Position numbers and translations under genes: made by a program. Of a DNA stretch of 64,000 nucleotides, positions 1 to 64,000 are shown piece after piece (position 1 is the stretch's first letter; each line of letters begins with the position of its first letter). Below the pieces are notes generated by a model that was given only the letters and a program-made list of their open reading frames with translations, was not told the DNA's origin and searched no databases. The stretch comes from Mayamaea pseudoterrestris (taxonomy: Eukaryota > Bacillariophyta > Bacillariophyceae > Sellaphorales > Sellaphoraceae): NCBI GenBank assembly GCA_027923505.1, contig BROI01000014.1:372001-436000 (forward strand). The letters run 5' to 3'.

Positions 1-277
1 CCACCGCCACTAGCGACCTTGGAGCTGCTTCCGGCGTTTCAGCAATGTCATGGGCTTCGTCCAGGTCCAAAGTGGCGTCGGCAAAGAACGGGGATGAATG
101 ATTTCCGTAGCTGTATTGACTGTGACTTCGATTGGAATGATCGTCCATCTGCAGCGAGTTGACATTGGTATTGCTGTTCACTGGCGTTAGCAAGTCAGGT
201 TGAAAATTAATGGAGCTTTCCTCAAAACCAATCAAGTCATTCTCAGTAGTGTCCGTAGATGGTGAAGTTTCCGCCAT
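1..277 (-). CDS. N-terminal part of an unidentified acidic protein (runs off the left edge)
   Basis: An ATG at 277..275 on the minus strand, in a good initiation context, opens a reading frame that stays open for 92 codons to the window edge. The visible residues are rich in Ser, Asn, Asp and Thr and look disordered, with short hydrophobic-acidic motifs (DLIGFEE near residue 13, SPFFADATLDLDEA near residue 63). Such a composition is common in adaptor-type N-termini, but no domain is visible, so I give no function. The gene is divergent from the one starting at 493, leaving about 215 bp of shared upstream DNA. Codon use fits the neighbours, and the frame is a host-like gene end rather than chance. 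Confidence 0.6.
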   Translation of the reverse strand, partial: MAETSPSTDTTENDLIGFEESSINFQPDLLTPVNSNTNVNSLQMDDHSNRSHSQYSYGNHSSPFFADATLDLDEAHDIAETPEAAPRSLVAV

Positions 278-492
278 GGTGCGTGTGACAGAGACAAAAA
301 AGTGGAAACTGCCATGGTGGCGAGGCAAGACGAGGTGTGACGCTTGTCTGTCCGTCCCTCTGGCACTTAGGCGTGTTTGAAAACTCACGTACGACATGGA
401 AAGCGCGACTGACGGCGATCGGCCATGGCGCGCCATTTCCGTCGTCATTTTCGTTCCAAGCTCCAAGCGCTCAACCCGTTCATATTCCTACG

Positions 493-1230
493 ATGCAAGA
501 CCAAGAAAAACATCAACAGAAACCACAGCAACAAAATCATAAACATGGAGTGCCTCCAGATGGCATGGAATGTCTCTGTACGATGGAAGACATTACGGAA
601 GAGAATTATGGTGAGTATGCATGTACATAGGATTTTTGCTCATGACAGCTGGCGACGATGAGTGATGCTTGTTGTCGGTGCAAGGAGACTGAGAGTATTA
701 TATGTAATGCTGCAAAGAGGCCCTCCTATTCTTGTCATCTGCGCGACTTTTAAACCTCATTGGCCATCAATTCTTCCTTCATTCTCAATCTGTTTTTCCA
801 TCCTCGCTCTTTCAAATAATACGTAGTTGAATACCAATCCTACCCCAGCCTCAAATGGTCACCGGCACTGTATGAGCAGTCAGTCGTGGAGGAATTGCTC
901 AAGACGCAGTTTCACGACTACGTGCAACGACTTGGAACAAGCAACTGTCAAGCCGAGCTACGACGCATGCTTGGCAAGGGACCACCCATTTATATAGAAG
1001 ATGTTAACGCATTGCCACTACCAGATGGCGATGAGTATATATGTCAGTTATACTACAGTTCCGATGGTCAGGAGCGATCGGCCATGCTGGATGGAGCCGT
1101 GCAAGGAGACGAACGACAAGCTCTTTGGGACGAGCTCAAGCGATTCATTGTAGTGGAAGGCAAGGAAGAAGGAGATGATGATGACGACGAAGAGAATGGA
1201 TATGTCAATAATGATAACAATAAGAGATGA
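493..1230 (+). CDS. Small spliced acidic protein of unknown function
   Basis: Two exons, 493-610 and 827-1230, give 173 residues. The 216-nt intron has a GTGAGT donor at 611 and a TACGTAG acceptor ending at 826. Only this acceptor keeps the frame (phase 1), extending the second exon upstream through V-E-Y-Q-S-Y-P. The N-terminus is Gln/His-rich, followed by a Cys-containing segment (MECLCTMEDITEENYVEYQ), then a predicted helical core with a GPPIYIED motif and SSDGQERSAMLDGAVQGDER. The last 25 residues are almost all Glu, Asp and Asn. The core reads like a conserved protist protein, but I do not recognise the family. No signal peptide or membrane segment is seen. The gene ends about 90 bp before the convergent gene at 1321. 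Confidence 0.7.
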
Positions 1231-1320
1231 TTATTACAAGACGTGTCATGTTTATGCGACTACAATTAACGTAGCTGCGTCATGAATAATGCACCACTAC
1301 CAGTGGCAGCAGTAGCAACA

Positions 1321-2283
1321 TTACACCACTGACAAGCAGTCGCCTTGCTGCACTAGCAATCCGGACATGCCTCGTAAGCTAACTTGCTTCAACAAGTCCA
1401 TCATGGTTGACGACATGCTACGAAAACATGCCTGCATTTGCTTTTGCAGCGACGATTGAATGACCTTTTTCGTGCCACGTTCGAGTACATCCACAACAAT
1501 CTTGTGCTGATCGTACAGCCACCACCTGCTGTTGGAGCTGCTGCCCTTGTCTACTGCAATAGAAGTACGTGCTGCAGTAGTTTCCTCTCGCCCAGTACTA
1601 GAAAAGAAGGCTTCCAGTTCCTTCCACATGGTTCGAAAGTAGGCGTTCCAAAGCTCCGCCACGACTATCCGCTTGACCATCTTGTAGCAATGCGGCAAGA
1701 CTGTATCCATAACATAGACACGAGCGTTTCCGTCTAGAACTATACTCGTCAGGGGCGTCAATAGCTCGCCAAGACTCATGCCAGGCTTGATCCAGGCCAA
1801 CCAATACAAGCTCATGCTTGTCGACACAACTTGCTCCCATGTAAAGAACGACATGACGGAACTACTGCCGAAACTAGTCGTCGCAACCAGCAAAAGCATT
1901 CCTCCCGTAATTCCCCAAAAGATGACTTGCTTTGCCGATCGTGGAGTTTGCTTCTGTCTCGTTGAATTGCTTGTTTCAAGCAAGGCTTGCTCCTCGCTGC
2001 GCAATCGCTCCAAAAAGTCCGAGTCCAATTCACCAACAGCAAATGACTCCATGCGTTCCGAAAGCTTGTTTGGAACTCCTTTGAGATGAATTGGCTTTTG
2101 TCGACTTGGAATGGAAGGTAATATATTTGGTAGGGACGAATTGGAATCTCCTATAGCTGCTGCTGCATCTTGAGGCGATTGCTGCTTGGTCGATGAGGAG
2201 GATGCTGCAGTTGCTGTCGACGTTGAGATTGCTGCAGCGGCAGCACAACATAGAACAATCTTGCTACTTTTAAGTTTCATCAT
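1321..2283 (-). CDS. Secretory-pathway protein with one membrane segment, unknown function
   Basis: Single exon. I place the start at the ATG pair at 2283/2280, because it gives a clean signal peptide (MMKLKSSKIVLCC, then an Ala-rich stretch to about residue 27) and a protein of 320 residues. Upstream in-frame codons lack that logic. A Ser/Gln-rich linker follows, then a basic-acidic helix near residues 75-110, then one strong hydrophobic segment (VIFWGITGGMLLLVATT, about residues 120-140), probably a transmembrane helix. The C-terminal half is amphipathic and contains several Trp residues. No family is recognised. It could be a plastid or ER membrane protein. The signal peptide lacks a clear Phe after the cleavage site, so plastid targeting is not supported. 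It is convergent with the gene ending at 1230. Confidence 0.65.
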   Translation of the reverse strand: MMKLKSSKIVLCCAAAAAISTSTATAASSSSTKQQSPQDAAAAIGDSNSSLPNILPSIPSRQKPIHLKGVPNKLSERMESFAVGELDSDFLERLRSEEQALLETSNSTRQKQTPRSAKQVIFWGITGGMLLLVATTSFGSSSVMSFFTWEQVVSTSMSLYWLAWIKPGMSLGELLTPLTSIVLDGNARVYVMDTVLPHCYKMVKRIVVAELWNAYFRTMWKELEAFFSSTGREETTAARTSIAVDKGSSSNSRWWLYDQHKIVVDVLERGTKKVIQSSLQKQMQACFRSMSSTMMDLLKQVSLRGMSGLLVQQGDCLSVV

Positions 2284-2702
2284 GGCAGAAAACGACAAGC
2301 TGCAGTGTGCTGCTTTTGGTGCGAACAATGGTTGCCAAAGAAACTGGAGCATCCAATGTCGCCGACTCGCGTTTCGCCGCACCACGTTTGAAATTGTCGC
2401 AGCGCTATAAAGAAAAGCGGTATGATGATGGCGGGATCTCTGTAATAATCAACCTTGTCACCACGAATCTGAACCTGCTACCGCAAACCGCAGTAGGTGC
2501 TTGACAAAGTAGTTGCTGTAATGGATACAGGCTATGAGTAGGATGAACGTGGGCGTGGTGATACTAGCTCCCTTAAGTGACTAAGTATGTCGACTTAAGC
2601 TCAGTCAAGCTAAGCTAAGCTAATCTATCCTACAACGGTCTTACCCTTGTCGTTGTAGCTCCAGCTGTATACCGCTTCTAGTAAATATTTTGACAAGGCT
2701 TC
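2284..2702. other. Intergenic, with a short AAGCT repeat
   Basis: No gene is supported here. The right part (about 2596-2625) holds a short array of the pentamer AAGCT/AGCTA (gtcaagctaagctaagctaa). The remainder is presumably the upstream region of the minus-strand gene starting at 2283 and the 3' region of the minus-strand gene ending at 2703. Confidence 0.6.
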
Positions 2703-4739
2703 TTAATAGTGTCCCCGCCGGACGCAATGCTCATCCAGTGCCCCCGCCGATCGAAATACCTTATGACAGTGGTCGCACACGAGCCCATGTTTGCGACGAC
2801 AATGGTCATCTCGTTCCTTCGTGCTCCGAAATGATCGATAACACTCAAGGCAAGTAAGCTGCTGCTTTAAAGCGCGCTTTTCTTCCTGCTTTTCAGCTTC
2901 TATTTCTCGTTGTATGCGTTCAGCTTCTTGTCGGTAAGCAATTTCCTTAACTTTTTGATTGACGAGAATGCTGATCTTCTTGTTGGCTTTTTCGAGCTCG
3001 TCTGCCCGCTGCTTCCGCTGTTGTCTACGTAAAATTGCATCATGTGACCGCTGATAATCATATTGCATAACTTTCTGTCGAAGTTCGTGCTCCTTTTCCT
3101 TTAGTCGATCCATTTCTTTCTCAACGTCCAGCAGTTCGTTTCGGTAACCCTCTTCTTCAGTACATGAATTGTCCCCGGCAGGATCGGCTGAGTGCCCAAC
3201 AAGCTGCGCATTATTGCGTCTTCGTCCATATCGCCGTTGCGAACCAGCATCCAAAGGAGGATCAACAAAAATATGCCCGAGTTCCTCATTGGAGCAGTCT
3301 AGACAGAAGAGCTGCGTCTTGCCGCGCTCAGGGTCATCCATGGTTATGCCAACTGTCCGGGTGGCAAAGTAAACATGAAGTCTAACACCCTTGCTCGTTT
3401 GGAATGTAATTGCTTCGTGTTTCTCGCTACAGACCAATTCCTGTATGCCTCCGACGACTGCTGCTGCGCCGCGTACAAACTCCACAGTCCATCCTGCATC
3501 AGAAGATGTTGCCTTGGTCGATGACGCTAATTGTTTGTTGACCACGTGCACCAACTTTTCGCCCGTTGATGCACGATCAACGATCCACCCATTGGCGTCC
3601 TTCACTCTGTAAAAATTGATGTCGCCATTCGTCAGCTTGCGATCACAATCAAGATTGGTCCCAGGCACATAGTTTTTATCACTGCATTGCATGTCATTGA
3701 GTCGAGACGCATGCGACTGGCGCGGCAGCGAAATGCGCACTTCGTCGTCAGTAAGTGTCACCCAATAGTTGTTGGTTTCCCTCTGGTGCTCGGTGGCAGC
3801 GTCTTGTCGCTGATCATCTTGCTCGAGTGATTCTTGACAATAATGACCCACTGGCTGGAGGTAAAGCATGATACCATGGGGTGGATTTAGAACAGATACG
3901 GTCCACTGACCGGACTCGACAGTGATTTGTTGTAGAAGCTGCTCCTTATTCTCGTTTTCCATGACCCAACCCCACCCATCTGTCAAATGAATGAAGGGAC
4001 CACAATTACTTGCATTCACGGAGTGTGGGCGGTAGACAAAATCCGCGACACAAATGTCACCTCGTCGTATTCGTCTTCCCGTCAGACTTTCCGTACCCCG
4101 CCTTGGCAGTGCACGTATGACAACGTCAGTCAGTGCTTGAAACGCAAACAAACCAGCTTCGACGCAATGCTCCTCAATCAGCATTTCGCCAGCATCTTTA
4201 CGCGAAGAGCCAAGTCTCTTTTCAACAAGCCATCCATTTGTACCTTGGACTCGATAGAAGCAAATGCCATTTTGAGGGTTTTGAACCTTGCAGTCGCAAT
4301 ATACCTTTTGCAACGGATCGTAGATTGTCAGCTTCTTCTTCCTGTCTCTGCTGCTTCGACTATAGTGACACATTTCGGCTCGATCCGTCGGATGTTTCAA
4401 CAAAACCTGTCCCTCTGGATAATTGCCAATGTAAAAGGACCAGAGTCCGCTCTGCACTGCCACTCGTTGCATGGTTTGTTCCAGTTCCTTGCGCTCAAAC
4501 AGCCATCCAGTAGCATCCGCTAATCGAAGATATGGACCGCCACTGATACTGCTACTATTTGATATATCATCAGTAGAACTGCACAATATACGATCCATGG
4601 CCACCATGTCGCCTGGCATGTAGAGTTGACCAGTGCGAGAAACGTTGCAGTCGCTCGGCTTGTATCGAACCTCAATTGGTTCGTCGCCAATCACTTGGTA
4701 GACGAAGCAGCCATCTTCTGCGTGCATTGAGTGGTCCAT
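2703..4739 (-). CDS. SH3-like repeat / C2H2 zinc-finger protein (paralogue A)
   Basis: One exon of 678 residues, starting at the ATG at 4739. The first 390 residues hold four degenerate SH3-like units. Each starts with a strand carrying 'Y or F..I..VR..P' and closes with a Gly-Trp signature: GWLFERK (~79), GWLVEKR (~169), GWGWVMEN (~255) and GWIVDRA (~384). Residues ~415-500 form another conserved block, beginning GWTVEFVRGAAAVVGG. Residues ~520-620 are a charged coiled coil. The last 50 residues contain two C2H2 fingers (CLECYRSF..., CDHCHKVF...). A second protein of the same architecture lies at 11729-14008 on the same strand. SH3-like repeats usually bind peptides or cell-wall polymers and C2H2 fingers bind nucleic acid or protein. 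The combined role is unknown and no signal peptide is present, so it is probably nuclear or cytosolic. Confidence 0.8.
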   Translation of the reverse strand: MDHSMHAEDGCFVYQVIGDEPIEVRYKPSDCNVSRTGQLYMPGDMVAMDRILCSSTDDISNSSSISGGPYLRLADATGWLFERKELEQTMQRVAVQSGLWSFYIGNYPEGQVLLKHPTDRAEMCHYSRSSRDRKKKLTIYDPLQKVYCDCKVQNPQNGICFYRVQGTNGWLVEKRLGSSRKDAGEMLIEEHCVEAGLFAFQALTDVVIRALPRRGTESLTGRRIRRGDICVADFVYRPHSVNASNCGPFIHLTDGWGWVMENENKEQLLQQITVESGQWTVSVLNPPHGIMLYLQPVGHYCQESLEQDDQRQDAATEHQRETNNYWVTLTDDEVRISLPRQSHASRLNDMQCSDKNYVPGTNLDCDRKLTNGDINFYRVKDANGWIVDRASTGEKLVHVVNKQLASSTKATSSDAGWTVEFVRGAAAVVGGIQELVCSEKHEAITFQTSKGVRLHVYFATRTVGITMDDPERGKTQLFCLDCSNEELGHIFVDPPLDAGSQRRYGRRRNNAQLVGHSADPAGDNSCTEEEGYRNELLDVEKEMDRLKEKEHELRQKVMQYDYQRSHDAILRRQQRKQRADELEKANKKISILVNQKVKEIAYRQEAERIQREIEAEKQEEKRALKQQLTCLECYRSFRSTKERDDHCRRKHGLVCDHCHKVFRSAGALDEHCVRRGHY

Positions 4740-5096
4740 GTTCCAAACAAATTAGATCTGTATTGCTTGCTTACTGATCCTTGCTAGAAACGTTTCCGGA
4801 TTTGTTGGAAGGTACGTCGCTTGCATGGTGGCGCGAGGGCGAGGGTCAAGGTTGGCGTCGAAGAACAAACGCAAATTGGCGATGCGTAAGTATCGTAGCG
4901 GTAATGGACTACCTTTCCGTCGTCCGTCATTCTGGTAAGGCAAGGCCTTAAATCTACGATATAATGAACAACGTCTCTTTAAATCAAAAGAATTGATTGA
5001 TGCTAACGACAAAAGGCTTAAGGATTTTAACTATGCACGAAACGCGGCAGATCACCGCGTAGAAACGAGAGGCAGCTCTGAGCGTCGAGTTTCCTT
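4740..5096. other. Intergenic between two minus-strand genes
   Basis: This stretch is upstream of the gene starting at 4739 and downstream of the gene ending at 5097. A weak reading frame of 86 codons exists on the minus strand (4752-5012), but it has no recognisable content and lies where a 5' leader is expected. I see no RNA gene or repeat. Confidence 0.5.
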
Positions 5097-6233
5097 TTAC
5101 ATGACGCAACTCGGATAGTGACTACTCGTCACACAAGTACCTCCAGCATAGCTTTCATCCAACACATCCAAGTCTTCGTCTCCAACCACCATGCCGCATG
5201 TCGATGCATGTACGCCAAGCCCAACGCCTCCTCGTACACTCGGCTCATCCAGCTCGCGTCCATAGTGCCGCTTGGTATGTTCATGGCTCGAGTCATTGTC
5301 CGAAAGCACAATGGGGCTCACCACCTTGCAGTCAGGACATAGGACAAACTCGGCGTCGCCAATGGTGACGAGGCACGAGTTGCACACCAAACAGTCACAA
5401 ATGGTAACTTGGCCTAGCTCAATGGCGCGCAGAGTTTCCTCGCTGCCGCGCAAGCGCTCGTAGACACCCGGCGTAATTTCAATGGTGGGGTAGCGAAAGT
5501 AGGGTTGCTGCTGTTTTCGATGATTGGGATAGTCGGACGTTACCAATGGAGGGGCGGAAATGCTGGCAGGATTGTCGCTGCTGTTGCTTCTTCCAACGCC
5601 GCGGAGCGAAATGACCGTCTTGGCGGGTGACATGGCGGGATCAACCTGCATGGATCGTGAGCGACCGATACCTCGTTTTACAGGAGCGCCCTTTTTGTCC
5701 TGACCTAACAATTTGGTAGGAAAGATGCTCTTGAGCTGCTCCTCCGACCCGTCGTAGGTCATGCGGACGGCTCCAACGCCAGAGTTGATTCGCTGGACTC
5801 GCCTCTTTTGCTCCATGTGACTACTAGCGCTCATGACTTTGTTAACGCTTTGGGTAGAGTCATGGCTATTTGTGCGATTGATATTTCGGCTTGAATGGCC
5901 GTTGCCTTTGGTGAGGCGGGCCTTGGAAAGAACCTGCTGGGGATCAAGATCCTTGATGGAAAGAACGGCAATCGTGGAAGGGTAATTATTTCGTTGCGGA
6001 TATTGTTGCTGCTGGCGTTGACTATCTTGTTGTTGCTGTTCCACTTGCTCTTGCCTTGTTTGGCTCACCAGATTGGAGAGGTCAACGAACCTTCCGCAAT
6101 ACTCCATGCAAAGCAAATCGACTGGGTCTTCTTCAAGTATACATCCGCTAATGCCAGACTCGATGCTTCCTAGTAGGCTATCAACGGTACGATTGCTTTT
6201 CTTCATGCTTGAGCGGTGCATGGAAGGTCTCAT
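5097..6233 (-). CDS. Gln/Ser-rich protein with a C-terminal zinc-ribbon-like domain
   Basis: One exon of 378 residues with an ATG at 6233. The N-terminal third is basic and Ser-rich, then Gln-rich (residues ~63-80), and the middle carries several R-x-x-S sites typical of phosphorylation. The conserved part is residues ~250-310: ITPGVYERLRGSEETLRAIE, then a Cys cluster (C-D-C-L-V-C-N-S-C) and C-P-D-C about 18 residues later. That spacing fits a zinc-ribbon knuckle. The motif 'TPGxxxRLRGSxET' followed by such a ribbon recurs, in my recollection, in diatom proteins of unknown role. A DNA- or protein-binding role is only inference. There is no targeting signal and no sign of an intron. Confidence 0.7.
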   Translation of the reverse strand: MRPSMHRSSMKKSNRTVDSLLGSIESGISGCILEEDPVDLLCMEYCGRFVDLSNLVSQTRQEQVEQQQQDSQRQQQQYPQRNNYPSTIAVLSIKDLDPQQVLSKARLTKGNGHSSRNINRTNSHDSTQSVNKVMSASSHMEQKRRVQRINSGVGAVRMTYDGSEEQLKSIFPTKLLGQDKKGAPVKRGIGRSRSMQVDPAMSPAKTVISLRGVGRSNSSDNPASISAPPLVTSDYPNHRKQQQPYFRYPTIEITPGVYERLRGSEETLRAIELGQVTICDCLVCNSCLVTIGDAEFVLCPDCKVVSPIVLSDNDSSHEHTKRHYGRELDEPSVRGGVGLGVHASTCGMVVGDEDLDVLDESYAGGTCVTSSHYPSCVM

Positions 6234-7526
6234 GATGTATAAATGTTTCGTTTCAAACGGAGAAACGAATTGGCAGTTGCAAGTCGCTGGCTTCTTTTGG
6301 CAGGATCAGAAACGCCTTGCTGGCTGCCCCGCTGCTGCCAAGATCACACTTTCGCCGCGACAGCGGAGGTCATCGAATTTTTTCGCTGGTTTTAATCGTC
6401 AATGGACAGCGTTGATCGCGAGGGCTATGCTTGATTGGTCGTACCATCCGTCGAGATTAGTTAAGCCTGTTCTTATGCCTTGTAAGAGTATTTAACCCTA
6501 CGACTTCGTCATGATACATTTGCCCTCCCACCGCGGGATCGTGAATCGCCACTGTTTATCGGATAGTAGACCGACACGCCAGTTCCTTGATCCGCTTGAC
6601 TCACGTCATTGAAGTTTGCTGACTACTGTAACATGGTTTTCAAGACGTAAATGAAGGGACAAAACTCCTCGACAACAAGAACGACAGTACGAAAATGCGC
6701 CGAGGTGACTCGTTCTTGCATCTGATGCTGTCACTGGATGGTTTGACCGAGCGGCGATTTCGCCTCGGCGAGTAATTTCAAGTGTATCAGCGTGTCATCT
6801 CCGACTACTACTTCGAGCATCCAAAACACTGGATAGCAAGTCAAAGCCTATGGCCTCCCAACTTTACAATGAATAGCAAAACTGATTCATTGACCTGCCA
6901 ATATACAAGCCCAAAGTCACGTGCGATACCTTACATATCGACGGGAAGATATCTGGCTCACTGGATTACACTTGCAGCGATACACAAGCCCAAGATCACT
7001 ACTTCTTGGGTGCACAACATATTGACGGGAAGATATCTGGCTCACGTGATTCATCCATATCGTTGTGAGACAATGACGCAAGACGCAACAATGACATGCA
7101 TGTGCGCTCGGCAGAGAAAGGTCAATTATCCCGTAGTACACCATTGCAAGTTGTGAATGCTCGCAGGAGAAGGACAACAACAGGTCTAGTAAGTAGACAC
7201 TTTCTGTGGGTGGCTACGCATCACAGATAATGGGGCACGGCCAAATATTCTCTGTTTCAGTTGTATACCGGAACCCCCGGCTCTTCTGATCATGAGTTTC
7301 GCTAATCTTTCAGCGAGACTTATCAGCCGATGCATCAACTATCAAGTACCATAGACCATAGGCAATAAATGGTCCGCAGTCGCCCTTCAGAGCTAGCCAG
7401 TATTCTATGCGTACGCACACACATAACAAACTACTATGACGTGTATCTACCGTAGAATATGGCGTACTGTATTGAATATAATATACTGGTAGAGCAGCAC
7501 GCCGGAAAGACGGGCAGACAGCCAAA
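6234..7526. other. Gene-poor 1.3-kb stretch
   Basis: No reading frame here has recognisable content or good splice structure. The frames present are short and differ in composition from neighbouring proteins. The left end is probably the promoter of the gene starting at 6233, and the right end the 3' region of the gene ending at 7527. The visible structure is the imperfect duplication at 6905-7045, listed separately. Confidence 0.6.
6905..7045. repeat. Imperfect tandem duplication, unit about 80 bp
   Basis: A block beginning acaagcccaaa (6905) recurs as acaagcccaag (6984). The later part of the unit, gacgggaagatatctggctc, is identical at 6940 and 7024. The spacing is 79 bp for the first anchor and 84 bp for the second, so the copies differ by a small indel. 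Only two copies are seen. No coding or RNA role is evident. Confidence 0.8.
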
Positions 7527-9884
7527 TCATTGGTTAATCATTTGCCGACTGCTGTCAACAAACGCATTTCGGTCTGTTCGGGTTGTCGTTAACCAATTCG
7601 TGATAGAGCGGCCCATTTGGATGGGAAGCTCGTCATGAGGACAATGACCAGCCTGCAGCGGGTCCAATGCAATTCCTTTTCGCAAGGAACCAAACCGATT
7701 CATTCGATCAGTAGCATCATTAAGAGGATCAAGCACTCCTTGTGCAATTAGTACTGGTCCGGTAAAAACCGATTCCTTTATCGGGCAATCGACGCTTTCT
7801 GGGCCACCAAAGTCCGCCAATAGCAGCTCGTTGGCGGTTCTCGGAGTAGGTAACTTGGCGCCAGCCATCATAACGTTGATGGCTCCGGGGTCCAGTGAGT
7901 CGCGAAGAATGCTGCCGCAGAGCGCATCGTCAACGGCAGATGGATTGGTTGGATAGAGATTTTTACAAATGGATTGAATCCGAGGCCGAAGGTATCCAAG
8001 CAAAGCTCCACCAATCGCTCGAGCAAGTGGTCGGCTTGGTGGTTTGCAAGGCGGGAGAGCCTTCAACATAGTGGCTTGCGCAATCGATAGAGACTGTACA
8101 TTCTTAGTGTCGCGTGCCATCTTTTCAATCTCAACTCGCGACATTAAAGGCCCAGCCGAGTTCATCAGTATCAACCCACTGCATCGACTCGAGCCCGGTC
8201 CACCTGTAGAACTAATTTCGCCTGCGTCAATGGTTGCAGTGTCGCATGCAGCCAGCTGTAGACTTGTGAAACCTCCAATACTATTGCCTCCAACAACGTA
8301 AGACTTCCAACTGTTTTTGTGAACAGCAACCTCCTTGACAAAATCCAGCATCTGGGAATCCCACATGTAGCCCGTATAAGATATCGCTGGCTTTTCTGAT
8401 TGACCAAAGCCAATCAAGTCTGGTGCCATCCCTTGACAGACTTCTGAACTTGAATCGCAAAGTGAATGCATTAACTTGTTCCATTGCGTGCCGGATGCGC
8501 CAAAGCCATGAACCAGCAGGACGCCTTCGTTCATATTGTCATTGACACCCAAGTCCGTTTGGGCATACCGACATAAAAAGCCCTGATACCGCCAATATTT
8601 GTAAACTGTTTCACCTTGACCTTGATACGCAGCGTCAACCTGCATGTTTCGCGCCGCCAATAAATTATGCCATTCCCTCGACTCGACAAGGGTTCGCAGT
8701 GGACTTGGGAAGAACGCTGACCCGCCCTTGGACATGTGCCAAATGCGTCGGGGCGAAACAGTTCCAAACATGAGCGGCGCCGCCAGATACCGAACCATGG
8801 ACTCACCAGCCAGCCAGTTTGTATCGAGCCGCGCCATGTCATCACGACCATCGCCCCGCAACTGCCACTTCATGCTGGCATGCTCCAAGCTCCTTTCGTT
8901 CGCTGCGCATCCTTTCAGATGAAAAAGCGGATGGCGCAACCAATAGGCGTCTTGCTCTTGGCAATCTTGCGTATAGGCGCGTAATAGCTCAAGCACCCTT
9001 GACGAACCAATCGTTTGGGCACTCATGCCGCCCCAGTGTGATCCAAAAATGCCGCTGCAAGCTTCCGCGTCAACGCGTGCACTTTCCAAGCCAAGAAGAC
9101 TAGTCATGCGGGCAGTAACTTCTTCGTCAGTCGGAATGTTTGACGATGATGATAGCTGTATAAACGTCTTTTTTGTCGTCATCTCGCCAATATTCACTGG
9201 CAGTCTTGGCGTCTGTCCCTTGACATACTGCAACTCGTATTCGGTGAATCGATCCGAAAGTGTAGCGACATTGCCCCAAGGCTTGTCGCGTAAATTGCTG
9301 GACCATGGCCTGACGTCAATGCGAGCATTATCAAATTTTGACAGCGCCGAAAAGGCTCCATAGTGGAGCGCATTGTCGACTGGGCCAAGGTCGCAAACAT
9401 GGACTGTCACCTTTGAATAGTCGTCGTACTGCACAAGGACAGATTCGAGTGTACTCGTCAGACTCTCACCCGAAACTACTTGCAATGGAGCTTTCACTGT
9501 TGCCGTTAACGCGTCATTCAAATCATGCAAGGCAGATACAAGCATCTGGGCCGTGTCCTTGGTGTGAGCGACTGCCCCTGGAATATTGGAAATCGTGTCG
9601 TCCGACATGACGAAGAGCGGCAAAATGGCAGCGTCCGACAAATCGGTCAAAGCGTCATGCAGTCCTACATGATCGTCGACGCGCAAGTCGCCCACGCCAA
9701 ACAAGACAACGTGGAGGCGACTTGCAGAATCATGGGCAGCAGTTTCGGATACAGTCGTTACAGTCGACTGAAGCCTTGTCTCGTCGTCAACATTTCGTTG
9801 TTTCAGCAAAGGGAAAGACTGAAAGGCATTCGCCGATAGTCCCAGCAGGAACAGGGATAGTAGAGCTGACAGGCCGTGCCTCAT
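7527..9884 (-). CDS. Plastid-targeted photolyase-like / alpha-beta hydrolase fusion
   Basis: One exon, 785 residues. The N-terminus is a signal peptide ending ANA-F-QSF (residues 18-24), the plastid bipartite signature. Residues ~57-200 resemble the antenna-binding Rossmann domain of photolyases and cryptochromes (LFGVGDLRVDD). Residues ~260-440 retain traces of the FAD-binding half (WLAGESMVRYLAAPLMFG...), but much shorter and degenerate. Residues ~453-785 are an alpha/beta hydrolase: oxyanion HGFG (459), nucleophile elbow GNSIGG with Ser535, acid in LDPLND and His in AGHCPHDE. Plants have a related photolyase-like/hydrolase protein of unclear substrate. DNA repair is unlikely given the reduced flavin domain; a plastid ester hydrolase, possibly with a retained chromophore fold, is an inference. 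Upstream is a gene-poor 240-bp stretch. Confidence 0.85.
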   Translation of the reverse strand: MRHGLSALLSLFLLGLSANAFQSFPLLKQRNVDDETRLQSTVTTVSETAAHDSASRLHVVLFGVGDLRVDDHVGLHDALTDLSDAAILPLFVMSDDTISNIPGAVAHTKDTAQMLVSALHDLNDALTATVKAPLQVVSGESLTSTLESVLVQYDDYSKVTVHVCDLGPVDNALHYGAFSALSKFDNARIDVRPWSSNLRDKPWGNVATLSDRFTEYELQYVKGQTPRLPVNIGEMTTKKTFIQLSSSSNIPTDEEVTARMTSLLGLESARVDAEACSGIFGSHWGGMSAQTIGSSRVLELLRAYTQDCQEQDAYWLRHPLFHLKGCAANERSLEHASMKWQLRGDGRDDMARLDTNWLAGESMVRYLAAPLMFGTVSPRRIWHMSKGGSAFFPSPLRTLVESREWHNLLAARNMQVDAAYQGQGETVYKYWRYQGFLCRYAQTDLGVNDNMNEGVLLVHGFGASGTQWNKLMHSLCDSSSEVCQGMAPDLIGFGQSEKPAISYTGYMWDSQMLDFVKEVAVHKNSWKSYVVGGNSIGGFTSLQLAACDTATIDAGEISSTGGPGSSRCSGLILMNSAGPLMSRVEIEKMARDTKNVQSLSIAQATMLKALPPCKPPSRPLARAIGGALLGYLRPRIQSICKNLYPTNPSAVDDALCGSILRDSLDPGAINVMMAGAKLPTPRTANELLLADFGGPESVDCPIKESVFTGPVLIAQGVLDPLNDATDRMNRFGSLRKGIALDPLQAGHCPHDELPIQMGRSITNWLTTTRTDRNAFVDSSRQMINQ

Positions 9885-10126
9885 GTTAGAGTGAGCGTGG
9901 AAGAGGTTTGCATCGAAGAAACGTCGAATCCGAGAGAAACCTAGCGTATACCGCTACGACGTGTAAATGACTCAGCGATCATGAAAATGACTCGGCAGTC
10001 GCGTCAGCCAGTCGTGCATGACGGACGAGCTATCAGGCCAATCCTTGGCACCATGGAGACGTGAGGCTTTTAACCTACGGTAATAGGCTACCGTTTGCTC
10101 CATGAAGATGCACAAATATGTGTAAA

Positions 10127-10404
10127 TTACAGAACTGTTTGTTGCGTCGATGCCTGCTCACTGGTTGTAGCCCCTCCACTCGTTGAGGAATCACCGTTCT
10201 GGGACGCTGCGGTGTGTTGCCAGATGCCTACGTACTGGTAGAGCTCACGTAAGATGACGTCGCTTTCTACCGGTATGTTCAAGTGCCTATGATATAAATA
10301 CAATCAAGGAAAGGGTAGAAGTAGTGCGTATGCTAGCCTGCTGCAAAAGAGTCGCTGGCAGTTTCGCTGACGGTCATTCTCAAAGCGAACCTGTGGGTTT
10401 CCAT
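10127..10404 (-). CDS. Possible small two-exon gene (tentative)
   Basis: The minus strand carries a coding-looking exon at 10127-10286 that ends in TAA and begins after a good acceptor (ttatatcatag). It reads HLNIPVESDVILRELYQYVG, followed by a Thr/Ser/Gln-rich tail. A short first exon from the ATG at 10404 to 10391 (M-E-T-H) would join in frame, but its donor (GTTCGC) is weak, so the true first exon may lie elsewhere. The product would be about 58 residues. I do not recognise the family. The alternative is that the region is only the shared upstream DNA of the genes at 9884 and 10641. Transcript evidence would be needed to settle the structure. Confidence 0.35.
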
Positions 10405-10640
10405 CGTCACACCGCGCTGACTCGGAATGCGTGGCACCGTTCCACGTAGATCAGTACCGGAACCAGCGTAGAATTTGAAAATGTCGCATGACGTGACGAA
10501 TGCCTTCTGCGTGGGCCAAAAAGCAATGACGCTGCATCACGAAATTGACAGCAGGCCTGAGGCACAGCGGGAACTTGAGACGAGAGACTTACTGCATCAC
10601 AATTCACCGGATAATCTTTCTCTCCAACATTAGAGCCGGC

Positions 10641-11570
10641 ATGACCATGTCCAACCCCATTGCAGCTGCAGCATCGTTGTTGGCCGACTTTCCGTCCGCG
10701 TACAAGCGCTCCTTTGAAGACTTTTGCGTCGACAGCTTCCACAGTGTGGCGACGCCAAGTTCCGATGACGACGAAGAAGATTCCATCTGCGACGATTCCG
10801 ACGAGGAGCGGGAGGAAAACAGCATGGTGCAAAGCATTGTTGCCGCAGCCATGGCGCAGCCAAAAGGTGGACTGGCTCGACTCTTGGACCAGCAACTTGT
10901 GAGAGGCGCCAAGAGGCAGCGCATGACGGAGCAGCATAAACCGAGGCATTTGGGGATTCACAGTGAATCTGCACCTGAACTTAACTTTGCGAATCTTGAA
11001 TCGAAACCAGTGACGCAGCAAACGGCAAACGTTGACTTTGAACGATGCAATCCCGACCAGAGACTGCAGTCCATGCTGCGGCGGCACGGCGTCTCCTACA
11101 AGACGGAGCCATCACTCAGTTTGACCAACTTTTTCACCAAACCATCCGAGTCCTATGACTTAAGTCTCATCCAAGCCGTTCGTAACCAAGACATTGACAC
11201 GCTTCGCCTCAAGATGAACCTTGGTCAAACGATGCAGTGCGCCAACACCTTTGGGCATACCTTGCTGCACACGGCGGCGCGCCGCGGCGCCACCGAGATT
11301 GTTCGCTTCTTTTTGACGGAGGCCAACGACGTGACGCCAAAGGTTGTTTGCGACATGGGACGAACGCCATTACATGACGCTTGCTGGACGGCGCAACCAA
11401 ACTTTTGCATTATTGAAATGCTGTTGGATGCTTCGCCGGATCTCTTGTTTCTGACAGATAAACGCGGTTTCACGCCAATGGCCTACGTGCCAAAGGAGCA
11501 TTGGCCAGACTGGTGCGTCTTTTTGGAGCAACGCGGCGTCGACAAGCTGCGACCGAGTGAGATTTTCTAA
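10641..11570 (+). CDS. Ankyrin-repeat protein, soluble
   Basis: The likely start is the ATG at 10641 (MTMSNPIAAA), giving 309 residues. An in-frame extension upstream has no good start. Residues ~1-130 are disordered, with an acidic Ser/Asp/Glu run (~40-60) and a basic patch (GAKRQR). A segment ending in FTKPSESYDLSLIQAVRNQD leads into ankyrin repeats at ~185-290 (TFGHTLLHTAARRG, MGRTPLHDACW, DKRGFTPMAYV). The combination of a YKTEPSLSLTNFF-like linker and 'QCANTFGxTLLHxAxRRG' ankyrins resembles an expanded diatom ankyrin family whose roles are not known. It probably acts as a protein-interaction module in nucleus or cytosol. No membrane segment is present. Confidence 0.8.
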   Translation: MTMSNPIAAAASLLADFPSAYKRSFEDFCVDSFHSVATPSSDDDEEDSICDDSDEEREENSMVQSIVAAAMAQPKGGLARLLDQQLVRGAKRQRMTEQHKPRHLGIHSESAPELNFANLESKPVTQQTANVDFERCNPDQRLQSMLRRHGVSYKTEPSLSLTNFFTKPSESYDLSLIQAVRNQDIDTLRLKMNLGQTMQCANTFGHTLLHTAARRGATEIVRFFLTEANDVTPKVVCDMGRTPLHDACWTAQPNFCIIEMLLDASPDLLFLTDKRGFTPMAYVPKEHWPDWCVFLEQRGVDKLRPSEIF

Positions 11571-11728
11571 AGACGTTCTTTTAGTAGTAGATGCGGTCCA
11601 TGGGTCGTTCATTGGGTATAGAAGCGAAAAATGTTCCTGAACATAGTGTAAATAACATCGCTAGCCAAAATTTTAGAGTCACGACTGTAATCAGTCTTTA
11701 ATCTTTAGTAAAAAGTATTGATACTCAT

Positions 11729-14008
11729 CTACCAGTGATCGCGGTCATCGCGATGCGCATGAAGCTTCACTTTCGTTTCGAACACTGCAGTACAAAAGTT
11801 GCAGCTCAAGAGGCCATGTACATCAAGGCAGTGCTTTCTTCGTTCACGAGGGTAAGTGAATTCATGATGGCACACTCCACAAACGAGATTCACCTCGCTC
11901 GCGATAACGGGTTTACCACGATGCGGTGTAGTATCCACCGACGACGACGTTGCGCCGTACGAGACGGTGCGGCTTCCTTCGGTCGACGCCAAACCACCAG
12001 CATGGTCAGCTAGGCCAAAATCTCGAAGCGTACTCGCCGATAACTTCGTCGCTGAAACATCACGAGACGGAGGAAGACTACCAGACTCTTCCCTTTCCAG
12101 CTGTTGAATGGCCGATTCCAATTCTCGCTTGCGCGCCGCGTGGTGAGCCAGTTGCTCTTCCACATCGGTTAGCTGGGAATGAAAAATGCTCTTGACGGAC
12201 CCATCCGATTCATTCCTGGAACTGGTTGACGAAAATGGGGCGGCAAACCGCACGGGCGGAGGAATCTTCATTGGAATGGCGCTCCTTGTCGTATTGGCAG
12301 ATGCATGCAGCGGATCCGAAAGTATTATGGACAGTTGCTTGGACGTGCACTCTGGGTAATTGGTGGAACTGTGCTCGTTGGCGCGAACAGTCACGAATCG
12401 AGCGCGACATTCAATCTGAATCGTCACTTTATTCTTCATGTACACAAGCTTGCCAGGCTCCGGTGCAAGCTTGGTCGTCAAACCTTCCATCAAGGACGCT
12501 ACGCCACGCACAAAGTCCTCCGTCCAGCCGTCGTGTTGTGTACTTTCACTACTAGTCGAGCGTTCGTTCAAGTCGCGTTCGGACGATTTCTGCACAGACA
12601 CCGATATCTTTCGTTCGACTCCAGTATCATTTGCGTGACACGTCCGCACGACTTCTAGCTGCCCGTCTTGCTCATTCGCTTGACATATCCAGTGATGCGG
12701 TCGGTCCGTGACGCGATAGTAGGTTGCTCCGTTAGACGCGACGCAAACATCGCTCGACAGCTCCGTGCCAGCGGCATACAACGTGGGTTCATCATTGTTT
12801 GCGTCATTCTTGTCTCGTAAAAAGTATCTTTGAATATTTTGGTTGGAACGTGAGGCGCAAAGGACTGGTCCAAGGCAAGGGTAGACTCCTTGGCTTTGAA
12901 CGTTCAGCGTCCATGCACCCTGTGCAACGCCAAGCTTTTGCATGATTGGTCTTCCCGCTTTATACTCAAAGACCCATCCCAGCCTTGGCAAGTAGAGAAA
13001 CGGTCCATTGGTTGGTGCATTGTCGGTATATGCTTCATACTCGTCGCTGCGTTTCTCCCGCACAACGACAGTGGCAAGCGTCACGTCGTTCGTTTCAACA
13101 ATGACACCCGTGCGACTCGCGTTTGAAACTGTGGGAGACGCGCGAATGGCGATTGGTTGCAGGGCAACATAGGCGAACAAACCAAACTGGATGCATGACT
13201 CTGGAATCAATGGTTCGTGTTCCAAGTTTAATCGATCATGTTGTCGTGTTGGACTGCTTTCGTCGTCAAGCTGCTCGTGAGTACTCATGCCATTGTCGTA
13301 ACTTTCATCCGCATTAGTGTCACTCAAAGCCTGACGCGTCACCCATCCTTGCGTTCCGTCGCTTAGCCGCACGTGATACCAGTCTGTATCCTTGTGTTTC
13401 AATTTGATTTCGCAAATCACCTTTTGCAGTGGATCCAGCGTGCGCAGCATTGCCGAAGAAACGTTTGGATGCGTCCGCAGCTCCACCGTTAGGCTTGGAT
13501 GCACGTAACATATTGAAGATGCTACCGGTAGTCGCGTCACGGGTAGCTGTTCGCAAATGGTTTGCAGCAACGTTCCGGCGCCGACGGCCTTGTTTTCAAA
13601 AATGTAGCCACTGCCATCGGCTAGTTTCAAGTAGGGACCCGTCTTGTATTTATGATTGGTACTAGTACTAATAGTCAGTGATTCATCAGTCACATGTTCT
13701 TTCACTGGATAGGCTGCCACAAGCTGACCCTTTGGCAAAATGTAGTCGTCGATCCGCGCATGTTCGCATGGCTCGCTGCGGACCTGGACGTGACGGGCGG
13801 TAATCTCGTAGACGCCAAGTTGACTGCTGCCGACGTCATTGCAAATTTCTGGAACGACATGACTCATCTGCTTGACATTGTCAGGTTCATGCAAGTGGCT
13901 GCTCATGTTCAGGTCCCAGCAATCAATCGGTTGCTTGGTGATGGAGGCAGCATCCATCAACTGCGAGAGCTTTCGTGTGAGCGAAACGGGTGAGTCACGA
14001 TGTGACAT
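11729..14008 (-). CDS. SH3-like repeat / C2H2 zinc-finger protein (paralogue B)
   Basis: One exon of 759 residues starting at the ATG at 14008. Its architecture matches the protein at 2703-4739. Successive SH3-like units end in GSGYIFENKA (~133), GWVTRQA (~220), LGWVFEYKAG (~342) and HHWICQ (~435). The conserved block GWTEDFVRGVASLMEG (~495) corresponds to GWTVEFVRGAAAVVGG in paralogue A. A coiled coil (~625-650) and a C-terminal C2H2 pair follow (CGVCHHEF..., CNFCTAVF...). Sequence identity between the two is moderate, so this is an old duplication or two members of a family, not a recent tandem copy. The cysteines and histidines of both fingers are present. Function is unknown; location is probably nuclear or cytosolic. 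Confidence 0.8.
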   Translation of the reverse strand: MSHRDSPVSLTRKLSQLMDAASITKQPIDCWDLNMSSHLHEPDNVKQMSHVVPEICNDVGSSQLGVYEITARHVQVRSEPCEHARIDDYILPKGQLVAAYPVKEHVTDESLTISTSTNHKYKTGPYLKLADGSGYIFENKAVGAGTLLQTICEQLPVTRLPVASSICYVHPSLTVELRTHPNVSSAMLRTLDPLQKVICEIKLKHKDTDWYHVRLSDGTQGWVTRQALSDTNADESYDNGMSTHEQLDDESSPTRQHDRLNLEHEPLIPESCIQFGLFAYVALQPIAIRASPTVSNASRTGVIVETNDVTLATVVVREKRSDEYEAYTDNAPTNGPFLYLPRLGWVFEYKAGRPIMQKLGVAQGAWTLNVQSQGVYPCLGPVLCASRSNQNIQRYFLRDKNDANNDEPTLYAAGTELSSDVCVASNGATYYRVTDRPHHWICQANEQDGQLEVVRTCHANDTGVERKISVSVQKSSERDLNERSTSSESTQHDGWTEDFVRGVASLMEGLTTKLAPEPGKLVYMKNKVTIQIECRARFVTVRANEHSSTNYPECTSKQLSIILSDPLHASANTTRSAIPMKIPPPVRFAAPFSSTSSRNESDGSVKSIFHSQLTDVEEQLAHHAARKRELESAIQQLEREESGSLPPSRDVSATKLSASTLRDFGLADHAGGLASTEGSRTVSYGATSSSVDTTPHRGKPVIASEVNLVCGVCHHEFTYPRERRKHCLDVHGLLSCNFCTAVFETKVKLHAHRDDRDHW

Positions 14009-14165
14009 GTAGTGGGTAACGGGACGACAGACTCACAGCGTATCGCATCGGTTTTCGGGTCCGTTTCCTAATTGACAACTGTCACCATGGAAATTCCTCG
14101 CCAGTGAATGCAATCGAGAATTGTCTGTACTACCATATATTCCAGTCAATCTTGTATCACCGACC

Positions 14166-15298
14166 ATGTTGTCGACTGCTTCTCGCTTGCTATCAGCCGC
14201 TGCTCGACAAAGAAACAGCAGTGGCTCGATTACATGGTGCAGTGTCTCGTCGATTCGCTTCATGTCGCAGCATACGAAACAAACGGTCCTGGTCCTTGGT
14301 TCGAGCGGCGCGTTGGGCTCGGTCGTTTCCAAGCATTTGAGCAGTCACATGACTGTGGTGGGAGCTGATGTTGTGGAGATTCCAAGTTCCTTTACGGGAG
14401 ACTGGGAGGTGAGTGATGAAAAGTTGTATGCTTCTGTCGTTGTTTGTCATCAATGTAGAATGCTCTTGTCATCAATGCATGCAATCCGTCTTTGCTTGTC
14501 AAGATCGACGTTCGAGTTTAAGCAAGTCAATAAAGACTTGTTCTAACGAATTCACTCTTTATTAACCACAAGCTCGATGGATTTATCACTCTGCCACGCG
14601 ATGGCGACTTGACGGAAATGACGCTGCAACTAGTTCGAGGTGTCAATCACTTTTTGAATGGCAGCAGCAGCAGCAGCAGCAGCTCGCAATCCGGTCTTGA
14701 CGCCATTGTCGTGGCTAGTGGTGGCTGGAGCCCCGATTTAAAGGAAGATGCGCAACGCCAACCAACAACGGAACAATTGCTGGAAGATAATGTCATTGCA
14801 TACTGCTCCACCATTGACGACATGCGACGCAAAAACTTGAATCCATGCTTGGCGAGCGGATACGTGGCGCAGCACTTCATGAATCCATTTGGTCTATTCG
14901 TCGTCATTGGAGCCACGGCAGCCTTGCAGCCTTCACCCGGCATGCTAGGCTACGGCCTCAGCAAGGCGGCGGCTCACTACTACGTGCAAACGCTGGGCGC
15001 GTGCACGAAACAGTCACTCGACAGCAAGTCGGTGCGCAAGGTGGGCACCAAGGCGCGGCAAGGCAAACACACTGATACACTGTCAGTAATTGGTATTTTG
15101 CCAACGACGATTGACACGGATGCCAACCGTCGAGCGTTTCCGCATGGCGACTATAAAGACTGGGTGCGGCCCGTGGACATTGCCACGAAAATTGCAAGCT
15201 GGATCGATGAACCGGCGTTGCGACCACACTCTGGAAGTCTCGTCAAGGTCCGACCCGCGGAGCAGCAGCAGGGTGCTTCGTTTGAACTCGTGCGATAA
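14166..15298 (+). CDS. QDPR: Quinoid dihydropteridine reductase
   Basis: Exons 14166-14408 and 14573-15298 (phase-0 intron, GTGAGT donor, CACAAG acceptor) give 322 residues. The enzyme reduces quinonoid dihydropterin to tetrahydropterin with NAD(P)H, supporting pterin-dependent hydroxylases. Evidence for the family: nucleotide loop VLGSSGALGS, the VASGGWS motif, the GLFVVIGATAALQPSPGMLGYGLSKAAAHYY block with Tyr-x3-Lys, and the family-typical ILPTTIDTDANRRAFP followed by DYKDW. The first 32 residues are Ser/Arg-rich and could be a mitochondrial presequence, with MSQHTK (residue 33) as an alternative start. A poly-Ser tract encoded by AGC repeats lies in exon 2. The last codons and 3' flank are duplicated immediately downstream (see repeat). 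Family assignment is firm. Confidence 0.88.
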
Positions 15299-15393
15299 TG
15301 ATGATAATAAAAAAATCTCGTCAAGGTCCGACCCGTGGAGCAGCAGCAGGGGGCTTCGTTTGGACTAGTGCGATAAAGATGATAATAAAAAAT
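15238..15393 (+). repeat. Tandem duplication of the 3' end of the dihydropteridine reductase gene
   Basis: Unit 1 (15238-15315) contains the last ~20 codons, the stop codon and the following A-rich stretch. Unit 2 (from 15316) repeats it with only a few substitutions (for example gaactcgtgcgataat against ggactagtgcgataaa). The period is 78 bp. The second copy lies behind the stop codon, so it is now 3' flank. The high identity suggests a recent event. Confidence 0.9.
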
Positions 15394-15441
15394 TATAGTA
15401 GGAAAATGTACATATACCGTAGAGCAAGTTGTAAGCGTGGA

Positions 15442-18384
15442 CTACTTTGCCTTTGATGCAGCTCGGAGTCGCTCCAATGCTCCCTGCGCTGTAGACTTCG
15501 TTTCTTCTTCGCTTGTCTTCCTCATAACAACAGTCTCGGCAAGCACGTTAGGCGTATTTTTTATATTTTCTTCCGCAGCAGCGCCTTCTGCTGCCGCCTG
15601 TTCAATTTCAGCGTCCAAGTCGTCCAAATCAATATCAATTTCGGCATCATCGCGAGTATCATCTCTAACGTCACTAGCCTCGTTACTAACGGCCGTAGCT
15701 TTCCTTAACTTTGCGACGCGATCCTCAACGTCATCCAAGCTGGCAGCTGCCGCGGTGCGCTTGGCCGAAACAAAACCGGCAATGCCTGTGGAGGCCGCCG
15801 GTTGGTCGAGGTCAAGACCTTCTTGGCTGGCAATCATTTTCATCGCTTCCTCATCCGTCAAAGTACTAGTCTTGTCCGACATTCCTGCAGCATTATAGTT
15901 GATTGTCGAAAAGGCAGCTTCAACACTTCGTTTAACTCGAAGCATTTCGCGAAAGGTTTCCTCATTACCATGCGCAATTTCAAACTCGTTCCACTCCTTC
16001 CAGTACTCCGGCATGCGTCGAGGGTCCGCCATTTGAGCGCCATACGCAAGAATAACCCGAGCACGTTCCGTCTCCTGGAGTGTTGTCTCCATTTTGAAGA
16101 AATCAATGCATATTTTGGCTGCATCCTGATCCTTCAACTTGTCAATCGCATTCTGGTAAATGTCTCGCGTCGCCGTTAGACCCATATATTTGGTAGTCTT
16201 GGCAATGTATAGCCGAAAAGCTGTCAGCTTTTCAGATTGGGGTACTTTATCACACATTCGTCGATAGACTGACAGTGCGCGTTTCAACAGCCCATGCTCT
16301 TCTTCAAATTCACCATTCATCAAAAAGAAGGGCGTACATTCTTCCGATGGACACGTTTCTAGACAGCGCTGGAAAAGGTCGCGTGTCCTCTCCACTTTTG
16401 TGCCTATATACCGATCGAGAAACGCCTTCAAGTAGGCTTTCCAAATCAACTTGGCACCTGGATTGGGAAAGGCAAAAAGCTCAACGCCTCGTTCATACGC
16501 AGAAAATGACTCTTCAAAGTACTTGTGTTCAATGAGAAAGCCGCCAAAGTTGAGCACATGTTGCGCAGTGGCAGCTTTGATTTCCAAAACGCGGTTATAC
16601 GCATCCTTCGCAGTCTGAACCGTTCCCAAGCTTTCTTCCAGATCGAGCAACAAGTCCCACAGTTTTAATGATCTATTTAAGCGAAGCGTTCCCTTGCCTC
16701 CAGCGGCAGGCGCTCCTGGACCAGGAGCAACAGACTGCCGAGCCAAGCTAAGTGCTGTGTCCCACTGTTCCTGGCGCAGCTCAAACTCGATCCACGCCAC
16801 CCAGCAATCTGCCAAGTCATCCGCATTGCGAAATGCATACACGTGTTGGTTGCAAATGCGATCGAACAAATCACGCGCCATGGAAGCTCCCTCATGCTCG
16901 TAATTGTGTTCGTATGCTTCAGCAAGTTTGATGACAATCTGCGAGGGAGATCCATTCACAGCACGCGTCGCATCCACAGTCTTGAGTGCTTCTTCCAACG
17001 TATGACAAGCCTGGTTCGGCTGATTCTGATCCAAATACAGTTGAGCTCGCGTGAGCCATTCCTGTACGTTGTTGGGATTCTGCCGAAGCAACACGGCGTT
17101 TAGAAGCAATGGGCGACGGCTTGTCAAATGCTCTGCCCGTGCCAGTGCCCACTCCATGTCAGCAACAAGCTTGCTGCTGTTCGTCTTGTTTGCATCCTTC
17201 GACGCGTACAACAAAATGTCCCAGTCTTCATCGTCTTCCATGGACTCGCCAGCCGCATCACCACTATTTGCGTCCTCCTCCAAACTGGCCGACGCAGCCT
17301 CCAACAAGCCTTGCTCAAGCTCCAAGTAAGCTTCAAACAAGACTGCAAAGTCAGCGACGCGATCCACTGCCATGATTCCTTCCTCGTAAATGCTACGAGC
17401 AAGCTCAAACTGACCCTGGCGGATATACGAGTCGGCCAGCTGCGTCCACAAGTAGCCCTTCGATAGAACTTGCTGTTGCGCCTTGTCGGTGGTTGCAGCA
17501 TCGCCCGCCGCCGGTGCCTGCTTGGTTGGTTTTTCATCCAACGCTGCGCGCACAATATCGCGCCAGGGAATATCGGATACATCGTTGGGATGCTGGCTGC
17601 ACACTGTCACAAACGAACTCCAAACTTGCTGGTATGTTTCATCGCCGCTAATTTCCGACTTGTTCAAAAGCTGCTGATACAACTGCGCCGCCGCTTGCCA
17701 CTTTGAGTGATTCACATAATAGTCGGCAACAATCTCCATGCGCTCACTGAGACTGGCAAACTGGGAGTAGCGTTGCAGCAAGCAAACAACGGATCGGATC
17801 GGCAGTATGCATTCCTTGTCTCTGATAATGGCAAGTATGACTGGCCACAACTTTTCGTGCTGCGTGACAGCCACTGCCTGCAAGGATTTGTTGATAGTGC
17901 GGCGCAGCAATGTTGCCGACGTTGCTGTCGACTTTGCCAACTCCTCCAAGTACAGCATCCAGACGCGTGGATAAGCATGCAGGGTCCAGAGTGCTCGCTC
18001 CAAGCACTTGAGCAAGCGCGACGAATCATGAGGTGCAGCGATGCGATCGGTTTGCTGGCGCTCCCATGCCATGAGAAACTCCCACTGTCGCTTCCAGAGT
18101 TTGTAGCTGCGCGACAGCAACGCCAGCGCTCGTCTACCAATCCAGTCGCGGAGCTGACGATACGACTGTAATCGCTGCGCCATGTCCGTTTGCTTGTTCT
18201 TGCTGCTCGAGCTGCTGCAATCCATGATGATTTCCTCAATGGCATCCATGTATTGACACCAGTACGTGACGCTATAGGGCTGCTTCGTCACGGCATTTTC
18301 GTGCGAGTGCAGTGACTCGTTCGAAGCCAGCAAGTCAATGCAGGCTTGCTGCCAAGACGACGGCGCAGCTGCGAGAGACGTCAT
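15442..18384 (-). CDS. SYF1: Pre-mRNA-splicing factor SYF1/XAB2 (HAT/TPR repeats)
   Basis: One exon of 980 residues. The protein is built of tandem half-a-TPR helical pairs throughout, such as WLTRAQLYLDQNQPNQACHTLEEAL, KLWDLLLDLEESLGTVQTAKDAYNRVLEIK and NFGGFLIEHKYFEESFSAYERGVELF. The last segment is highly typical of SYF1/XAB2: TKYMGLTATRDIYQNAID..., ARVILAYGAQMADPRR followed by W.EWNEFEIAHGNEETFREMLRVKRSV. SYF1 is a scaffold of the NineTeen/Isy1 complex in the activated spliceosome; XAB2 also links to transcription-coupled repair. The C-terminal ~130 residues are acidic and less conserved. Human XAB2 is about 855 residues; the excess here lies in acidic or Ala-rich insertions. The start ATG at 18384 sits head-to-head, about 250 bp from the gene at 18637. 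Confidence 0.93.
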   Translation of the reverse strand: MTSLAAAPSSWQQACIDLLASNESLHSHENAVTKQPYSVTYWCQYMDAIEEIIMDCSSSSSKNKQTDMAQRLQSYRQLRDWIGRRALALLSRSYKLWKRQWEFLMAWERQQTDRIAAPHDSSRLLKCLERALWTLHAYPRVWMLYLEELAKSTATSATLLRRTINKSLQAVAVTQHEKLWPVILAIIRDKECILPIRSVVCLLQRYSQFASLSERMEIVADYYVNHSKWQAAAQLYQQLLNKSEISGDETYQQVWSSFVTVCSQHPNDVSDIPWRDIVRAALDEKPTKQAPAAGDAATTDKAQQQVLSKGYLWTQLADSYIRQGQFELARSIYEEGIMAVDRVADFAVLFEAYLELEQGLLEAASASLEEDANSGDAAGESMEDDEDWDILLYASKDANKTNSSKLVADMEWALARAEHLTSRRPLLLNAVLLRQNPNNVQEWLTRAQLYLDQNQPNQACHTLEEALKTVDATRAVNGSPSQIVIKLAEAYEHNYEHEGASMARDLFDRICNQHVYAFRNADDLADCWVAWIEFELRQEQWDTALSLARQSVAPGPGAPAAGGKGTLRLNRSLKLWDLLLDLEESLGTVQTAKDAYNRVLEIKAATAQHVLNFGGFLIEHKYFEESFSAYERGVELFAFPNPGAKLIWKAYLKAFLDRYIGTKVERTRDLFQRCLETCPSEECTPFFLMNGEFEEEHGLLKRALSVYRRMCDKVPQSEKLTAFRLYIAKTTKYMGLTATRDIYQNAIDKLKDQDAAKICIDFFKMETTLQETERARVILAYGAQMADPRRMPEYWKEWNEFEIAHGNEETFREMLRVKRSVEAAFSTINYNAAGMSDKTSTLTDEEAMKMIASQEGLDLDQPAASTGIAGFVSAKRTAAAASLDDVEDRVAKLRKATAVSNEASDVRDDTRDDAEIDIDLDDLDAEIEQAAAEGAAAEENIKNTPNVLAETVVMRKTSEEETKSTAQGALERLRAASKAK

Positions 18385-18636
18385 GGTGAATTGTGTGTCG
18401 GGAAATCGAAACGCGATGGTGGTGGTGCATGTCGGAGTAGAGGCATTTCATTACCGCTTCTAGTGTCCGTGACTCGACGTCACGAAGAGCGCGCGGCGCA
18501 CCCATTTCAGCGAGCGCTCCGGGCAACGCATCGAGCGCACCTCCACCACGTCGCTCACAACATTCCGGCTGCTCACAATTTCAAATTTCGCGATCCAACC
18601 TTTCGTCTCCCTCCAACCGAAACTAAAGATTCTACC

Positions 18637-19761
18637 ATGGCGACCAGCAACCGCAAGCAGCAACTAGACTACCAACAGCGCATGAACCAGTCGACAAGCA
18701 GTTTCGGCAATGTCAATGCCGCCTCCAAGACACCCACCAAGTTGCGGTCCTCCTTTTCGAGTGTCAAGACGAGGGGAGCTTCGGCGCTCAAGTCCGTCCT
18801 TTCATCCAAGAAGGATGCACCCAGCAGTCCAACGGTTGTGTCCGTCTCGGAGAGCTCCGTCGAAGTGGAGGCCCGTAGCGATGCTCCCTCCACAAGGCTC
18901 CAGTCGTTGACGAACAAGCAGCAGCTAGGCAACGGTAATGCCTTGACCAAGGCAGCTCGCCGCATGTCGGCTCCATCCAACGTTACCAACAAGCAGCCAT
19001 CTGCCGCTGCTGCTGCCAAGTCCAAAAAGACAAGCGAGGATGAGTCCAAGATGAAGAAGCAACGTCGCGCGACCATCAACGCTGCGACTGCAACCATGCA
19101 AGCCGCCAAGTCCGCGGCCAAGGTTGGCACGCGACTCAGTCGCCGCGCCTCCACTGGCGCTGCCGCCACCGTTGACCTCACCGAGTTTGTCCAGCTCGAC
19201 AAGACCAAGCGCCGCGAAACCTTGGCCATCTTGGATCCCCAGCAGGTGGAACACTTGTTTGTGGAAAGCTCGCGCAAGCTCTTGGCCAAGAAAACCTCGC
19301 TCCAAAAGCAACTCGACGAACTGCAGGAGCAGCACGTTTCCGAAACCCGCCGCCTCCAGGAGCAACTGGTCGACGCCAACATGCGTCTCAAGCAGCGCGA
19401 GCTGGTTCATGCGCAGCGCCAGGCCAACCAGTCGAGCTCGCTGCAGCAGGAGCACCAGCGGCTGCACCAGGAAATGGTGGCGGCGCAATGCAACTTTGAC
19501 AAGCAAGCGTCGGAACTAGAGATCAAGTCATTGACATTGATGGAGCAGATTGCTGAGATGAAGTACATGATTGAGCATGTTCAAGAGTATGAGGACCAAG
19601 CTGACGAGGCCACGTACATGTCGTTTCAGCTCATGATGCTCCTGGCAGTGGGTGTGGCAGCCGTCTGGGTGCCAGTGGCCTGCGCTGCTGCAGGTGGTGA
19701 TACTGGATTGCTTCCCTCCCTTGCCACGAGCTTACCCTCCCTTTGGACCTTTGGAGGGTAA
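18637..19761 (+). CDS. Coiled-coil protein with C-terminal membrane anchor
   Basis: The start is the ATG at 18637 (ACCATGG context), giving 374 residues. The frame is open further upstream but without comparable start context. Residues 1-190 are basic, Ser/Ala/Lys-rich and disordered, with several R-R-x-S/T patches. Residues ~190-330 are a strong coiled coil (VEHLFVESSRKLLAKKTSLQKQL, then Gln/Glu/Arg heptads). A single hydrophobic segment follows near residues 333-350 (MSFQLMMLLAVGVAAVWVPVA) with a short lumenal-type tail. The layout is that of a tail-anchored tether or cytoskeletal linker on an endomembrane. No family is recognised. The gene is divergent from the SYF1 homologue. Confidence 0.72.
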   Translation: MATSNRKQQLDYQQRMNQSTSSFGNVNAASKTPTKLRSSFSSVKTRGASALKSVLSSKKDAPSSPTVVSVSESSVEVEARSDAPSTRLQSLTNKQQLGNGNALTKAARRMSAPSNVTNKQPSAAAAAKSKKTSEDESKMKKQRRATINAATATMQAAKSAAKVGTRLSRRASTGAAATVDLTEFVQLDKTKRRETLAILDPQQVEHLFVESSRKLLAKKTSLQKQLDELQEQHVSETRRLQEQLVDANMRLKQRELVHAQRQANQSSSLQQEHQRLHQEMVAAQCNFDKQASELEIKSLTLMEQIAEMKYMIEHVQEYEDQADEATYMSFQLMMLLAVGVAAVWVPVACAAAGGDTGLLPSLATSLPSLWTFGG

Positions 19762-20107
19762 AACTACAAGTGATTTGTGTGTTTAGTGGAGTGATGCCAC
19801 GGGTGAACCATGTAAGCGTGTGTGGCTATCCCGTGTTCATGTTGATTCAAAAGGTGCTTGCCATTGGCGCACTATAGATGTTTTTGAGGCCAACGATATA
19901 TAACGCTTATATAGAGAGAAAATGTGCTATTTGTAACATCAACCGCATGTGTGAATTATGTCTGCTTTTCCAGCAGGCATACTCACCGTAGCTGAGTGTC
20001 GCATGCGACACGCACCCTAAGCCATCGATTGCGCAGATATTGAATTTTCGACCATGGTCACTTTGATTTGTTCTGTCAAACTTGTACCTTAGATCCTAGA
20101 GGCAACC
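19762..20107. other. Intergenic, contains a perfect 16-bp palindrome
   Basis: This is the 3' region of the coiled-coil gene and the promoter of the ankyrin-methyltransferase gene. The only structured element I see is the palindrome at 19996-20011, listed separately. Confidence 0.6.
19996..20011. promoter_or_regulatory. 16-bp palindrome GTGTCGCATGCGACAC, copy 1
   Basis: A perfect inverted repeat about 97 bp upstream of the ATG at 20108. An identical copy lies at 32134-32149, also in a promoter region. Position and symmetry suggest a binding site for a dimeric transcription factor; this is inference. Confidence 0.45.
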
Positions 20108-21397
20108 ATGTCAACGAGCACTATCTTCTCTTTGGACGAGCCTAGTGAACTGTCATTGCAGGAGTACCAAGATTTACTCTCGCAAATCCCAGAGCTGACG
20201 CTGGAGGATCGACAGTTGGAGCTTTGGGACGCTGCTCGTTACAATGACATTGACGTCGTGCGCGCCATACTAAAGGCTGCTCAGACTGAGAATACTAGCG
20301 ACATTATTAATTCAAAGCATCCAGAGACGGGAAACACTGCCCTGCACATGGCCTCGGCTAACGGAAACGTTGATATTGTAAAGTTGTTACTGCACCACAA
20401 TGCAAACGCTCAAATTACCAACGCTTCCGGAAACACTCCACTGCACTGGGCCGCATCCAATGGACAGGAGCAAGTCTGCCGCGTGCTACTGGAAAGCAGC
20501 AAGAGCATGGACGTTTTGCAGCGCAACGAGTTTGGTCGCAGTGCGCTGACCGAAGGCTTTGCCAGTGGACAGGAAGCTGTCATTCAGAGTCTTTTAGAGC
20601 ACGAGTCGGCGAGTGAGGAAAAACTGCTAAGTACTAGTGGTGGAAATGGCAACGCGGAGGCTGAAGGCAAGGAGCAGTCGGTGACTCATGAAATGGTGTT
20701 TGGGTCTGTCAAGCTAAAGGTGCGCGAGCTGTCCATGGCGGATAGCATTGACGATGCCATTTTGGGATCGGCCGACGACGATACAACTGGCCTTGGAGTA
20801 TGGCCGGCGTCGCTCGTTGCGGCACAGTGGGTGGCGCGTCATCAAAAATGGAGCAAGAGCGGAACGGTGCTTGAATTGGGTGCTGGATGCGGCGTTCCGT
20901 CGCTAGTGGCAGCATCTCTGTCGCTAGGGCAAGCAAAAGTATACGCGACTGATTGGAACATGAGGGCTTCAGAAAATCTCCAGTACAATGTGAATCTCAA
21001 TGAGCTAGCGATAGCGACGCAGTGCATGGACTGGAGCGATAGAGCAACATGGCCGCAGGAAAAGATTGATCTTTTGATTGGCTCCGATTTGATTTATACA
21101 ATTGAAAGTGTGCCCTTACTTGTTTCGACCGTTCAAGGCTTGCTGTCGCCATCTGGTCGCTTTCTGTATACTGCACCCGCTTCTTTGAATCGACAGGGGA
21201 AGGATGAATTCATTAAGCAAATGCAGGAGCACTTTGACATGACATCCGAGAAAGCTCCAGCCGATTATGCAGTGAACCCTTTGGCGAGTGGCGACGATGA
21301 TGAATGCTTTCTTCATTTTAACGAGCTGCAGACAACTGCATACATGCTGTACGAGTTTATTTGGAAAAAGGACACAATGGATATGGATGAGTCATAG
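20108..21397 (+). CDS. Ankyrin-repeat / family-16 lysine methyltransferase fusion
   Basis: One exon of 429 residues. Residues ~35-165 are three or four ankyrin repeats (TGNTALHMASANGNVDIVKLLL, SGNTPLHWAASNGQEQVCRVLL). Residues ~195-425 are a class-I methyltransferase of the METTL21/FAM86 type: GLGVWPASLVAAQWV, SAM motif I LELGAGCGVPSL (255-266), acidic motif II (YATDWN, 279-284), DLLIGSDLIY as the post-I catalytic strand. Enzymes of this family methylate lysines on translation factors and chaperones; fusion to ankyrins implies substrate recruitment. The product is probably cytosolic, since no targeting signal is visible. Substrate is unknown. The start ATG has a good context (ACCATGT), and the palindrome at 19996 lies about 100 bp upstream. 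Confidence 0.87.
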   Translation: MSTSTIFSLDEPSELSLQEYQDLLSQIPELTLEDRQLELWDAARYNDIDVVRAILKAAQTENTSDIINSKHPETGNTALHMASANGNVDIVKLLLHHNANAQITNASGNTPLHWAASNGQEQVCRVLLESSKSMDVLQRNEFGRSALTEGFASGQEAVIQSLLEHESASEEKLLSTSGGNGNAEAEGKEQSVTHEMVFGSVKLKVRELSMADSIDDAILGSADDDTTGLGVWPASLVAAQWVARHQKWSKSGTVLELGAGCGVPSLVAASLSLGQAKVYATDWNMRASENLQYNVNLNELAIATQCMDWSDRATWPQEKIDLLIGSDLIYTIESVPLLVSTVQGLLSPSGRFLYTAPASLNRQGKDEFIKQMQEHFDMTSEKAPADYAVNPLASGDDDECFLHFNELQTTAYMLYEFIWKKDTMDMDES

Positions 21398-21853
21398 AAA
21401 TGATGGACAAGCGTTAAGACTGTTGTTTCGCAATGTCGGTGGCGAGCATAAACCTTCCAACAGAGACTTGAAAATCGTGATTACCTACCAACGGTTTGAT
21501 AGTCTGTTTCGCTGGATCATATCTTTTTCTAGTACTACCGAACCGAAGCTTGGGAGTTTTTGTTGCTGCGGCGATGCCGATGCTGATTGCCCTTAAAGGA
21601 GAGCACATCTCGATATCGTGGTCTTTACACTACCGAATGTTCGCAAACGGCCGTTGTCACATGAAACAAAATTTTAAGCCAAACACAGAAGCACACGCGC
21701 GTTCAGCGATGAATGAGGTGCGGAAGAAAATTCCTGGCACAGCCGCACCGTTCTTTACCCCAAAGCATGAGTGAGACGATTGTTTTCTTCGAGTTTGCAG
21801 ATTTACTTTTTGCAATTCTCAAACTTTTTCATGCAAGCAAGCTCATTTGCACC
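21398..21853. other. Intergenic upstream of the CXC-domain gene
   Basis: The last ~140 bases are an in-frame upstream extension of the CXC gene, with ATGs at 21713 and 21767, and may be 5' leader or true N-terminus. The rest shows no gene, repeat or RNA signature that I can recognise. Confidence 0.5.
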
Positions 21854-23344
21854 ATGATCGTCGTACGCAACTCCAAAGAGGGCCAGCGCAATGGTCAATC
21901 TTCGCAGCCCAACTCACCAGCCGTCTACATGCATCCGCCTGTGCGAGCAACACATCCTGGAGCGAGTCCAGGCGCTAACGGGATATTCAAGGAAGGTTTG
22001 GGAGATGGTTCGAGACTTTCTCGTGAAGCATTGGGTCAAACGCTTCGAAATGACGGTCGCTTTTCAACTGACACTGATCGACTTGTCGGCATTGAACCGC
22101 CTGAAAGAAGCAGCAATTACAATGGCCAACTTGAACAGCAGACTCGGCCATACACCCATCGAACTGGGTTCACTCCACGCCCACCTCGTCCCACTATCTG
22201 GAGCAGCAGCAATAGTCACTACACTCGTCACCACCGACTCACACCCACCGCTCCGACTCGATGGCACCATCCGGCGACAGCGACTCCACGCGAGGCGCGA
22301 CGCACCACCCAGCAGCAGCTTTGGCCGGACAATCGCGCCTCCATCTCGGCATCAAGTAGTCGTCGTCCGACCTTTGCTGGTCACTCCACCAGCATTCCCA
22401 ACGGTAGTCGCCCGTGGGAATGGAAAAGCCAATCAGCATCACGAAATGGGCCACCGCCAGCACAATATGAACATCACTGTTCTCGACGAGAATGGAGCGC
22501 TGGTAAGAACAAAAGTTGGCTCACTGAAGGCCATGGCACATCTGCCTTTCCAAAAGAAAGCATTTTCGTTAGGCGAGATGCACCTGTGAATGAAGGCAAT
22601 GATTCTTCCATTACACGAGTAATTCCTCAGACTGACAAGCAGGTACACGAACATGAGACGAGAGAAGAGCGCATACAAGAGGACTCAGCGAAAGCCTCTG
22701 CAAAACGATCGAATGGGCTGGACATGCTCGGCCTATTATGCCAAGCCACTTTGGACGTAGGTCCAATGCAAGATAACCCAACGGGATGCAGCTGCCCCAA
22801 GTCAAAGTGTGTGGCTTTGTATTGCGACTGCTTCAAGGCTGGCCGGCGATGCGACGAACGAAATTGCGGTTGTGTGGGCTGCAAGAACACTTTGGCTGAG
22901 AGCGGTGCCGACGGAGCACGAACAAAAGCTATTCGTTCCATTTTGGCACGAAATCCGCGAGCGTTCTTGATGGCGGGTGTTTCTGCGGCCGAGAAGCGTG
23001 CTCCTCCAGGAGAGAATGCGTGCAATTGTATTCGCTCCCACTGCCTCAAGCTTTACTGCTCGTGCTTTCGCGTTGCTCGAACGTGCACGCAATCATGCAC
23101 ATGCGTTGGTTGCTCAAATAGGGATGATGACAGCGATCGAAAACTTGCTGTGCAGCTAGCTCTTGAGCGACGCTCTGACTGTTTCGACGTGCGAGTGCGC
23201 GAACCAGGTCTTGGTTGCGCTTGCAAGAATAATCGATGCATCCGAAAGTATTGTGAATGCTTTCGCAGCAACTTGGCATGCACAGGCAAGTGTACATGTC
23301 GGCAATGCGGAAACCGGACTTCGACTTTGTTGGAAGATGTGTGA
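21854..23344 (+). CDS. CXC (tesmin/TSO1/LIN54-type) DNA-binding protein with three CXC motifs
   Basis: I favour the ATG at 21854 (ACCATGA context), giving 496 residues; in-frame ATGs at 21713 and 21767 would add up to 47. The first ~300 residues are disordered, rich in Arg, Ser, Pro and Gln. Three Cys-rich CXC units follow: GCSCPKSKCVALYCDCFKAG (~311), CNCIRSHCLKLYCSCFRV (~390) and GCACKNNRCIRKYCECFR (~454). The linker between the last two contains the R-x-x-A-x-x-x-A-L-E-R-R pattern of the family. Tesmin/LIN54 proteins bind CHR-type promoter elements through two CXC units bridged by a short spacer; three is less usual. It is likely a nuclear transcription regulator, perhaps of cell-cycle genes. 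Confidence 0.88.
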   Translation: MIVVRNSKEGQRNGQSSQPNSPAVYMHPPVRATHPGASPGANGIFKEGLGDGSRLSREALGQTLRNDGRFSTDTDRLVGIEPPERSSNYNGQLEQQTRPYTHRTGFTPRPPRPTIWSSSNSHYTRHHRLTPTAPTRWHHPATATPREARRTTQQQLWPDNRASISASSSRRPTFAGHSTSIPNGSRPWEWKSQSASRNGPPPAQYEHHCSRREWSAGKNKSWLTEGHGTSAFPKESIFVRRDAPVNEGNDSSITRVIPQTDKQVHEHETREERIQEDSAKASAKRSNGLDMLGLLCQATLDVGPMQDNPTGCSCPKSKCVALYCDCFKAGRRCDERNCGCVGCKNTLAESGADGARTKAIRSILARNPRAFLMAGVSAAEKRAPPGENACNCIRSHCLKLYCSCFRVARTCTQSCTCVGCSNRDDDSDRKLAVQLALERRSDCFDVRVREPGLGCACKNNRCIRKYCECFRSNLACTGKCTCRQCGNRTSTLLEDV

Positions 23345-23478
23345 GATGCTACAAGTATACCGGAAGTGGCGGAAAGAAGCATCGTTGTCGATTGTAAAAA
23401 GGATTTATAAATTTACTTGTAGAATTGCTTGATCGGTTGGTCAATTGTTAACCAATTCGTTACTTCACTCATGACAAG

Positions 23479-25062
23479 TTAGGTTGATGCGACTGCGGTA
23501 TCATCCGTGGAGTCGGGAGCTTCAAAAGTTGTAGCCTCATTCTTCACGTCACTCCCGACCTCCGACAAGATTCCACTTGGTTCGGGCAAGTCTGCAACGC
23601 TCCAACCCCGCTCGTCTCGCATTCGTCTGATTAACTGCAAATGATTGTTGGAATATTCGTCATACACTTTGCATCGCATTTGTGCTTCAATCTCCATTGC
23701 ATGTTTTAAAGCTTGCTGGTGCTCCTTCCTTGCAAACAGCTGAATCGCAGCTTGCCCCACGCGCAACGCCTCCTGCGGATCCAATGGAGGCAAACACAAG
23801 CTTGATACTGGTTGCAACATCTTTTTCAAGTGCGGCGGCATTTTGCGTGGCGGACAAATCCAGTACGGCCCAAAATTGGCATGCACACTTCCTCCCAAGT
23901 AAATGCTGGCAGCCGGATAGTAAGTTCCATGCTCAATGTTACTAAAGGCTTCTCCACCTTCCCGCTTGCCCCGCGCAATGACAAAATTTCCAAGCCCTTG
24001 TCCATTTTGAAAAAAGCGAATATGATTGTCAGTTCCATTTACTAAAATGGCACAACCAACAACATCATGTTGATGCAACTGATTCTCCGTATCATGCTTG
24101 CCTGCATACAACTGGTTCCAGTCCGCTTGTCGCTTGCTGGCGTGCACAATGCCGCCCGCGCTGCTAATGGCGTAGCTCCACTGGTCGTAGCCGACGGGGG
24201 CCTGCACGTCACCCGTCTTTTTGGAGAAGCCCAGGCGCACGTGGCCGCCAATGCGGCAGTAGTTGTTATTGCGTTGATTGTTGTTGTTGGTGTTGCTGTT
24301 ACTACTTGATGACACTTTGAGTTTCTTGCTTTCCGGTTCATCGTCATGCTCGCGCTGCTCCTGCTCGTCCACTTGCAACGCCGCTCGCAGGTGCTCCTCC
24401 AACTTTGGTCCAAGCCGTACGTTGGGCGGCAAGTTGGCAACAATCTCCTTGGCCGTTGGAAACGTTCCAATGACGCATTCAAAGTAGTACATGTTTGAAA
24501 CAGTTGCTGGTGCAGCAGTAGTATTCTTGTTACTGTGTGACGCGGCATAATGATGATTCATAGTATTCATATTAGTTTGCGCATTTTGCGGCTTGACGCC
24601 ATGCGACGCCTTGGCCATGCGATAACCTCGATACTGCGACGTTGTCAAATGCAGCTTGGTCGCAACGTCCGTTTTCAAAGGCGGACTGGCCATGTCGTGC
24701 TTGCTCCAGTGCACCCAGGGTGGATGATCCGTCAGCGATTTTTGGCTGGCGATTGATACGGTGCGTTGCAAGGTTTCAATTGATTGATCGAGTAAAAAGT
24801 TGACGGATGATTGCTGCTGCTGAAGTATACTTGATACTCCAGGAAAATGATTTGCTATCAAGGGAATCGCTTGTCGAACGCTCGATAGCGTGTTCGGATC
24901 AAGGGGAGAGGCTTGGGCTGCCTTCGATCGGCCCTTGGTAAAGTACTGATGTGCAGGTGCAGATGCAGAAGGCGCTGCTGCTGGAGGCGCAGCTGGAGCT
25001 GCATGAGTTTCTGGTTGTGACGAAGCTCTTGAGGAGGCGGATACGCTTTCATTGTCGTTCAT
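23479..25062 (-). CDS. ASH2: ASH2/Bre2-type SPRY subunit of the COMPASS H3K4 methyltransferase complex
   Basis: One exon of 527 residues, ATG at 25062. After a low-complexity Ala/Pro/Ser N-terminus comes a region typical of ASH2L/Bre2: PPWVHWSKHDMASPPLKT, YRGYRMAKASHGVK, YYFECVIG, then RLGFSKKTGDVQAPVGYDQW with SYA.SS.GG, a DVVGCAILV strand, IRFFQNGQGLG, and YYPAASIYLGGSVHANFGP. That is the SPRY fold that contacts RBBP5 and SET1/MLL to stimulate H3K4 methylation. An Asn/Gln-rich insertion interrupts the SPRY domain near residue 255. No PHD or winged-helix domain is present at the N-terminus, so it resembles yeast Bre2 more than human ASH2L. It is divergent from the MPP-beta gene across 225 bp. 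Confidence 0.85.
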   Translation of the reverse strand: MNDNESVSASSRASSQPETHAAPAAPPAAAPSASAPAHQYFTKGRSKAAQASPLDPNTLSSVRQAIPLIANHFPGVSSILQQQQSSVNFLLDQSIETLQRTVSIASQKSLTDHPPWVHWSKHDMASPPLKTDVATKLHLTTSQYRGYRMAKASHGVKPQNAQTNMNTMNHHYAASHSNKNTTAAPATVSNMYYFECVIGTFPTAKEIVANLPPNVRLGPKLEEHLRAALQVDEQEQREHDDEPESKKLKVSSSSNSNTNNNNQRNNNYCRIGGHVRLGFSKKTGDVQAPVGYDQWSYAISSAGGIVHASKRQADWNQLYAGKHDTENQLHQHDVVGCAILVNGTDNHIRFFQNGQGLGNFVIARGKREGGEAFSNIEHGTYYPAASIYLGGSVHANFGPYWICPPRKMPPHLKKMLQPVSSLCLPPLDPQEALRVGQAAIQLFARKEHQQALKHAMEIEAQMRCKVYDEYSNNHLQLIRRMRDERGWSVADLPEPSGILSEVGSDVKNEATTFEAPDSTDDTAVAST

Positions 25063-25287
25063 TGTTATTATTCAATTGTTGTGATACGTGAATTGAGTCG
25101 TCCAGCAAGCAAGCAACAAACGCTGCGAAAGAAAAAATAAATGAGCGCGCCATGGCGGGCTTTCGCGGTCACCGTCTGTCCGTCGTCATGAGCAAACCCG
25201 GAGGTGAATGACGTCGACAGGGAGGATCTTCCACTCGCGCCTCTCGTCATCCCCAGCAAGCCAACTTCACACCATCCTCCTTGCACC

Positions 25288-27003
25288 ATGGCGCTGCGTC
25301 TATCCCTCCGCAAGGTATGTCGAGAATGAATAGGAGATTGTAATAAGGGGCAAATGGAGCCTTTGAAAATTTAATAGCATGTCGCGCTGCCTTCGAGTTC
25401 TAGCAGCAGCCGACTCGCCGATCGGTCACTCGGTTTGACTCCAATTTTCACTAACTTTATCTTCACTTGCAAAAAATTAGCTCCCTTTCGGCAAGGCATC
25501 GTCCTTAATTAGCGCCGCCACTACAAGTCATGCATCATCATTAACCCGCGCACTCTCCGCTGTTGCTTCCGCCGACTTTCCCGACTATGTGCTCCGCGCT
25601 CCCACCACGGACGTGACGACGCTAGACAGCGGCCTCCGCGTCGCCTCGGAAACGGTCCAGGGCAGTGAAACGGCCACGGTCGGAGTGTGGATCGACGCGG
25701 GAAGTCGATACGAGACGGCGACAACGAATGGCGTCGCGCACTTTCTCGAGCACTTGGCCTTCAAAGGAACGCAGAAGCGAACGCAGCAACAACTCGAGGT
25801 GGAAATTGAAAACATGGGTGGACATTTGAATGCCTACACGAGTCGGGAGCAGACGGTTTACTTTGCCAAGGTGTTCAAGAATGATGTCGGCAAGGCTGTG
25901 GAGATTCTATCGGATATTTTGTTGAATAGCAAGCTTGATCCGGCGGCGATTGAGCGAGAGCGCGAAGTCATTCTGCGGGAAATGAGTGAAGTCAACAAGG
26001 AGCAGGAGGAACTAGTATTGGATCACTTGCATGCGACGGCGTTTCAAGGAACTGGTTTGGGACGTACCATTCTTGGACCGGAGGAAAATATTCGTAGTTT
26101 GAAGCAGAATGATCTGGTCAATTACATTCAACAGCATTACACGGCGCCGCGCATGGTCATTGCTGGCGCCGGAGCGATCAACCACACTGAACTTTGTGAG
26201 CTAGCGGACAGGCACTTTGGTCAGCTACCAAAGACACCGTCGAGTGGAGTTGACTTTGCCATGGAGCCGGCTGTGTTTACGGGAAGTGACTACTGGTAAG
26301 TTGCAATTCGTCGCTAGTCTGTTGAGAATGCACAACATCGTGTACGACTCTAACTTACTTTTGAATTTGACATCACCTTGTTTTCAGCGTCAAGTTCAAC
26401 TCTCAGGACACTGCCTACATTGCGCTCGCGTACGAGTCCGCCTCATGGACCTCGGAGTACGCCTTTCCGCTCATGCTCATGCAAGTCCTCTTGGGCTCGT
26501 ACAACCGCACCGAAGGTCTCGGCAAGAACCATGCCAGTCGCATGTGCCAAGAAATTGCCGAAAACGAGCTCGCCTACTCTGTCAGTACGTTCAACACTTG
26601 CTACAAGGACACTGGCTTGTTTGGAGTCTACATGGTTTGCCCCGACTTTAAAGTGGACGACCTCATGTGGCACGTGACAAACAACTTGGTCCGCCTCGTG
26701 CACAATCCTTCCGACGAGGAAGTGGAACGCGCCAAGCTCAACCTAAAGGCAATCATGCTCATGGGCCTCGACGGACATTCTAATGTAGCGGAAGACATTG
26801 GCCGACAATTGCTCACCTATGGTCGTCGCATGACACCAGCGGAAATCTTTAGCCGGATCGACGCCGTCACCAAGGATGATATTCGAGCAACCGCCGCCAA
26901 AGTTATCAACGATAAGGACCATGCGTTGGCCGCCGTGGGAGGTATTCACGAGTTGCCCGATTACCAGTGGATTCGTCGTCACTCGTACTGGCTGCGATAC
27001 TAG
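25288..27003 (+). CDS. PMPCB: Mitochondrial processing peptidase beta subunit
   Basis: Three exons, 25288-25314, 25481-26295 and 26388-27003, give 485 residues. The first exon is only nine codons (MALRLSLRK), donor GTATGT. The second intron has a GTAAGT donor and a TTTTCAG acceptor that restore C-V-K-F-N-S. The N-terminus is basic and Ser/Ala-rich, a mitochondrial presequence. The zinc site HxxEH is intact (HFLEH, residues 96-100), with the downstream acidic helix ([13 protein letters not shown]) of M16 peptidases. Together with MPP-alpha it removes presequences in the matrix, and in many eukaryotes it is also core protein 1 of complex III. Intact zinc ligands mark it as the catalytic beta subunit. 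The 3' end is convergent with the gene at 27021, 17 bp away. Confidence 0.93.
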
Positions 27004-27020
27004 AATGGTAAAAAGTTTAA

Positions 27021-27690
27021 TTACTTTACAGGTAAATAAGGTAGGTAATACCGATAGGCATATGTCACTGTTAAGCATACAACGTTTTTACATAAATATT
27101 CCGGATGTCTGCCCTTGAATGGGTTTCCTTCCTGTTCCTGCCATGTGAAAGTATCCTCGACAGCAACTTGCGACAGTAGTTCAAGGTACTTTTGCTGATG
27201 CAGTCGTCTCTTGTTCCAACGTGAAAAGTATTGAGGGAACTGCCACTTCCATCTATCCTTGTCAGCGTTCCAACTAGCACGGTGCATGTTGTTCACTGTC
27301 GCAATTTCAATGGCGTACCTACCATGCCCAACTTTCTTCACATGCGAGTGCACTTTCGCCTTTTCTTCCAACCAGTTGGAATCGTTTTCTTTCTCCAACC
27401 TTTCAAAAGATGTAACGTGATAGTAATCCCAGTTCCTATAATGATCACAACTTGGACAGCATATTTGTATCTCGCCAAAAGTATCAATGGCTCGACGCTT
27501 CTCAATGTTTTCCAAAACATTTTGCCTGCGACCAGCAATGGCTTTGGCTGGACGCAGCGGGTGCACTTGAAACATCTTGGCAGCGTCGACAAAGTCGAAA
27601 CCGCTTTTGACAATCTTTTTTTGCAATTTATTCAAGTCAGAGCTCTTGCTGCCGCGACTTTTGTTATTGTCCGCGCCCTTTTCGGTTTGA
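27021..27690 (-). CDS. Terminal exon of an unidentified gene, structure uncertain
   Basis: The frame ending at 27021 is open for more than 200 codons. Upstream it reaches a good acceptor (CTATTCAG at about 27690), so it is probably a last exon rather than a complete gene, since it lacks an upstream ATG. It encodes a basic, Trp/His-rich segment with a C-C-P-S-C-D-H patch (CPSCDHYRNWDYYH) and WKWQFPQYFSRWNKRR. Further upstream (about 27760-27995), two different minus-strand frames look partly coding: one is a basic 96-codon ORF from the ATG at 28001, the other reads HRSQIWRNNYSRDYVREA. I could not find a donor joining any of them cleanly. Either an exon boundary escapes me or the gene is degraded. 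Function is unknown. Confidence 0.4.
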
Positions 27691-27710
27691 CTGAATAGGT
27701 AGGAAATTGT

Positions 27711-28001
27711 CTAATAAGCAAGTAGATCTTCGCAAGGGTCCGGATGAAAACCAAGCATGTCTTTTGTAAAATCGGCCAAGTTCTTAGGTACGGGGGGTAG
27801 CCGACGGTATGCGATATATTTCCGAAGCCTCTCGTACATAGTCACGAGAATAGTTGTTACGCCAGATCTGAGAACGATGCGATTTAAACATCGCAGCGTT
27901 GCTCGCATGCGTCCTTTTGAATGCAGAGTCATATAGCTTGCGCGTTTCTTCACATTCACCTTTTTCCGTTCCTTTCCGAGCAGCATAGTTGTCTTAGTCA
28001 T
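27711..28001 (-). CDS. Short basic ORF, perhaps part of the same unclear gene
   Basis: An ATG at 28001 opens a 96-codon frame rich in Arg and Lys (MTKTTMLLGKERKKVNVKKR), ending in PPVPKNLADFTKDMLGFHPD. It lies directly upstream of the exon ending at 27021. A competing reading of the same DNA in another frame also looks plausible, so this call is weak. No domain is seen. Confidence 0.25.
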   Translation of the reverse strand: MTKTTMLLGKERKKVNVKKRASYMTLHSKGRMRATLRCLNRIVLRSGVTTILVTMYERLRKYIAYRRLPPVPKNLADFTKDMLGFHPDPCEDLLAY

Positions 28002-28355
28002 TCGTTCCGTTGAATCAAAAGCCGAGAGGATGTGAAACGCAAGTTCAGAATGCGATTCGCTTGGTTGCTGCTATAGATTTGTGGCCGGAAACCTGTTCCA
28101 AGGCGGCGAGTACTGCTGCAGTAAGCACAAACATACAAGGCTCTACGAACTGAGCTCCCTTTATATATGTTCGTCACCCTCCATGGTGATCGACGGATTT
28201 TTGTGCGAGTTCCCATGTTCAAGAAGCGAAGCGTCGCGACCCATTTCCGATCGATTTACTGTCGCACTGGTTTAAAGCGATTCCGATCAACACAACCTGC
28301 TGCTGTGAACCACATCATTTGTTTCAACTACGATAGCAAACAACAGCACAACACC
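28002..28355. other. Intergenic upstream of SMU1
   Basis: This is the divergent upstream region between the unclear minus-strand gene and SMU1. The SMU1 frame is open for 63 codons upstream of the chosen start, but that part has no family similarity that I recognise. No repeats or RNA genes are seen. Confidence 0.5.
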
Positions 28356-30248
28356 ATGTCATCTTCTTCTTCATCGTCGTCACTCCTATCAATTCCAGCA
28401 GCCGACGTTTTGCGTCTCGTGCAGGCGCACTTACTGGAGGCGGGCTTGACGAAATCGGCACTCGCGCTTTCACAAGAATCCGGCGTTGGCTTGGCCGGGT
28501 CGCTCCAGCCACCGCAAAACTGGATCTTTCACTGCGAGTCAGGCAATTACGGCGTTGTGTTGGAGCAATTGAGTTTAATGGATCGCACCAGAACGAGAAT
28601 TAGTAACGATCTAGTGGCAGCCGTTCACGAGATGGCGATACTGGAGGTGGCCGAGGCGGGCGACTATCAGGTTGCGACAAGCATGCTGCGCGTCATGTAC
28701 AGTGAACTGCAGGACAGCATGGTGACTGTCACAAATAGTAGTGATGACTCTGTCAGCAGCATTTCGCGCGCGCGACTGCTGGAGCAAAAGCTGGCCGATT
28801 TGGCGAGTCGTCGTTCCAAACATCCAAACGCACCCGTTCCCACCGATTGGTACTACGCCGGCACCAAGCAGCAAATGCGTCAAGCGCTCGGCAAGAGGCT
28901 GGCCAAGAGCGTTCCACATCAACCGACCAAGCGATTGACGACGTTGCTGCAGCAAGCCATTCAGTGGCAAGCTTATACTGGAGAATTGCCGCAGATCAAG
29001 CAGTGGTGGGACGATGATGAAGATGAAGACGAGCAAGACAAGGAGCCAGCTGCGCAGCCGTCGCCGCCAAGGAAAAGGAAGCGAAAAAAGCTGTTTGATT
29101 TTGTGCTTGGAAATGTGTCGGTTGATCCAATGTCGTCTGTAGGAGGCGACGCCTCTACAAGCAACAGACTGCCCGGAAAACTGGAATCATGCGTCAAGGA
29201 TCCATACTCCGTCATTAAGCTTGGCAAAAGCGTGACTTGTGGATCCGCCGTTTTTCTTCCAGACTTATCTGGTCTAGTCACTGGGTCATCGGACGGTCTG
29301 ATTGAAATTTGGGACGCAGCGCAAGATTACTCGCAGCTAAAACTCGACTTGCCCTATCAGCGAGAGGAGCTCATGCTTGGACAAGACGCGGCAGTGACGG
29401 CGCTGGTTGTTTCCAACGACTGTCTCATGCTGGCCAGTGGCTCCGCGCAGGGGCGCATTGCCGTGTGGAGGATTGACACGGGCAAATGCCTTCGCACCAT
29501 GGTGGCACATGAGGCAAGTATATCCAGCCTTGCCTTTTCGCCGGATGCAAGCCACGTTCTGGCATCCAGTAGTAACGGTTTGGTGCGAGAGTTTGGGCTT
29601 CGGACGGCGCGCATGCTCAAGGAGTTTAATGGGCATGGCTCGTATGTTAGCCACGTTTCCTATCGGTTGGTTGGACAGCAGCTACTTGTCGTTACGGCTG
29701 GTGGTGACGGAATGGTGCGTCTCTACGACAGTTCGTCGCAGGAAGCGCTACGGATTCTACGGCCAATTTCGATTGGCGGATCCATGACCAAGACGGGGGC
29801 CTTGATTGTTGCCGACGAGCAGCAAGTTGGCGCTGCGGGGTCGACGGGGATCCATACTGTCTTGCATCTGCACACTCCAGCGTCGACCATGATTTTTGTA
29901 CCCAGAGGTCAACGAGCATTTCTGGTGAGCTACCAAGGGTTGGTGATGCGCACGTTTGAAGCTGCTGGCGTTGCTGACGATAAGGTTTTTGTGGCGGCGG
30001 CGTTGAGTCCATCGAATCAATTGCTCTATTGCACCAGGGAGGATGGCGTTTGTTGCATATTTGCCGTGCAGTCCGGTGAAATGGTGGAAACAATTAACGA
30101 TTTTGGTGAGCAATCTACTCGAGCGCCCAACGGTAGCTTGACTTTGCCCGAAATTTCCAGCATGCTGAGCCATCCTACCAAGAACATAATTGCTGCGTAC
30201 AGCAATGACGCTGGCCAAAGCCGAGGTCAGATCGTGCTATGGAAATAG
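28356..30248 (+). CDS. SMU1: SMU1-type WD40 splicing factor
   Basis: One exon; the start chosen is the ATG at 28356 (ACCATGT), giving 630 residues and leaving a poly-Ser leader before the LisH motif. LisH (ADVLRLVQAHLLEAGLTKSALALSQESG) and CTLH-like helices (FHCESGNYGVVLEQL) occupy residues ~12-110. A helical linker and an acidic insert (DEDEDEQDKE, ~225) follow, then WD40 repeats from ~285 to 630 (SGLVTGSSDGLIEIWD, LMLASGSAQGRIAVW, HVLASSSNGLVREFG). The order LisH-CTLH-WD40 and the DPYSVIKLGKSVTCGSA lead-in match SMU1, a component of spliceosomal B complex that pairs with RED. It probably acts in the nucleus. The protein is longer than human SMU1 (513 residues) because of the acidic linker and extra loops. 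Confidence 0.88.
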   Translation: MSSSSSSSSLLSIPAADVLRLVQAHLLEAGLTKSALALSQESGVGLAGSLQPPQNWIFHCESGNYGVVLEQLSLMDRTRTRISNDLVAAVHEMAILEVAEAGDYQVATSMLRVMYSELQDSMVTVTNSSDDSVSSISRARLLEQKLADLASRRSKHPNAPVPTDWYYAGTKQQMRQALGKRLAKSVPHQPTKRLTTLLQQAIQWQAYTGELPQIKQWWDDDEDEDEQDKEPAAQPSPPRKRKRKKLFDFVLGNVSVDPMSSVGGDASTSNRLPGKLESCVKDPYSVIKLGKSVTCGSAVFLPDLSGLVTGSSDGLIEIWDAAQDYSQLKLDLPYQREELMLGQDAAVTALVVSNDCLMLASGSAQGRIAVWRIDTGKCLRTMVAHEASISSLAFSPDASHVLASSSNGLVREFGLRTARMLKEFNGHGSYVSHVSYRLVGQQLLVVTAGGDGMVRLYDSSSQEALRILRPISIGGSMTKTGALIVADEQQVGAAGSTGIHTVLHLHTPASTMIFVPRGQRAFLVSYQGLVMRTFEAAGVADDKVFVAAALSPSNQLLYCTREDGVCCIFAVQSGEMVETINDFGEQSTRAPNGSLTLPEISSMLSHPTKNIIAAYSNDAGQSRGQIVLWK

Positions 30249-30531
30249 TTTGTCAACATATTTTGTTTTTGTATATCGTCCGCCATCTTTTTAAATATGT
30301 CTACTCGTACATTTAATCTCGGTCGCTAAGTAAAGGAAGAAGGCACTGAATTCCCCCGGCTAATAGTCGACAAGACATCATGTTTTTGGCAGCGATGCAT
30401 GATTGTTCAAAAAATTTCCCGATTTTTGGTAAATATGATTGCTTCCTTCGGTATCACGGAGTTGCTTCACATATGCAAGGCTAACAGTTACTGTAGCAGT
30501 TACGTTAATAAGTTGTTTTTGTAGAAAGAAA

Positions 30532-32014
30532 TTAAATGTTATCGCGATACGTAATTCCATCAGTACTAAACGGCGGATCAACCTTTATTACCCTTGCTCC
30601 TTCATTTGAAACCTGAGATATGACCAGCTGTCCCTTGATACCAGCCTCCTTCGCCGCTTGAAGCATTGCCCGAGCAACAGCACGATCCGATCGCTCCTTC
30701 TCGTGCTGTGCAAATATATCCCCACTCGCACCAGCCGTAATGGCCATGACCGTCGGCCCAGCGCCGCTCAAATATGCACATGCTGCGCCAGCCGCTTCGG
30801 CGGCCGCAATCATTGGATAAAGATAAGTGTACAGCTTGTTGCCACGTTGGGGCTGATGCATTCGATCTTCCACCCCATACTTTAAGTTGTCGAGATTTCC
30901 CATACATAGCGCATGCACCAGAAACGCAACTCTGCCAATGTTGAAAGCAGCATCCTTTCGACTAATATCCGCATTCAAAACGTTTCGCGCGTCACTGGTC
31001 TTGCCAATAAAGTCGGGAATGAACATGACAAGCTGAAGACCAGCCGGGCAAGGAACGCGTTCCGTGACCCATCGGGTGCCGTTGTGAATACCTACCTGAA
31101 TGCCTCCGTAAATAACGGGAGCAACATTGTCGGGATGGCCCTGCAAATTTATAATTTGAGGATGTCAGACAAAAGGTCTCAACCTAAGCACGCCTGCCTC
31201 AGTCACATGCACCGTCGACATTCGTACCTCGATCTCAGATGCAATCTGCAACAGCGCCTCGGATCCCCAACACGGCAAGCGATGCCCCGCAAGCACGAGA
31301 CCACCTATAATACCGGCTACAATGGCGGCTGATGAACTCCCAAGTCCACGTGCATACGGAATTCTTGAAACCACATGATACTTGAGCGTGGGCATTGGCT
31401 TATTGGCAGCCTCAAACGCCGCTTTGCATCCCACAACGAGGTAGTTGCTGTCGTCAATGGGCATTTGGTCAGCGCCTTCCCCTTCTCCCGTGATTCCAAA
31501 CTTGTCGGAACGTTCAATCGTGACTTCAGTCCATAGATCAACGGCCATGCCGAGTGTGTCGTCTGTGTGACATAAATAGCAAAATGAGCGGAACGAGTCG
31601 CACGAACATCTGGCACTCATTTTCCTCGTCATTTCCATATTCAAAAATCGTTTATAAACAAATCTCTCTCTTATACTCACATCCCGGACCCATGTTGGCC
31701 GACGTTGCGGGAACTCGGACTGTCACAGAATTTCGCGGCAAGGAGTTATCCTCCTCCACCGCCTGCCGCGCCGCCACCTTGATGCGCATCTTTTCCTCGT
31801 GGTTAAACGGATACAGTATGCGTTGACCGTCATCGCCTTGCGCGAATATTTGGAAACTCTGCTGGCGCTGTGGGCGACCATGGTGGGATTGATGTTTCGG
31901 CTGCTCGTCACGCTTGCCGTAGAGTTTCAAAAGAGCGACAGCCGCCAGACCTCCGGCAATGGCGGATCCAGCGGCTGTGACTAGCAGTTTTGTGTTTTGA
32001 TTATTGGATGACAT
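30532..32014 (-). CDS. HSK: Homoserine kinase with N-terminal hydrophobic anchor
   Basis: Three exons on the minus strand (32014-31681, 31562-31228, 31140-30532) give 425 residues. Introns are 118 and 87 nt (donors GTGAGT and GTACGA). Splicing restores the GHMP motifs: ANMGPG|YDTLGMAVDLW, PYARGLGSSSAAIVAG (ATP loop) and E|GHPDNVAPVIYGG. The enzyme phosphorylates homoserine for threonine synthesis. The unusual part is the N-terminus: residues ~10-32 (LLVTAAGSAIAGGLAAVALL) form a transmembrane-like segment followed by K-R-rich sequence, not a normal transit peptide. There is no AxAF motif. It may be membrane-tethered, or the segment may act as a signal anchor for an organelle. It is divergent from the transporter at 32373, with the palindrome at 32134 between them. 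Confidence 0.92.
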
Positions 32015-32372
32015 GATGTGCTTTTGATACAGCTGCGTTAAGATGGAGCTACCTGTAATTTCAAGGCAGCAAAACAGGAAGGTTGTGTGTGACGGATGGA
32101 GGCGGCCTCGATGTCAACGATGAGCAAACTTTTGTGTCGCATGCGACACTGACGTACTTGATTGTAAACCGGTACGACTTCCAGAGGTAGTGCCCTTAAA
32201 GTGGTTTCGATAACGGTGCGACACGCAAGATTTTCGTCTCGACTCTCTTCCGTGCAAATCATGATGGACCAGAAGAACTTTCGATTGCAACCCAACGAGG
32301 CATTATAATCTATACAAGAAGTTCACACAGAGCATTCCATAGGTATTGTCAAACAGACTCACACACTACATC
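32015..32372. other. Divergent promoter region of homoserine kinase and SLC35F-type transporter
   Basis: The region between two divergent ATGs holds the second copy of the 16-bp palindrome (32134-32149). No further gene or RNA is seen. Confidence 0.6.
32134..32149. promoter_or_regulatory. 16-bp palindrome GTGTCGCATGCGACAC, copy 2
   Basis: Identical to the site at 19996-20011 and again in an intergenic region: 120 bp upstream of the homoserine kinase ATG and about 225 bp upstream of the transporter ATG. Probably a regulatory binding site; inference. Confidence 0.45.
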
Positions 32373-33888
32373 ATGGGATCCGATGGCAACGGCGCCGTCA
32401 CAAAATGTGGTCCACTCGAACTCGTCATCTTTATTGCTGCCATTGTCACGGGGACGGCCTGCTCGGTTTGCTCCAAGACCATGATGCAGCTGCACGCAAT
32501 TGGGTCAGAAGGAGAATTGGAACTGTTTGAAAAGCCAATCTTTCAAACCTTTGGAATGTTCATTGGCATGACGTTTGGACTTGTCATGCACTTGGCCGTG
32601 CTGCGATTCAGCATTCCCTTTCCTGGTTACGTGCATGAGCCCATCGTTGCCGACGCTACCGTCACCAAGACTGGTGCCGTCAAGATTGTGGCAACGGAGG
32701 AAACGTCATTATTGCCGCAGAGACGAAAGTCCATACTGGATCGACAAAAGTCGAGCATGAAGGAAACGCCGCAGTGGATGTTTTTGTTTCTCGGCGTCCC
32801 CGCATTCTTTGACCTTGGAGCAACGGCGCTCTGCATGCTGGGACGTAAGTAAAGAAAGTTTGACTTTTACAATCCAATATTGTCAATATCATCTGATTAA
32901 TACTCAACGCCAATTTCTCATTTCTTGTCTTCTCCCAACAGTCCGCTACATTGACGTTAGCGTCTACCAGTTACTGCGAGGATCCGGCATTATCTTTGTC
33001 GCCCTCATGAAGCAATACGTATTGGGTCATCGCCTGTACAACTTTCAGTGGGTCGGCGTCGCCTTTAATCTGGTGTCTGTCTTTTTAGTGGGATCCACCG
33101 CCATTTTGAATTCCGGCAGTGACGATCGCACCAACGAGCCAAGTGACGCCTTGCTGGGTGTTGTGTTGGTCATGGCGGGAGCGTTTGTGCAGGCGCTGCA
33201 GTTTGTCTTTGAGGAAAAGGTCATGACACTAGACGATGATGCGGCGCCGCCGCTCTTGGTGATTGGCATGGAAGGATTGTGGGGATCCTTTTTGTGCCTC
33301 GTGTTGGTGTATCCTGTGGTGTACTTGTTGCCGGGAGGCGATCACGGAAGCTACGAGGATCCGTTCAACACGTGGTACATGCTCACACACTCGGCGACGC
33401 TGCAGTGGGCGTTTGGCATTTACTTTATTGCCATTTTTGGATACAATCTCTTTGCCGTATTGGTCACGTATTCACTAAACTCTGTTTGGCATGCAATCCT
33501 TGACAACTTTCGACCCATTACGGTGTGGGGCGTTGACATGTTTATCTTTTACGGCATGCCGAATTTGAGTGGACATGGCGAACCATGGACGCCATATAGC
33601 TGGGTGCAGCTACTCGGCATGTGCGTGTTGCTCTACGGAACGGCGATCTACAATGCCCCAAACGCTGGATCTGTCAAGCTGGAAGGCAAATGGTGGCATG
33701 TGTGGATTAACATGACGAGAGAATATTCAGAGATTGAAGTGGAAATGGAGGAAGCTGCCGCGCTCATTGAGTGGGAGGACCGACAGGCAGAGTTCAAGCA
33801 ACGAAAAGTGAGTTCGTTTGCCCAACGATCACCCATGGTGTCGGTACATACGCAAGCGCTTCATGGACTTGGGTCGCATAATATTTAG
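32373..33888 (+). CDS. SLC35F6-like (drug/metabolite transporter superfamily) membrane transporter
   Basis: Exons 32373-32844 and 32942-33888 (97-nt intron, GTAAGT donor, CAACAG acceptor) give 472 residues. The junction rebuilds CMLG-LRYIDVSVYQLLRGSGIIFVAL, the hallmark of the SLC35F6/C2orf18 group. About ten hydrophobic segments are seen, beginning with ELVIFIAAIVTGTACSVCSK. A long hydrophilic loop lies between the second and third (EPIVADATVT...). The C-terminal ~70 residues are charged and cytosolic. Members act in endosomal, lysosomal or mitochondrial membranes and the transported substrate is poorly known; nucleotide sugars are assumed by homology. There is no plastid presequence. A 16-bp palindrome lies upstream. 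Confidence 0.85.
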
Positions 33889-33990
33889 TACTATTCATTC
33901 TAATGTATCCGTGTCGTATCGTACAGTTGGCAAGGCAACATTGCCGAGATACGATGTAGCTAACTTGTGCTCATTGATTGGTGACGCGGT

Positions 33991-34005
33991 GTGTCGCGGT
34001 GCGAC
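33991..34005. promoter_or_regulatory. Degenerate copy of the GTGTCGC...GCGACAC element
   Basis: The sequence GTGTCGCGGTGCGAC keeps both half-sites with a changed centre and lies about 90 bp upstream of the ATG at 34093. It resembles the two perfect palindromes, but on its own it is weak evidence. Confidence 0.25.
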
Positions 34006-34092
34006 GAAGTCCGTTTCGACACACCATAATATTGACCATGGCATGGCCATCACTTTGCGCAGCACACACTACCTCACACATGATCTCTGGGA

Positions 34093-35586
34093 ATGGGATT
34101 AGGATTCATCTGCAATGTATTGGCTGGGTTTGCCACTACCAGATTTGCTCTGCAGCAGCAGCAGCAGCAGCCCCCAGTCGTGACGACACAATTGTTTTAT
34201 GCCGTTCCGTCGCATCATCAAGCAACTCATTTACTCACTAATATTGCACGGAATGAACCTGCTACTGCTGCTACTGGCCTCTACATTCATATTCCGTTTT
34301 GTCGAAAGCGATGCAGGTACTGCGACTTTGCGATTGTTCCAGTGGGACCAGAGGCCATGAACGAACGGTCATCCTTTTTGCAAATGGCTCGAAACTACAC
34401 CAATGCTGTGCTTTCGGAGCTCAGTCACACCAAAACGAAGTCTCCTGTGCAATTGCAATCCGTGTACTTTGGTGGCGGAACACCAAGTCTTGCTCCCATT
34501 GATTCGATACAAGCACTGGTTTCAGCCATTCGTTCCAATCGCAATTTTCAGATTGCGCCAAATGCCGAATGGACCATTGAAATAGACCCTGGAACGTTTG
34601 ATTTGGAAAAACTTTGCAGTCTCAAAGAACTCGGATTCAACCGCTTCTCACTCGGCGTGCAGTCCTTTGACGATGCTACACTTGCGTCAATCGGAAGGAC
34701 GCATCGTCGCCAAGACATTTTTGATTCCATTGCCATGCTGTTGCAAGTCTTTGGCGAAAACGTTAATTATTCCATCGACTTGATATCGGCACTGCCTGGA
34801 TTGTCACTGGCACAGTGGACGCATACGTTGGAGACTGCAGTCTCGCTGCATCCGCGGCCGAAACATTTGAGCGTTTACGACTTGCAGATTGAACGTGGCA
34901 CCGTCTTTGGCAACTGGTACAAGAACGGTGATGACGATACAGGTCAAACCCCAACTCGCTTACATTCAGATTTGCCTAGTAGTCGTCGACAGCTCGCCTT
35001 ACCGACCGACGCCGACGCTGCCTTTATGTATCGATACGCATCAGGCTACCTTGCTGCTCGGGGATACGAGCACTATGAAGTCAGTTCCTACGCCATGCTG
35101 CCCAGTGACAAAAATAAACAACCGCAATGGAGAAGCAAGCACAATCAGATTTATTGGGCAGTCCATGGTCAATGGTACGCCTTTGGCTTGGGCGCCACTA
35201 GCTTTGTTGATCATCAAACGCAGGCTCGTCCGCGCACATTGTTTGACTACTACCAATGGGTGAAGGAACTTTCGTGTAGCAACGGTGGCGACAGTGCCAA
35301 TAATGATGACGCAAGCAACCGCTCGTCGGATCTGGATTTGCTGCAAGACATTTGTTTGAAGCGTTTGCGGACAATGGAAGGACTCGATCTTGACTGCGTG
35401 CATGACCGCTTTGGAGGCAAGCGCACCGTCGACGCCATTATGAAAGGCGCTGCACTCGGCATTGAGATTGGAATTGCGAAACGAGATGGACAATTTTTGC
35501 GGCTGACGGATCCAAATGGCCTCTTGTTCTCCAACACTATCATTTCGAGTATCTTTGTCGAGTTGGAAGAAGTGTTTGACGACTGA
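34093..35586 (+). CDS. HEMW: Radical-SAM heme chaperone HemW/RSAD1-like
   Basis: One exon of 497 residues. After a short hydrophobic N-terminus (MGLGFICNVLAGFATTRF) and a poly-Gln run come the radical-SAM motif CxxxCxxC (FCRKRCRYCDF, ~residues 77-87), YFGGGTPSL, WTIEIDPGTF, GFNRFSLGVQSFDD and SIDLISALPG. The HNxxYW signature (HNQIYW, ~residue 351) separates HemW heme chaperones from true oxygen-independent coproporphyrinogen oxidase HemN, so I call it HemW. HemW carries heme to respiratory or other heme proteins. The N-terminus ends in AGF-A, which could be a plastid or a mitochondrial signal; localisation is unresolved. Database names such as 'coproporphyrinogen III oxidase' would be misleading here. 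Confidence 0.88.
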   Translation: MGLGFICNVLAGFATTRFALQQQQQQPPVVTTQLFYAVPSHHQATHLLTNIARNEPATAATGLYIHIPFCRKRCRYCDFAIVPVGPEAMNERSSFLQMARNYTNAVLSELSHTKTKSPVQLQSVYFGGGTPSLAPIDSIQALVSAIRSNRNFQIAPNAEWTIEIDPGTFDLEKLCSLKELGFNRFSLGVQSFDDATLASIGRTHRRQDIFDSIAMLLQVFGENVNYSIDLISALPGLSLAQWTHTLETAVSLHPRPKHLSVYDLQIERGTVFGNWYKNGDDDTGQTPTRLHSDLPSSRRQLALPTDADAAFMYRYASGYLAARGYEHYEVSSYAMLPSDKNKQPQWRSKHNQIYWAVHGQWYAFGLGATSFVDHQTQARPRTLFDYYQWVKELSCSNGGDSANNDDASNRSSDLDLLQDICLKRLRTMEGLDLDCVHDRFGGKRTVDAIMKGAALGIEIGIAKRDGQFLRLTDPNGLLFSNTIISSIFVELEEVFDD

Positions 35587-35892
35587 GAAATTTGTTGGGT
35601 GTTTTAGTGCGTGGAGCAAGTTCTTTTTTAATATCGCATTTGATTGAGAAAGAGACGCGAACTATAATGTCTCATTTGCTTTCGCCTGGGTCGCAAGATG
35701 AAAGCGACAATGCTACTACTACATCGATCGGAAACATGGGCTGGCTGGAAAGTTGATCACAAGGGTTCGACCTGCCGGGATTCCCTGTACTCGACTGCAC
35801 AGCCACGAGCGTATTCAACAGTGATATGGGAAGCAAGTAAATTTTTAACACATTTCTAATCAAACATTTAGTTACCAATTTAACTGCATTGA
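35587..35892. other. Intergenic between convergent genes
   Basis: 3' regions of HemW and of the acidic protein at 35893. I looked for a tRNA around 35763 (ggttcgacctgcc) and found no arms that pair. Nothing else is seen. Confidence 0.55.
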
Positions 35893-37272
35893 TCACTGTC
35901 TCTGTCGACTCGCCGCTGGGTTACCCTTGCCAGTCGCTTCCGATATGATGCTCGAGTAGTACGCCATGTCAGCCGCAGTCATGGGTCGAAACGATTCTGA
36001 CGACGATGACGATGCTGCATCCGCGCCTGACGATGACGAAAGCAAATGAAGCTCCATGCCTCCCTTGAGCGCCAGGCCAGCCGCCAGTAGCGGAAGCACA
36101 ATCTTGGCAACAATCTTGGTCAGTTTGCCTCGCGAGCTACTAGACTTTTTCTTTCCAGGCAGATACCAATTGTTGGGAAGCCCCTCGGTGGGTTTCTGGA
36201 GCTGCTTGTCAATGGCGATTGCTGCCACCGATGGCTTCATGCGCGAAATGTCGTCGCGACTATATCCCAGTTTGCGCAGTTCGTCCTTCATGACGTCCGT
36301 CATGACTTGCGGCGCAGTAGCAGCAGCGGCACTTGTTGACGAGTCGTCGGATGCAGCCGCGTTGGTCGCTTGTTGCGAGTCGGCTGAAGCATCCTGTGCC
36401 GCGACGGGCTTTTCCGTCGGCTCAACTTGCGGAGGCTCGGGCACGGACGTTTCTTCGGATACTGGCGTTGCATCAGGAGATTCTTCTTTTTTGGTCTCTA
36501 CTGGATAAGTCTCCACTTGCGCTTCTGGTGCGGCTGCTGCTTCCGTCGGTGGAGTTACTGGCGCTGCTGCATCGTCTTGAGCCACGGGTGCAGCTTCCAC
36601 AGCAGCATTCGCATCATGTTCAAAGCTCGTCGTTTCACCCTCATCGTAGGCATCGGCAAGCTCCATGCGATCGACAAAGGCCGAGCTGTCGCCGTCGTTA
36701 TCAGCAGCAAGGACGGGGGTGAAGCTTTCCGCAGCGAGCGTGGATTCGACGGACATGGGGCTTGGAACAATTGCTTGTAAGATTGGTTCCGACCCTCTAT
36801 TGTCAACTTCTTCACTCTCCGTTTCCATTTCCACCATGACTTGAATGTCAGCTCCAGCAGCTTCCTCCACGGCTTGTTCCTCCTTGTTCCACTCCTCCTC
36901 GTCGGGAACTTCTATTTCAATGTCGGCATTGGAGAGTGAAGTCATGTTGTTTTCTTCGTCAGCTGTAGCCGTCCCTTGGTGTTCGTCGTCGTCTTCCTCT
37001 TCATCCTCATCGTACTCTTCCTCCTCCTCACCTTCTGGCGTTGAGTTCATTGCGCCGCCGCGAATCTCCACAGCAAAGTCACGTTGCGTTGTAAGGCCCC
37101 ACGTATTACGTCTACCGATACTTGCCAAACGACCCTCCAGGGAACACCTTTGGGGCGCGACGAGCCAATTCTTGCTGCTGCTGCTCCATGGCACGTGATC
37201 AGCGGCCTTGGCGAAACAAACATGCAGGAAACATGACTGCAGAAACAGCCTCATTGCTGACGGATGGTGCAT
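35893..37272 (-). CDS. Acidic secretory-pathway protein with C-terminal membrane segment
   Basis: One exon of 459 residues. The N-terminus is a signal peptide (MRLFLQSCFLHVCFAKAADH, from the ATG at 37272 or 37254). Residues ~80-320 are extremely acidic and Ala/Glu/Thr/Pro-rich (EEEEEYDEDEEEDDDE), consistent with a calcium-binding or disordered lumenal region. Near residue 330 there is a compact conserved block: MKDELRKLGYSRDDISRMKP-S-VAAIAIDKQL followed by PTEGLPNNWY. I have seen this 'LGYxxDDIxxMxPxVAxxxI' pattern as a recurring diatom module. A hydrophobic segment follows at ~395-415 (IVLPLLAAGLALKGGMEL), then a Ser-rich tail. Function is unknown; it is a type-I-like membrane protein of the ER/endomembrane system or plastid periphery. 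Confidence 0.72.
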   Translation of the reverse strand: MHHPSAMRLFLQSCFLHVCFAKAADHVPWSSSSKNWLVAPQRCSLEGRLASIGRRNTWGLTTQRDFAVEIRGGAMNSTPEGEEEEEYDEDEEEDDDEHQGTATADEENNMTSLSNADIEIEVPDEEEWNKEEQAVEEAAGADIQVMVEMETESEEVDNRGSEPILQAIVPSPMSVESTLAAESFTPVLAADNDGDSSAFVDRMELADAYDEGETTSFEHDANAAVEAAPVAQDDAAAPVTPPTEAAAAPEAQVETYPVETKKEESPDATPVSEETSVPEPPQVEPTEKPVAAQDASADSQQATNAAASDDSSTSAAAATAPQVMTDVMKDELRKLGYSRDDISRMKPSVAAIAIDKQLQKPTEGLPNNWYLPGKKKSSSSRGKLTKIVAKIVLPLLAAGLALKGGMELHLLSSSSGADAASSSSSESFRPMTAADMAYYSSIISEATGKGNPAASRQRQ

Positions 37273-37483
37273 CCTTGTCTATAGTATATAGTGAGAGAGA
37301 CTGATGGGTGATGTTCATGGTGGAGGATCGACTTGAGGAGTTTTCGAAAAATTGTGTGTCGCAGCATCAATCGTCATTTCACGCGCGCCATCGCGCCATC
37401 TTCGCGAGCATCACATTTTCGTCGCCTCGACAACCTCTGAAGTCCAGCAAGCTCTCTCTCTAGTAAGCAATCAATTACAATCC

Positions 37484-38479
37484 ATGCTGGTTCACTCGGT
37501 TGCCGATGCAGCATTGCTCTTGCTGATGCTGGCATCGATTTGTGATGCCCTTTCCCATCATCCAATAATACCAGCCGCCTCATATTCGCGTCGAACGTTC
37601 GTCGGCACAGCCATCACGGGCGCAGCAGCAGCAAGCAGTCTTATAAGCAATCCTCTACCAACCAATGCTATTACTCCACAAGTATCATTGTCAAACGCCG
37701 ACGCCAAGAGTCTCTTCACGCAGGCGCGCGCCTACGAGCAGCAAGGCAACCTGCAAGCCGCGCAGCGCTTGTACGAAAAGATTGTCGTGGTGGCACCCGA
37801 TTTTGTCTACGGATGGTCCAATTTGGGAAACACGCAAACGGCGTTGCAGCAGTTGACGGAAGCGGAAATTAGCTACACCAAAGCTATCAACCTGTGTACG
37901 CAACTAGAACAAAATAGTGGTGGTGCATCGCCACAACCCTGCAAGGACTTGTACTTGCTCTACTTGAATCGCGGCTCTCTGCGTCTCAACACGCAGCAAC
38001 CACAGTTAGCGCTGCAAGACTTGCGCCAAAGCAACTCACTCCGCGGCCGACCCGACGACGTGATACTGCCAAACTTGGCGCGCGCCTACGAAGTCAACGG
38101 CCAGTACCAAGCCGCATCCGACGCTTATGTAACATCCATTCGCATGGCTGGCAACGCCGTGGCGCCCTACTGGTTGCGGGCCAGCTTGGTGGAGTTTCAA
38201 CTAGACAATGGCATAGATGGATACGCCTTGCTGCAGCGGGTGCAGAATCGCTTTCCGGATGCGCCAGAGGTCAAGGCGGCGTTGGCTGTGTACTTGTGGG
38301 AGGTGCGTAATGAGCAGGACCAGGCGCGGCAAACGTTTCTGCAGATTCCCAACAAGCAGCGACTCAAGTATAGCTACTGCAGTGATGAATCGAAGGAGTA
38401 TTTAGACAACGTCATTGCGTGGCCGCCGAAAATGAAGGAAGCAGTTCAAGTCATTGCCAAAGGTGTGGGTGACTGTTGA
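37484..38479 (+). CDS. Thylakoid-lumen TPR protein, predicted Tat substrate
   Basis: One exon; the start is the ATG at 37484, giving 331 residues. The N-terminus is three-part: a signal peptide (MLVHSVADAALLLLMLASIC-DALS), a transit region, then SYSRRTFVGTAITGAAAASS with twin arginines at 36-37 and a hydrophobic core ending in an Ala-type cleavage site near TNAITP. This is the layout of a lumenal protein taken across the thylakoid by the Tat route. Residues ~75-290 are TPR repeats (AKSLFTQARAYEQQGNLQAA, YGWSNLGNTQTALQQLTEAE, PNLARAYEVNGQYQAASDAY). It resembles the plant lumenal TPR family linked to photosystem assembly, but the exact role is unproven. Confidence 0.82.
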   Translation: MLVHSVADAALLLLMLASICDALSHHPIIPAASYSRRTFVGTAITGAAAASSLISNPLPTNAITPQVSLSNADAKSLFTQARAYEQQGNLQAAQRLYEKIVVVAPDFVYGWSNLGNTQTALQQLTEAEISYTKAINLCTQLEQNSGGASPQPCKDLYLLYLNRGSLRLNTQQPQLALQDLRQSNSLRGRPDDVILPNLARAYEVNGQYQAASDAYVTSIRMAGNAVAPYWLRASLVEFQLDNGIDGYALLQRVQNRFPDAPEVKAALAVYLWEVRNEQDQARQTFLQIPNKQRLKYSYCSDESKEYLDNVIAWPPKMKEAVQVIAKGVGDC

Positions 38480-38852
38480 TGAATAGCGATTTTGGAGCCA
38501 TACGGATTGAATTGTATTCAAAGTTAGCTCACTCGAAAGAAATGAGAGTGGTGTGCATTGCAAGAGCAATGGATACAATGAGGTTTGCTACGTATTCTGT
38601 CGTTTATTATGTATATAAACATTGTTTTCAAGGTTTACGTAAATATTCGCGACTTAGCCTTGCAGTGACATTATAATTTGGTGCATTTGTGTCAAAGCGC
38701 TTCTGGATCGTCTCGCGATTACCGCGCAGACGATTCCTCGATTACGCGGTTGCCGCACGAAAGCTCTATTGCATAAGTAAAGCTGCTTTAATGAGGCTCC
38801 TAAAGTAGTCTTACGCTATATCGTGATAGTATAAATTACACTCCCTACAGTC
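38480..38852. other. Intergenic between convergent genes
   Basis: AT-rich 3' regions of the TPR gene and ribosomal protein L9. A short run of related cgattac(c)gcg words occurs around 38716-38750, too short and irregular to call a repeat. No gene is seen. Confidence 0.5.
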
Positions 38853-39644
38853 TCATCGCTTCAACACTTCGACTCGCAGGGGAATGTTATAACCGCCGCG
38901 CAAGCTAATGCAGGCTAGAAATTCTCCAAGTTGCTTCACTTGGGTAGTGCTTGCTTGATCCGACGCAAGTGCGTCAATAAGAGACTGTAGCTCGGTAGGA
39001 TTGTGATCAAGCTCGGCATGGTTCACAGGCTCTGCTCGCAAAGTAATAGTTTCATGCGGCTCAAGGTCGATTCGGAGCTGCTTGGAAAGCTTCTTTCGAA
39101 TATACTTGGCATCGACAGATCCAGAGGTTAATGAACCGGTGGAAGCGTCAGCATTGCGCCATAGTTTGAGCTGTGATCGTGGAACAAGAAATCATAAGCA
39201 TTTCGAGCGAGATAAGACGTAGAACTCGAGAAAAAAGACAGCAAGCATCTGAAATCGACGTACACTTTTATTTCTCAAATAATGCTTGAGAATATCAGCA
39301 GCTTTGAGATCCAAATCTTCTCCATGGCTAGCCTCCTTGGCAAGCCGATCGCGTCGCTGCTCGGTCGTTTCCAAGTCGGGATCCTGCAAACCAAACTTTT
39401 CAAAGTTTTGCCGCGTCGCATAGACGACCTTCTTTTGCGGAATCAAATAGTTGCGCGCAAATCCCGCCTTGACACTGAGAATATCGCCCTCGTAGGCTTT
39501 GGGAGGAATATCCGCGCGAACGATGACGCGGACCGTGTGGGCGGAGCGTACTGCTTGGCGTTGCTGCGGCGCAGTGATCGTACTTTTAACGATAAGCAGA
39601 CTAACTTCATTGCGACAAAGATTTTTGGTGATGAAGAATGACAT
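38853..39644 (-). CDS. Ribosomal protein bL9, mitochondrial type
   Basis: Two exons (39644-39264 and 39170-38853) give 232 residues; the 93-nt intron has a GTACGT donor and a GATCACAG acceptor, phase 0. The core [32 protein letters not shown] is the canonical N-terminal L9 signature. The C-terminal L9 domain ([35 protein letters not shown] end) is restored by splicing. The first ~35 residues are basic and hydroxylated without a signal peptide, so a mitochondrial presequence is likelier than a plastid one. L9 binds 23S rRNA at the base of the L1 stalk. The ATG lies one base from an opposite-strand ATG at 39638, so the promoter is shared with the BTB gene. Confidence 0.9.
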
Positions 39645-39874
39645 CCTTTGAATTAAACTGGCGATTGTTCTTCCCTTTTATGACTTCGGGTGGATGCGTT
39701 TTGAAAGGCGTCGTCCTCATGGTCGTCGTCTTTTGCCGCTACGACATTACAAGTACCGGTACGATGACAGAAACTGATCTCAGGATTGCCGCGCCGCGCC
39801 GCGCCGCACTTTACGCAAACTTCGAACTCCAGCAGCAGCAGCGGGAACTTTGTACCGTCAGGAATATCAGAACC

Positions 39875-41134
39875 ATGGCCGAGACTAATCAGCATCCAAC
39901 GGATGAAGAGTACCAGAAGGTAGTTGTCTATGGCGCTGGTATTGAAAATGCCAATGGCGAGTATCGTCTTGTTGGGCGGGGCGATGGCGATTCTCCCACG
40001 TACGAGAAGGAAGGACGTGGAGACGTAGCAACGTCCTCAATTAAATGTTGCGGGGGGACCTGGACTATTTACACGAATGGAAAGGCTTGTTACCAAAGTA
40101 ATGAATGTCCTTCTGTTTCACCGCCATCGAGACTCTGGTGGTGTGTTGGATCGGAAAGTAACGTGCTTGAATCACTACCCCCGCCGGTGCTTGTCTTTGA
40201 TAATAAAACGATGCTTGACTGGCGTCAGGAACCCTCTGAAAGCTTTTCTGATTACAAGATATTGATTGCTGGTGGAGGCAACGACAACCTGACTGAGTAT
40301 CACGTTCACAAGCTTATCATTGCGAATGGATCTGCTTATTTCCATAATTTACTCAATCATAATTTCATTGAAGGCGAGGAGAACGCAAGCTTGATAGAGC
40401 TAAATGAGCAAATGGCAGCAGTGTTTCCGCATTTATTGGACTACATGTATTGGATGTTTTCAGACCAAGGACGTGTCGGACAGGTGCAAGTGCCTTTACC
40501 AGCTACACATGTCAGTCTTTACAAACTTGCGGATTACTTCGAAGTGCCACATCTTTTGCGTGACTTGAATCTTCACCAAATTTATGATAAAAGAGGCTTT
40601 GTCTGGGAATATTTGATTCCTGCACAGGCGCAAGGCGTACAACAAGTCATTGACGTCGCCTTAGAATACTGTGCACCGTTGTTATGGAAACTAGGACATC
40701 GTCAAGACATCAAGCTTGTCACTCGAAACATGACTACCCCGACGCTGTCGATCTTGATCCAACACCCAAAAGAAAACCGGAAGAAGCTTGAAAGTGACTT
40801 ACAAGCCAGTCGCCTGCTCGCAGCGTTTTGCGAAGAACATGAAATAGATGCGGATACCTTTTCTACTTTAACCGATGCAAGTGTGATGCAATCTATTTCT
40901 CCTTGTGCGGCGTGGCCTTTGCTCAAGAAGGAATCGGAACTGATTGGCCGAGATACCATCTTAACAGACCTTCAACGACGCTGCATCAAGTCTTTGTCCG
41001 AGAATTTCGTTAAGCTGCAATTTAGCGACATGGAAGCAATTGCATCTCAGCCTCTCCTTTTTCGTGAAGCGTTTTTCAACGCGGTGCAGCAGCACGTTCG
41101 TGAGAGTTCTCAAGTCTCAGATCCTGATGAATAA
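39875..41134 (+). CDS. BTB/POZ-domain protein
   Basis: I use the ATG at 39875 (ACCATGG), giving 419 residues. The same frame is open from an ATG at 39638, but that codon sits against the start of the opposite-strand L9 gene and encodes an implausible leader, so it is probably upstream of the transcript. Residues ~18-108 form a small repeat-type domain (VVYGAGIENANGEYRLVG, ...WWCVG...LPPPVLV) common in algal proteins. Residues ~126-240 are a BTB/POZ fold (DYKILIAGGGNDNLTEYHVHKL, YFHNLLNHNF, FPHLLDYMYW). The rest is helical. BTB proteins usually dimerise or act as cullin-3 adaptors; the substrate is unknown. Confidence 0.8.
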   Translation: MAETNQHPTDEEYQKVVVYGAGIENANGEYRLVGRGDGDSPTYEKEGRGDVATSSIKCCGGTWTIYTNGKACYQSNECPSVSPPSRLWWCVGSESNVLESLPPPVLVFDNKTMLDWRQEPSESFSDYKILIAGGGNDNLTEYHVHKLIIANGSAYFHNLLNHNFIEGEENASLIELNEQMAAVFPHLLDYMYWMFSDQGRVGQVQVPLPATHVSLYKLADYFEVPHLLRDLNLHQIYDKRGFVWEYLIPAQAQGVQQVIDVALEYCAPLLWKLGHRQDIKLVTRNMTTPTLSILIQHPKENRKKLESDLQASRLLAAFCEEHEIDADTFSTLTDASVMQSISPCAAWPLLKKESELIGRDTILTDLQRRCIKSLSENFVKLQFSDMEAIASQPLLFREAFFNAVQQHVRESSQVSDPDE

Positions 41135-41310
41135 TCTCTATCGGAGCTGCTTGTCGATACGAGTAAGCGTTGACCGAGCAATAATTGCACAACAAGCTTT
41201 GTAAGTCGGCGGAACCTTGATGTAGCGATAATGCACAATTGTACATCACAAGGTACTTCGCATTAGATACGAAAAAAGCTCTAAATTTAAATGCATTTTC
41301 TTTACTACTT

Positions 41311-42115
41311 TCATGGAGCTAAGTCTCCGTGTTGTTGCTGCTGTCGACTCTGCTTCTTAGCCAGCGTCTTTTGCTTGATCAAATCCTCATATTCTCGTCG
41401 CTCGCCCCAATTCTTCTTGGCCTTTTTCCTCCATGCGACAAAGCCAATCATTCCAAGTACATTGGTGTAAAAGCCCATTAGAAACGACCGAACCGAGTAA
41501 AACTTGCCACTGGCGGTTGTCGCCTTGGACTTGATTTCATTGACAATGACCACGTATTCGGATCCTTCGGCAAGATCGGCTGGAACGACTGTTGTACAGG
41601 GTCTTATCCATTTGCCGTTGCATCTGCGGAAGGAAAAGGTTATTGAATGAGTTAACTTTTCGTAACAGAATTACGAGTTCTAACGCCCCATTCGCATCCA
41701 TTACATTCCTTCATCAAGCCTGCGATACTCACAATGCTTCACACGTTCCACATTCACCCTTGCCGCAACCATATTTAATGAATTGACCCGCCTGCAGCGC
41801 CACGTCTCGCAGCGGCTGCCCGGGTCGCGCCAAGTACAGTTTGGTCGAGTTGCCCTGCTGGAATCGAACGTTGATGGTGCCTTTAATGCCCTTGCCTGCC
41901 AAGTCTAGTGGAGGTCCCTGTTCGGCCAATGTTTGCTTCTTCTTCCACTTTGGATCGTAGGTTTTGCGGCCTTCGCCGGATAATATGGCAGAAAGTTGTG
42001 GCGAACGGAGTGCGCCGCGCCTCGAGGATGCAGCAGTTTGTGACGAAATGGAAAAGGCGGATGTCACGGCCAAAAAGACGGCGATGAATAGAATGAGCGT
42101 ATTACGGCAAGTCAT
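41311..42115 (-). CDS. Plastid-targeted 2Fe-2S ferredoxin-like protein with C-terminal membrane segment
   Basis: Exons 42115-41733 and 41623-41311 (109-nt intron, GTGAGT donor, CCGCAG acceptor) give 231 residues. The N-terminus is a signal peptide ending TSA-F-SIS (residues 18-24), the plastid signature. The iron-sulfur cysteines are C117, C122, C125 and C137 (YGCGKGECGTCEAL|CNGKWIRPC), a C-x4-C-x2-C-x11-C spacing. That is closer to the small-subunit type of CO dehydrogenase/xanthine oxidase than to photosynthetic ferredoxin, and the intron falls inside the cluster. A hydrophobic stretch near residues 181-197 (SFLMGFYTNVLGMIGFVAW) and a basic tail suggest membrane attachment. It is head-to-head with POR. 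Electron-transfer role inferred; partner unknown. Confidence 0.85.
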
Positions 42116-42424
42116 TTTTATTGTTTTGTATTTCTGTTGGTTTCAGCAAATGTCGAATGAAGCAATCAAGCTTGTCGCAGGCAATTTTCGTCGAATTGGA
42201 TGATGGCCAGCCATCAAGTCGGGTTTCGCAAGATGGTTTCCGTATCTCTGAAGGTTCAACAACCGGGTTGCTTCGAGATTGCGTTCATCAAGTCTGTTGA
42301 TAAAAGTCATAAAAGATACCGAACGCAGATGCCTGACAGACACAAAAGAGACACGGAGAAGCCTTTTTCGCGCGCACTGGATCTTCCTTTCGCACTATTT
42401 TTCCCCAACCAGCCAGCCATCAGG
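42116..42424. other. Bidirectional promoter of the 2Fe-2S protein and POR genes
   Basis: 309 bp between two divergent plastid-protein genes. I see no extra gene here, and no motif that I can name with confidence. Confidence 0.55.
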
Positions 42425-44261
42425 ATGATCAAGTTTGTGTCGCTGCTGCTTGTGTTGGCGTCCATAGCGGACGCCTTTCAGTTTATGAAGAATTGGAAAA
42501 TGCCGTGAGTGATGAATGGCTTGTAGTTATTGGCTTGGTTGCTGTTCCAGTCGATCTTGTCACGTGTGCGAACGAATCTCATCACCCATCACTGACGCCA
42601 TTTTTCTTCATAAACGCTTTGCAGGACCTATGATCCCAACCAGGAGGCAATCGCAGACCGCTTTGGTGACAAGAGTGAGTAAACGCTGGTAGTAGATACT
42701 ATCCATAGGAATCCGTTGGTTTCAATCGTCTCATGCACCTCCATTCTCTCTCGCTCCTACCACTATAGAACTCGTCGTCTTGACTGGAACATCCAGTGGT
42801 CTCGGCCGCAAGACTGCCCTTGCGTTACTGAATACTGGAGAGTACCATGTCATTGGAGCTGTCCGAGACCTTGATAAAATGGAAGCCGTCGCCGAAGTTG
42901 ACGGCTTTGACATGAACAACTTTACGCCAATGTACTGCGAAATGAACTCGTTTGACTCCGTCTGCAAGTTTTGCGACAACGTTTTAAAATTCGCATTAAC
43001 CAAACCGATTGATCGATTAATGTGCAACGCCGGAGTCTACCAACCGTCGCTTCCATACGCCAAGTGGTCGGTGGACGGACATGAGCAAACGATGCAAATC
43101 AACTTTTTGTCGCACTTTCTCATGATATCAAAGCTCATGCCGTCCCTCATGCAGAGCAAGGATGCTCGCGTCGTCATGGTCGGAAGTGTCACCGGAAACG
43201 ACAATACGGTCGGTGGAGGCGGCGTGTATCCCGTGGCGGACTTGCACGAGCTGGAAGGCTTCGAAAAGGGTTTCACCAAGCCAGTGGCCATGGCGGATGG
43301 TTACGGCTTCATTGGCGCCAAGGCTTACAAGGATTCCAAGCTGTCACTCATGATGATGGCCAACTTTTTGCATACCAAGTATTACAAGTTGACGGGTGTT
43401 TCCTTTGCGTCAATGTATCCGGGTTGCATCGCCGAGAGTCCGCTCTTTCGCGAAAAGCGAGCGTGGTTTCGCAAGTACTTTCCCTTGTTCATGAAGACTA
43501 TTACTGGTGGATTCGTTGGAGAGCACGAAGCTGGTCAGCGGCTGTTTCAGTTGGCGCATGACCCTCGTTGCGCCAAGAGTGGTGTCTACTGGTCGTGGAA
43601 CGGAGGTCCGCGTGAAGGACGTGGGGTGGAAGCCTTGGAAAAGGGTGGACAAATCTCTGGTGGCGGCGGTGCTGGAGGAGGTTGGGATTCCATTTATGAG
43701 AATGACCAGAGCGCCAAGGTTTTGGACATTGACACGCAGCTCAAGCTATTTGAGACTGCCACTCAAATTACAGGGGCCGACTGGCCAGACATCAAGCAGG
43801 TGGTAAGTCCATGCCCGACTCTCAAGGTCATCACGGCTGTCACCAAGGGCATGGTCAAGCGCGAGGAACTGAAACGAATGCGTGAAATGGGACGACCGGG
43901 ATTGGAACAGGAAGCAGCTGTAGTAAAAATTAGCAAGGTGAAGAAAGTTGTCGCTGTCACGGACAAGATCGCCACTGGCGTACTGTCAAACACAGTTGGA
44001 CGAGTGGCTCGATTCGCAGGCAAGCGGGTACTTGGCGAGTTTCCAGAGGAGGCTGTCAAGGGATCCTTTGATGCGACTAATGCTGACGCACACCTTGCGT
44101 CGCTGAAAGAAGGTGCCGCTCTCTTTGACGAGGAAGTTGCGGCCCAGCTCGCTCAGGACCGAGTGGTTGATGTAGAAGACGAAGCACTCTTTCAGCAATT
44201 GTACGAAAAGGCATCGGACGTTAAAGTTAGCGTCACTACCAAGACGTCCATCAGTGCGTAG
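42425..44261 (+). CDS. POR: Light-dependent protochlorophyllide oxidoreductase with long C-terminal extension
   Basis: Three exons, 42425-42504, 42625-42674 and 42769-44261, give 540 residues. Exon 1 encodes a signal peptide ending IADAF-QF (plastid motif). Splicing gives KMPTYDPNQEAIADRFGDK|KLVVLTGTSSGLGRK. Core motifs: TGTSSGLG nucleotide loop (~49), NAGVY, catalytic Tyr230 and Lys234 in AKAYKDSK, and the POR-specific PLFREKRAWFRKYFPLFMK and YWSWNG. The enzyme reduces protochlorophyllide to chlorophyllide with NADPH in light. Known PORs end about 40 residues after YWSWN; here ~160 extra residues follow from about position 380, basic then acidic and helical. The extension is seen directly, but its role is unknown. 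Expected location: plastid, near thylakoids. Confidence 0.93.
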
Positions 44262-44506
44262 ACGCGGGTAATAGTGCATCGACTTACTAGCGCGCCAAAA
44301 TGGTAAAAACCAAACTTTAATACATGATTTAATAGCTACCGCGTAGTTCTATTCAAATATGGACATATAAACGTTAGTGTCTATCACATCAATTGGTAAA
44401 AGGCTGCAACTACAGCGATGGTCTACACATGCATTACGCCATATCTCATCGTCAAGGCGCCATAAAGTTCACACGCCACCCACGCGTGTACTCGTTGCTT
44501 TAATCG

Positions 44507-45626
44507 TTACATCATTTGACGATGCGGCAAGTCTCCTTCCGTTAAACCATCGCATATAGCCCGCCAGTCTCGCATGGTCAAAGTCAAGACGGATTGCTTG
44601 TGAGGGCAGGCCTCTTCGTTGGTTTTGGCGGCAGACGACGCCGTCACATAGATTCCACCACGCTTGCGCACACCTCCAAGTCCGGCGGCTTCCTCGCGAA
44701 GACAAATCTTGGCTTCTCCCTTTTTAATCAAAAAGCTAAAGTGGAAAATGTTTTCCACTGTTTGGGTGAAGGAGCAAGGGTTGCAAAGGTACTTGACGCC
44801 GTCAATGTCATTTCCCAACCCTGATTTTTGATTTTCCTTGATGCGCTTCTTGAGTTGCTTCTCCATTTGCTTGATTGTCTTTTCCGTCGCGCTGAGCTTG
44901 TTTGGGTCGCCCTGTTGCTCTCCTTGTTGAATCTCTTGCGGCTTGACTGCTTCCGTCAAGTCAGCGTCTTGCTTCTTACTGCGCTGCTTGGGTGCCTTGC
45001 GCTCTTTAATAACTGGCTCGGCCGCCAGCGGTCCAGACAAAAAGGTGACGCGCTCCGGAAGGGCATTGAAGCAAACGCCAGCCTCCTTGCCGAGCATGAG
45101 CCAGTTGAAGCGACCGTCCGTCGAGCACTTTTGCTTGAAGCGGTAAATGAGCTTGCCAGCGTCATAGCGAGGAACCTGGAAAGAGTGAAAGCGAGGCAAT
45201 GAGAATTGATTAGGTCGAATCGCTATACAAATTGATAAAAGCTTCAATCATTCACGCATACAAAAATGACGGGCTCGAATCATAACGTACCTGAACAAGC
45301 GACTCGACATATTGCTCCATCTTTTGCGCATGCAAATGCACATTCTCGGCATCCAAGACTGCTTCGCGCGAGTATTTGACTTTTGCCTTGAAGAGTTCGT
45401 TGTTGCGCAGCGCAAGCGCGCCCAGCTGGTCGGGAGCAGTGGCCGACTTGAGTCGTTCATTCAGCGTTCGCTGCTCCATGCGAGTCTCTCGACGAATCTC
45501 CTTGGTGAGGCCGCTGTCCTCAAAGACAGTTACTTGCTTGCGGCGCTTGCGACTACGATGCGTTTCCATCGTTTCGTCGTTCAAATCGACCAGGTCATGG
45601 TCGTGGGCGTGAGGAGACGGCGGCAT
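44507..45626 (-). CDS. NSE4: SMC5/6 complex kleisin subunit NSE4
   Basis: Exons 45626-45291 and 45175-44507 (115-nt intron, GTACGT donor, TTCCAG acceptor, phase 0) give 334 residues. The start is the ATG at 45626; the frame extends upstream but without family similarity. Features: helical N-terminal part binding SMC5 (AKVKYSREAVLDAENVHLHA), the central LMLGKEAGVCFNALP region, and the diagnostic C-terminal winged-helix block NPCSFTQTVENIFHFSFLIK followed by GLGGVRKRGGIYVT. NSE4 bridges the heads of SMC5 and SMC6 and binds NSE1/NSE3; the complex acts in homologous recombination and replication-fork repair. The middle is Lys/Gln-rich. Nuclear location. Confidence 0.85.
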
Positions 45627-45973
45627 GGCGAAGGAAGCGTTGCTTGTGTTTTTGGAAATGGATTGTAGTGTGTGAAGTGATGGAGCTGCAGCGATAATCG
45701 CCACGAAGGTGGGCACGGCGGCCTCGGCAAGAACTTCATTGAGAGTGCGACTTTTAAATTTAAAGGACGCGCCTGTCGAGCCTGCCGCCAATTGTTTTGG
45801 CGCGCGATTCAACGGGCACCGTTTGCTAGCTATTACTAGCCACCCTGCAGAAATTAGCGCGGCAACGAGAAGCACTTCTGTACTTTTTTTCAGAAAGTGA
45901 TCACTGAATTCGGTATCTAATGCCTACTTTAAGATATATCAATGCTACATGCAACAACACTTATTTAACTTAA
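45627..45973. other. Intergenic, upstream of NSE4
   Basis: Promoter region of NSE4 and 3' flank of the IDI-SQS gene. The NSE4 frame is open upstream to 45875, but the extension shows no domain. No other element is seen. Confidence 0.5.
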
Positions 45974-48341
45974 CTACAGAGCCTTTGCCTCCGGTTGCAA
46001 AACGCTTGCATCCTTCAAAGAACTCGCCACCGTCCAAGGTCCGTAGTACCACAGCAGACCAGAGCTTACAGCAAGCCCGGCCTTGACGAGACTCTTGTAT
46101 TCTGTTCCGTACTCGCCGTAGTAAATGCCGAGACCAAGGAGCGCTCCGCAGGCAATCACCCTCTTGGTCTGCATTCGTCGTTGCACTATTGCGCCAGCAT
46201 CTGTCAGCAACGAAATCTTTTCGCAAATTTGCTTAGTTCGCTCAAACGTCGGGTCAATCACACCATTGCTTCGCGCTGTTTTGGCCTTGTTGATAATGGC
46301 TTGCGCAAACGAGTAGAATGTATTGTGCACCTCGGCAATGTTGTTGGTCCGAAGCAACAGCTTGCACGAGAGTCCCTTGCGGATCTTGACAACGCCAGTG
46401 AAGACATCAAGGTTGCTGTAGCACTTCGCCAATGTAGCAATGGCCATGACTTGCGGAATGGCGCAGAACCGAAAGACTTCGGCGCACTCCAGCTTGTCCA
46501 TGTATGCCAAACAATCTGGTACCAGTTCGAGCGCGTCAGTGACCAGTTCGTTCAAGCACTCCAAAGCCTTGGCTTGCACTTCGGGAGTAGTGGGATCGGC
46601 AAAGTATCCAAGCTCTCCAGTCGCCGAGTACTTTTTCCATATTGACTGCGGCCAGAAGGCCCGCTTGTCGACGTAGTCTTCAAGGTAGTCGCGAATAATG
46701 TTTGTCTTTTGCAAAAAGAGACCCATTTGATCACTCAGCTTCAACTCGCCCGCCAGTGATGGCTGCTCCAAACCCGACGCCGCAAACAGCCGACTCAAAC
46801 CTTCTCCAACAAGACCAGCGACAAAGTGACAGTAGCGATTGTATTCAGTGACATCCTTGGTACCTTGACCAAGATCCTTGCCAACAAACTCGGCCATGCC
46901 TTGCGCCATGCGCTGCGTAATGTCGCGAATGACTTGCTGCGACGCGGGCTGTAAACAAGCAAAAACAGCATGTGCCTTGGGAAACTCTTGCAGCAAGCGT
47001 CGCTCGTCGTTCTCACCGACGCCGTCCATGCGCCACGTTTCGTCGCCGAGAGCATTCTTGGTGAAGTCGCGCAAGTGCTTGATTTTGATCGCATGACTTT
47101 CAAACGCCTTCGTATCATCCTCAATGGTATCGAGTGCTCTCAAAACCAGGTAAAAGATGAGAATGTCAACCAACAGAGTTGGTGGAAGCTGTTGAATGAC
47201 GGCGGCAAAGGACCGCGACACCTTGACGAGAATGTCATTGCAAAAGGCCAGCTCCTCCTTTGGAAACTTGGTTTGAATGTAAGCCTTGTCCAAGTTGGAT
47301 GCCAAAGGTTTTAGGTAGAGAATGGTGAGCGCCGCAAAGACTTCGTCAACGTGGACAAGTTGCACCAGCGTTGACTCCTTGTGAGTCGTGACCTTGCCGT
47401 AGGCTCCTTGTTTCTTGCTGAGACGATGATCATTGCGAATGTGAGATATAAATGTAACATTGTCTATAAAACATCATTTCGTTAATTAGCATCACTCACT
47501 TTACATCTCCCTTGGATGTTTTTGTAAACAATGCTTGCGCATTGCCGGCGCCGCCAAAGTGTTCCGCCGGTGGATCAAACTCACAAATCGTTTGATAGTC
47601 GTCATACCTGCCAGCCATGGTGGCGTCCAAGTTGGACCACCAGTTCCAAAGCCACTTTTCACAAATCAAACGAAACCATGGACTAAAAAGTAACTTTTTG
47701 TCTTGAAACATATGCTTCAATTCATCCATGCTCACCCACTTGCAGTTGGATACTTCATCGTCGTTGGGATGCAGCGGCATGACATTCTTCGCATTGTCTA
47801 CACAAACAAACAGCACATAGTCAATCTCATGCTCACCCCAGGGACTGTTTGGTCCGTGCGTGACAGTATCGGCCGCCCAGTAGTGAAGCCGCGTCACAAA
47901 GTGAAAATCTGACACGCTCAATCCACGAATGCCCAATTCATGCTGCAGCTTGCGAATCGCCGCATGCTTGACGCCATTCACTTGTCCCTTGATTACACTT
48001 TTTGGCAGATCCACTTCACTTTGCTCCATGCCGTGCAGTGGATGCGAGCAGCACGTGTTCGTCCAAACGTTGGGAAAGGTAATCTTGTGCGATGCGCGCT
48101 GCTGCAGGAGCAACTTGTTGGTCGACTTGTCGAACAGAAAAACACTAAAGGCGCGATGCAAGACTCCGTGCGGCTGCTGATTGCTAAACACGTGGGAGTT
48201 TTGCTTGGAGGCGGATCCAATGATATTGTCGTTATTGTCAACGACTAACACGGAGTCCTTGAGCATGAGGTCGGTTTGCGACAAGCCGGATGCCCATGGA
48301 GTCGATGATGGAGCAGCGGCGGCGGATGACGAGGAAGCCAT
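45974..48341 (-). CDS. IDISQS: Isopentenyl-diphosphate isomerase / squalene synthase fusion
   Basis: Exons 48341-47500 and 47417-45974 join across an 82-nt intron (donor GTGAGT at 47499, acceptor ending TCTCAG at 47418, phase 2) into 761 residues. The IDI half (1-~280) has the Nudix-type core: NTCCSHP with catalytic Cys98, AAIRKLQHELGI and WGEHEIDYVLF. The SQS half has FCNDILVKVSRSF, the first aspartate motif DTIEDD (377-382), the second DYLED (524-528), and two hydrophobic C-terminal segments for ER anchoring. The SQS part has no in-frame ATG of its own near its start, so a separate gene is unlikely. An upstream in-frame ATG at 48428 would add a hydrophobic leader. The fusion couples DMAPP supply to sterol synthesis. 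Confidence 0.93.
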
Positions 48342-48663
48342 GGTAGTATCGACGTGTAGTATCAGCAGCAGTATCGAGTAGTAGTAGAGCAAGTAGAACC
48401 AACCGCACCTTGGCTGCCAGTGGTTCATGGTTTGTCCAAGGTCGACGAAGCAACGAAAGTGGGTGGAAGCAGCAGCTTGCTTCCGCATTGGTCTGGAGGC
48501 GCGCTGGCGCGCGCAAAAATGAATCAGCGGCACTGAAAGAAGCTGATGCGACATGACAGCAACGCGCCGCGCCACCAACCATGACGAACCAAGCCGCTCG
48601 CGTTTGTTCCATTTACAGGTTTAATTCACACCAGCAACTATATACAACTACAGATACAAAATA
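48342..48663. other. Divergent promoter of IDI-SQS and PABPN1-like genes
   Basis: 322 bp between two divergent start codons. In-frame extension of the IDI-SQS gene reaches into it (ATG at 48428, with a hydrophobic run). No other feature is seen. Confidence 0.5.
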
Positions 48664-49387
48664 ATGGAAGCTCAACCCACAACTGAAAAAACTGCTGCTG
48701 ATCACCACGAAGACCAAGTCGCCGACGATGACGACGACGACGAAGACTTGGAGAAGCTGCAGGCCGAGATTGCTCGCATGGAGGAGCAGGCTGCACTCAT
48801 TGCCAAGGAAAACGAAGAACTCCAACGGAAGCGACAGCAACTGGTTGGCACCAAAGCGGATGAGTCTGCTGCAAAAGCGGGAAGCGAAAAGACGCAGCTG
48901 CAGCGCGATGGAAACAGCATCTACGTGGGACAAGTGGATTACTCGACCACGCCGGAGGAGCTCTTGGCGCATTTTGAAGCATGCGGATCGGTGGAGCGAG
49001 TCACGATTGTTTGGTATGTGCGAGTGAAAATGCAGGAATGTGTGTCGTCAGCCTCGATATAGCTTTATTCATTCTCATTTACCCCCTATACCTTGCAGCG
49101 ACAAATTCACTGGCCGTCCGAAGGGTTTCGCGTACTTGGAGTTTGACAATGAGGCCGCCGTTGAAAACGCCATGAAGCTTGACAATTCCGAATTCAAGGG
49201 CCGCAACCTAAAGGTAACACCCAAGCGTGTCAACCAGCCGGGCATGGGTGCGTCGGCGATGCGCGGCGGTGGAAGAGGTTTTCATCGGGGTGGCGGACGA
49301 GGCGGTGGCTTTCGGGGTGGAGGTCGCGGACGAGGTAGAGGAGGATTTCGTGGCGGCGGCGCGCGAGGATATCATCCTTACTACTAA
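48664..49387 (+). CDS. PABPN1-like nuclear poly(A)-binding protein
   Basis: Exons 48664-49013 and 49099-49387 (85-nt intron, GTATGT donor, CTTGCAG acceptor) give 212 residues. Layout: acidic N-terminus ([11 protein letters not shown]), coiled-coil helix (residues ~30-65), one RRM (~83-160) and a Gly/Arg-rich tail. The RRM has RNP2 SIYVGQVDY and RNP1 KGFAYLEF, with the split [18 protein letters not shown] rebuilt by splicing, as in PABPN1/Pab2. PABPN1 binds growing poly(A) tails and controls their length and export. The RGG-type tail is a methylation target in this family. Nuclear location is expected. Family assignment is strong; orthology to a single human gene is likely but not proved. Confidence 0.9.
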
Positions 49388-49631
49388 ATATTGTGAAAGC
49401 ATATCTGAAACGAAGCAGTGAAATTGAACGAGAATGTAAGTGAAGTCCATTTGCCGACGAGACAGTGAGAAACAACAACGCGATTGCGCTGGCCGAGACA
49501 ATTGATTCCTCATAGAGAACATGTATTATTATTAAACCTTTCATAAAGCAGACAATAAAGTGTACATTCGTAGTCATTGGATCACGTAGTTACAAAAACT
49601 ATAAAGTACGCTTCTACACACATGCTGCGTT

Positions 49632-51096
49632 TTACTTTCGCTCAACAAAGAAGGCCTTTTCCGTTTCCTCTGGTGAGCTATAGGATGCTCCATTCACCTT
49701 GGCGCCTGCTGCCACCCATTCCTTTAATTCCTCTGGAATCGTCACTTTACCGTCTGCGGATGTCACCTTGACCCATGCTTCCGAGTCGGTGCGAAGTGGC
49801 GTTCGCTCAATAAACGCGTGGAACCTTGCCTCCTCAATCAAATTGTCCATGGTTGGTCCCAGCTGAATGCCTGCCTCCGCCGCTGCGCGACGCTCCTCTG
49901 GTGTCATGGAGTCAAAGTCCTTGTCATCGGCCAAGGCCGTTTCCCAATAGTCTGGAAGGTTAATTTTCGGTGGGTTTGCCTTGAAGTACGCCTTGACAGC
50001 CAACGACTGCGTCAAGGTGAAAATGTTGCTCGTGAACCAGTAAATTGTCAATCCAGCCGGCACTTGCAGCGAGAAGAAACCAATCATGAGTGGCAAGAAC
50101 TTGAGCACCGTTTGTGACTTTTCCAAGGTTTCCTTTTCGTCGTCGCTCATGTTTTCATCCACTGGCGGTTGCAGAGCACGCATGGTAACACTTTGAAGCG
50201 TCACCAGCACCACGGGCATGATGAGATACGCAATCGTTGTTTCCCATCCCAAGGATGGCGTCGGCAAGCCTCCTCCCACGGCTGCCTCCCAGTTTTGAGT
50301 CAACCAGTCCAAGCCGCGATAATCGGGAGGAGACACTGGTCCCTCCAAGGATGGAATCCAAAGGAAGGGTTCCGATATCTCGCCATCCAACGCCAGCAAC
50401 CGTACTCCGCGATATAAGCCAAGAAAGATTGGAAGCTGAACAATGCTAGTCAAGCATCCCGCCAAGGGATTTTGATTGGCGTCCTCGTAAAGTTTGGCAA
50501 CGGCTTGATTCTGAGCGCTTTGGTTATTCTTAAATTTTAACTTAATCTCGGCGACATACGGCTTGAGCACTTTCATGTACTCTGCCGACTTTGTTTGTTG
50601 AAGTGACAGTGGAATCAAGAGGGAGCGACACACTAACGAAAGAGTAGAAAGTGTATAGGTGAGACATGGATTTCGACGGAAAACTCGCGCACCAATTCCA
50701 ACGCAAGACTCGCTGCTTTCTAAACTCACTGGCAGTAAATATGGCAATGGATATTCCCCATGTTTGTTCCACTCCGATATTCTTTAATGGTTGATCAATA
50801 ATGCTATGAACCCCCAGCAACGTATTCTTGAATATATTCAAGTAGCTCTGCCACCATCCGCCGTCGTCTTGCGCAGCAGCTGCAGCCGCATCGGAAAGCA
50901 ACTGCGAAGGCAGCCAGTCGGAATGTTGCGCGAGTGCATTTGATATATCAGTCAAGTATTCCGGAGAAAATACTTGAAGTGGTCGAACATGCTGTAGCGT
51001 TCTGGTCGTTGGCATTCGTTGCGTTGTGAAGCCTGTCACGCTCGTGGTGGCGCCTGAAAGCAGTAGAAAGCTTGAAAATTTCATGATATTTAACAT
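49632..51096 (-). CDS. ALB3: Thylakoid insertase ALB3 (YidC/Oxa1 family)
   Basis: Exons 51096-50730 and 50632-49632 (97-nt intron, GTGAGT donor, TCGTTAG acceptor) give 455 residues. The N-terminus is a signal peptide ending SVTG-F-TTQRMP, the plastid signature. Splicing gives WGISIAIFTA|MCRSLLIPLSLQQTKS, the first core transmembrane helix and hairpin of YidC/Oxa1. Further family blocks are KLYEDANQNPLAGCLTSIVQLPIFLGLYRG and FLPLMIGFFSLQVPAGLTIYWFTSNIFTL. Alb3 inserts light-harvesting proteins and photosystem subunits into thylakoids with cpSRP. The C-terminal ~120 residues, where Alb3 binds cpSRP43 in plants, are hydrophilic and not obviously related to the plant motifs. The presequence points to the plastid, not mitochondria. 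Confidence 0.92.
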
Positions 51097-51418
51097 TTTG
51101 AAATTCTTTATTTATGGTAGAAAGGCAGTCTCGTTTAGTTGTCTACTTGACCGTCTGTAGTCTTGACAATCGATTGTAATGCGATGTGTTGATGGGTCGA
51201 AGATCCTCGGCAATCGATGAGGTTGAAGTTTGCATCGATCATCAGTCTGGCCGTCGACCGCTCGCGCCGATCTTTGCGATCTTCACAATGTTTTGCGCTG
51301 CGCATGATAGCTATGCTATGCACGGCTCGCAGTGTGCTCCCGGAAGCACAACAGTAAGCTTCCATATGTAGTTGGAGACTAAGCTTGATTTACAACTTTA
51401 CTGATTTGACTAAAAATG
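51097..51418. other. Intergenic upstream of ALB3
   Basis: A short hairpin (GTGCT...AGCAC near 51341-51356) is the only structured feature I see. Reading frames on both strands are below 80 codons and unremarkable. Confidence 0.5.
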
Positions 51419-52432
51419 TTACGGAAAGACAACATCAAGCTTTCCCAATGCCAACAAAATGAGCCACAAGACTCCAATCAATACGCTGAGCCCAGCCGAA
51501 ATGACTTGTATCAAGTACTGCCGATGTCCACTGACACCGCCCACCTTGCTACTCAGCGCGCCATACACAAGGGCAAAGGTACCCATGGTGATGATTGACA
51601 TGATGCAAAAGCATCCCAAATACAAGGTGGCGAGTCGCCAATCATGCAACTGAACAGCTGGAATGACTCCCAAAATGCCGCCAGGTCCAGCCAAACCATG
51701 AATTATGCCAGCCAGTAGCGCCATGGTTCCTGTGGAAATCTTGTCGACTAGCCGTGCACAGCAATGCTTGGGTGGAGACGTTTCTTCGTCGTCATTGCTG
51801 TCGAGAGAATTTGTATTCTCTGCTAATTCCTCGTCGCTACATTGAGCGACTTCCTCGTCTACTAAACCAGTGTCACGATGCACATCATCGTTAGCAGGAG
51901 CATCGACCGACTGCAATAGTTCTTCGTCAAATTCCGCAATAGACTTGTCATCTACAACCTCTAGCTCTCCACCACTATTTATCACTTTCCGTCGAATCGT
52001 CCTAGCTCTCCAAAATCCATATGCTCCCAATAGTAGCATGAATACTCCCACCAAGCTCTCAAAGAATGTCGAAACAGCATGAGGAATCTCAATTTGCTTG
52101 CTGTTGCTGTCCTGCGTGATTGCAATGAATATACCTCCCACGACGATTAAACCGAGCGAGTGGCCCAAGCCCCAGCGCACGCCGAGCCACACGGCTTGCA
52201 GCGGCGGAGCGTTGGAACTCAGCGTCGCCAGCGCCGACATGTGGTCGGGTCCAGTCAGGACGTGCAGCATGCCAAGGACCTGACAAATGGATGAGGTGCG
52301 GGGCGTGAATGAATGAGCAAATGCAACGAGCATGCGGTATTTCACGGTCAATCCATTGTCAAGACACTAATGTATATTGCACAAACTCACCATTCCGGTC
52401 CCGGCCAATGATCCCGTCTGTGTAGCAACCAT
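51419..52432 (-). CDS. UreH/TauE-type membrane transporter (nickel/cobalt-like)
   Basis: A short first exon (52432-52391, 14 codons) and a long second exon (52279-51419) joined across a 111-nt intron (GTGAGT donor, TTGTCAG acceptor, phase 0) give 300 residues. The signature LHVLTGPDHMSALATL (H-x6-DH) lies in the first helix, and a second one, GIIHGLAGPGGILGVIP, in the C-terminal half. About six transmembrane helices are split by an acidic loop (~120-195). This is the UreH family of the HupE/UreJ-TauE superfamily, which includes putative nickel or cobalt exporters/importers associated with urease; substrate is unproven. The second exon starts directly in the first helix, so the N-terminus is short but complete if the first exon is right. 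No targeting signal is visible. Confidence 0.8.
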
Positions 52433-52759
52433 GATGCAGAGATTACTCTCGATGCTTGCCTTTCGTCGGCACCAAGAGATGTGTGTGTTGTCACGCCGTC
52501 CAAAGATCGCTCTCGAGTACCGGTACGATGGATTAGAACCAGTGCGACTTTTTGGTGTGTAGCGTAGCGATGTTCTTTCCTAACTGAGATGATAAAAAGC
52601 TGTAGAGCCCAATCTCCTTTTATCTTTATCTTTGAATGACAATGATGTTTGTGCAATCAACGCGTGCGTGACGTGACGCAGCCAGAGGCTGGCGAGAGCC
52701 AACAATGATGTTGGATGTTGGGAGGGTGGTGTGTTGATATTGGTTATGTTGTGTGTGGG
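52433..52759. other. Intergenic between the UreH-type gene and the U1 snRNA gene
   Basis: No reading frame of note. It contains the start-proximal promoter of the minus-strand UreH-type gene and the 3' flank of the U1 gene. Confidence 0.55.
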
Positions 52760-52925
52760 GCGGCATGAGGCGCAAGCGCCATCACACCTGGTCAAAAATT
52801 ATACAGAGACTCAGCGCTAGTGCACTGAGTGATGCGGGATCACGTACAGGCAGAGTGTATGGCCCAGCTCCTCCGCATCCCGACCGACCTGCTGGATCAT
52901 CGGCCTGAGTCCGCAAGGTAAGTAT
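52760..52925 (-). ncRNA. U1 spliceosomal snRNA
   Basis: On the minus strand the sequence begins ATACTTACCTTG (52925 downward), the invariant U1 5' end that pairs with splice donors. It is followed by stem-loop I (52884-52903) with a GATC..G.AGG loop like the U1-70K site. Stem-loop II has loop CATACACTCT (U1A-like AUNCACUC), and stem-loop III is CTCAG...CTGAG (52810-52829). The Sm site is AATTTTTG (52793-52800). Stem-loop IV (52762-52787) has arms GGTGTGA/TCATGCC and an inner GGCGC TT GCGCC. The length of about 165 nt matches canonical U1 (164). The donors found in this window (GTGAGT, GTAAGT, GTACGT) fit this 5' end. Exact ends could shift by one or two bases. Confidence 0.93.
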
Positions 52926-53169
52926 GGTTGCATCACGAGAGTTGAATGCATTCGATTCATCACACCCTCCCCAACTATGATGCAAAGCCTTGTTAGGGCC
53001 ATAATATTAATCTTTTCTCGTCTACCGGATGACGTCGCTTCGGTATTGAGATTGGCCGACTCATTCCATGCCATCACCATGATTGACTCATGCATCTTTC
53101 GTCCATTTGCTACAAGAATTTGACAGCAAGGCACTACTAATTTAAGTTTCCTGTCCCCACTTGTAGAGT

Positions 53170-55740
53170 ATGATGCTATCTTTGTTACGGACCTATTGCT
53201 GGTTGACGTTGCTTGTTGCCGCCAATGCATTCCATTCTGCGAATCGTTTTCGCTCCTTCACCAAACACTTGGCAATTGACGCATTCGCAAGCAAGACAAC
53301 TTTACATGTCGCGACGGCTCCCGTCGCAGAATCTTCTCGCTTACGCAAAGCCAAGCTGCTACTAGAACAGCTGAGTGAAAATGAAGACTATCAAGATTTG
53401 CTCGAAACGACGGCAACAACAACAGCAGCAACCACTTCAACTACTCCATCTCCAGCAATCATTCTACCCGATTCCGTCTTTTTCAATGGCCACTTGACTG
53501 CCAGCAGCAGCAGCAGCAGCAGTAGCTCCACTGGCACCAAGAGCAGTCAAAACTACGTGACACGCTGGGCCCGCGGCGTCAAGGTGGCCGAACCCTTGGT
53601 GAAATATGATCCAATCCAAGCCGAAACGTTGCTCTTTCGGCAACCAACAAAGTGGGTGGTGCGCAACTTTCAGATTGCACTTCCGATTGGATGGTGGGCC
53701 GTGGGTGTCGTTACCGACTACGTGCTGGGGCAGCGCACCCAGCGCCATCGGCAGGCGCGGGCAAAGCAACTGCGCCAGGCCATTAGCGACTTGGGACCGG
53801 CCATCATCAAGGGCGGTCAAGCGCTGGCCAGTCGGCCCGACTTGCTTCCGGGCGAGTACTTGGTGGAGCTGCAAAAGTTGCAGGATGATGTGCCGCGTTA
53901 CAGTAACGAGTTGGCGTTCCAGACGGTGGAGCAAGAGTTGGGGCAGCCGTTTGAAAGTGTGTTTGAGCTGCTGGAGGATGAACCGGTTGCTGCCGCGTCA
54001 ATTGGGTAAGACAACTAATAGTCGAATGAGATGATGAAAAGGTAAAGATTGATATCATATATTATTGCTGACTCATCCTTCGCTCGCGCTTAATCCCAGA
54101 CAAGTGTACAAGGCGCGGCTCAAGGCGAATGGCGACACGGTGGCACTAAAGATTCAACGACCTGGGTGCGAGGAAGTCATTGCTCTTGATTTATACGTGT
54201 TACGATGGTGGAGTGGAGTATATAATCGCATCTTTGAGTTGTTAAATAGAAGCATTGATGTTCAAAATATTATTGACGATTTTGGGACGCTCATTTATCG
54301 GGAAATCGATTACGTGGCGGAAGCTGCCAATGCCCAACGCTTCAACGAGCTATACGCCGGTGTCAAAGATATCTTTATTCCAAAGATATACAGTGAGCTG
54401 ACAACTAGCAAGGTTCTAACAATGGAATGGGTTGATGGCTTTCGGTTGACGGATGTTGAGACGCTCCGGCGCTACGGATTAGACGAGACTAAGCTGGTCG
54501 ACATTCTTGTGCAAAGCAGTATGCAGCAAATTCTGCAAAATGGGTTTTACCATGCTGATCCACACGCTGGTACGTAACAACAAAAAAGTCTTCGTTGTTC
54601 TTGTTTTGCTATGCGCTTGCCATCTCATCTCACATACGACTAATAGGCAACATTTTGGCGTGTCCTGACGGCAGACTGTGCTACTTGGACTTTGGGATGA
54701 TGAGCTACGTCGCCAGTCACCAGAGAAACGGTTTCTTGCTCGCCGTGGTACACATTGTTAATCGAGATTGGCCCGAGCTTGTACGGCTTTATCAAAAACT
54801 TGGTTTCATTCCAGAAGGAACTGAATTGAAACCGATTGAAGATGCTTTGGAGCGAGCCATGCCTGATGTTCTGAACGCCGATATTACGGAGTTGAATATT
54901 AAGAACATTTTCAATAAGTTGGGCGATATCTTTTACAAATATCCCTTCTCTCTTCCTCCCTTTTACATTGCAATTATCCGATGCCTGGGTGTACTTGAAG
55001 GATTGGCCATTCAAGTTGATCCCACTGCTAAAATTGTGAGTGGTGCTTATCCTTACGTAGCCAGCCGAGTTTTGACTGATCCACAACCCGAGTTACAAGA
55101 AGCCCTGCGACGGCTTGCGTTGAATCCAGACGGGACTATCAGGTGGGGCCGACTGGAGGGCTTGCTGGAAGAGGCACAAACGTCGCAAGGGTATGATCCC
55201 TCGGCGGCACTTGATGTACTTTCAAATTACCTGCTTTCGCCAGACTCTGACAACCTAATTGAGGATCTCTTGCAGCAAGTCGTAAACGCCGCCGATAGCT
55301 TGGGCACCGAGTCCATTCGTTATGTGCTGGATGCTTCTCGAGCACTTATTATAAATGATGAAGTTGCAGCGGTAAGGGCATTTCGCAACTTGCAAGATAT
55401 TGTTGAGGCTGCACGAAGCGAGAACGCCGTCAAAGCCGTCAGAAACAAGGTAGGAGAAGACCTTCGAGACGTCTTGCCAGAGCCGACACCTTCAATGAAA
55501 CGGTTCTGGAAGATTATCACCCTGCTTAGCGCCAGAAACGGCCAAAATGATGTCGCCAACTTTATTCCAGTAATAAGGAAACTCGCACAGGAGCCGCGGA
55601 TACAACGTGCAGCAAACGAGATCGCTGCAAAACTTGGCGAACGCTTGCTCAGTCGGGGACTACGGGCAGCCTTTGGCCTTCCGCCTCCTACATTTGGTCG
55701 AAGTAGTCAAGCTTCGACAGTCACGGAAGATAATGTATAG
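53170..55740 (+). CDS. Plastid ABC1/UbiB-type (ABC1K) atypical kinase
   Basis: Exons 53170-54005, 54100-54569 and 54647-55740 give 799 residues. The N-terminus is a signal peptide ending AANA-F-HSANRF, the plastid signature. Kinase features: the KxGQ motif as KGGQ (214-217), the AAAS motif (274-277) just before the first intron, VALK with Lys296, DPHAGN at the second intron (HADPHAG|NIL) and DFG in YLDFGMMS (450-452). ABC1K proteins regulate prenylquinone metabolism, plastoglobules and stress responses. A poly-Ser/Thr region (80-125) precedes the domain, and ~270 residues of helical sequence follow it. Introns are 94 and 77 nt. Location predicted in plastid. Confidence 0.92.
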
Positions 55741-55783
55741 CGATAGTAAATTTGTCTATTTTGATAAAATAGAAGAATGCTGA

Positions 55784-58700
55784 TTATATTGATGCGCGCC
55801 CTTTTTTGCCCTTTTGCTTCTTTTTAGACTTTTTCTCACTCTGAGGAGGGAGTGTGCCATCCTTCTCCGCTTCACGTTGCATGGCAAGTTCGTCCACAGC
55901 CTTGCGCTTCTCGCGGACACTTTGGATCTGAATTGTCCCAGACGCTCCTACGTCCTTATCTTTAAGAGCCTTCTTCCATTGTTCACTTGATCCTTTTACA
56001 ACATATTGCATGAGCTCGCGGTCGTTGGCGATTTCAGGAGGCAGGTCCGCCTGTTGATCACCGCGCAAAACCTTCATGGCTTCGTCTGCTGCGTCAGCCA
56101 CATCCTCCTCAAGTGTTTGTTCCGTAACTTCTTGCATCTTCCGTGCCGAATTCTCGATCTCGCCTCTCTTTTGTCCAGCAAGCAGCGATTGCTTCTCCCG
56201 CCCTTCGACAATCAGGTCAAGGGCGATCGAGATTTTTCTGACTGCCTTGTTGAACATCGCCAAGACTTGATTGGAAGGGAGGCCAAGTTCTACAGTCAGG
56301 TCATCCACTGTTCGATTTTGCAGCCCAATGCCACACAGTAACGCAGCCTGTACGCTTGAAAGACTAAAGTCCGGACCCATGCGGTCCGCAAAGTATAAGC
56401 GACTGATGATTGACATGAGATCAGTCACGAGATGGTGATCACAAAGATTGCGACCGTACTGCTCCAAACGTTTCAGATCATGAGGCGTACACAGGAAGTC
56501 GAGCTCGTCAGCTGTGATCTTGCTAGACTGATTCGTCTTAGACTCATGAAGGGTGTCCAGCACGGACACCGACAGCCGTATGTCAAGATCGCGAAAGGCT
56601 CCGGCTAGCAGGGAGATGAAACGACGCTTTACATCCTGCGTAAATGAAGCGATCCATGCGTCGTCAACTCCGGTACGTCGAGGTAGTGCGCGAGCCATAA
56701 TGGCCGAGTACTCGCCTGTAAGTTCATTCTTAGTCTGTCGCAAGTAGAGCATACGCATACCTGTTCGACTCCAAAATTTCTGCAGCTCGAGTGTCAAGCC
56801 AAATGATGTTCCAATCCAATCAAGCTTGGGCGACTCGACCTCCGTCAATGGAAGCAGTAAAGGAGGAAGCTCTTTTCGGGGCTTTAATGACTCGGCATGA
56901 ATACCGCTTCCCTTGTTGCTCGTTCCCTCGTCATCGCTACTCAATTCACCGCCGCCGTCGTTCGAGTCGCCATCTTCGTCCATCTCATCGTTCAAAGACA
57001 CCATCTCTCCGTTGTAAAATCGAAATAAAAGCTGAACTGCTTTGGACCCATATCCCATGCCTTGAACTGAAGGATGCACCGCAATACGAACAATCCGAGC
57101 GCCACTAAGCTGAGCAAACTTTGAGTCTCCAAATTGCTGCGAGATTGTCCAAGGAATTAAATCACCCGCAGAACGATGGCCTCGCGCAAGTTGTGCCTCC
57201 ACTGTCTTTCGAGAGATTCGACCTTCCAATGCAACCTGTACAACGGCCAGAATGTCAGGAAGGGAGTTACCATCTTTCTCAGCAGATGGTGAGAGCAGCA
57301 CGAACACGTGGTGCGCAGGAGCATCCGAAAGCATTTGCAAGTCGTTGGGAGTATTTTTGTAATGTGCACTCGTGTATAAGCCCATAAGCTTTTGCAAAAA
57401 AGATTCTGAAAGCTTGTGATACGAAAAGAGTGCGTCTCGATCAACATGATAAAGCTCACAATCGTCGGGTGCAGGTGCACCGCCACTCAGCTTCAAACTT
57501 GCAGCAGATCCACAATCCAAACATAACAACTTGTTCAGCCATGTCTCCACTGGATCAGCAGGAGCGTAACGAATGGGCGTCGACAGCTCAATTTCGCGGA
57601 GTGCACCAAAAAGCTTCTCGGAAGATCCTTCGACAGCAGCCGCCGCTGCCTTCCACCGTTGCTCGTGCACTTTCGATTCGCCCTTTTTGGCCCTGGGTCC
57701 GGAAATGGCGTCTGCAGCAGCGCTGGCCGCTTGCATTTCCGCTTGTCGGCCGCCCTTGGACTCGCGTAACTCCTTGATCAGCTTGAGACTCAGGGCTCTA
57801 CCCGTTCCTTCATATCCCGTAATAGTGGAACTCATAAAGGTCAATCGATCCGGCTGTTTCATAAGCGTCCGCACGACGGGGAGTGGAATCGCTGCCGCTT
57901 CGTCGATAGCCACAATTTCGGCCGTCGCAAACTTGTCCGTCTCGGATGGAGCAATGTATTGAATCACTTGGCGATGCGTCTTGTGAATTCGAATGGACAG
58001 GACGCATTTGGTTTCATCTCTTCCCTTGGCACTATTGTATGCTACAGTGTAATCCAAATGCTCCTGGTACTTTAGCGCCTGCAAGCCCCGTCGCACAAAG
58101 TCAAAGACGGCGACCAAATTCTCTGGTTCCGGTGCCGTCACTGCCAGTGTTGAATATCCCAATGACACGGCGCCCGCCAAGCACAAGCCAATGGCTGCCG
58201 ATTTTCCACGACCACGACCAGCCGTCATGGCAACCGTGGTGTTGTGACTGCCAGCATTCGTGTCCGAGCAAGCCTCCAAAAACACCAAGACTGCCTTGGC
58301 TTGATCCAGCGTCTTGGTGAGTTGCACCAATGCGCCAACGTGCGGCGTTTCCGCCAAGGACTCTTGCAGTTGCATCAACTCTTGCTCCTCCGGAGTCTCT
58401 CGCACAATGACAGTTCCAGCTTCTGCTTTGGGGATTTTAGTGGCACTCAACAATTCCGCGTGACGCTTGGAAATGGGCAAAACATTCAACTCATCGTCAC
58501 ACACCAGGGCCACGGGACAGTTGGCCAAGCTCAGCAAGAACCGCTCATTGAACCGCGGCACTATTTCCGCCGCCGACTCGGTGCGATACCGCGCGTGAAC
58601 GTCCATGGTGAGCGTGTACAGCTGCTTGAGCGACTGGACGGATCGCAGCAAAAAGACGACGAGTCCACCGCCTTGAATCGTTTCAATCGTTCGCGCCATT

Positions 58701-59095
58701 AAGTTTGGCGTGAGCGCCTCAAAGTCCTGCAAGACGAGTACGCCAAACGTTTGTCCTAGTATGCGATGCGTGTCTTTGTAGTAGCACCACGTGATATCGG
58801 ATTGCGTGACAAAGAGTTCAAACTGGTCACCCGTTTCCGCGTCGAGCAATCCTCGCTGCTTGTCTCGCTTGAGTTTCTTGATGCGCTTCTGTCGGTGCGT
58901 ACTAAAGCCAAGCTCCTTCTTGTAGCACCACAAGACTGACGGGCGTTTGGTGGTTGTCTTGGACAAGATTTGACATAAATGTGGAACCTGGTCCTTGCCG
59001 CGATCTCCAACCAGCAACAGCAAGGAGCGCTGGTGGGTGCCAACGGCGGCTTCCAGCAAGTGGCGGACGCGGTCATCGAGCTTTTTGCGGACCAT
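55784..59095 (-). CDS. NAT10: RNA cytidine acetyltransferase NAT10/Kre33
   Basis: One exon; the ATG at 59095 gives 1103 residues, matching the family start (M-V-R-K-K-L-D-D-R). Order of domains: N-terminal TmcA-like region (RSLLLLVGDRGKDQV), LWCYKKELGFSTHRQKR, helicase Walker A TAGRGRGKSA (291-300), DEAA (399-402), a GNAT acetyltransferase domain (RIVRIAVHPSVQGMGYGSKA, 667-686) and the tRNA-binding C-terminal part. The C-terminus is a Lys-rich nuclear/nucleolar signal (KKSKKKQKGKKGR). The enzyme makes N4-acetylcytidine in 18S rRNA and, with an adaptor, in tRNA, using ATP and acetyl-CoA. All expected motifs are present and the length is near the human one (1025). Location: nucleolus. Confidence 0.96.
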   Translation of the reverse strand: MVRKKLDDRVRHLLEAAVGTHQRSLLLLVGDRGKDQVPHLCQILSKTTTKRPSVLWCYKKELGFSTHRQKRIKKLKRDKQRGLLDAETGDQFELFVTQSDITWCYYKDTHRILGQTFGVLVLQDFEALTPNLMARTIETIQGGGLVVFLLRSVQSLKQLYTLTMDVHARYRTESAAEIVPRFNERFLLSLANCPVALVCDDELNVLPISKRHAELLSATKIPKAEAGTVIVRETPEEQELMQLQESLAETPHVGALVQLTKTLDQAKAVLVFLEACSDTNAGSHNTTVAMTAGRGRGKSAAIGLCLAGAVSLGYSTLAVTAPEPENLVAVFDFVRRGLQALKYQEHLDYTVAYNSAKGRDETKCVLSIRIHKTHRQVIQYIAPSETDKFATAEIVAIDEAAAIPLPVVRTLMKQPDRLTFMSSTITGYEGTGRALSLKLIKELRESKGGRQAEMQAASAAADAISGPRAKKGESKVHEQRWKAAAAAVEGSSEKLFGALREIELSTPIRYAPADPVETWLNKLLCLDCGSAASLKLSGGAPAPDDCELYHVDRDALFSYHKLSESFLQKLMGLYTSAHYKNTPNDLQMLSDAPAHHVFVLLSPSAEKDGNSLPDILAVVQVALEGRISRKTVEAQLARGHRSAGDLIPWTISQQFGDSKFAQLSGARIVRIAVHPSVQGMGYGSKAVQLLFRFYNGEMVSLNDEMDEDGDSNDGGGELSSDDEGTSNKGSGIHAESLKPRKELPPLLLPLTEVESPKLDWIGTSFGLTLELQKFWSRTGMRMLYLRQTKNELTGEYSAIMARALPRRTGVDDAWIASFTQDVKRRFISLLAGAFRDLDIRLSVSVLDTLHESKTNQSSKITADELDFLCTPHDLKRLEQYGRNLCDHHLVTDLMSIISRLYFADRMGPDFSLSSVQAALLCGIGLQNRTVDDLTVELGLPSNQVLAMFNKAVRKISIALDLIVEGREKQSLLAGQKRGEIENSARKMQEVTEQTLEEDVADAADEAMKVLRGDQQADLPPEIANDRELMQYVVKGSSEQWKKALKDKDVGASGTIQIQSVREKRKAVDELAMQREAEKDGTLPPQSEKKSKKKQKGKKGRASI

Positions 59096-59375
59096 GATTC
59101 GTTTTATTGGATAGTGTGTAAACAAGCAGCAGGTAGAGTAGGTTTTAGTAGGCAATGAGCAAGCGATGGGATAGATTTGAATCCAATGTTCTGCGAAAGA
59201 TGAATTGGATGTTTGCTTGGCGCTCATGAGGTAGTCGTACCGTTACCCAGTCGGTCCACGGCCAGACGCGTCGCGCCGCGCGCCAAACGTTCGCACTCGT
59301 TTCCACGCAATTCGATGAATGCATTTCAAAGTTCAAGCCAAGGCTCTTACAAGTAACATACACTGAAACGCAACC

Positions 59376-61505
59376 ATGTCTACCGTAGCGGAACTTTCTG
59401 TAGCAAAGGAATCTGCAGTCTCGCAGAGCAGCAGCAGCAACATGGAGCAGGAGGAGGAGCGACTGCGCGAAAAGCTCAAGGCAAGACTGAGCAAGGACAA
59501 TAAGCAACGCGGCGACGCGGGCAGCCACGACGATGGCAGCAAAGGCTCCGTTGCCTCGTCCAAGCGCAGCAGCGTTCATACATCTACCAGTCGGCAGCGT
59601 GACGGCCAACGTCGCGACCGATCTCGATCGCGTTCTGGAAGTGCGCGCGGCTCGCGAGGAGGTTCGCCTCCGCCGCATGTTCATGGCAGCCGGCACCACC
59701 ATTCGAGACGAGACGATCATTATCATGGGGATTCCTACTACCGCGGCGACGGTCATCGGGACCATCGAGGAGGCGGTGGTCGTCGTGGTCCTCCTCCGCC
59801 GCCAGGTCGGCATTATGATGATCGGTACGACCATCGCGGCGGACCCGATTACCGAGGGGGACGCGGCGGCTACTATGGCGACCATCGAGGACCTCCGCCG
59901 CCACATGATGCACCTTACGGTCCGCCTCATCCAGGACGCGACGGTCATTACTATGACGACTTTGGACGGCAGCGTCCGCCTCCTCCGATGCGTCGCTCTC
60001 GATCTCCAAATAACGATCGCAAGGTAGGACGGTCACGCTCACGCAGTCGATCGCCCCCTCCTCGCCGTCATCGTCGTCGAAGCCGCAGCTACTCGTCGTC
60101 AGGTTCTAGTCGATCGAGCAGCAGCGCCAGTAGTCGCAGCTACTCGTCATCATCGTCGCGCAGCTCCCGGTCACATGACGACGATGACGTTTCGTCGACG
60201 GGCAGCATGGAGCGCGAGTCTGTCATGACCAAGGATCAGCGCACCGTCTTTGTCAATCAGTTGGTGCAAAAGGCCACGGAGCGCGACGTGCGTCTCTACT
60301 TTAACCGCAAGGGCTATCGCGTCAACGAAGTCATTCTGCTAAGGGACCGTCGCACTAGCAAGCACAAGGGATGCGCCTACGTGGAGCTGCGCAAGCTGGA
60401 GCATGTGCAACCGTGCATTTTTGCGCTCAATGATCAAGTTCCCGACTTTCAAAAGTTTCCCATTCTAATCAAGGCGAGTGAAGCGGAGAAGAATTATGCG
60501 GGAACAACGACGAATGTTGTGGCGACTGCTGCGACGGGCAACGTGACCAAGGTTGCTGCGGCAGCTGCAGCCCAAGTCGCTCCAGTCTTTCCACTCGACT
60601 CGTTTGGTAATCCAATCATGTCGCAAAAAGTGTACGTTGGAGGTCTTAACCCAAGTGTCACGCACGACCATTTATTGGCACTGTTTGGTCCGTTTGGTTC
60701 GCTCGTGTCGGTGCAAATGCAGATTGACGCGGCGACGCAATCCAGCAAGGGCTTTGCCTTTTTGCAGTTTGTCGATGCCCGGGATGCCAACTTGGCGATT
60801 CAAAGCATGGCGGGTCAATCCTTGGCGGGACAGGCGTTGAAAACGGGATGGGGCAATCAAGTGGGCGGTGCTAGTGTTGTGACTTCGGAGGAGTTTCCGC
60901 CCGATGCGGCGGCCAAGACGCAGGCAGCGTATAGTGTATTGAAGCAGTTGAACATGGGACAGGCAGTGGCCATGGTAGGACAGGTGGCGAAAACAACTGT
61001 GAGTGCTAATGGTATCGTTCGTGCGACTGTTCCGCAGCCAGGCACAGTGGCGGAGGCGCGAGCGAGTTTGGCAGCGGCTGCTGCAGCAACGACGGTTCCA
61101 CCAGCAGCGATGGTTCCGGCGGCGGTGCTTGCACCCAATGCGGCGAATCAGTCGGCTGGGGCTGCCGGCGGCGCTCCATTAGGTGATGCATCTGCAAAGG
61201 AAATTGGTAATGCGGAGCATCCGTCACGACACATTTTGATCCATAACATGTTTGACAAGGACCAGGAAACCGAGCCTGGATGGGAGGGAGAAATCAAGGA
61301 GGAATTTATCTCGGAAGCGAAAAAGTTTGGAATACTGGAACGATGCGTTGTCATGGCCAAGTTGCCTGGTGGTAAGATTTATGCATCTTTCATGTTGCTG
61401 GAAGGAGCTAAAACTTGTGCGTCAACTTTGGCAGGACGATGGTTTGACAAGAGACAGTTGCGCGTCGAGTACGTTTCGGAAGACGAAGTGCCCAAGGAAG
61501 AGTAA
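59376..61505 (+). CDS. RBM39: RBM39/CAPER-type splicing factor with RS domain and three RRMs
   Basis: One exon of 709 residues, ATG at 59376 (ACCATGT). Residues ~60-280 form an Arg/Ser, Arg/Gly and His/Asp/Tyr-rich region with RSRSRS repeats and Gly-rich RGG/GYY blocks. RRM1 starts near 288 (RTVFVNQLVQKATERDVRLY, KHKGCAYVEL), RRM2 near 418 (KVYVGGLNPSVTHDHL, KGFAFLQF), and an atypical third RRM near 617 (RHILIHNMFDKDQETEPGWE, DKRQLRVEYVSEDE). The last is a UHM-like domain with the R-x-F-like end that binds ULM ligands. This order is that of RBM39/CAPER, which couples U2 snRNP recruitment to 3' splice-site choice. The Ala/Val-rich linker (~525-600) is a local peculiarity. Nuclear. Confidence 0.9.
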   Translation: MSTVAELSVAKESAVSQSSSSNMEQEEERLREKLKARLSKDNKQRGDAGSHDDGSKGSVASSKRSSVHTSTSRQRDGQRRDRSRSRSGSARGSRGGSPPPHVHGSRHHHSRRDDHYHGDSYYRGDGHRDHRGGGGRRGPPPPPGRHYDDRYDHRGGPDYRGGRGGYYGDHRGPPPPHDAPYGPPHPGRDGHYYDDFGRQRPPPPMRRSRSPNNDRKVGRSRSRSRSPPPRRHRRRSRSYSSSGSSRSSSSASSRSYSSSSSRSSRSHDDDDVSSTGSMERESVMTKDQRTVFVNQLVQKATERDVRLYFNRKGYRVNEVILLRDRRTSKHKGCAYVELRKLEHVQPCIFALNDQVPDFQKFPILIKASEAEKNYAGTTTNVVATAATGNVTKVAAAAAAQVAPVFPLDSFGNPIMSQKVYVGGLNPSVTHDHLLALFGPFGSLVSVQMQIDAATQSSKGFAFLQFVDARDANLAIQSMAGQSLAGQALKTGWGNQVGGASVVTSEEFPPDAAAKTQAAYSVLKQLNMGQAVAMVGQVAKTTVSANGIVRATVPQPGTVAEARASLAAAAAATTVPPAAMVPAAVLAPNAANQSAGAAGGAPLGDASAKEIGNAEHPSRHILIHNMFDKDQETEPGWEGEIKEEFISEAKKFGILERCVVMAKLPGGKIYASFMLLEGAKTCASTLAGRWFDKRQLRVEYVSEDEVPKEE

Positions 61506-62014
61506 GCCGCCAGGAGAAACAGTATATAAAAGGGGATTGGCGATTGTAAAATGGCAGGCGATTACACGCGCATTATTCGAGAATTTTTACAGGTTGGAGG
61601 GACTTGGGGCTACATGGCAAAGTAAATGGTTTGGAGATACATCATTCGGTGAGCGCTCGAGATTTGTTGCCGCAGGCCTGTCTGTCATGCTTGCTTTGAA
61701 CGGATGCTCGCTTTGCTTTCTCTGCAAAACAGGCTTTTTAGGTTGCAGTGAATGGGAATGATAGCATGGCTGCTATTTCTACATAGTTTGGTAAATATGT
61801 AAATGAATAATCGAGAGAGTTACTTGTTAATATGAACTACCGGTAGCAATCGAAGTAACCGTCGTTAAGTCGTCTACAATGGTCGGAACCATTTTTTCCC
61901 TTCTACGCTCATTTAGTTGCCGACATGAGAGCCGCACATGATACATTGTAGCCATTGTAATTGATTGATATATTCTTAACTATTTGCAAATCCTTTCACT
62001 AGGTACATCATCGC
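61506..62014. other. Intergenic with a TATA-like box and a micro-ORF
   Basis: TATATAAAAGG lies at 61523, 20 bases behind the preceding gene's stop. An ATG at 61551 opens a 24-codon ORF (MAGDYTRIIREFLQVGGTWG...). This may be chance, or a first exon of an unannotated gene. The remainder is AT-rich and gene-free on inspection. Confidence 0.35.
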
Positions 62015-62496
62015 CTAAATCTCAATTTGCGTGCTTGTCGCTTTCGCTTTCCCGGACGACGACGGTGGCACGGGAGATCGTGGTATGCCAAGAGGCGGCG
62101 CCGGAGGAGGACTTGCTGCAGCTGCTCCGTTGAGTGAGTTTGGACGATGGTTGCCATTGTTCAAAATGGTTTGCTTGTCAATGCCAGCGTCGTCGGCTAG
62201 TTCGCTGACGTGCTGCTCCAGTTCGTCAATCCGTTTGCCAAGCTCATCCATTCTTCCGTTAATCTTGCTTCCAAGTTGTTGGAATCGATCTTGCTGTTGT
62301 ATTTGCGAAACCAGAAGGAATGCTTGTGAGAGGCAAGGTCGAATGTCGGAGGGGCAACTTTTGATGCAAAAAGGTTACGCACCATTTCTTGGAGGAGCGA
62401 ATCGACAAAGGCTGTCAAATCATTGGCATTCTCAATAGGCCTAGCAGCTGCAGTAGGAGAAGACTGCGAAGCTTCTTGGGTGGGAGACTGCGCCAT
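62015..62496 (-). CDS. HSBP1: Heat shock factor binding protein 1
   Basis: Exons 62496-62383 and 62293-62015 (89-nt intron, GTGCGT donor, CAACAG acceptor, phase 0) give 130 residues. The joined sequence reads ENANDLTAFVDSLLQEM|QDRFQQLGSKINGRMDELGKR, then IDELEQHVSELADDAGID, the classic HSBP1 coiled coil (NDLT.FV..LLQ.MQ.RFQ...S.I..R.DEL..RID.LE..). HSBP1 trimerises with heat-shock factors and dampens their activity, and acts in WASH complex assembly. The C-terminal 50 residues are Pro/Asn/Ala-rich, an extension over the ~76-residue human protein. The intron falls exactly inside the coiled coil. Nuclear/cytosolic. Divergent from the V-ATPase gene across 274 bp. Confidence 0.9.
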
Positions 62497-62770
62497 TATA
62501 AAGTATAGTACTGTATAGCCTTGGTGTGAATGTAAACAACAAGTGAAGCGTCTGTGTGTTGTAAGGCCGACGCTTTTGGTGCGCTTTGAAAATCAAAGCG
62601 GCACGCGCGCATGTAGTTAAGAAACGTCACTTTGTCACATCGCGTTTGAAAACTCCATCGTGAAGGGCGATCGCTCCGAGGGTCTGGCTCGCCAACCAAC
62701 GGACGGCACAACCCTCGACCTCCAAGCGTCAAACAAACTCTTTACATCACGCTGCAGCAGACTTGAGACC

Positions 62771-63520
62771 ATGGCGGACGACGACGGCAACTACAACTAC
62801 TTTAACGAGGGCAATGTCAGCAATTTGTGTACAAGCTGGGCGCCTATTTTGGGCATGACTGGAATTGTAGCGTCCGTGGCATTGGCGAGTGAGTAAATCT
62901 TGAGGAACAGCCAAGTGGCAGCAATAGAATGCTACTGCTATTGCCGAGACACAAGCGTCTATACTTGTAGTCGGATGTACTGTTAATCTAACAACTCTTT
63001 TTGTCATTGAACAGATCTCGGAGGCGCCTACGGAACAGCCAAGGCTGGCCAAGGCCTCATGGCCATGGGGATTCGATCGCCGGAACTGCTCATGAAGAAT
63101 ATTATTCCAGTCGTCATGGCTGGAGTCTTGGGTATTTACGGTCTCATTGTCGCTGTCATTCTCAATGGAAAATTCAGTCCTCCGACGCAAGGAACTGGCT
63201 ACGCGACATACTCGCAATATAATGGATTTTCGCACTTGTCGGCTGGTCTTTGCTGCGGACTATGCTCGTTGGCGAGTGGCATTGCCATTGGAATTGCAGC
63301 AGATGCTGGAACAAGAGCGGTCGGAGCGCAGAGTGCCATGGCAGCGTCGTGGAAAAAGATGGGATTCACTGGAGATGCTGGAGGTCAAGTGACGAGCAGT
63401 GGAGATGCGCTCTTTGTCGGCACGATTTTGATTCAAGTCTTTGCGTCCAACTTGGGCTTGTATGGACTTATTACGTCTCTCATTTTGTCACAATCCGACT
63501 ACCAATGCCAACCAGAATAA
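62771..63520 (+). CDS. V-ATPase proteolipid-like protein without the expected proton-carrying glutamate
   Basis: Exons 62771-62888 and 63015-63520 (126-nt intron, GTGAGT donor, GAACAG acceptor) give 207 residues. Four transmembrane helices of the c-type proteolipid are visible: WAPILGMTGIVASVALANLGGAYGTAKAG, NIIPVVMAGVLGIYGLIVAVIL, a CCGLCSLASGIAIGI helix, and ILIQVFASNLGLYGLITSLIL. In normal c subunits the fourth helix carries the ion-binding Glu (FAEVLGLYG); here it reads FASNLGLYG, and the second helix has no Glu either. There is also a ~25-residue insertion before helix 4. So the family is clear, but proton translocation by this copy is doubtful. A structural or regulatory c-ring subunit is a possible role. 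Sequence is otherwise intact. Confidence 0.85.
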
Positions 63521-63656
63521 ACCGAGGCTTTTACTATTAATTAACAAGTCTCAAATTAAAATTTCTATAATAATTTATCTGTCTGTGATTACAAAAGTGG
63601 ATGGCAACTAACATACAAGCCGCACACGCACTAGCATTGTGCGTTTACCGCTCTCC

Positions 63657-64000
63657 TCAATCATCGTCCTCAACGTCAAAGCGCTTCAAGTACTTTCGTA
63701 GCTCAATCATGGCCTTGCTTCGTTTCGCAAGTGCATTCGAAAATCCCTTGTTGTGGTAATGCAGAGATCCATAGTATCGATGCTGCCGCAATACATCCGT
63801 CCGCGTCACCATGCCAACCAGCTGCTTGGTACCTTCCAAGACGACTGGAATACAGCCAACGTCAGTTTCAAAGAGAAAGGACTCTACCTCGGCCATGGTT
63901 TTTGTAGCTTCCACGGTTTGAACATTGTTCAACATCCACGCCTTGACTGGAGTTCCTAGTTTGCGTTCGTCGGTTACCTTTTGGTCCACAGGGATTTCTA
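63657..64000 (-). CDS. CBS-domain protein, C-terminal part (runs off the right edge)
   Basis: The minus-strand frame ends at 63657 and stays open to the window edge, about 114 residues. It contains one CBS motif: TPVKAWMLNNVQTVEATKTM, then AEVESFLFETDVGCIPVVLE and QLVGMVTRTDVLRQH, typical of CBS pairs that bind adenine nucleotides. A His/Tyr-rich tail (RYYGSLHYHNKGFSNA) and an acidic end (DVEDDD) follow. The first CBS and any catalytic domain would lie beyond the edge. Proteins of this kind include bacterial-type tRNA nucleotidyltransferases (CCA-adding enzymes) and IMPDH, and this fragment does not decide between them. Confidence 0.7.
   Translation of the reverse strand, partial: EIPVDQKVTDERKLGTPVKAWMLNNVQTVEATKTMAEVESFLFETDVGCIPVVLEGTKQLVGMVTRTDVLRQHRYYGSLHYHNKGFSNALAKRSKAMIELRKYLKRFDVEDDD

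What the first reader, a model, noticed from the sequence alone, without database searches (positions are those of the whole stretch)
45974..48341. Two enzymes of sterol synthesis fused through an 82-nt intron
Read as genomic ORFs, IDI and squalene synthase look like two adjacent genes. A GTGAGT donor at 47499 and a TCTCAG acceptor at 47418 restore one frame (phase 2). The SQS half has no own ATG near its start, which argues against two proteins. IDI-SQS fusions are known from diatoms and were reported from some other algae, so this is a strong taxonomic marker as well as a channelling candidate. Automated annotation could split it.
Basis: partly seen in the sequence, partly recalled or inferred. 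Interest (0 to 1): 0.7.

Follow-up and report, generated by a model that had tools for sequence, protein, structure and literature searches.

The report
Fused sterol-pathway gene of diatom type
An alga's genome joins two enzymes of sterol building, IPP isomerase and squalene synthase, into one gene across a short intron; the sequence supports this, but such fusions are already known from most diatoms, so it is an ordinary find.

Summary
On the minus strand, removing 47499-47418 (82 nt, GTGAGT...TCTCAG, phase 2) joins an IDI exon to an SQS exon in one 761-aa, 85.0 kDa frame. Both halves pass curated equivalog cut-offs. Frame rescue alone is weak evidence: 19 GT-AG pairs rescue this junction. 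Stronger points: the first Met in the SQS frame is fusion residue 411, behind the first aspartate-rich motif, and the same fusion is published for most diatoms and some haptophytes and heterokonts. The genome looks diatom-like: silicon transporters, an oxidosqualene cyclase, no conventional squalene epoxidase found. Among its four SQS_PSY genes this is the one of squalene synthase type; a second, stand-alone IDI lies on another contig. Corrections: direct channelling is unlikely because FPP synthase acts between the two enzymes, and the fusion is not diatom-specific. Open point: keeping the intron would end translation after residue 281, leaving an apparently complete IDI. Splicing, activity and the species were not observed. 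A new member of a known kind, of low interest.

The parts
47500..48341 (-). Exon 1: IDI half, fusion residues 1-280 plus two bases of codon 281
   Evidence: TIGR02150 173.1 bits against a cut-off of 105.8; NUDIX; best PDB relatives 2icj and 2dho; TNTCCSH at residue 94, EHEIDY at 170
47418..47499 (-). 82-nt intron in the linker, phase 2, GTGAGT...TCTCAG
   Evidence: Sequence and frame; inferred, not observed in RNA; one of 19 frame-restoring GT-AG pairs, one of 2 with a GTRAGT donor and a CAG/TAG acceptor
45974..47417 (-). Exon 2: linker end, SQS half and stop codon
   Evidence: TIGR01559 409.5 bits against a cut-off of 286.75; SQS_PSY; best PDB relatives 3vj8 and 1ezf; LDTIEDD at residue 376, YCHFVAGLVG at 476, NIIRDYLED at 520, first Met at 411
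48342..48428 (-). Possible 29-aa N-terminal extension with a hydrophobic stretch, if the upstream in-frame ATG is used; otherwise 5' untranslated
   Evidence: Open frame; best 19-residue hydropathy mean 1.62; use not tested

Best explanation
A single nuclear gene of a diatom-type alga encodes a bifunctional IDI-SQS protein of about 761 aa. The pre-mRNA loses an 82-nt intron in the linker. The N-terminal IDI interconverts IPP and DMAPP; the C-terminal SQS turns two FPP into squalene for sterols, perhaps held on the endoplasmic reticulum by its C-terminal hydrophobic segments. The fusion most likely ties the dose and place of an early step and the committing step of the cytosolic route together, rather than passing an intermediate directly, because FPP synthase acts between them. 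Shown here: both domains, their motifs, the joined frame, no start for a separate SQS. Inferred: splicing, activity, location, purpose.
For: Joined frame of 761 aa. Both halves above curated equivalog cut-offs and aligned to solved IDI and SQS. No Met in the SQS frame before residue 411, behind LDTIEDD at 376. Intron size and sites resemble other likely introns here: 86 nt in a phytoene synthase gene, 97 nt at 50729-50633. Among four SQS_PSY genes only this one matches TIGR01559. The fusion is published for P. tricornutum, F. solaris, Haslea and 'most' diatoms. Genome features fit a diatom: 10 silicon-transporter matches, 9 above cut-off; 0 squalene epoxidase matches.
Against: No transcripts. 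19 GT-AG pairs rescue the frame. No diatom IDI-SQS sequence was available to align. The C-terminal segments are only moderately hydrophobic: best 17-residue means 1.28 and 1.00, lower than internal stretches of the SQS domain (1.86 over 19 residues). Start codon open.
Confidence: 0.88

Rival explanations
1. Two adjacent genes, IDI and SQS, transcribed and translated apart.
For: The genomic ORFs are separate and exon 1 ends in a stop; IDI and SQS are single proteins in many organisms, as in the solved human enzymes.
Against: The SQS frame has no Met before residue 411, behind the first aspartate-rich motif; only 82 nt lie between; the fusion is published in diatoms.
Confidence: 0.04
2. The gene is fused but the main splice is 47584/47464, which drops the end of the IDI part and keeps 46 nt of the proposed intron (748 aa).
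For: It keeps the frame and has a GTGAGT donor and a TAG acceptor.
Against: It removes FDPPAEHF, matched in the stand-alone IDI as FDPPPEHF.
Confidence: 0.03
3. The fused gene makes two products: spliced IDI-SQS and, by intron retention, IDI alone.
For: Retention stops translation after residue 281, beyond the last residue aligned to the stand-alone IDI (263). A review names alternative splicing of IDI-SQS as a possibility (PMC12175399, passages).
Against: This genome has a second IDI gene, and the review proposes the idea for species without one. An early stop may simply send the RNA to decay. No data on splicing.
Confidence: 0.05

Closest known systems
PtIDISQS of Phaeodactylum tricornutum (Phatr3_EG02290)
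   Same: IDI fused to SQS in a diatom-type sterol route, beside a separate, putatively plastidial IDI (PMC12168105, passages)
   Different: Sequences and introns not compared: the P. tricornutum protein is not held here
IDI-SQS of Fistulifera solaris
   Same: Same fusion; the paper used a full-length, intron-containing construct (PMC6723447, passages)
   Different: That protein is reported as chloroplast-targeted and was seen near the chloroplast; location here unknown
HoSQS-IDI of Haslea ostrearia and fusions in some haptophytes and heterokonts
   Same: Same pair of enzymes; predicted cytosolic in Haslea (PMC9033121, passages)
   Different: Not compared by sequence
Single human IDI1 and squalene synthase
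   Same: Alignable over the catalytic domains with shared motifs
   Different: Separate proteins

Membership tests
IDI-SQS fusion protein (diatom type) | Type I IDI domain followed by SQS domain in one frame | tested here: met
   depends on the inferred intron
IDI-SQS fusion protein (diatom type) | One mature mRNA and one protein | not testable with these tools
   No transcripts or proteomics held
IDI-SQS fusion protein (diatom type) | Sequence closer to known diatom IDI-SQS than to other IDI and SQS | not tested
   No eukaryotic reference of the fusion is held; only PDB and prokaryotic relatives were compared
Type I IPP isomerase | Conserved TNTCCSH and GEHEIDY motifs (catalytic roles recalled) | tested here: met
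   Aligned to 2icj and 2dho; positions
Squalene synthase | Two aspartate-rich motifs and the YCHxVAGLVG stretch (roles recalled) | tested here: met
   Aligned to 3vj8 and 1ezf; TIGR01559 above cut-off
Squalene synthase | C-terminal membrane anchor | tested here: inconclusive
   Two moderately hydrophobic segments near residues 701 and 724

The most novel reading that the evidence does not exclude
The linker intron is a switch: retention ends translation just where the IDI enzyme looks complete, so one gene would make either IDI-SQS or free IDI and set the IPP to DMAPP balance apart from squalene output.
Probability: 0.05. Interest if true: 0.5.

Novelty: new member of a known kind. Interest (0 to 1): 0.15.

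Why it matters
It shows how an intron-blind gene call would split a known fusion enzyme into an IDI and a headless SQS. The intron near the domain border makes a printed idea (alternative splicing of IDI-SQS, PMC12175399) easy to test with RNA reads. Otherwise it confirms a known trait of diatom sterol synthesis.

Tried and rejected
A viral-contig scan with the SQS exon found no match. A GTDB scan with the fused protein gave 22 pattern matches, of which 5 encode relatives, in bacterial MAG records, matched only within query residues 325-661, the SQS half. One of the 5 (L018) was opened: its SQS frame is a 352-aa ORF. So no prokaryotic fusion was seen, by a search that reaches close relatives only. 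Two attempts to find the small-subunit rRNA gene ended in a machine error, so the species was not determined. A paper search for 'IDISQS' returned 0 papers, although one paper prints PtIDISQS: the term must begin a word. PF04116 gave 6 matches, all above cut-off; this cannot tell an alternative squalene epoxidase from other members, so no claim is made. The RRM gene beside the fusion gave 13 frame-keeping GT-AG pairs and was not used as an intron example. No structure was predicted. Rejected or weakened: two separate genes; direct channelling between the two domains; the fusion as a diatom-only marker.

Full report
What is there. The minus strand from 48341 to 45974 carries two reading frames separated by stops. 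Removing 47499-47418 (82 nt, GTGAGT...TCTCAG, phase 2) makes one frame of 761 codons, 85.0 kDa. The first half matches the isopentenyl-diphosphate isomerase model TIGR02150 with 173.1 bits (cut-off 105.8), the second the squalene synthase model TIGR01559 with 409.5 bits (cut-off 286.75). Pfam finds NUDIX at 61-219 and SQS_PSY at 345-628 in the joined protein and no other family at E 0.001. The best solved relatives by sequence are 2icj and 2dho (E 4.1e-44 and 9e-44, 13 distinct sequences matched) and 3vj8 and 1ezf (E 8e-80 and 8.8e-80, 11 distinct sequences matched). TNTCCSH, GEHEIDY, LDTIEDD, YCHFVAGLVG and NIIRDYLED lie in aligned stretches; their catalytic roles are recalled.

Is the intron more than chance? 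Frame rescue alone is not proof. With donors between 47641 and 47412 and lengths of 40-299 nt, 19 GT-AG pairs give one open frame; 4 of the 19 have a GTRAGT donor, 2 of these with a CAG or TAG acceptor. Other likely introns are alike: 86 nt in a phytoene synthase gene (L003), 97 nt at 50729-50633 in a YidC-like gene and 94 nt at 54006-54099 in an ABC1-kinase-like gene. The window-wide scan listed 34 candidate pairs, 15 on the plus and 19 on the minus strand, many of them overlapping alternatives or likely chance, so it serves only as a source of examples.

Why one protein. The SQS frame has no Met before fusion residue 411, after the first aspartate-rich motif at 376; read back, it meets a stop inside the intron without a Met. 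An SQS begun at an ATG would lack part of its active site.

Genome context. PF00494 finds 5 stretches, four genes, in the 30.6 Mb assembly. Only the window gene matches TIGR01559. The C39 gene matches phytoene synthase models best, its two exon pieces below the whole-protein cut-off; the C22 and C15 genes match HpnD and HpnC far below cut-off and no PDB sequence at E 0.001. IDI has 2 loci, both above cut-off: the fusion and a gene on C13, identical at 123 of 253 aligned columns (49%). The C13 frame holds MNRSFLYASMALRAGTLRAFAPPL before the IDI part, perhaps a plastid leader (by eye, recalled motif). Silicon transporters give 10 matches, 9 above cut-off; the control rang in 1 of 14 genomes, below cut-off. 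Oxidosqualene cyclase gives 2 matches, 1 above cut-off. The PF08491 squalene epoxidase gives 0 matches; the search is exon by exon, and its 14 controls, of which 2 rang, are prokaryotes. Polyprenyl synthases give 7 matches at five loci, 6 of 7 above cut-off. The organism looks like a diatom; the species was not determined.

Literature, all seen as passages found by term, none read whole. P. tricornutum has the fusion protein PtIDISQS and a separate, putatively plastidial IDI (PMC12168105); its transcript rises in a lupeol-making line (PMC6330534). SQS in F. [quoted passage not shown] The fusion is reported also from some haptophytes and heterokonts (PMC9033121). A review says that some species have an added plastid IDI and others not, and names dual targeting or alternative splicing of IDI-SQS as possible answers (PMC12175399). 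Conventional and alternative squalene epoxidase are said to exclude each other (PMC7766473). A study of Skeletonema and Cyclotella lists SQS but the words 'fusion' and 'fused' do not occur in it (PMC7060231). One search on alternative splicing found that one review.

How it works. Most likely the fusion ties the amounts and place of IDI and SQS together. Direct handing-over is not expected: IDI makes DMAPP, FPP synthase makes FPP, and only then SQS acts. The pair could still gather FPP synthase around it; that is inference. If the intron is kept, translation stops after residue 281, beyond the last residue aligned with the stand-alone IDI (263), so the product would look like a whole IDI. That is the most novel reading; nothing here shows that it happens, and the second IDI gene lowers the need.

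Results against or limiting. No transcripts; no diatom IDI-SQS sequence to align. The start codon is open: an in-frame ATG at 48428 would add 29 aa with a hydrophobic stretch (19-residue mean 1.62). The C-terminal segments are only moderately hydrophobic.

Verdict. The observation and the fusion reading hold; the wider claims (channelling, strong taxonomic marker) are weakened. A new member of a known kind.

Noticed in passing
L009-L011 (G000:C1:2970661-2974680, minus): Three silicon-transporter matches lie head to tail in one open frame of 1445 codons, so this looks like a triple silicon transporter; such multi-unit transporters are recalled from some pennate diatoms.
   Followed up: partly
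48342-48428, minus: An in-frame ATG upstream of the proposed start would add 29 aa with a hydrophobic stretch that could act as a signal or anchor; the DNA is a CTA-rich run and may be plain leader.
   Followed up: partly
L007:1312-2292, minus (G000:C13): Stand-alone IDI, 49% identical to the fused IDI, with a possible plastid leader holding an AFAP stretch (motif recalled).
   Followed up: partly
L004:1438-2817 minus and L005:1420-2610 minus: Two SQS_PSY-family genes (C22, C15) that are neither squalene nor phytoene synthase by curated cut-offs; function not resolved.
   Followed up: partly
48664-49387, plus: An RRM gene runs divergently from the fusion; its first ATG lies 322 bases from the proposed IDI-SQS start, and it appears to have an intron of its own.
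   Followed up: partly
44507-45875, minus: Downstream of the fusion, a frame with an Nse4 C-terminal domain (PF08743); the frame 45252-45875 before it has no Pfam match and may belong to the same gene.
   Followed up: no
49632-51096, minus: YidC/Alb3-like gene (PF02096) with a likely 97-nt intron at 50729-50633.
   Followed up: partly
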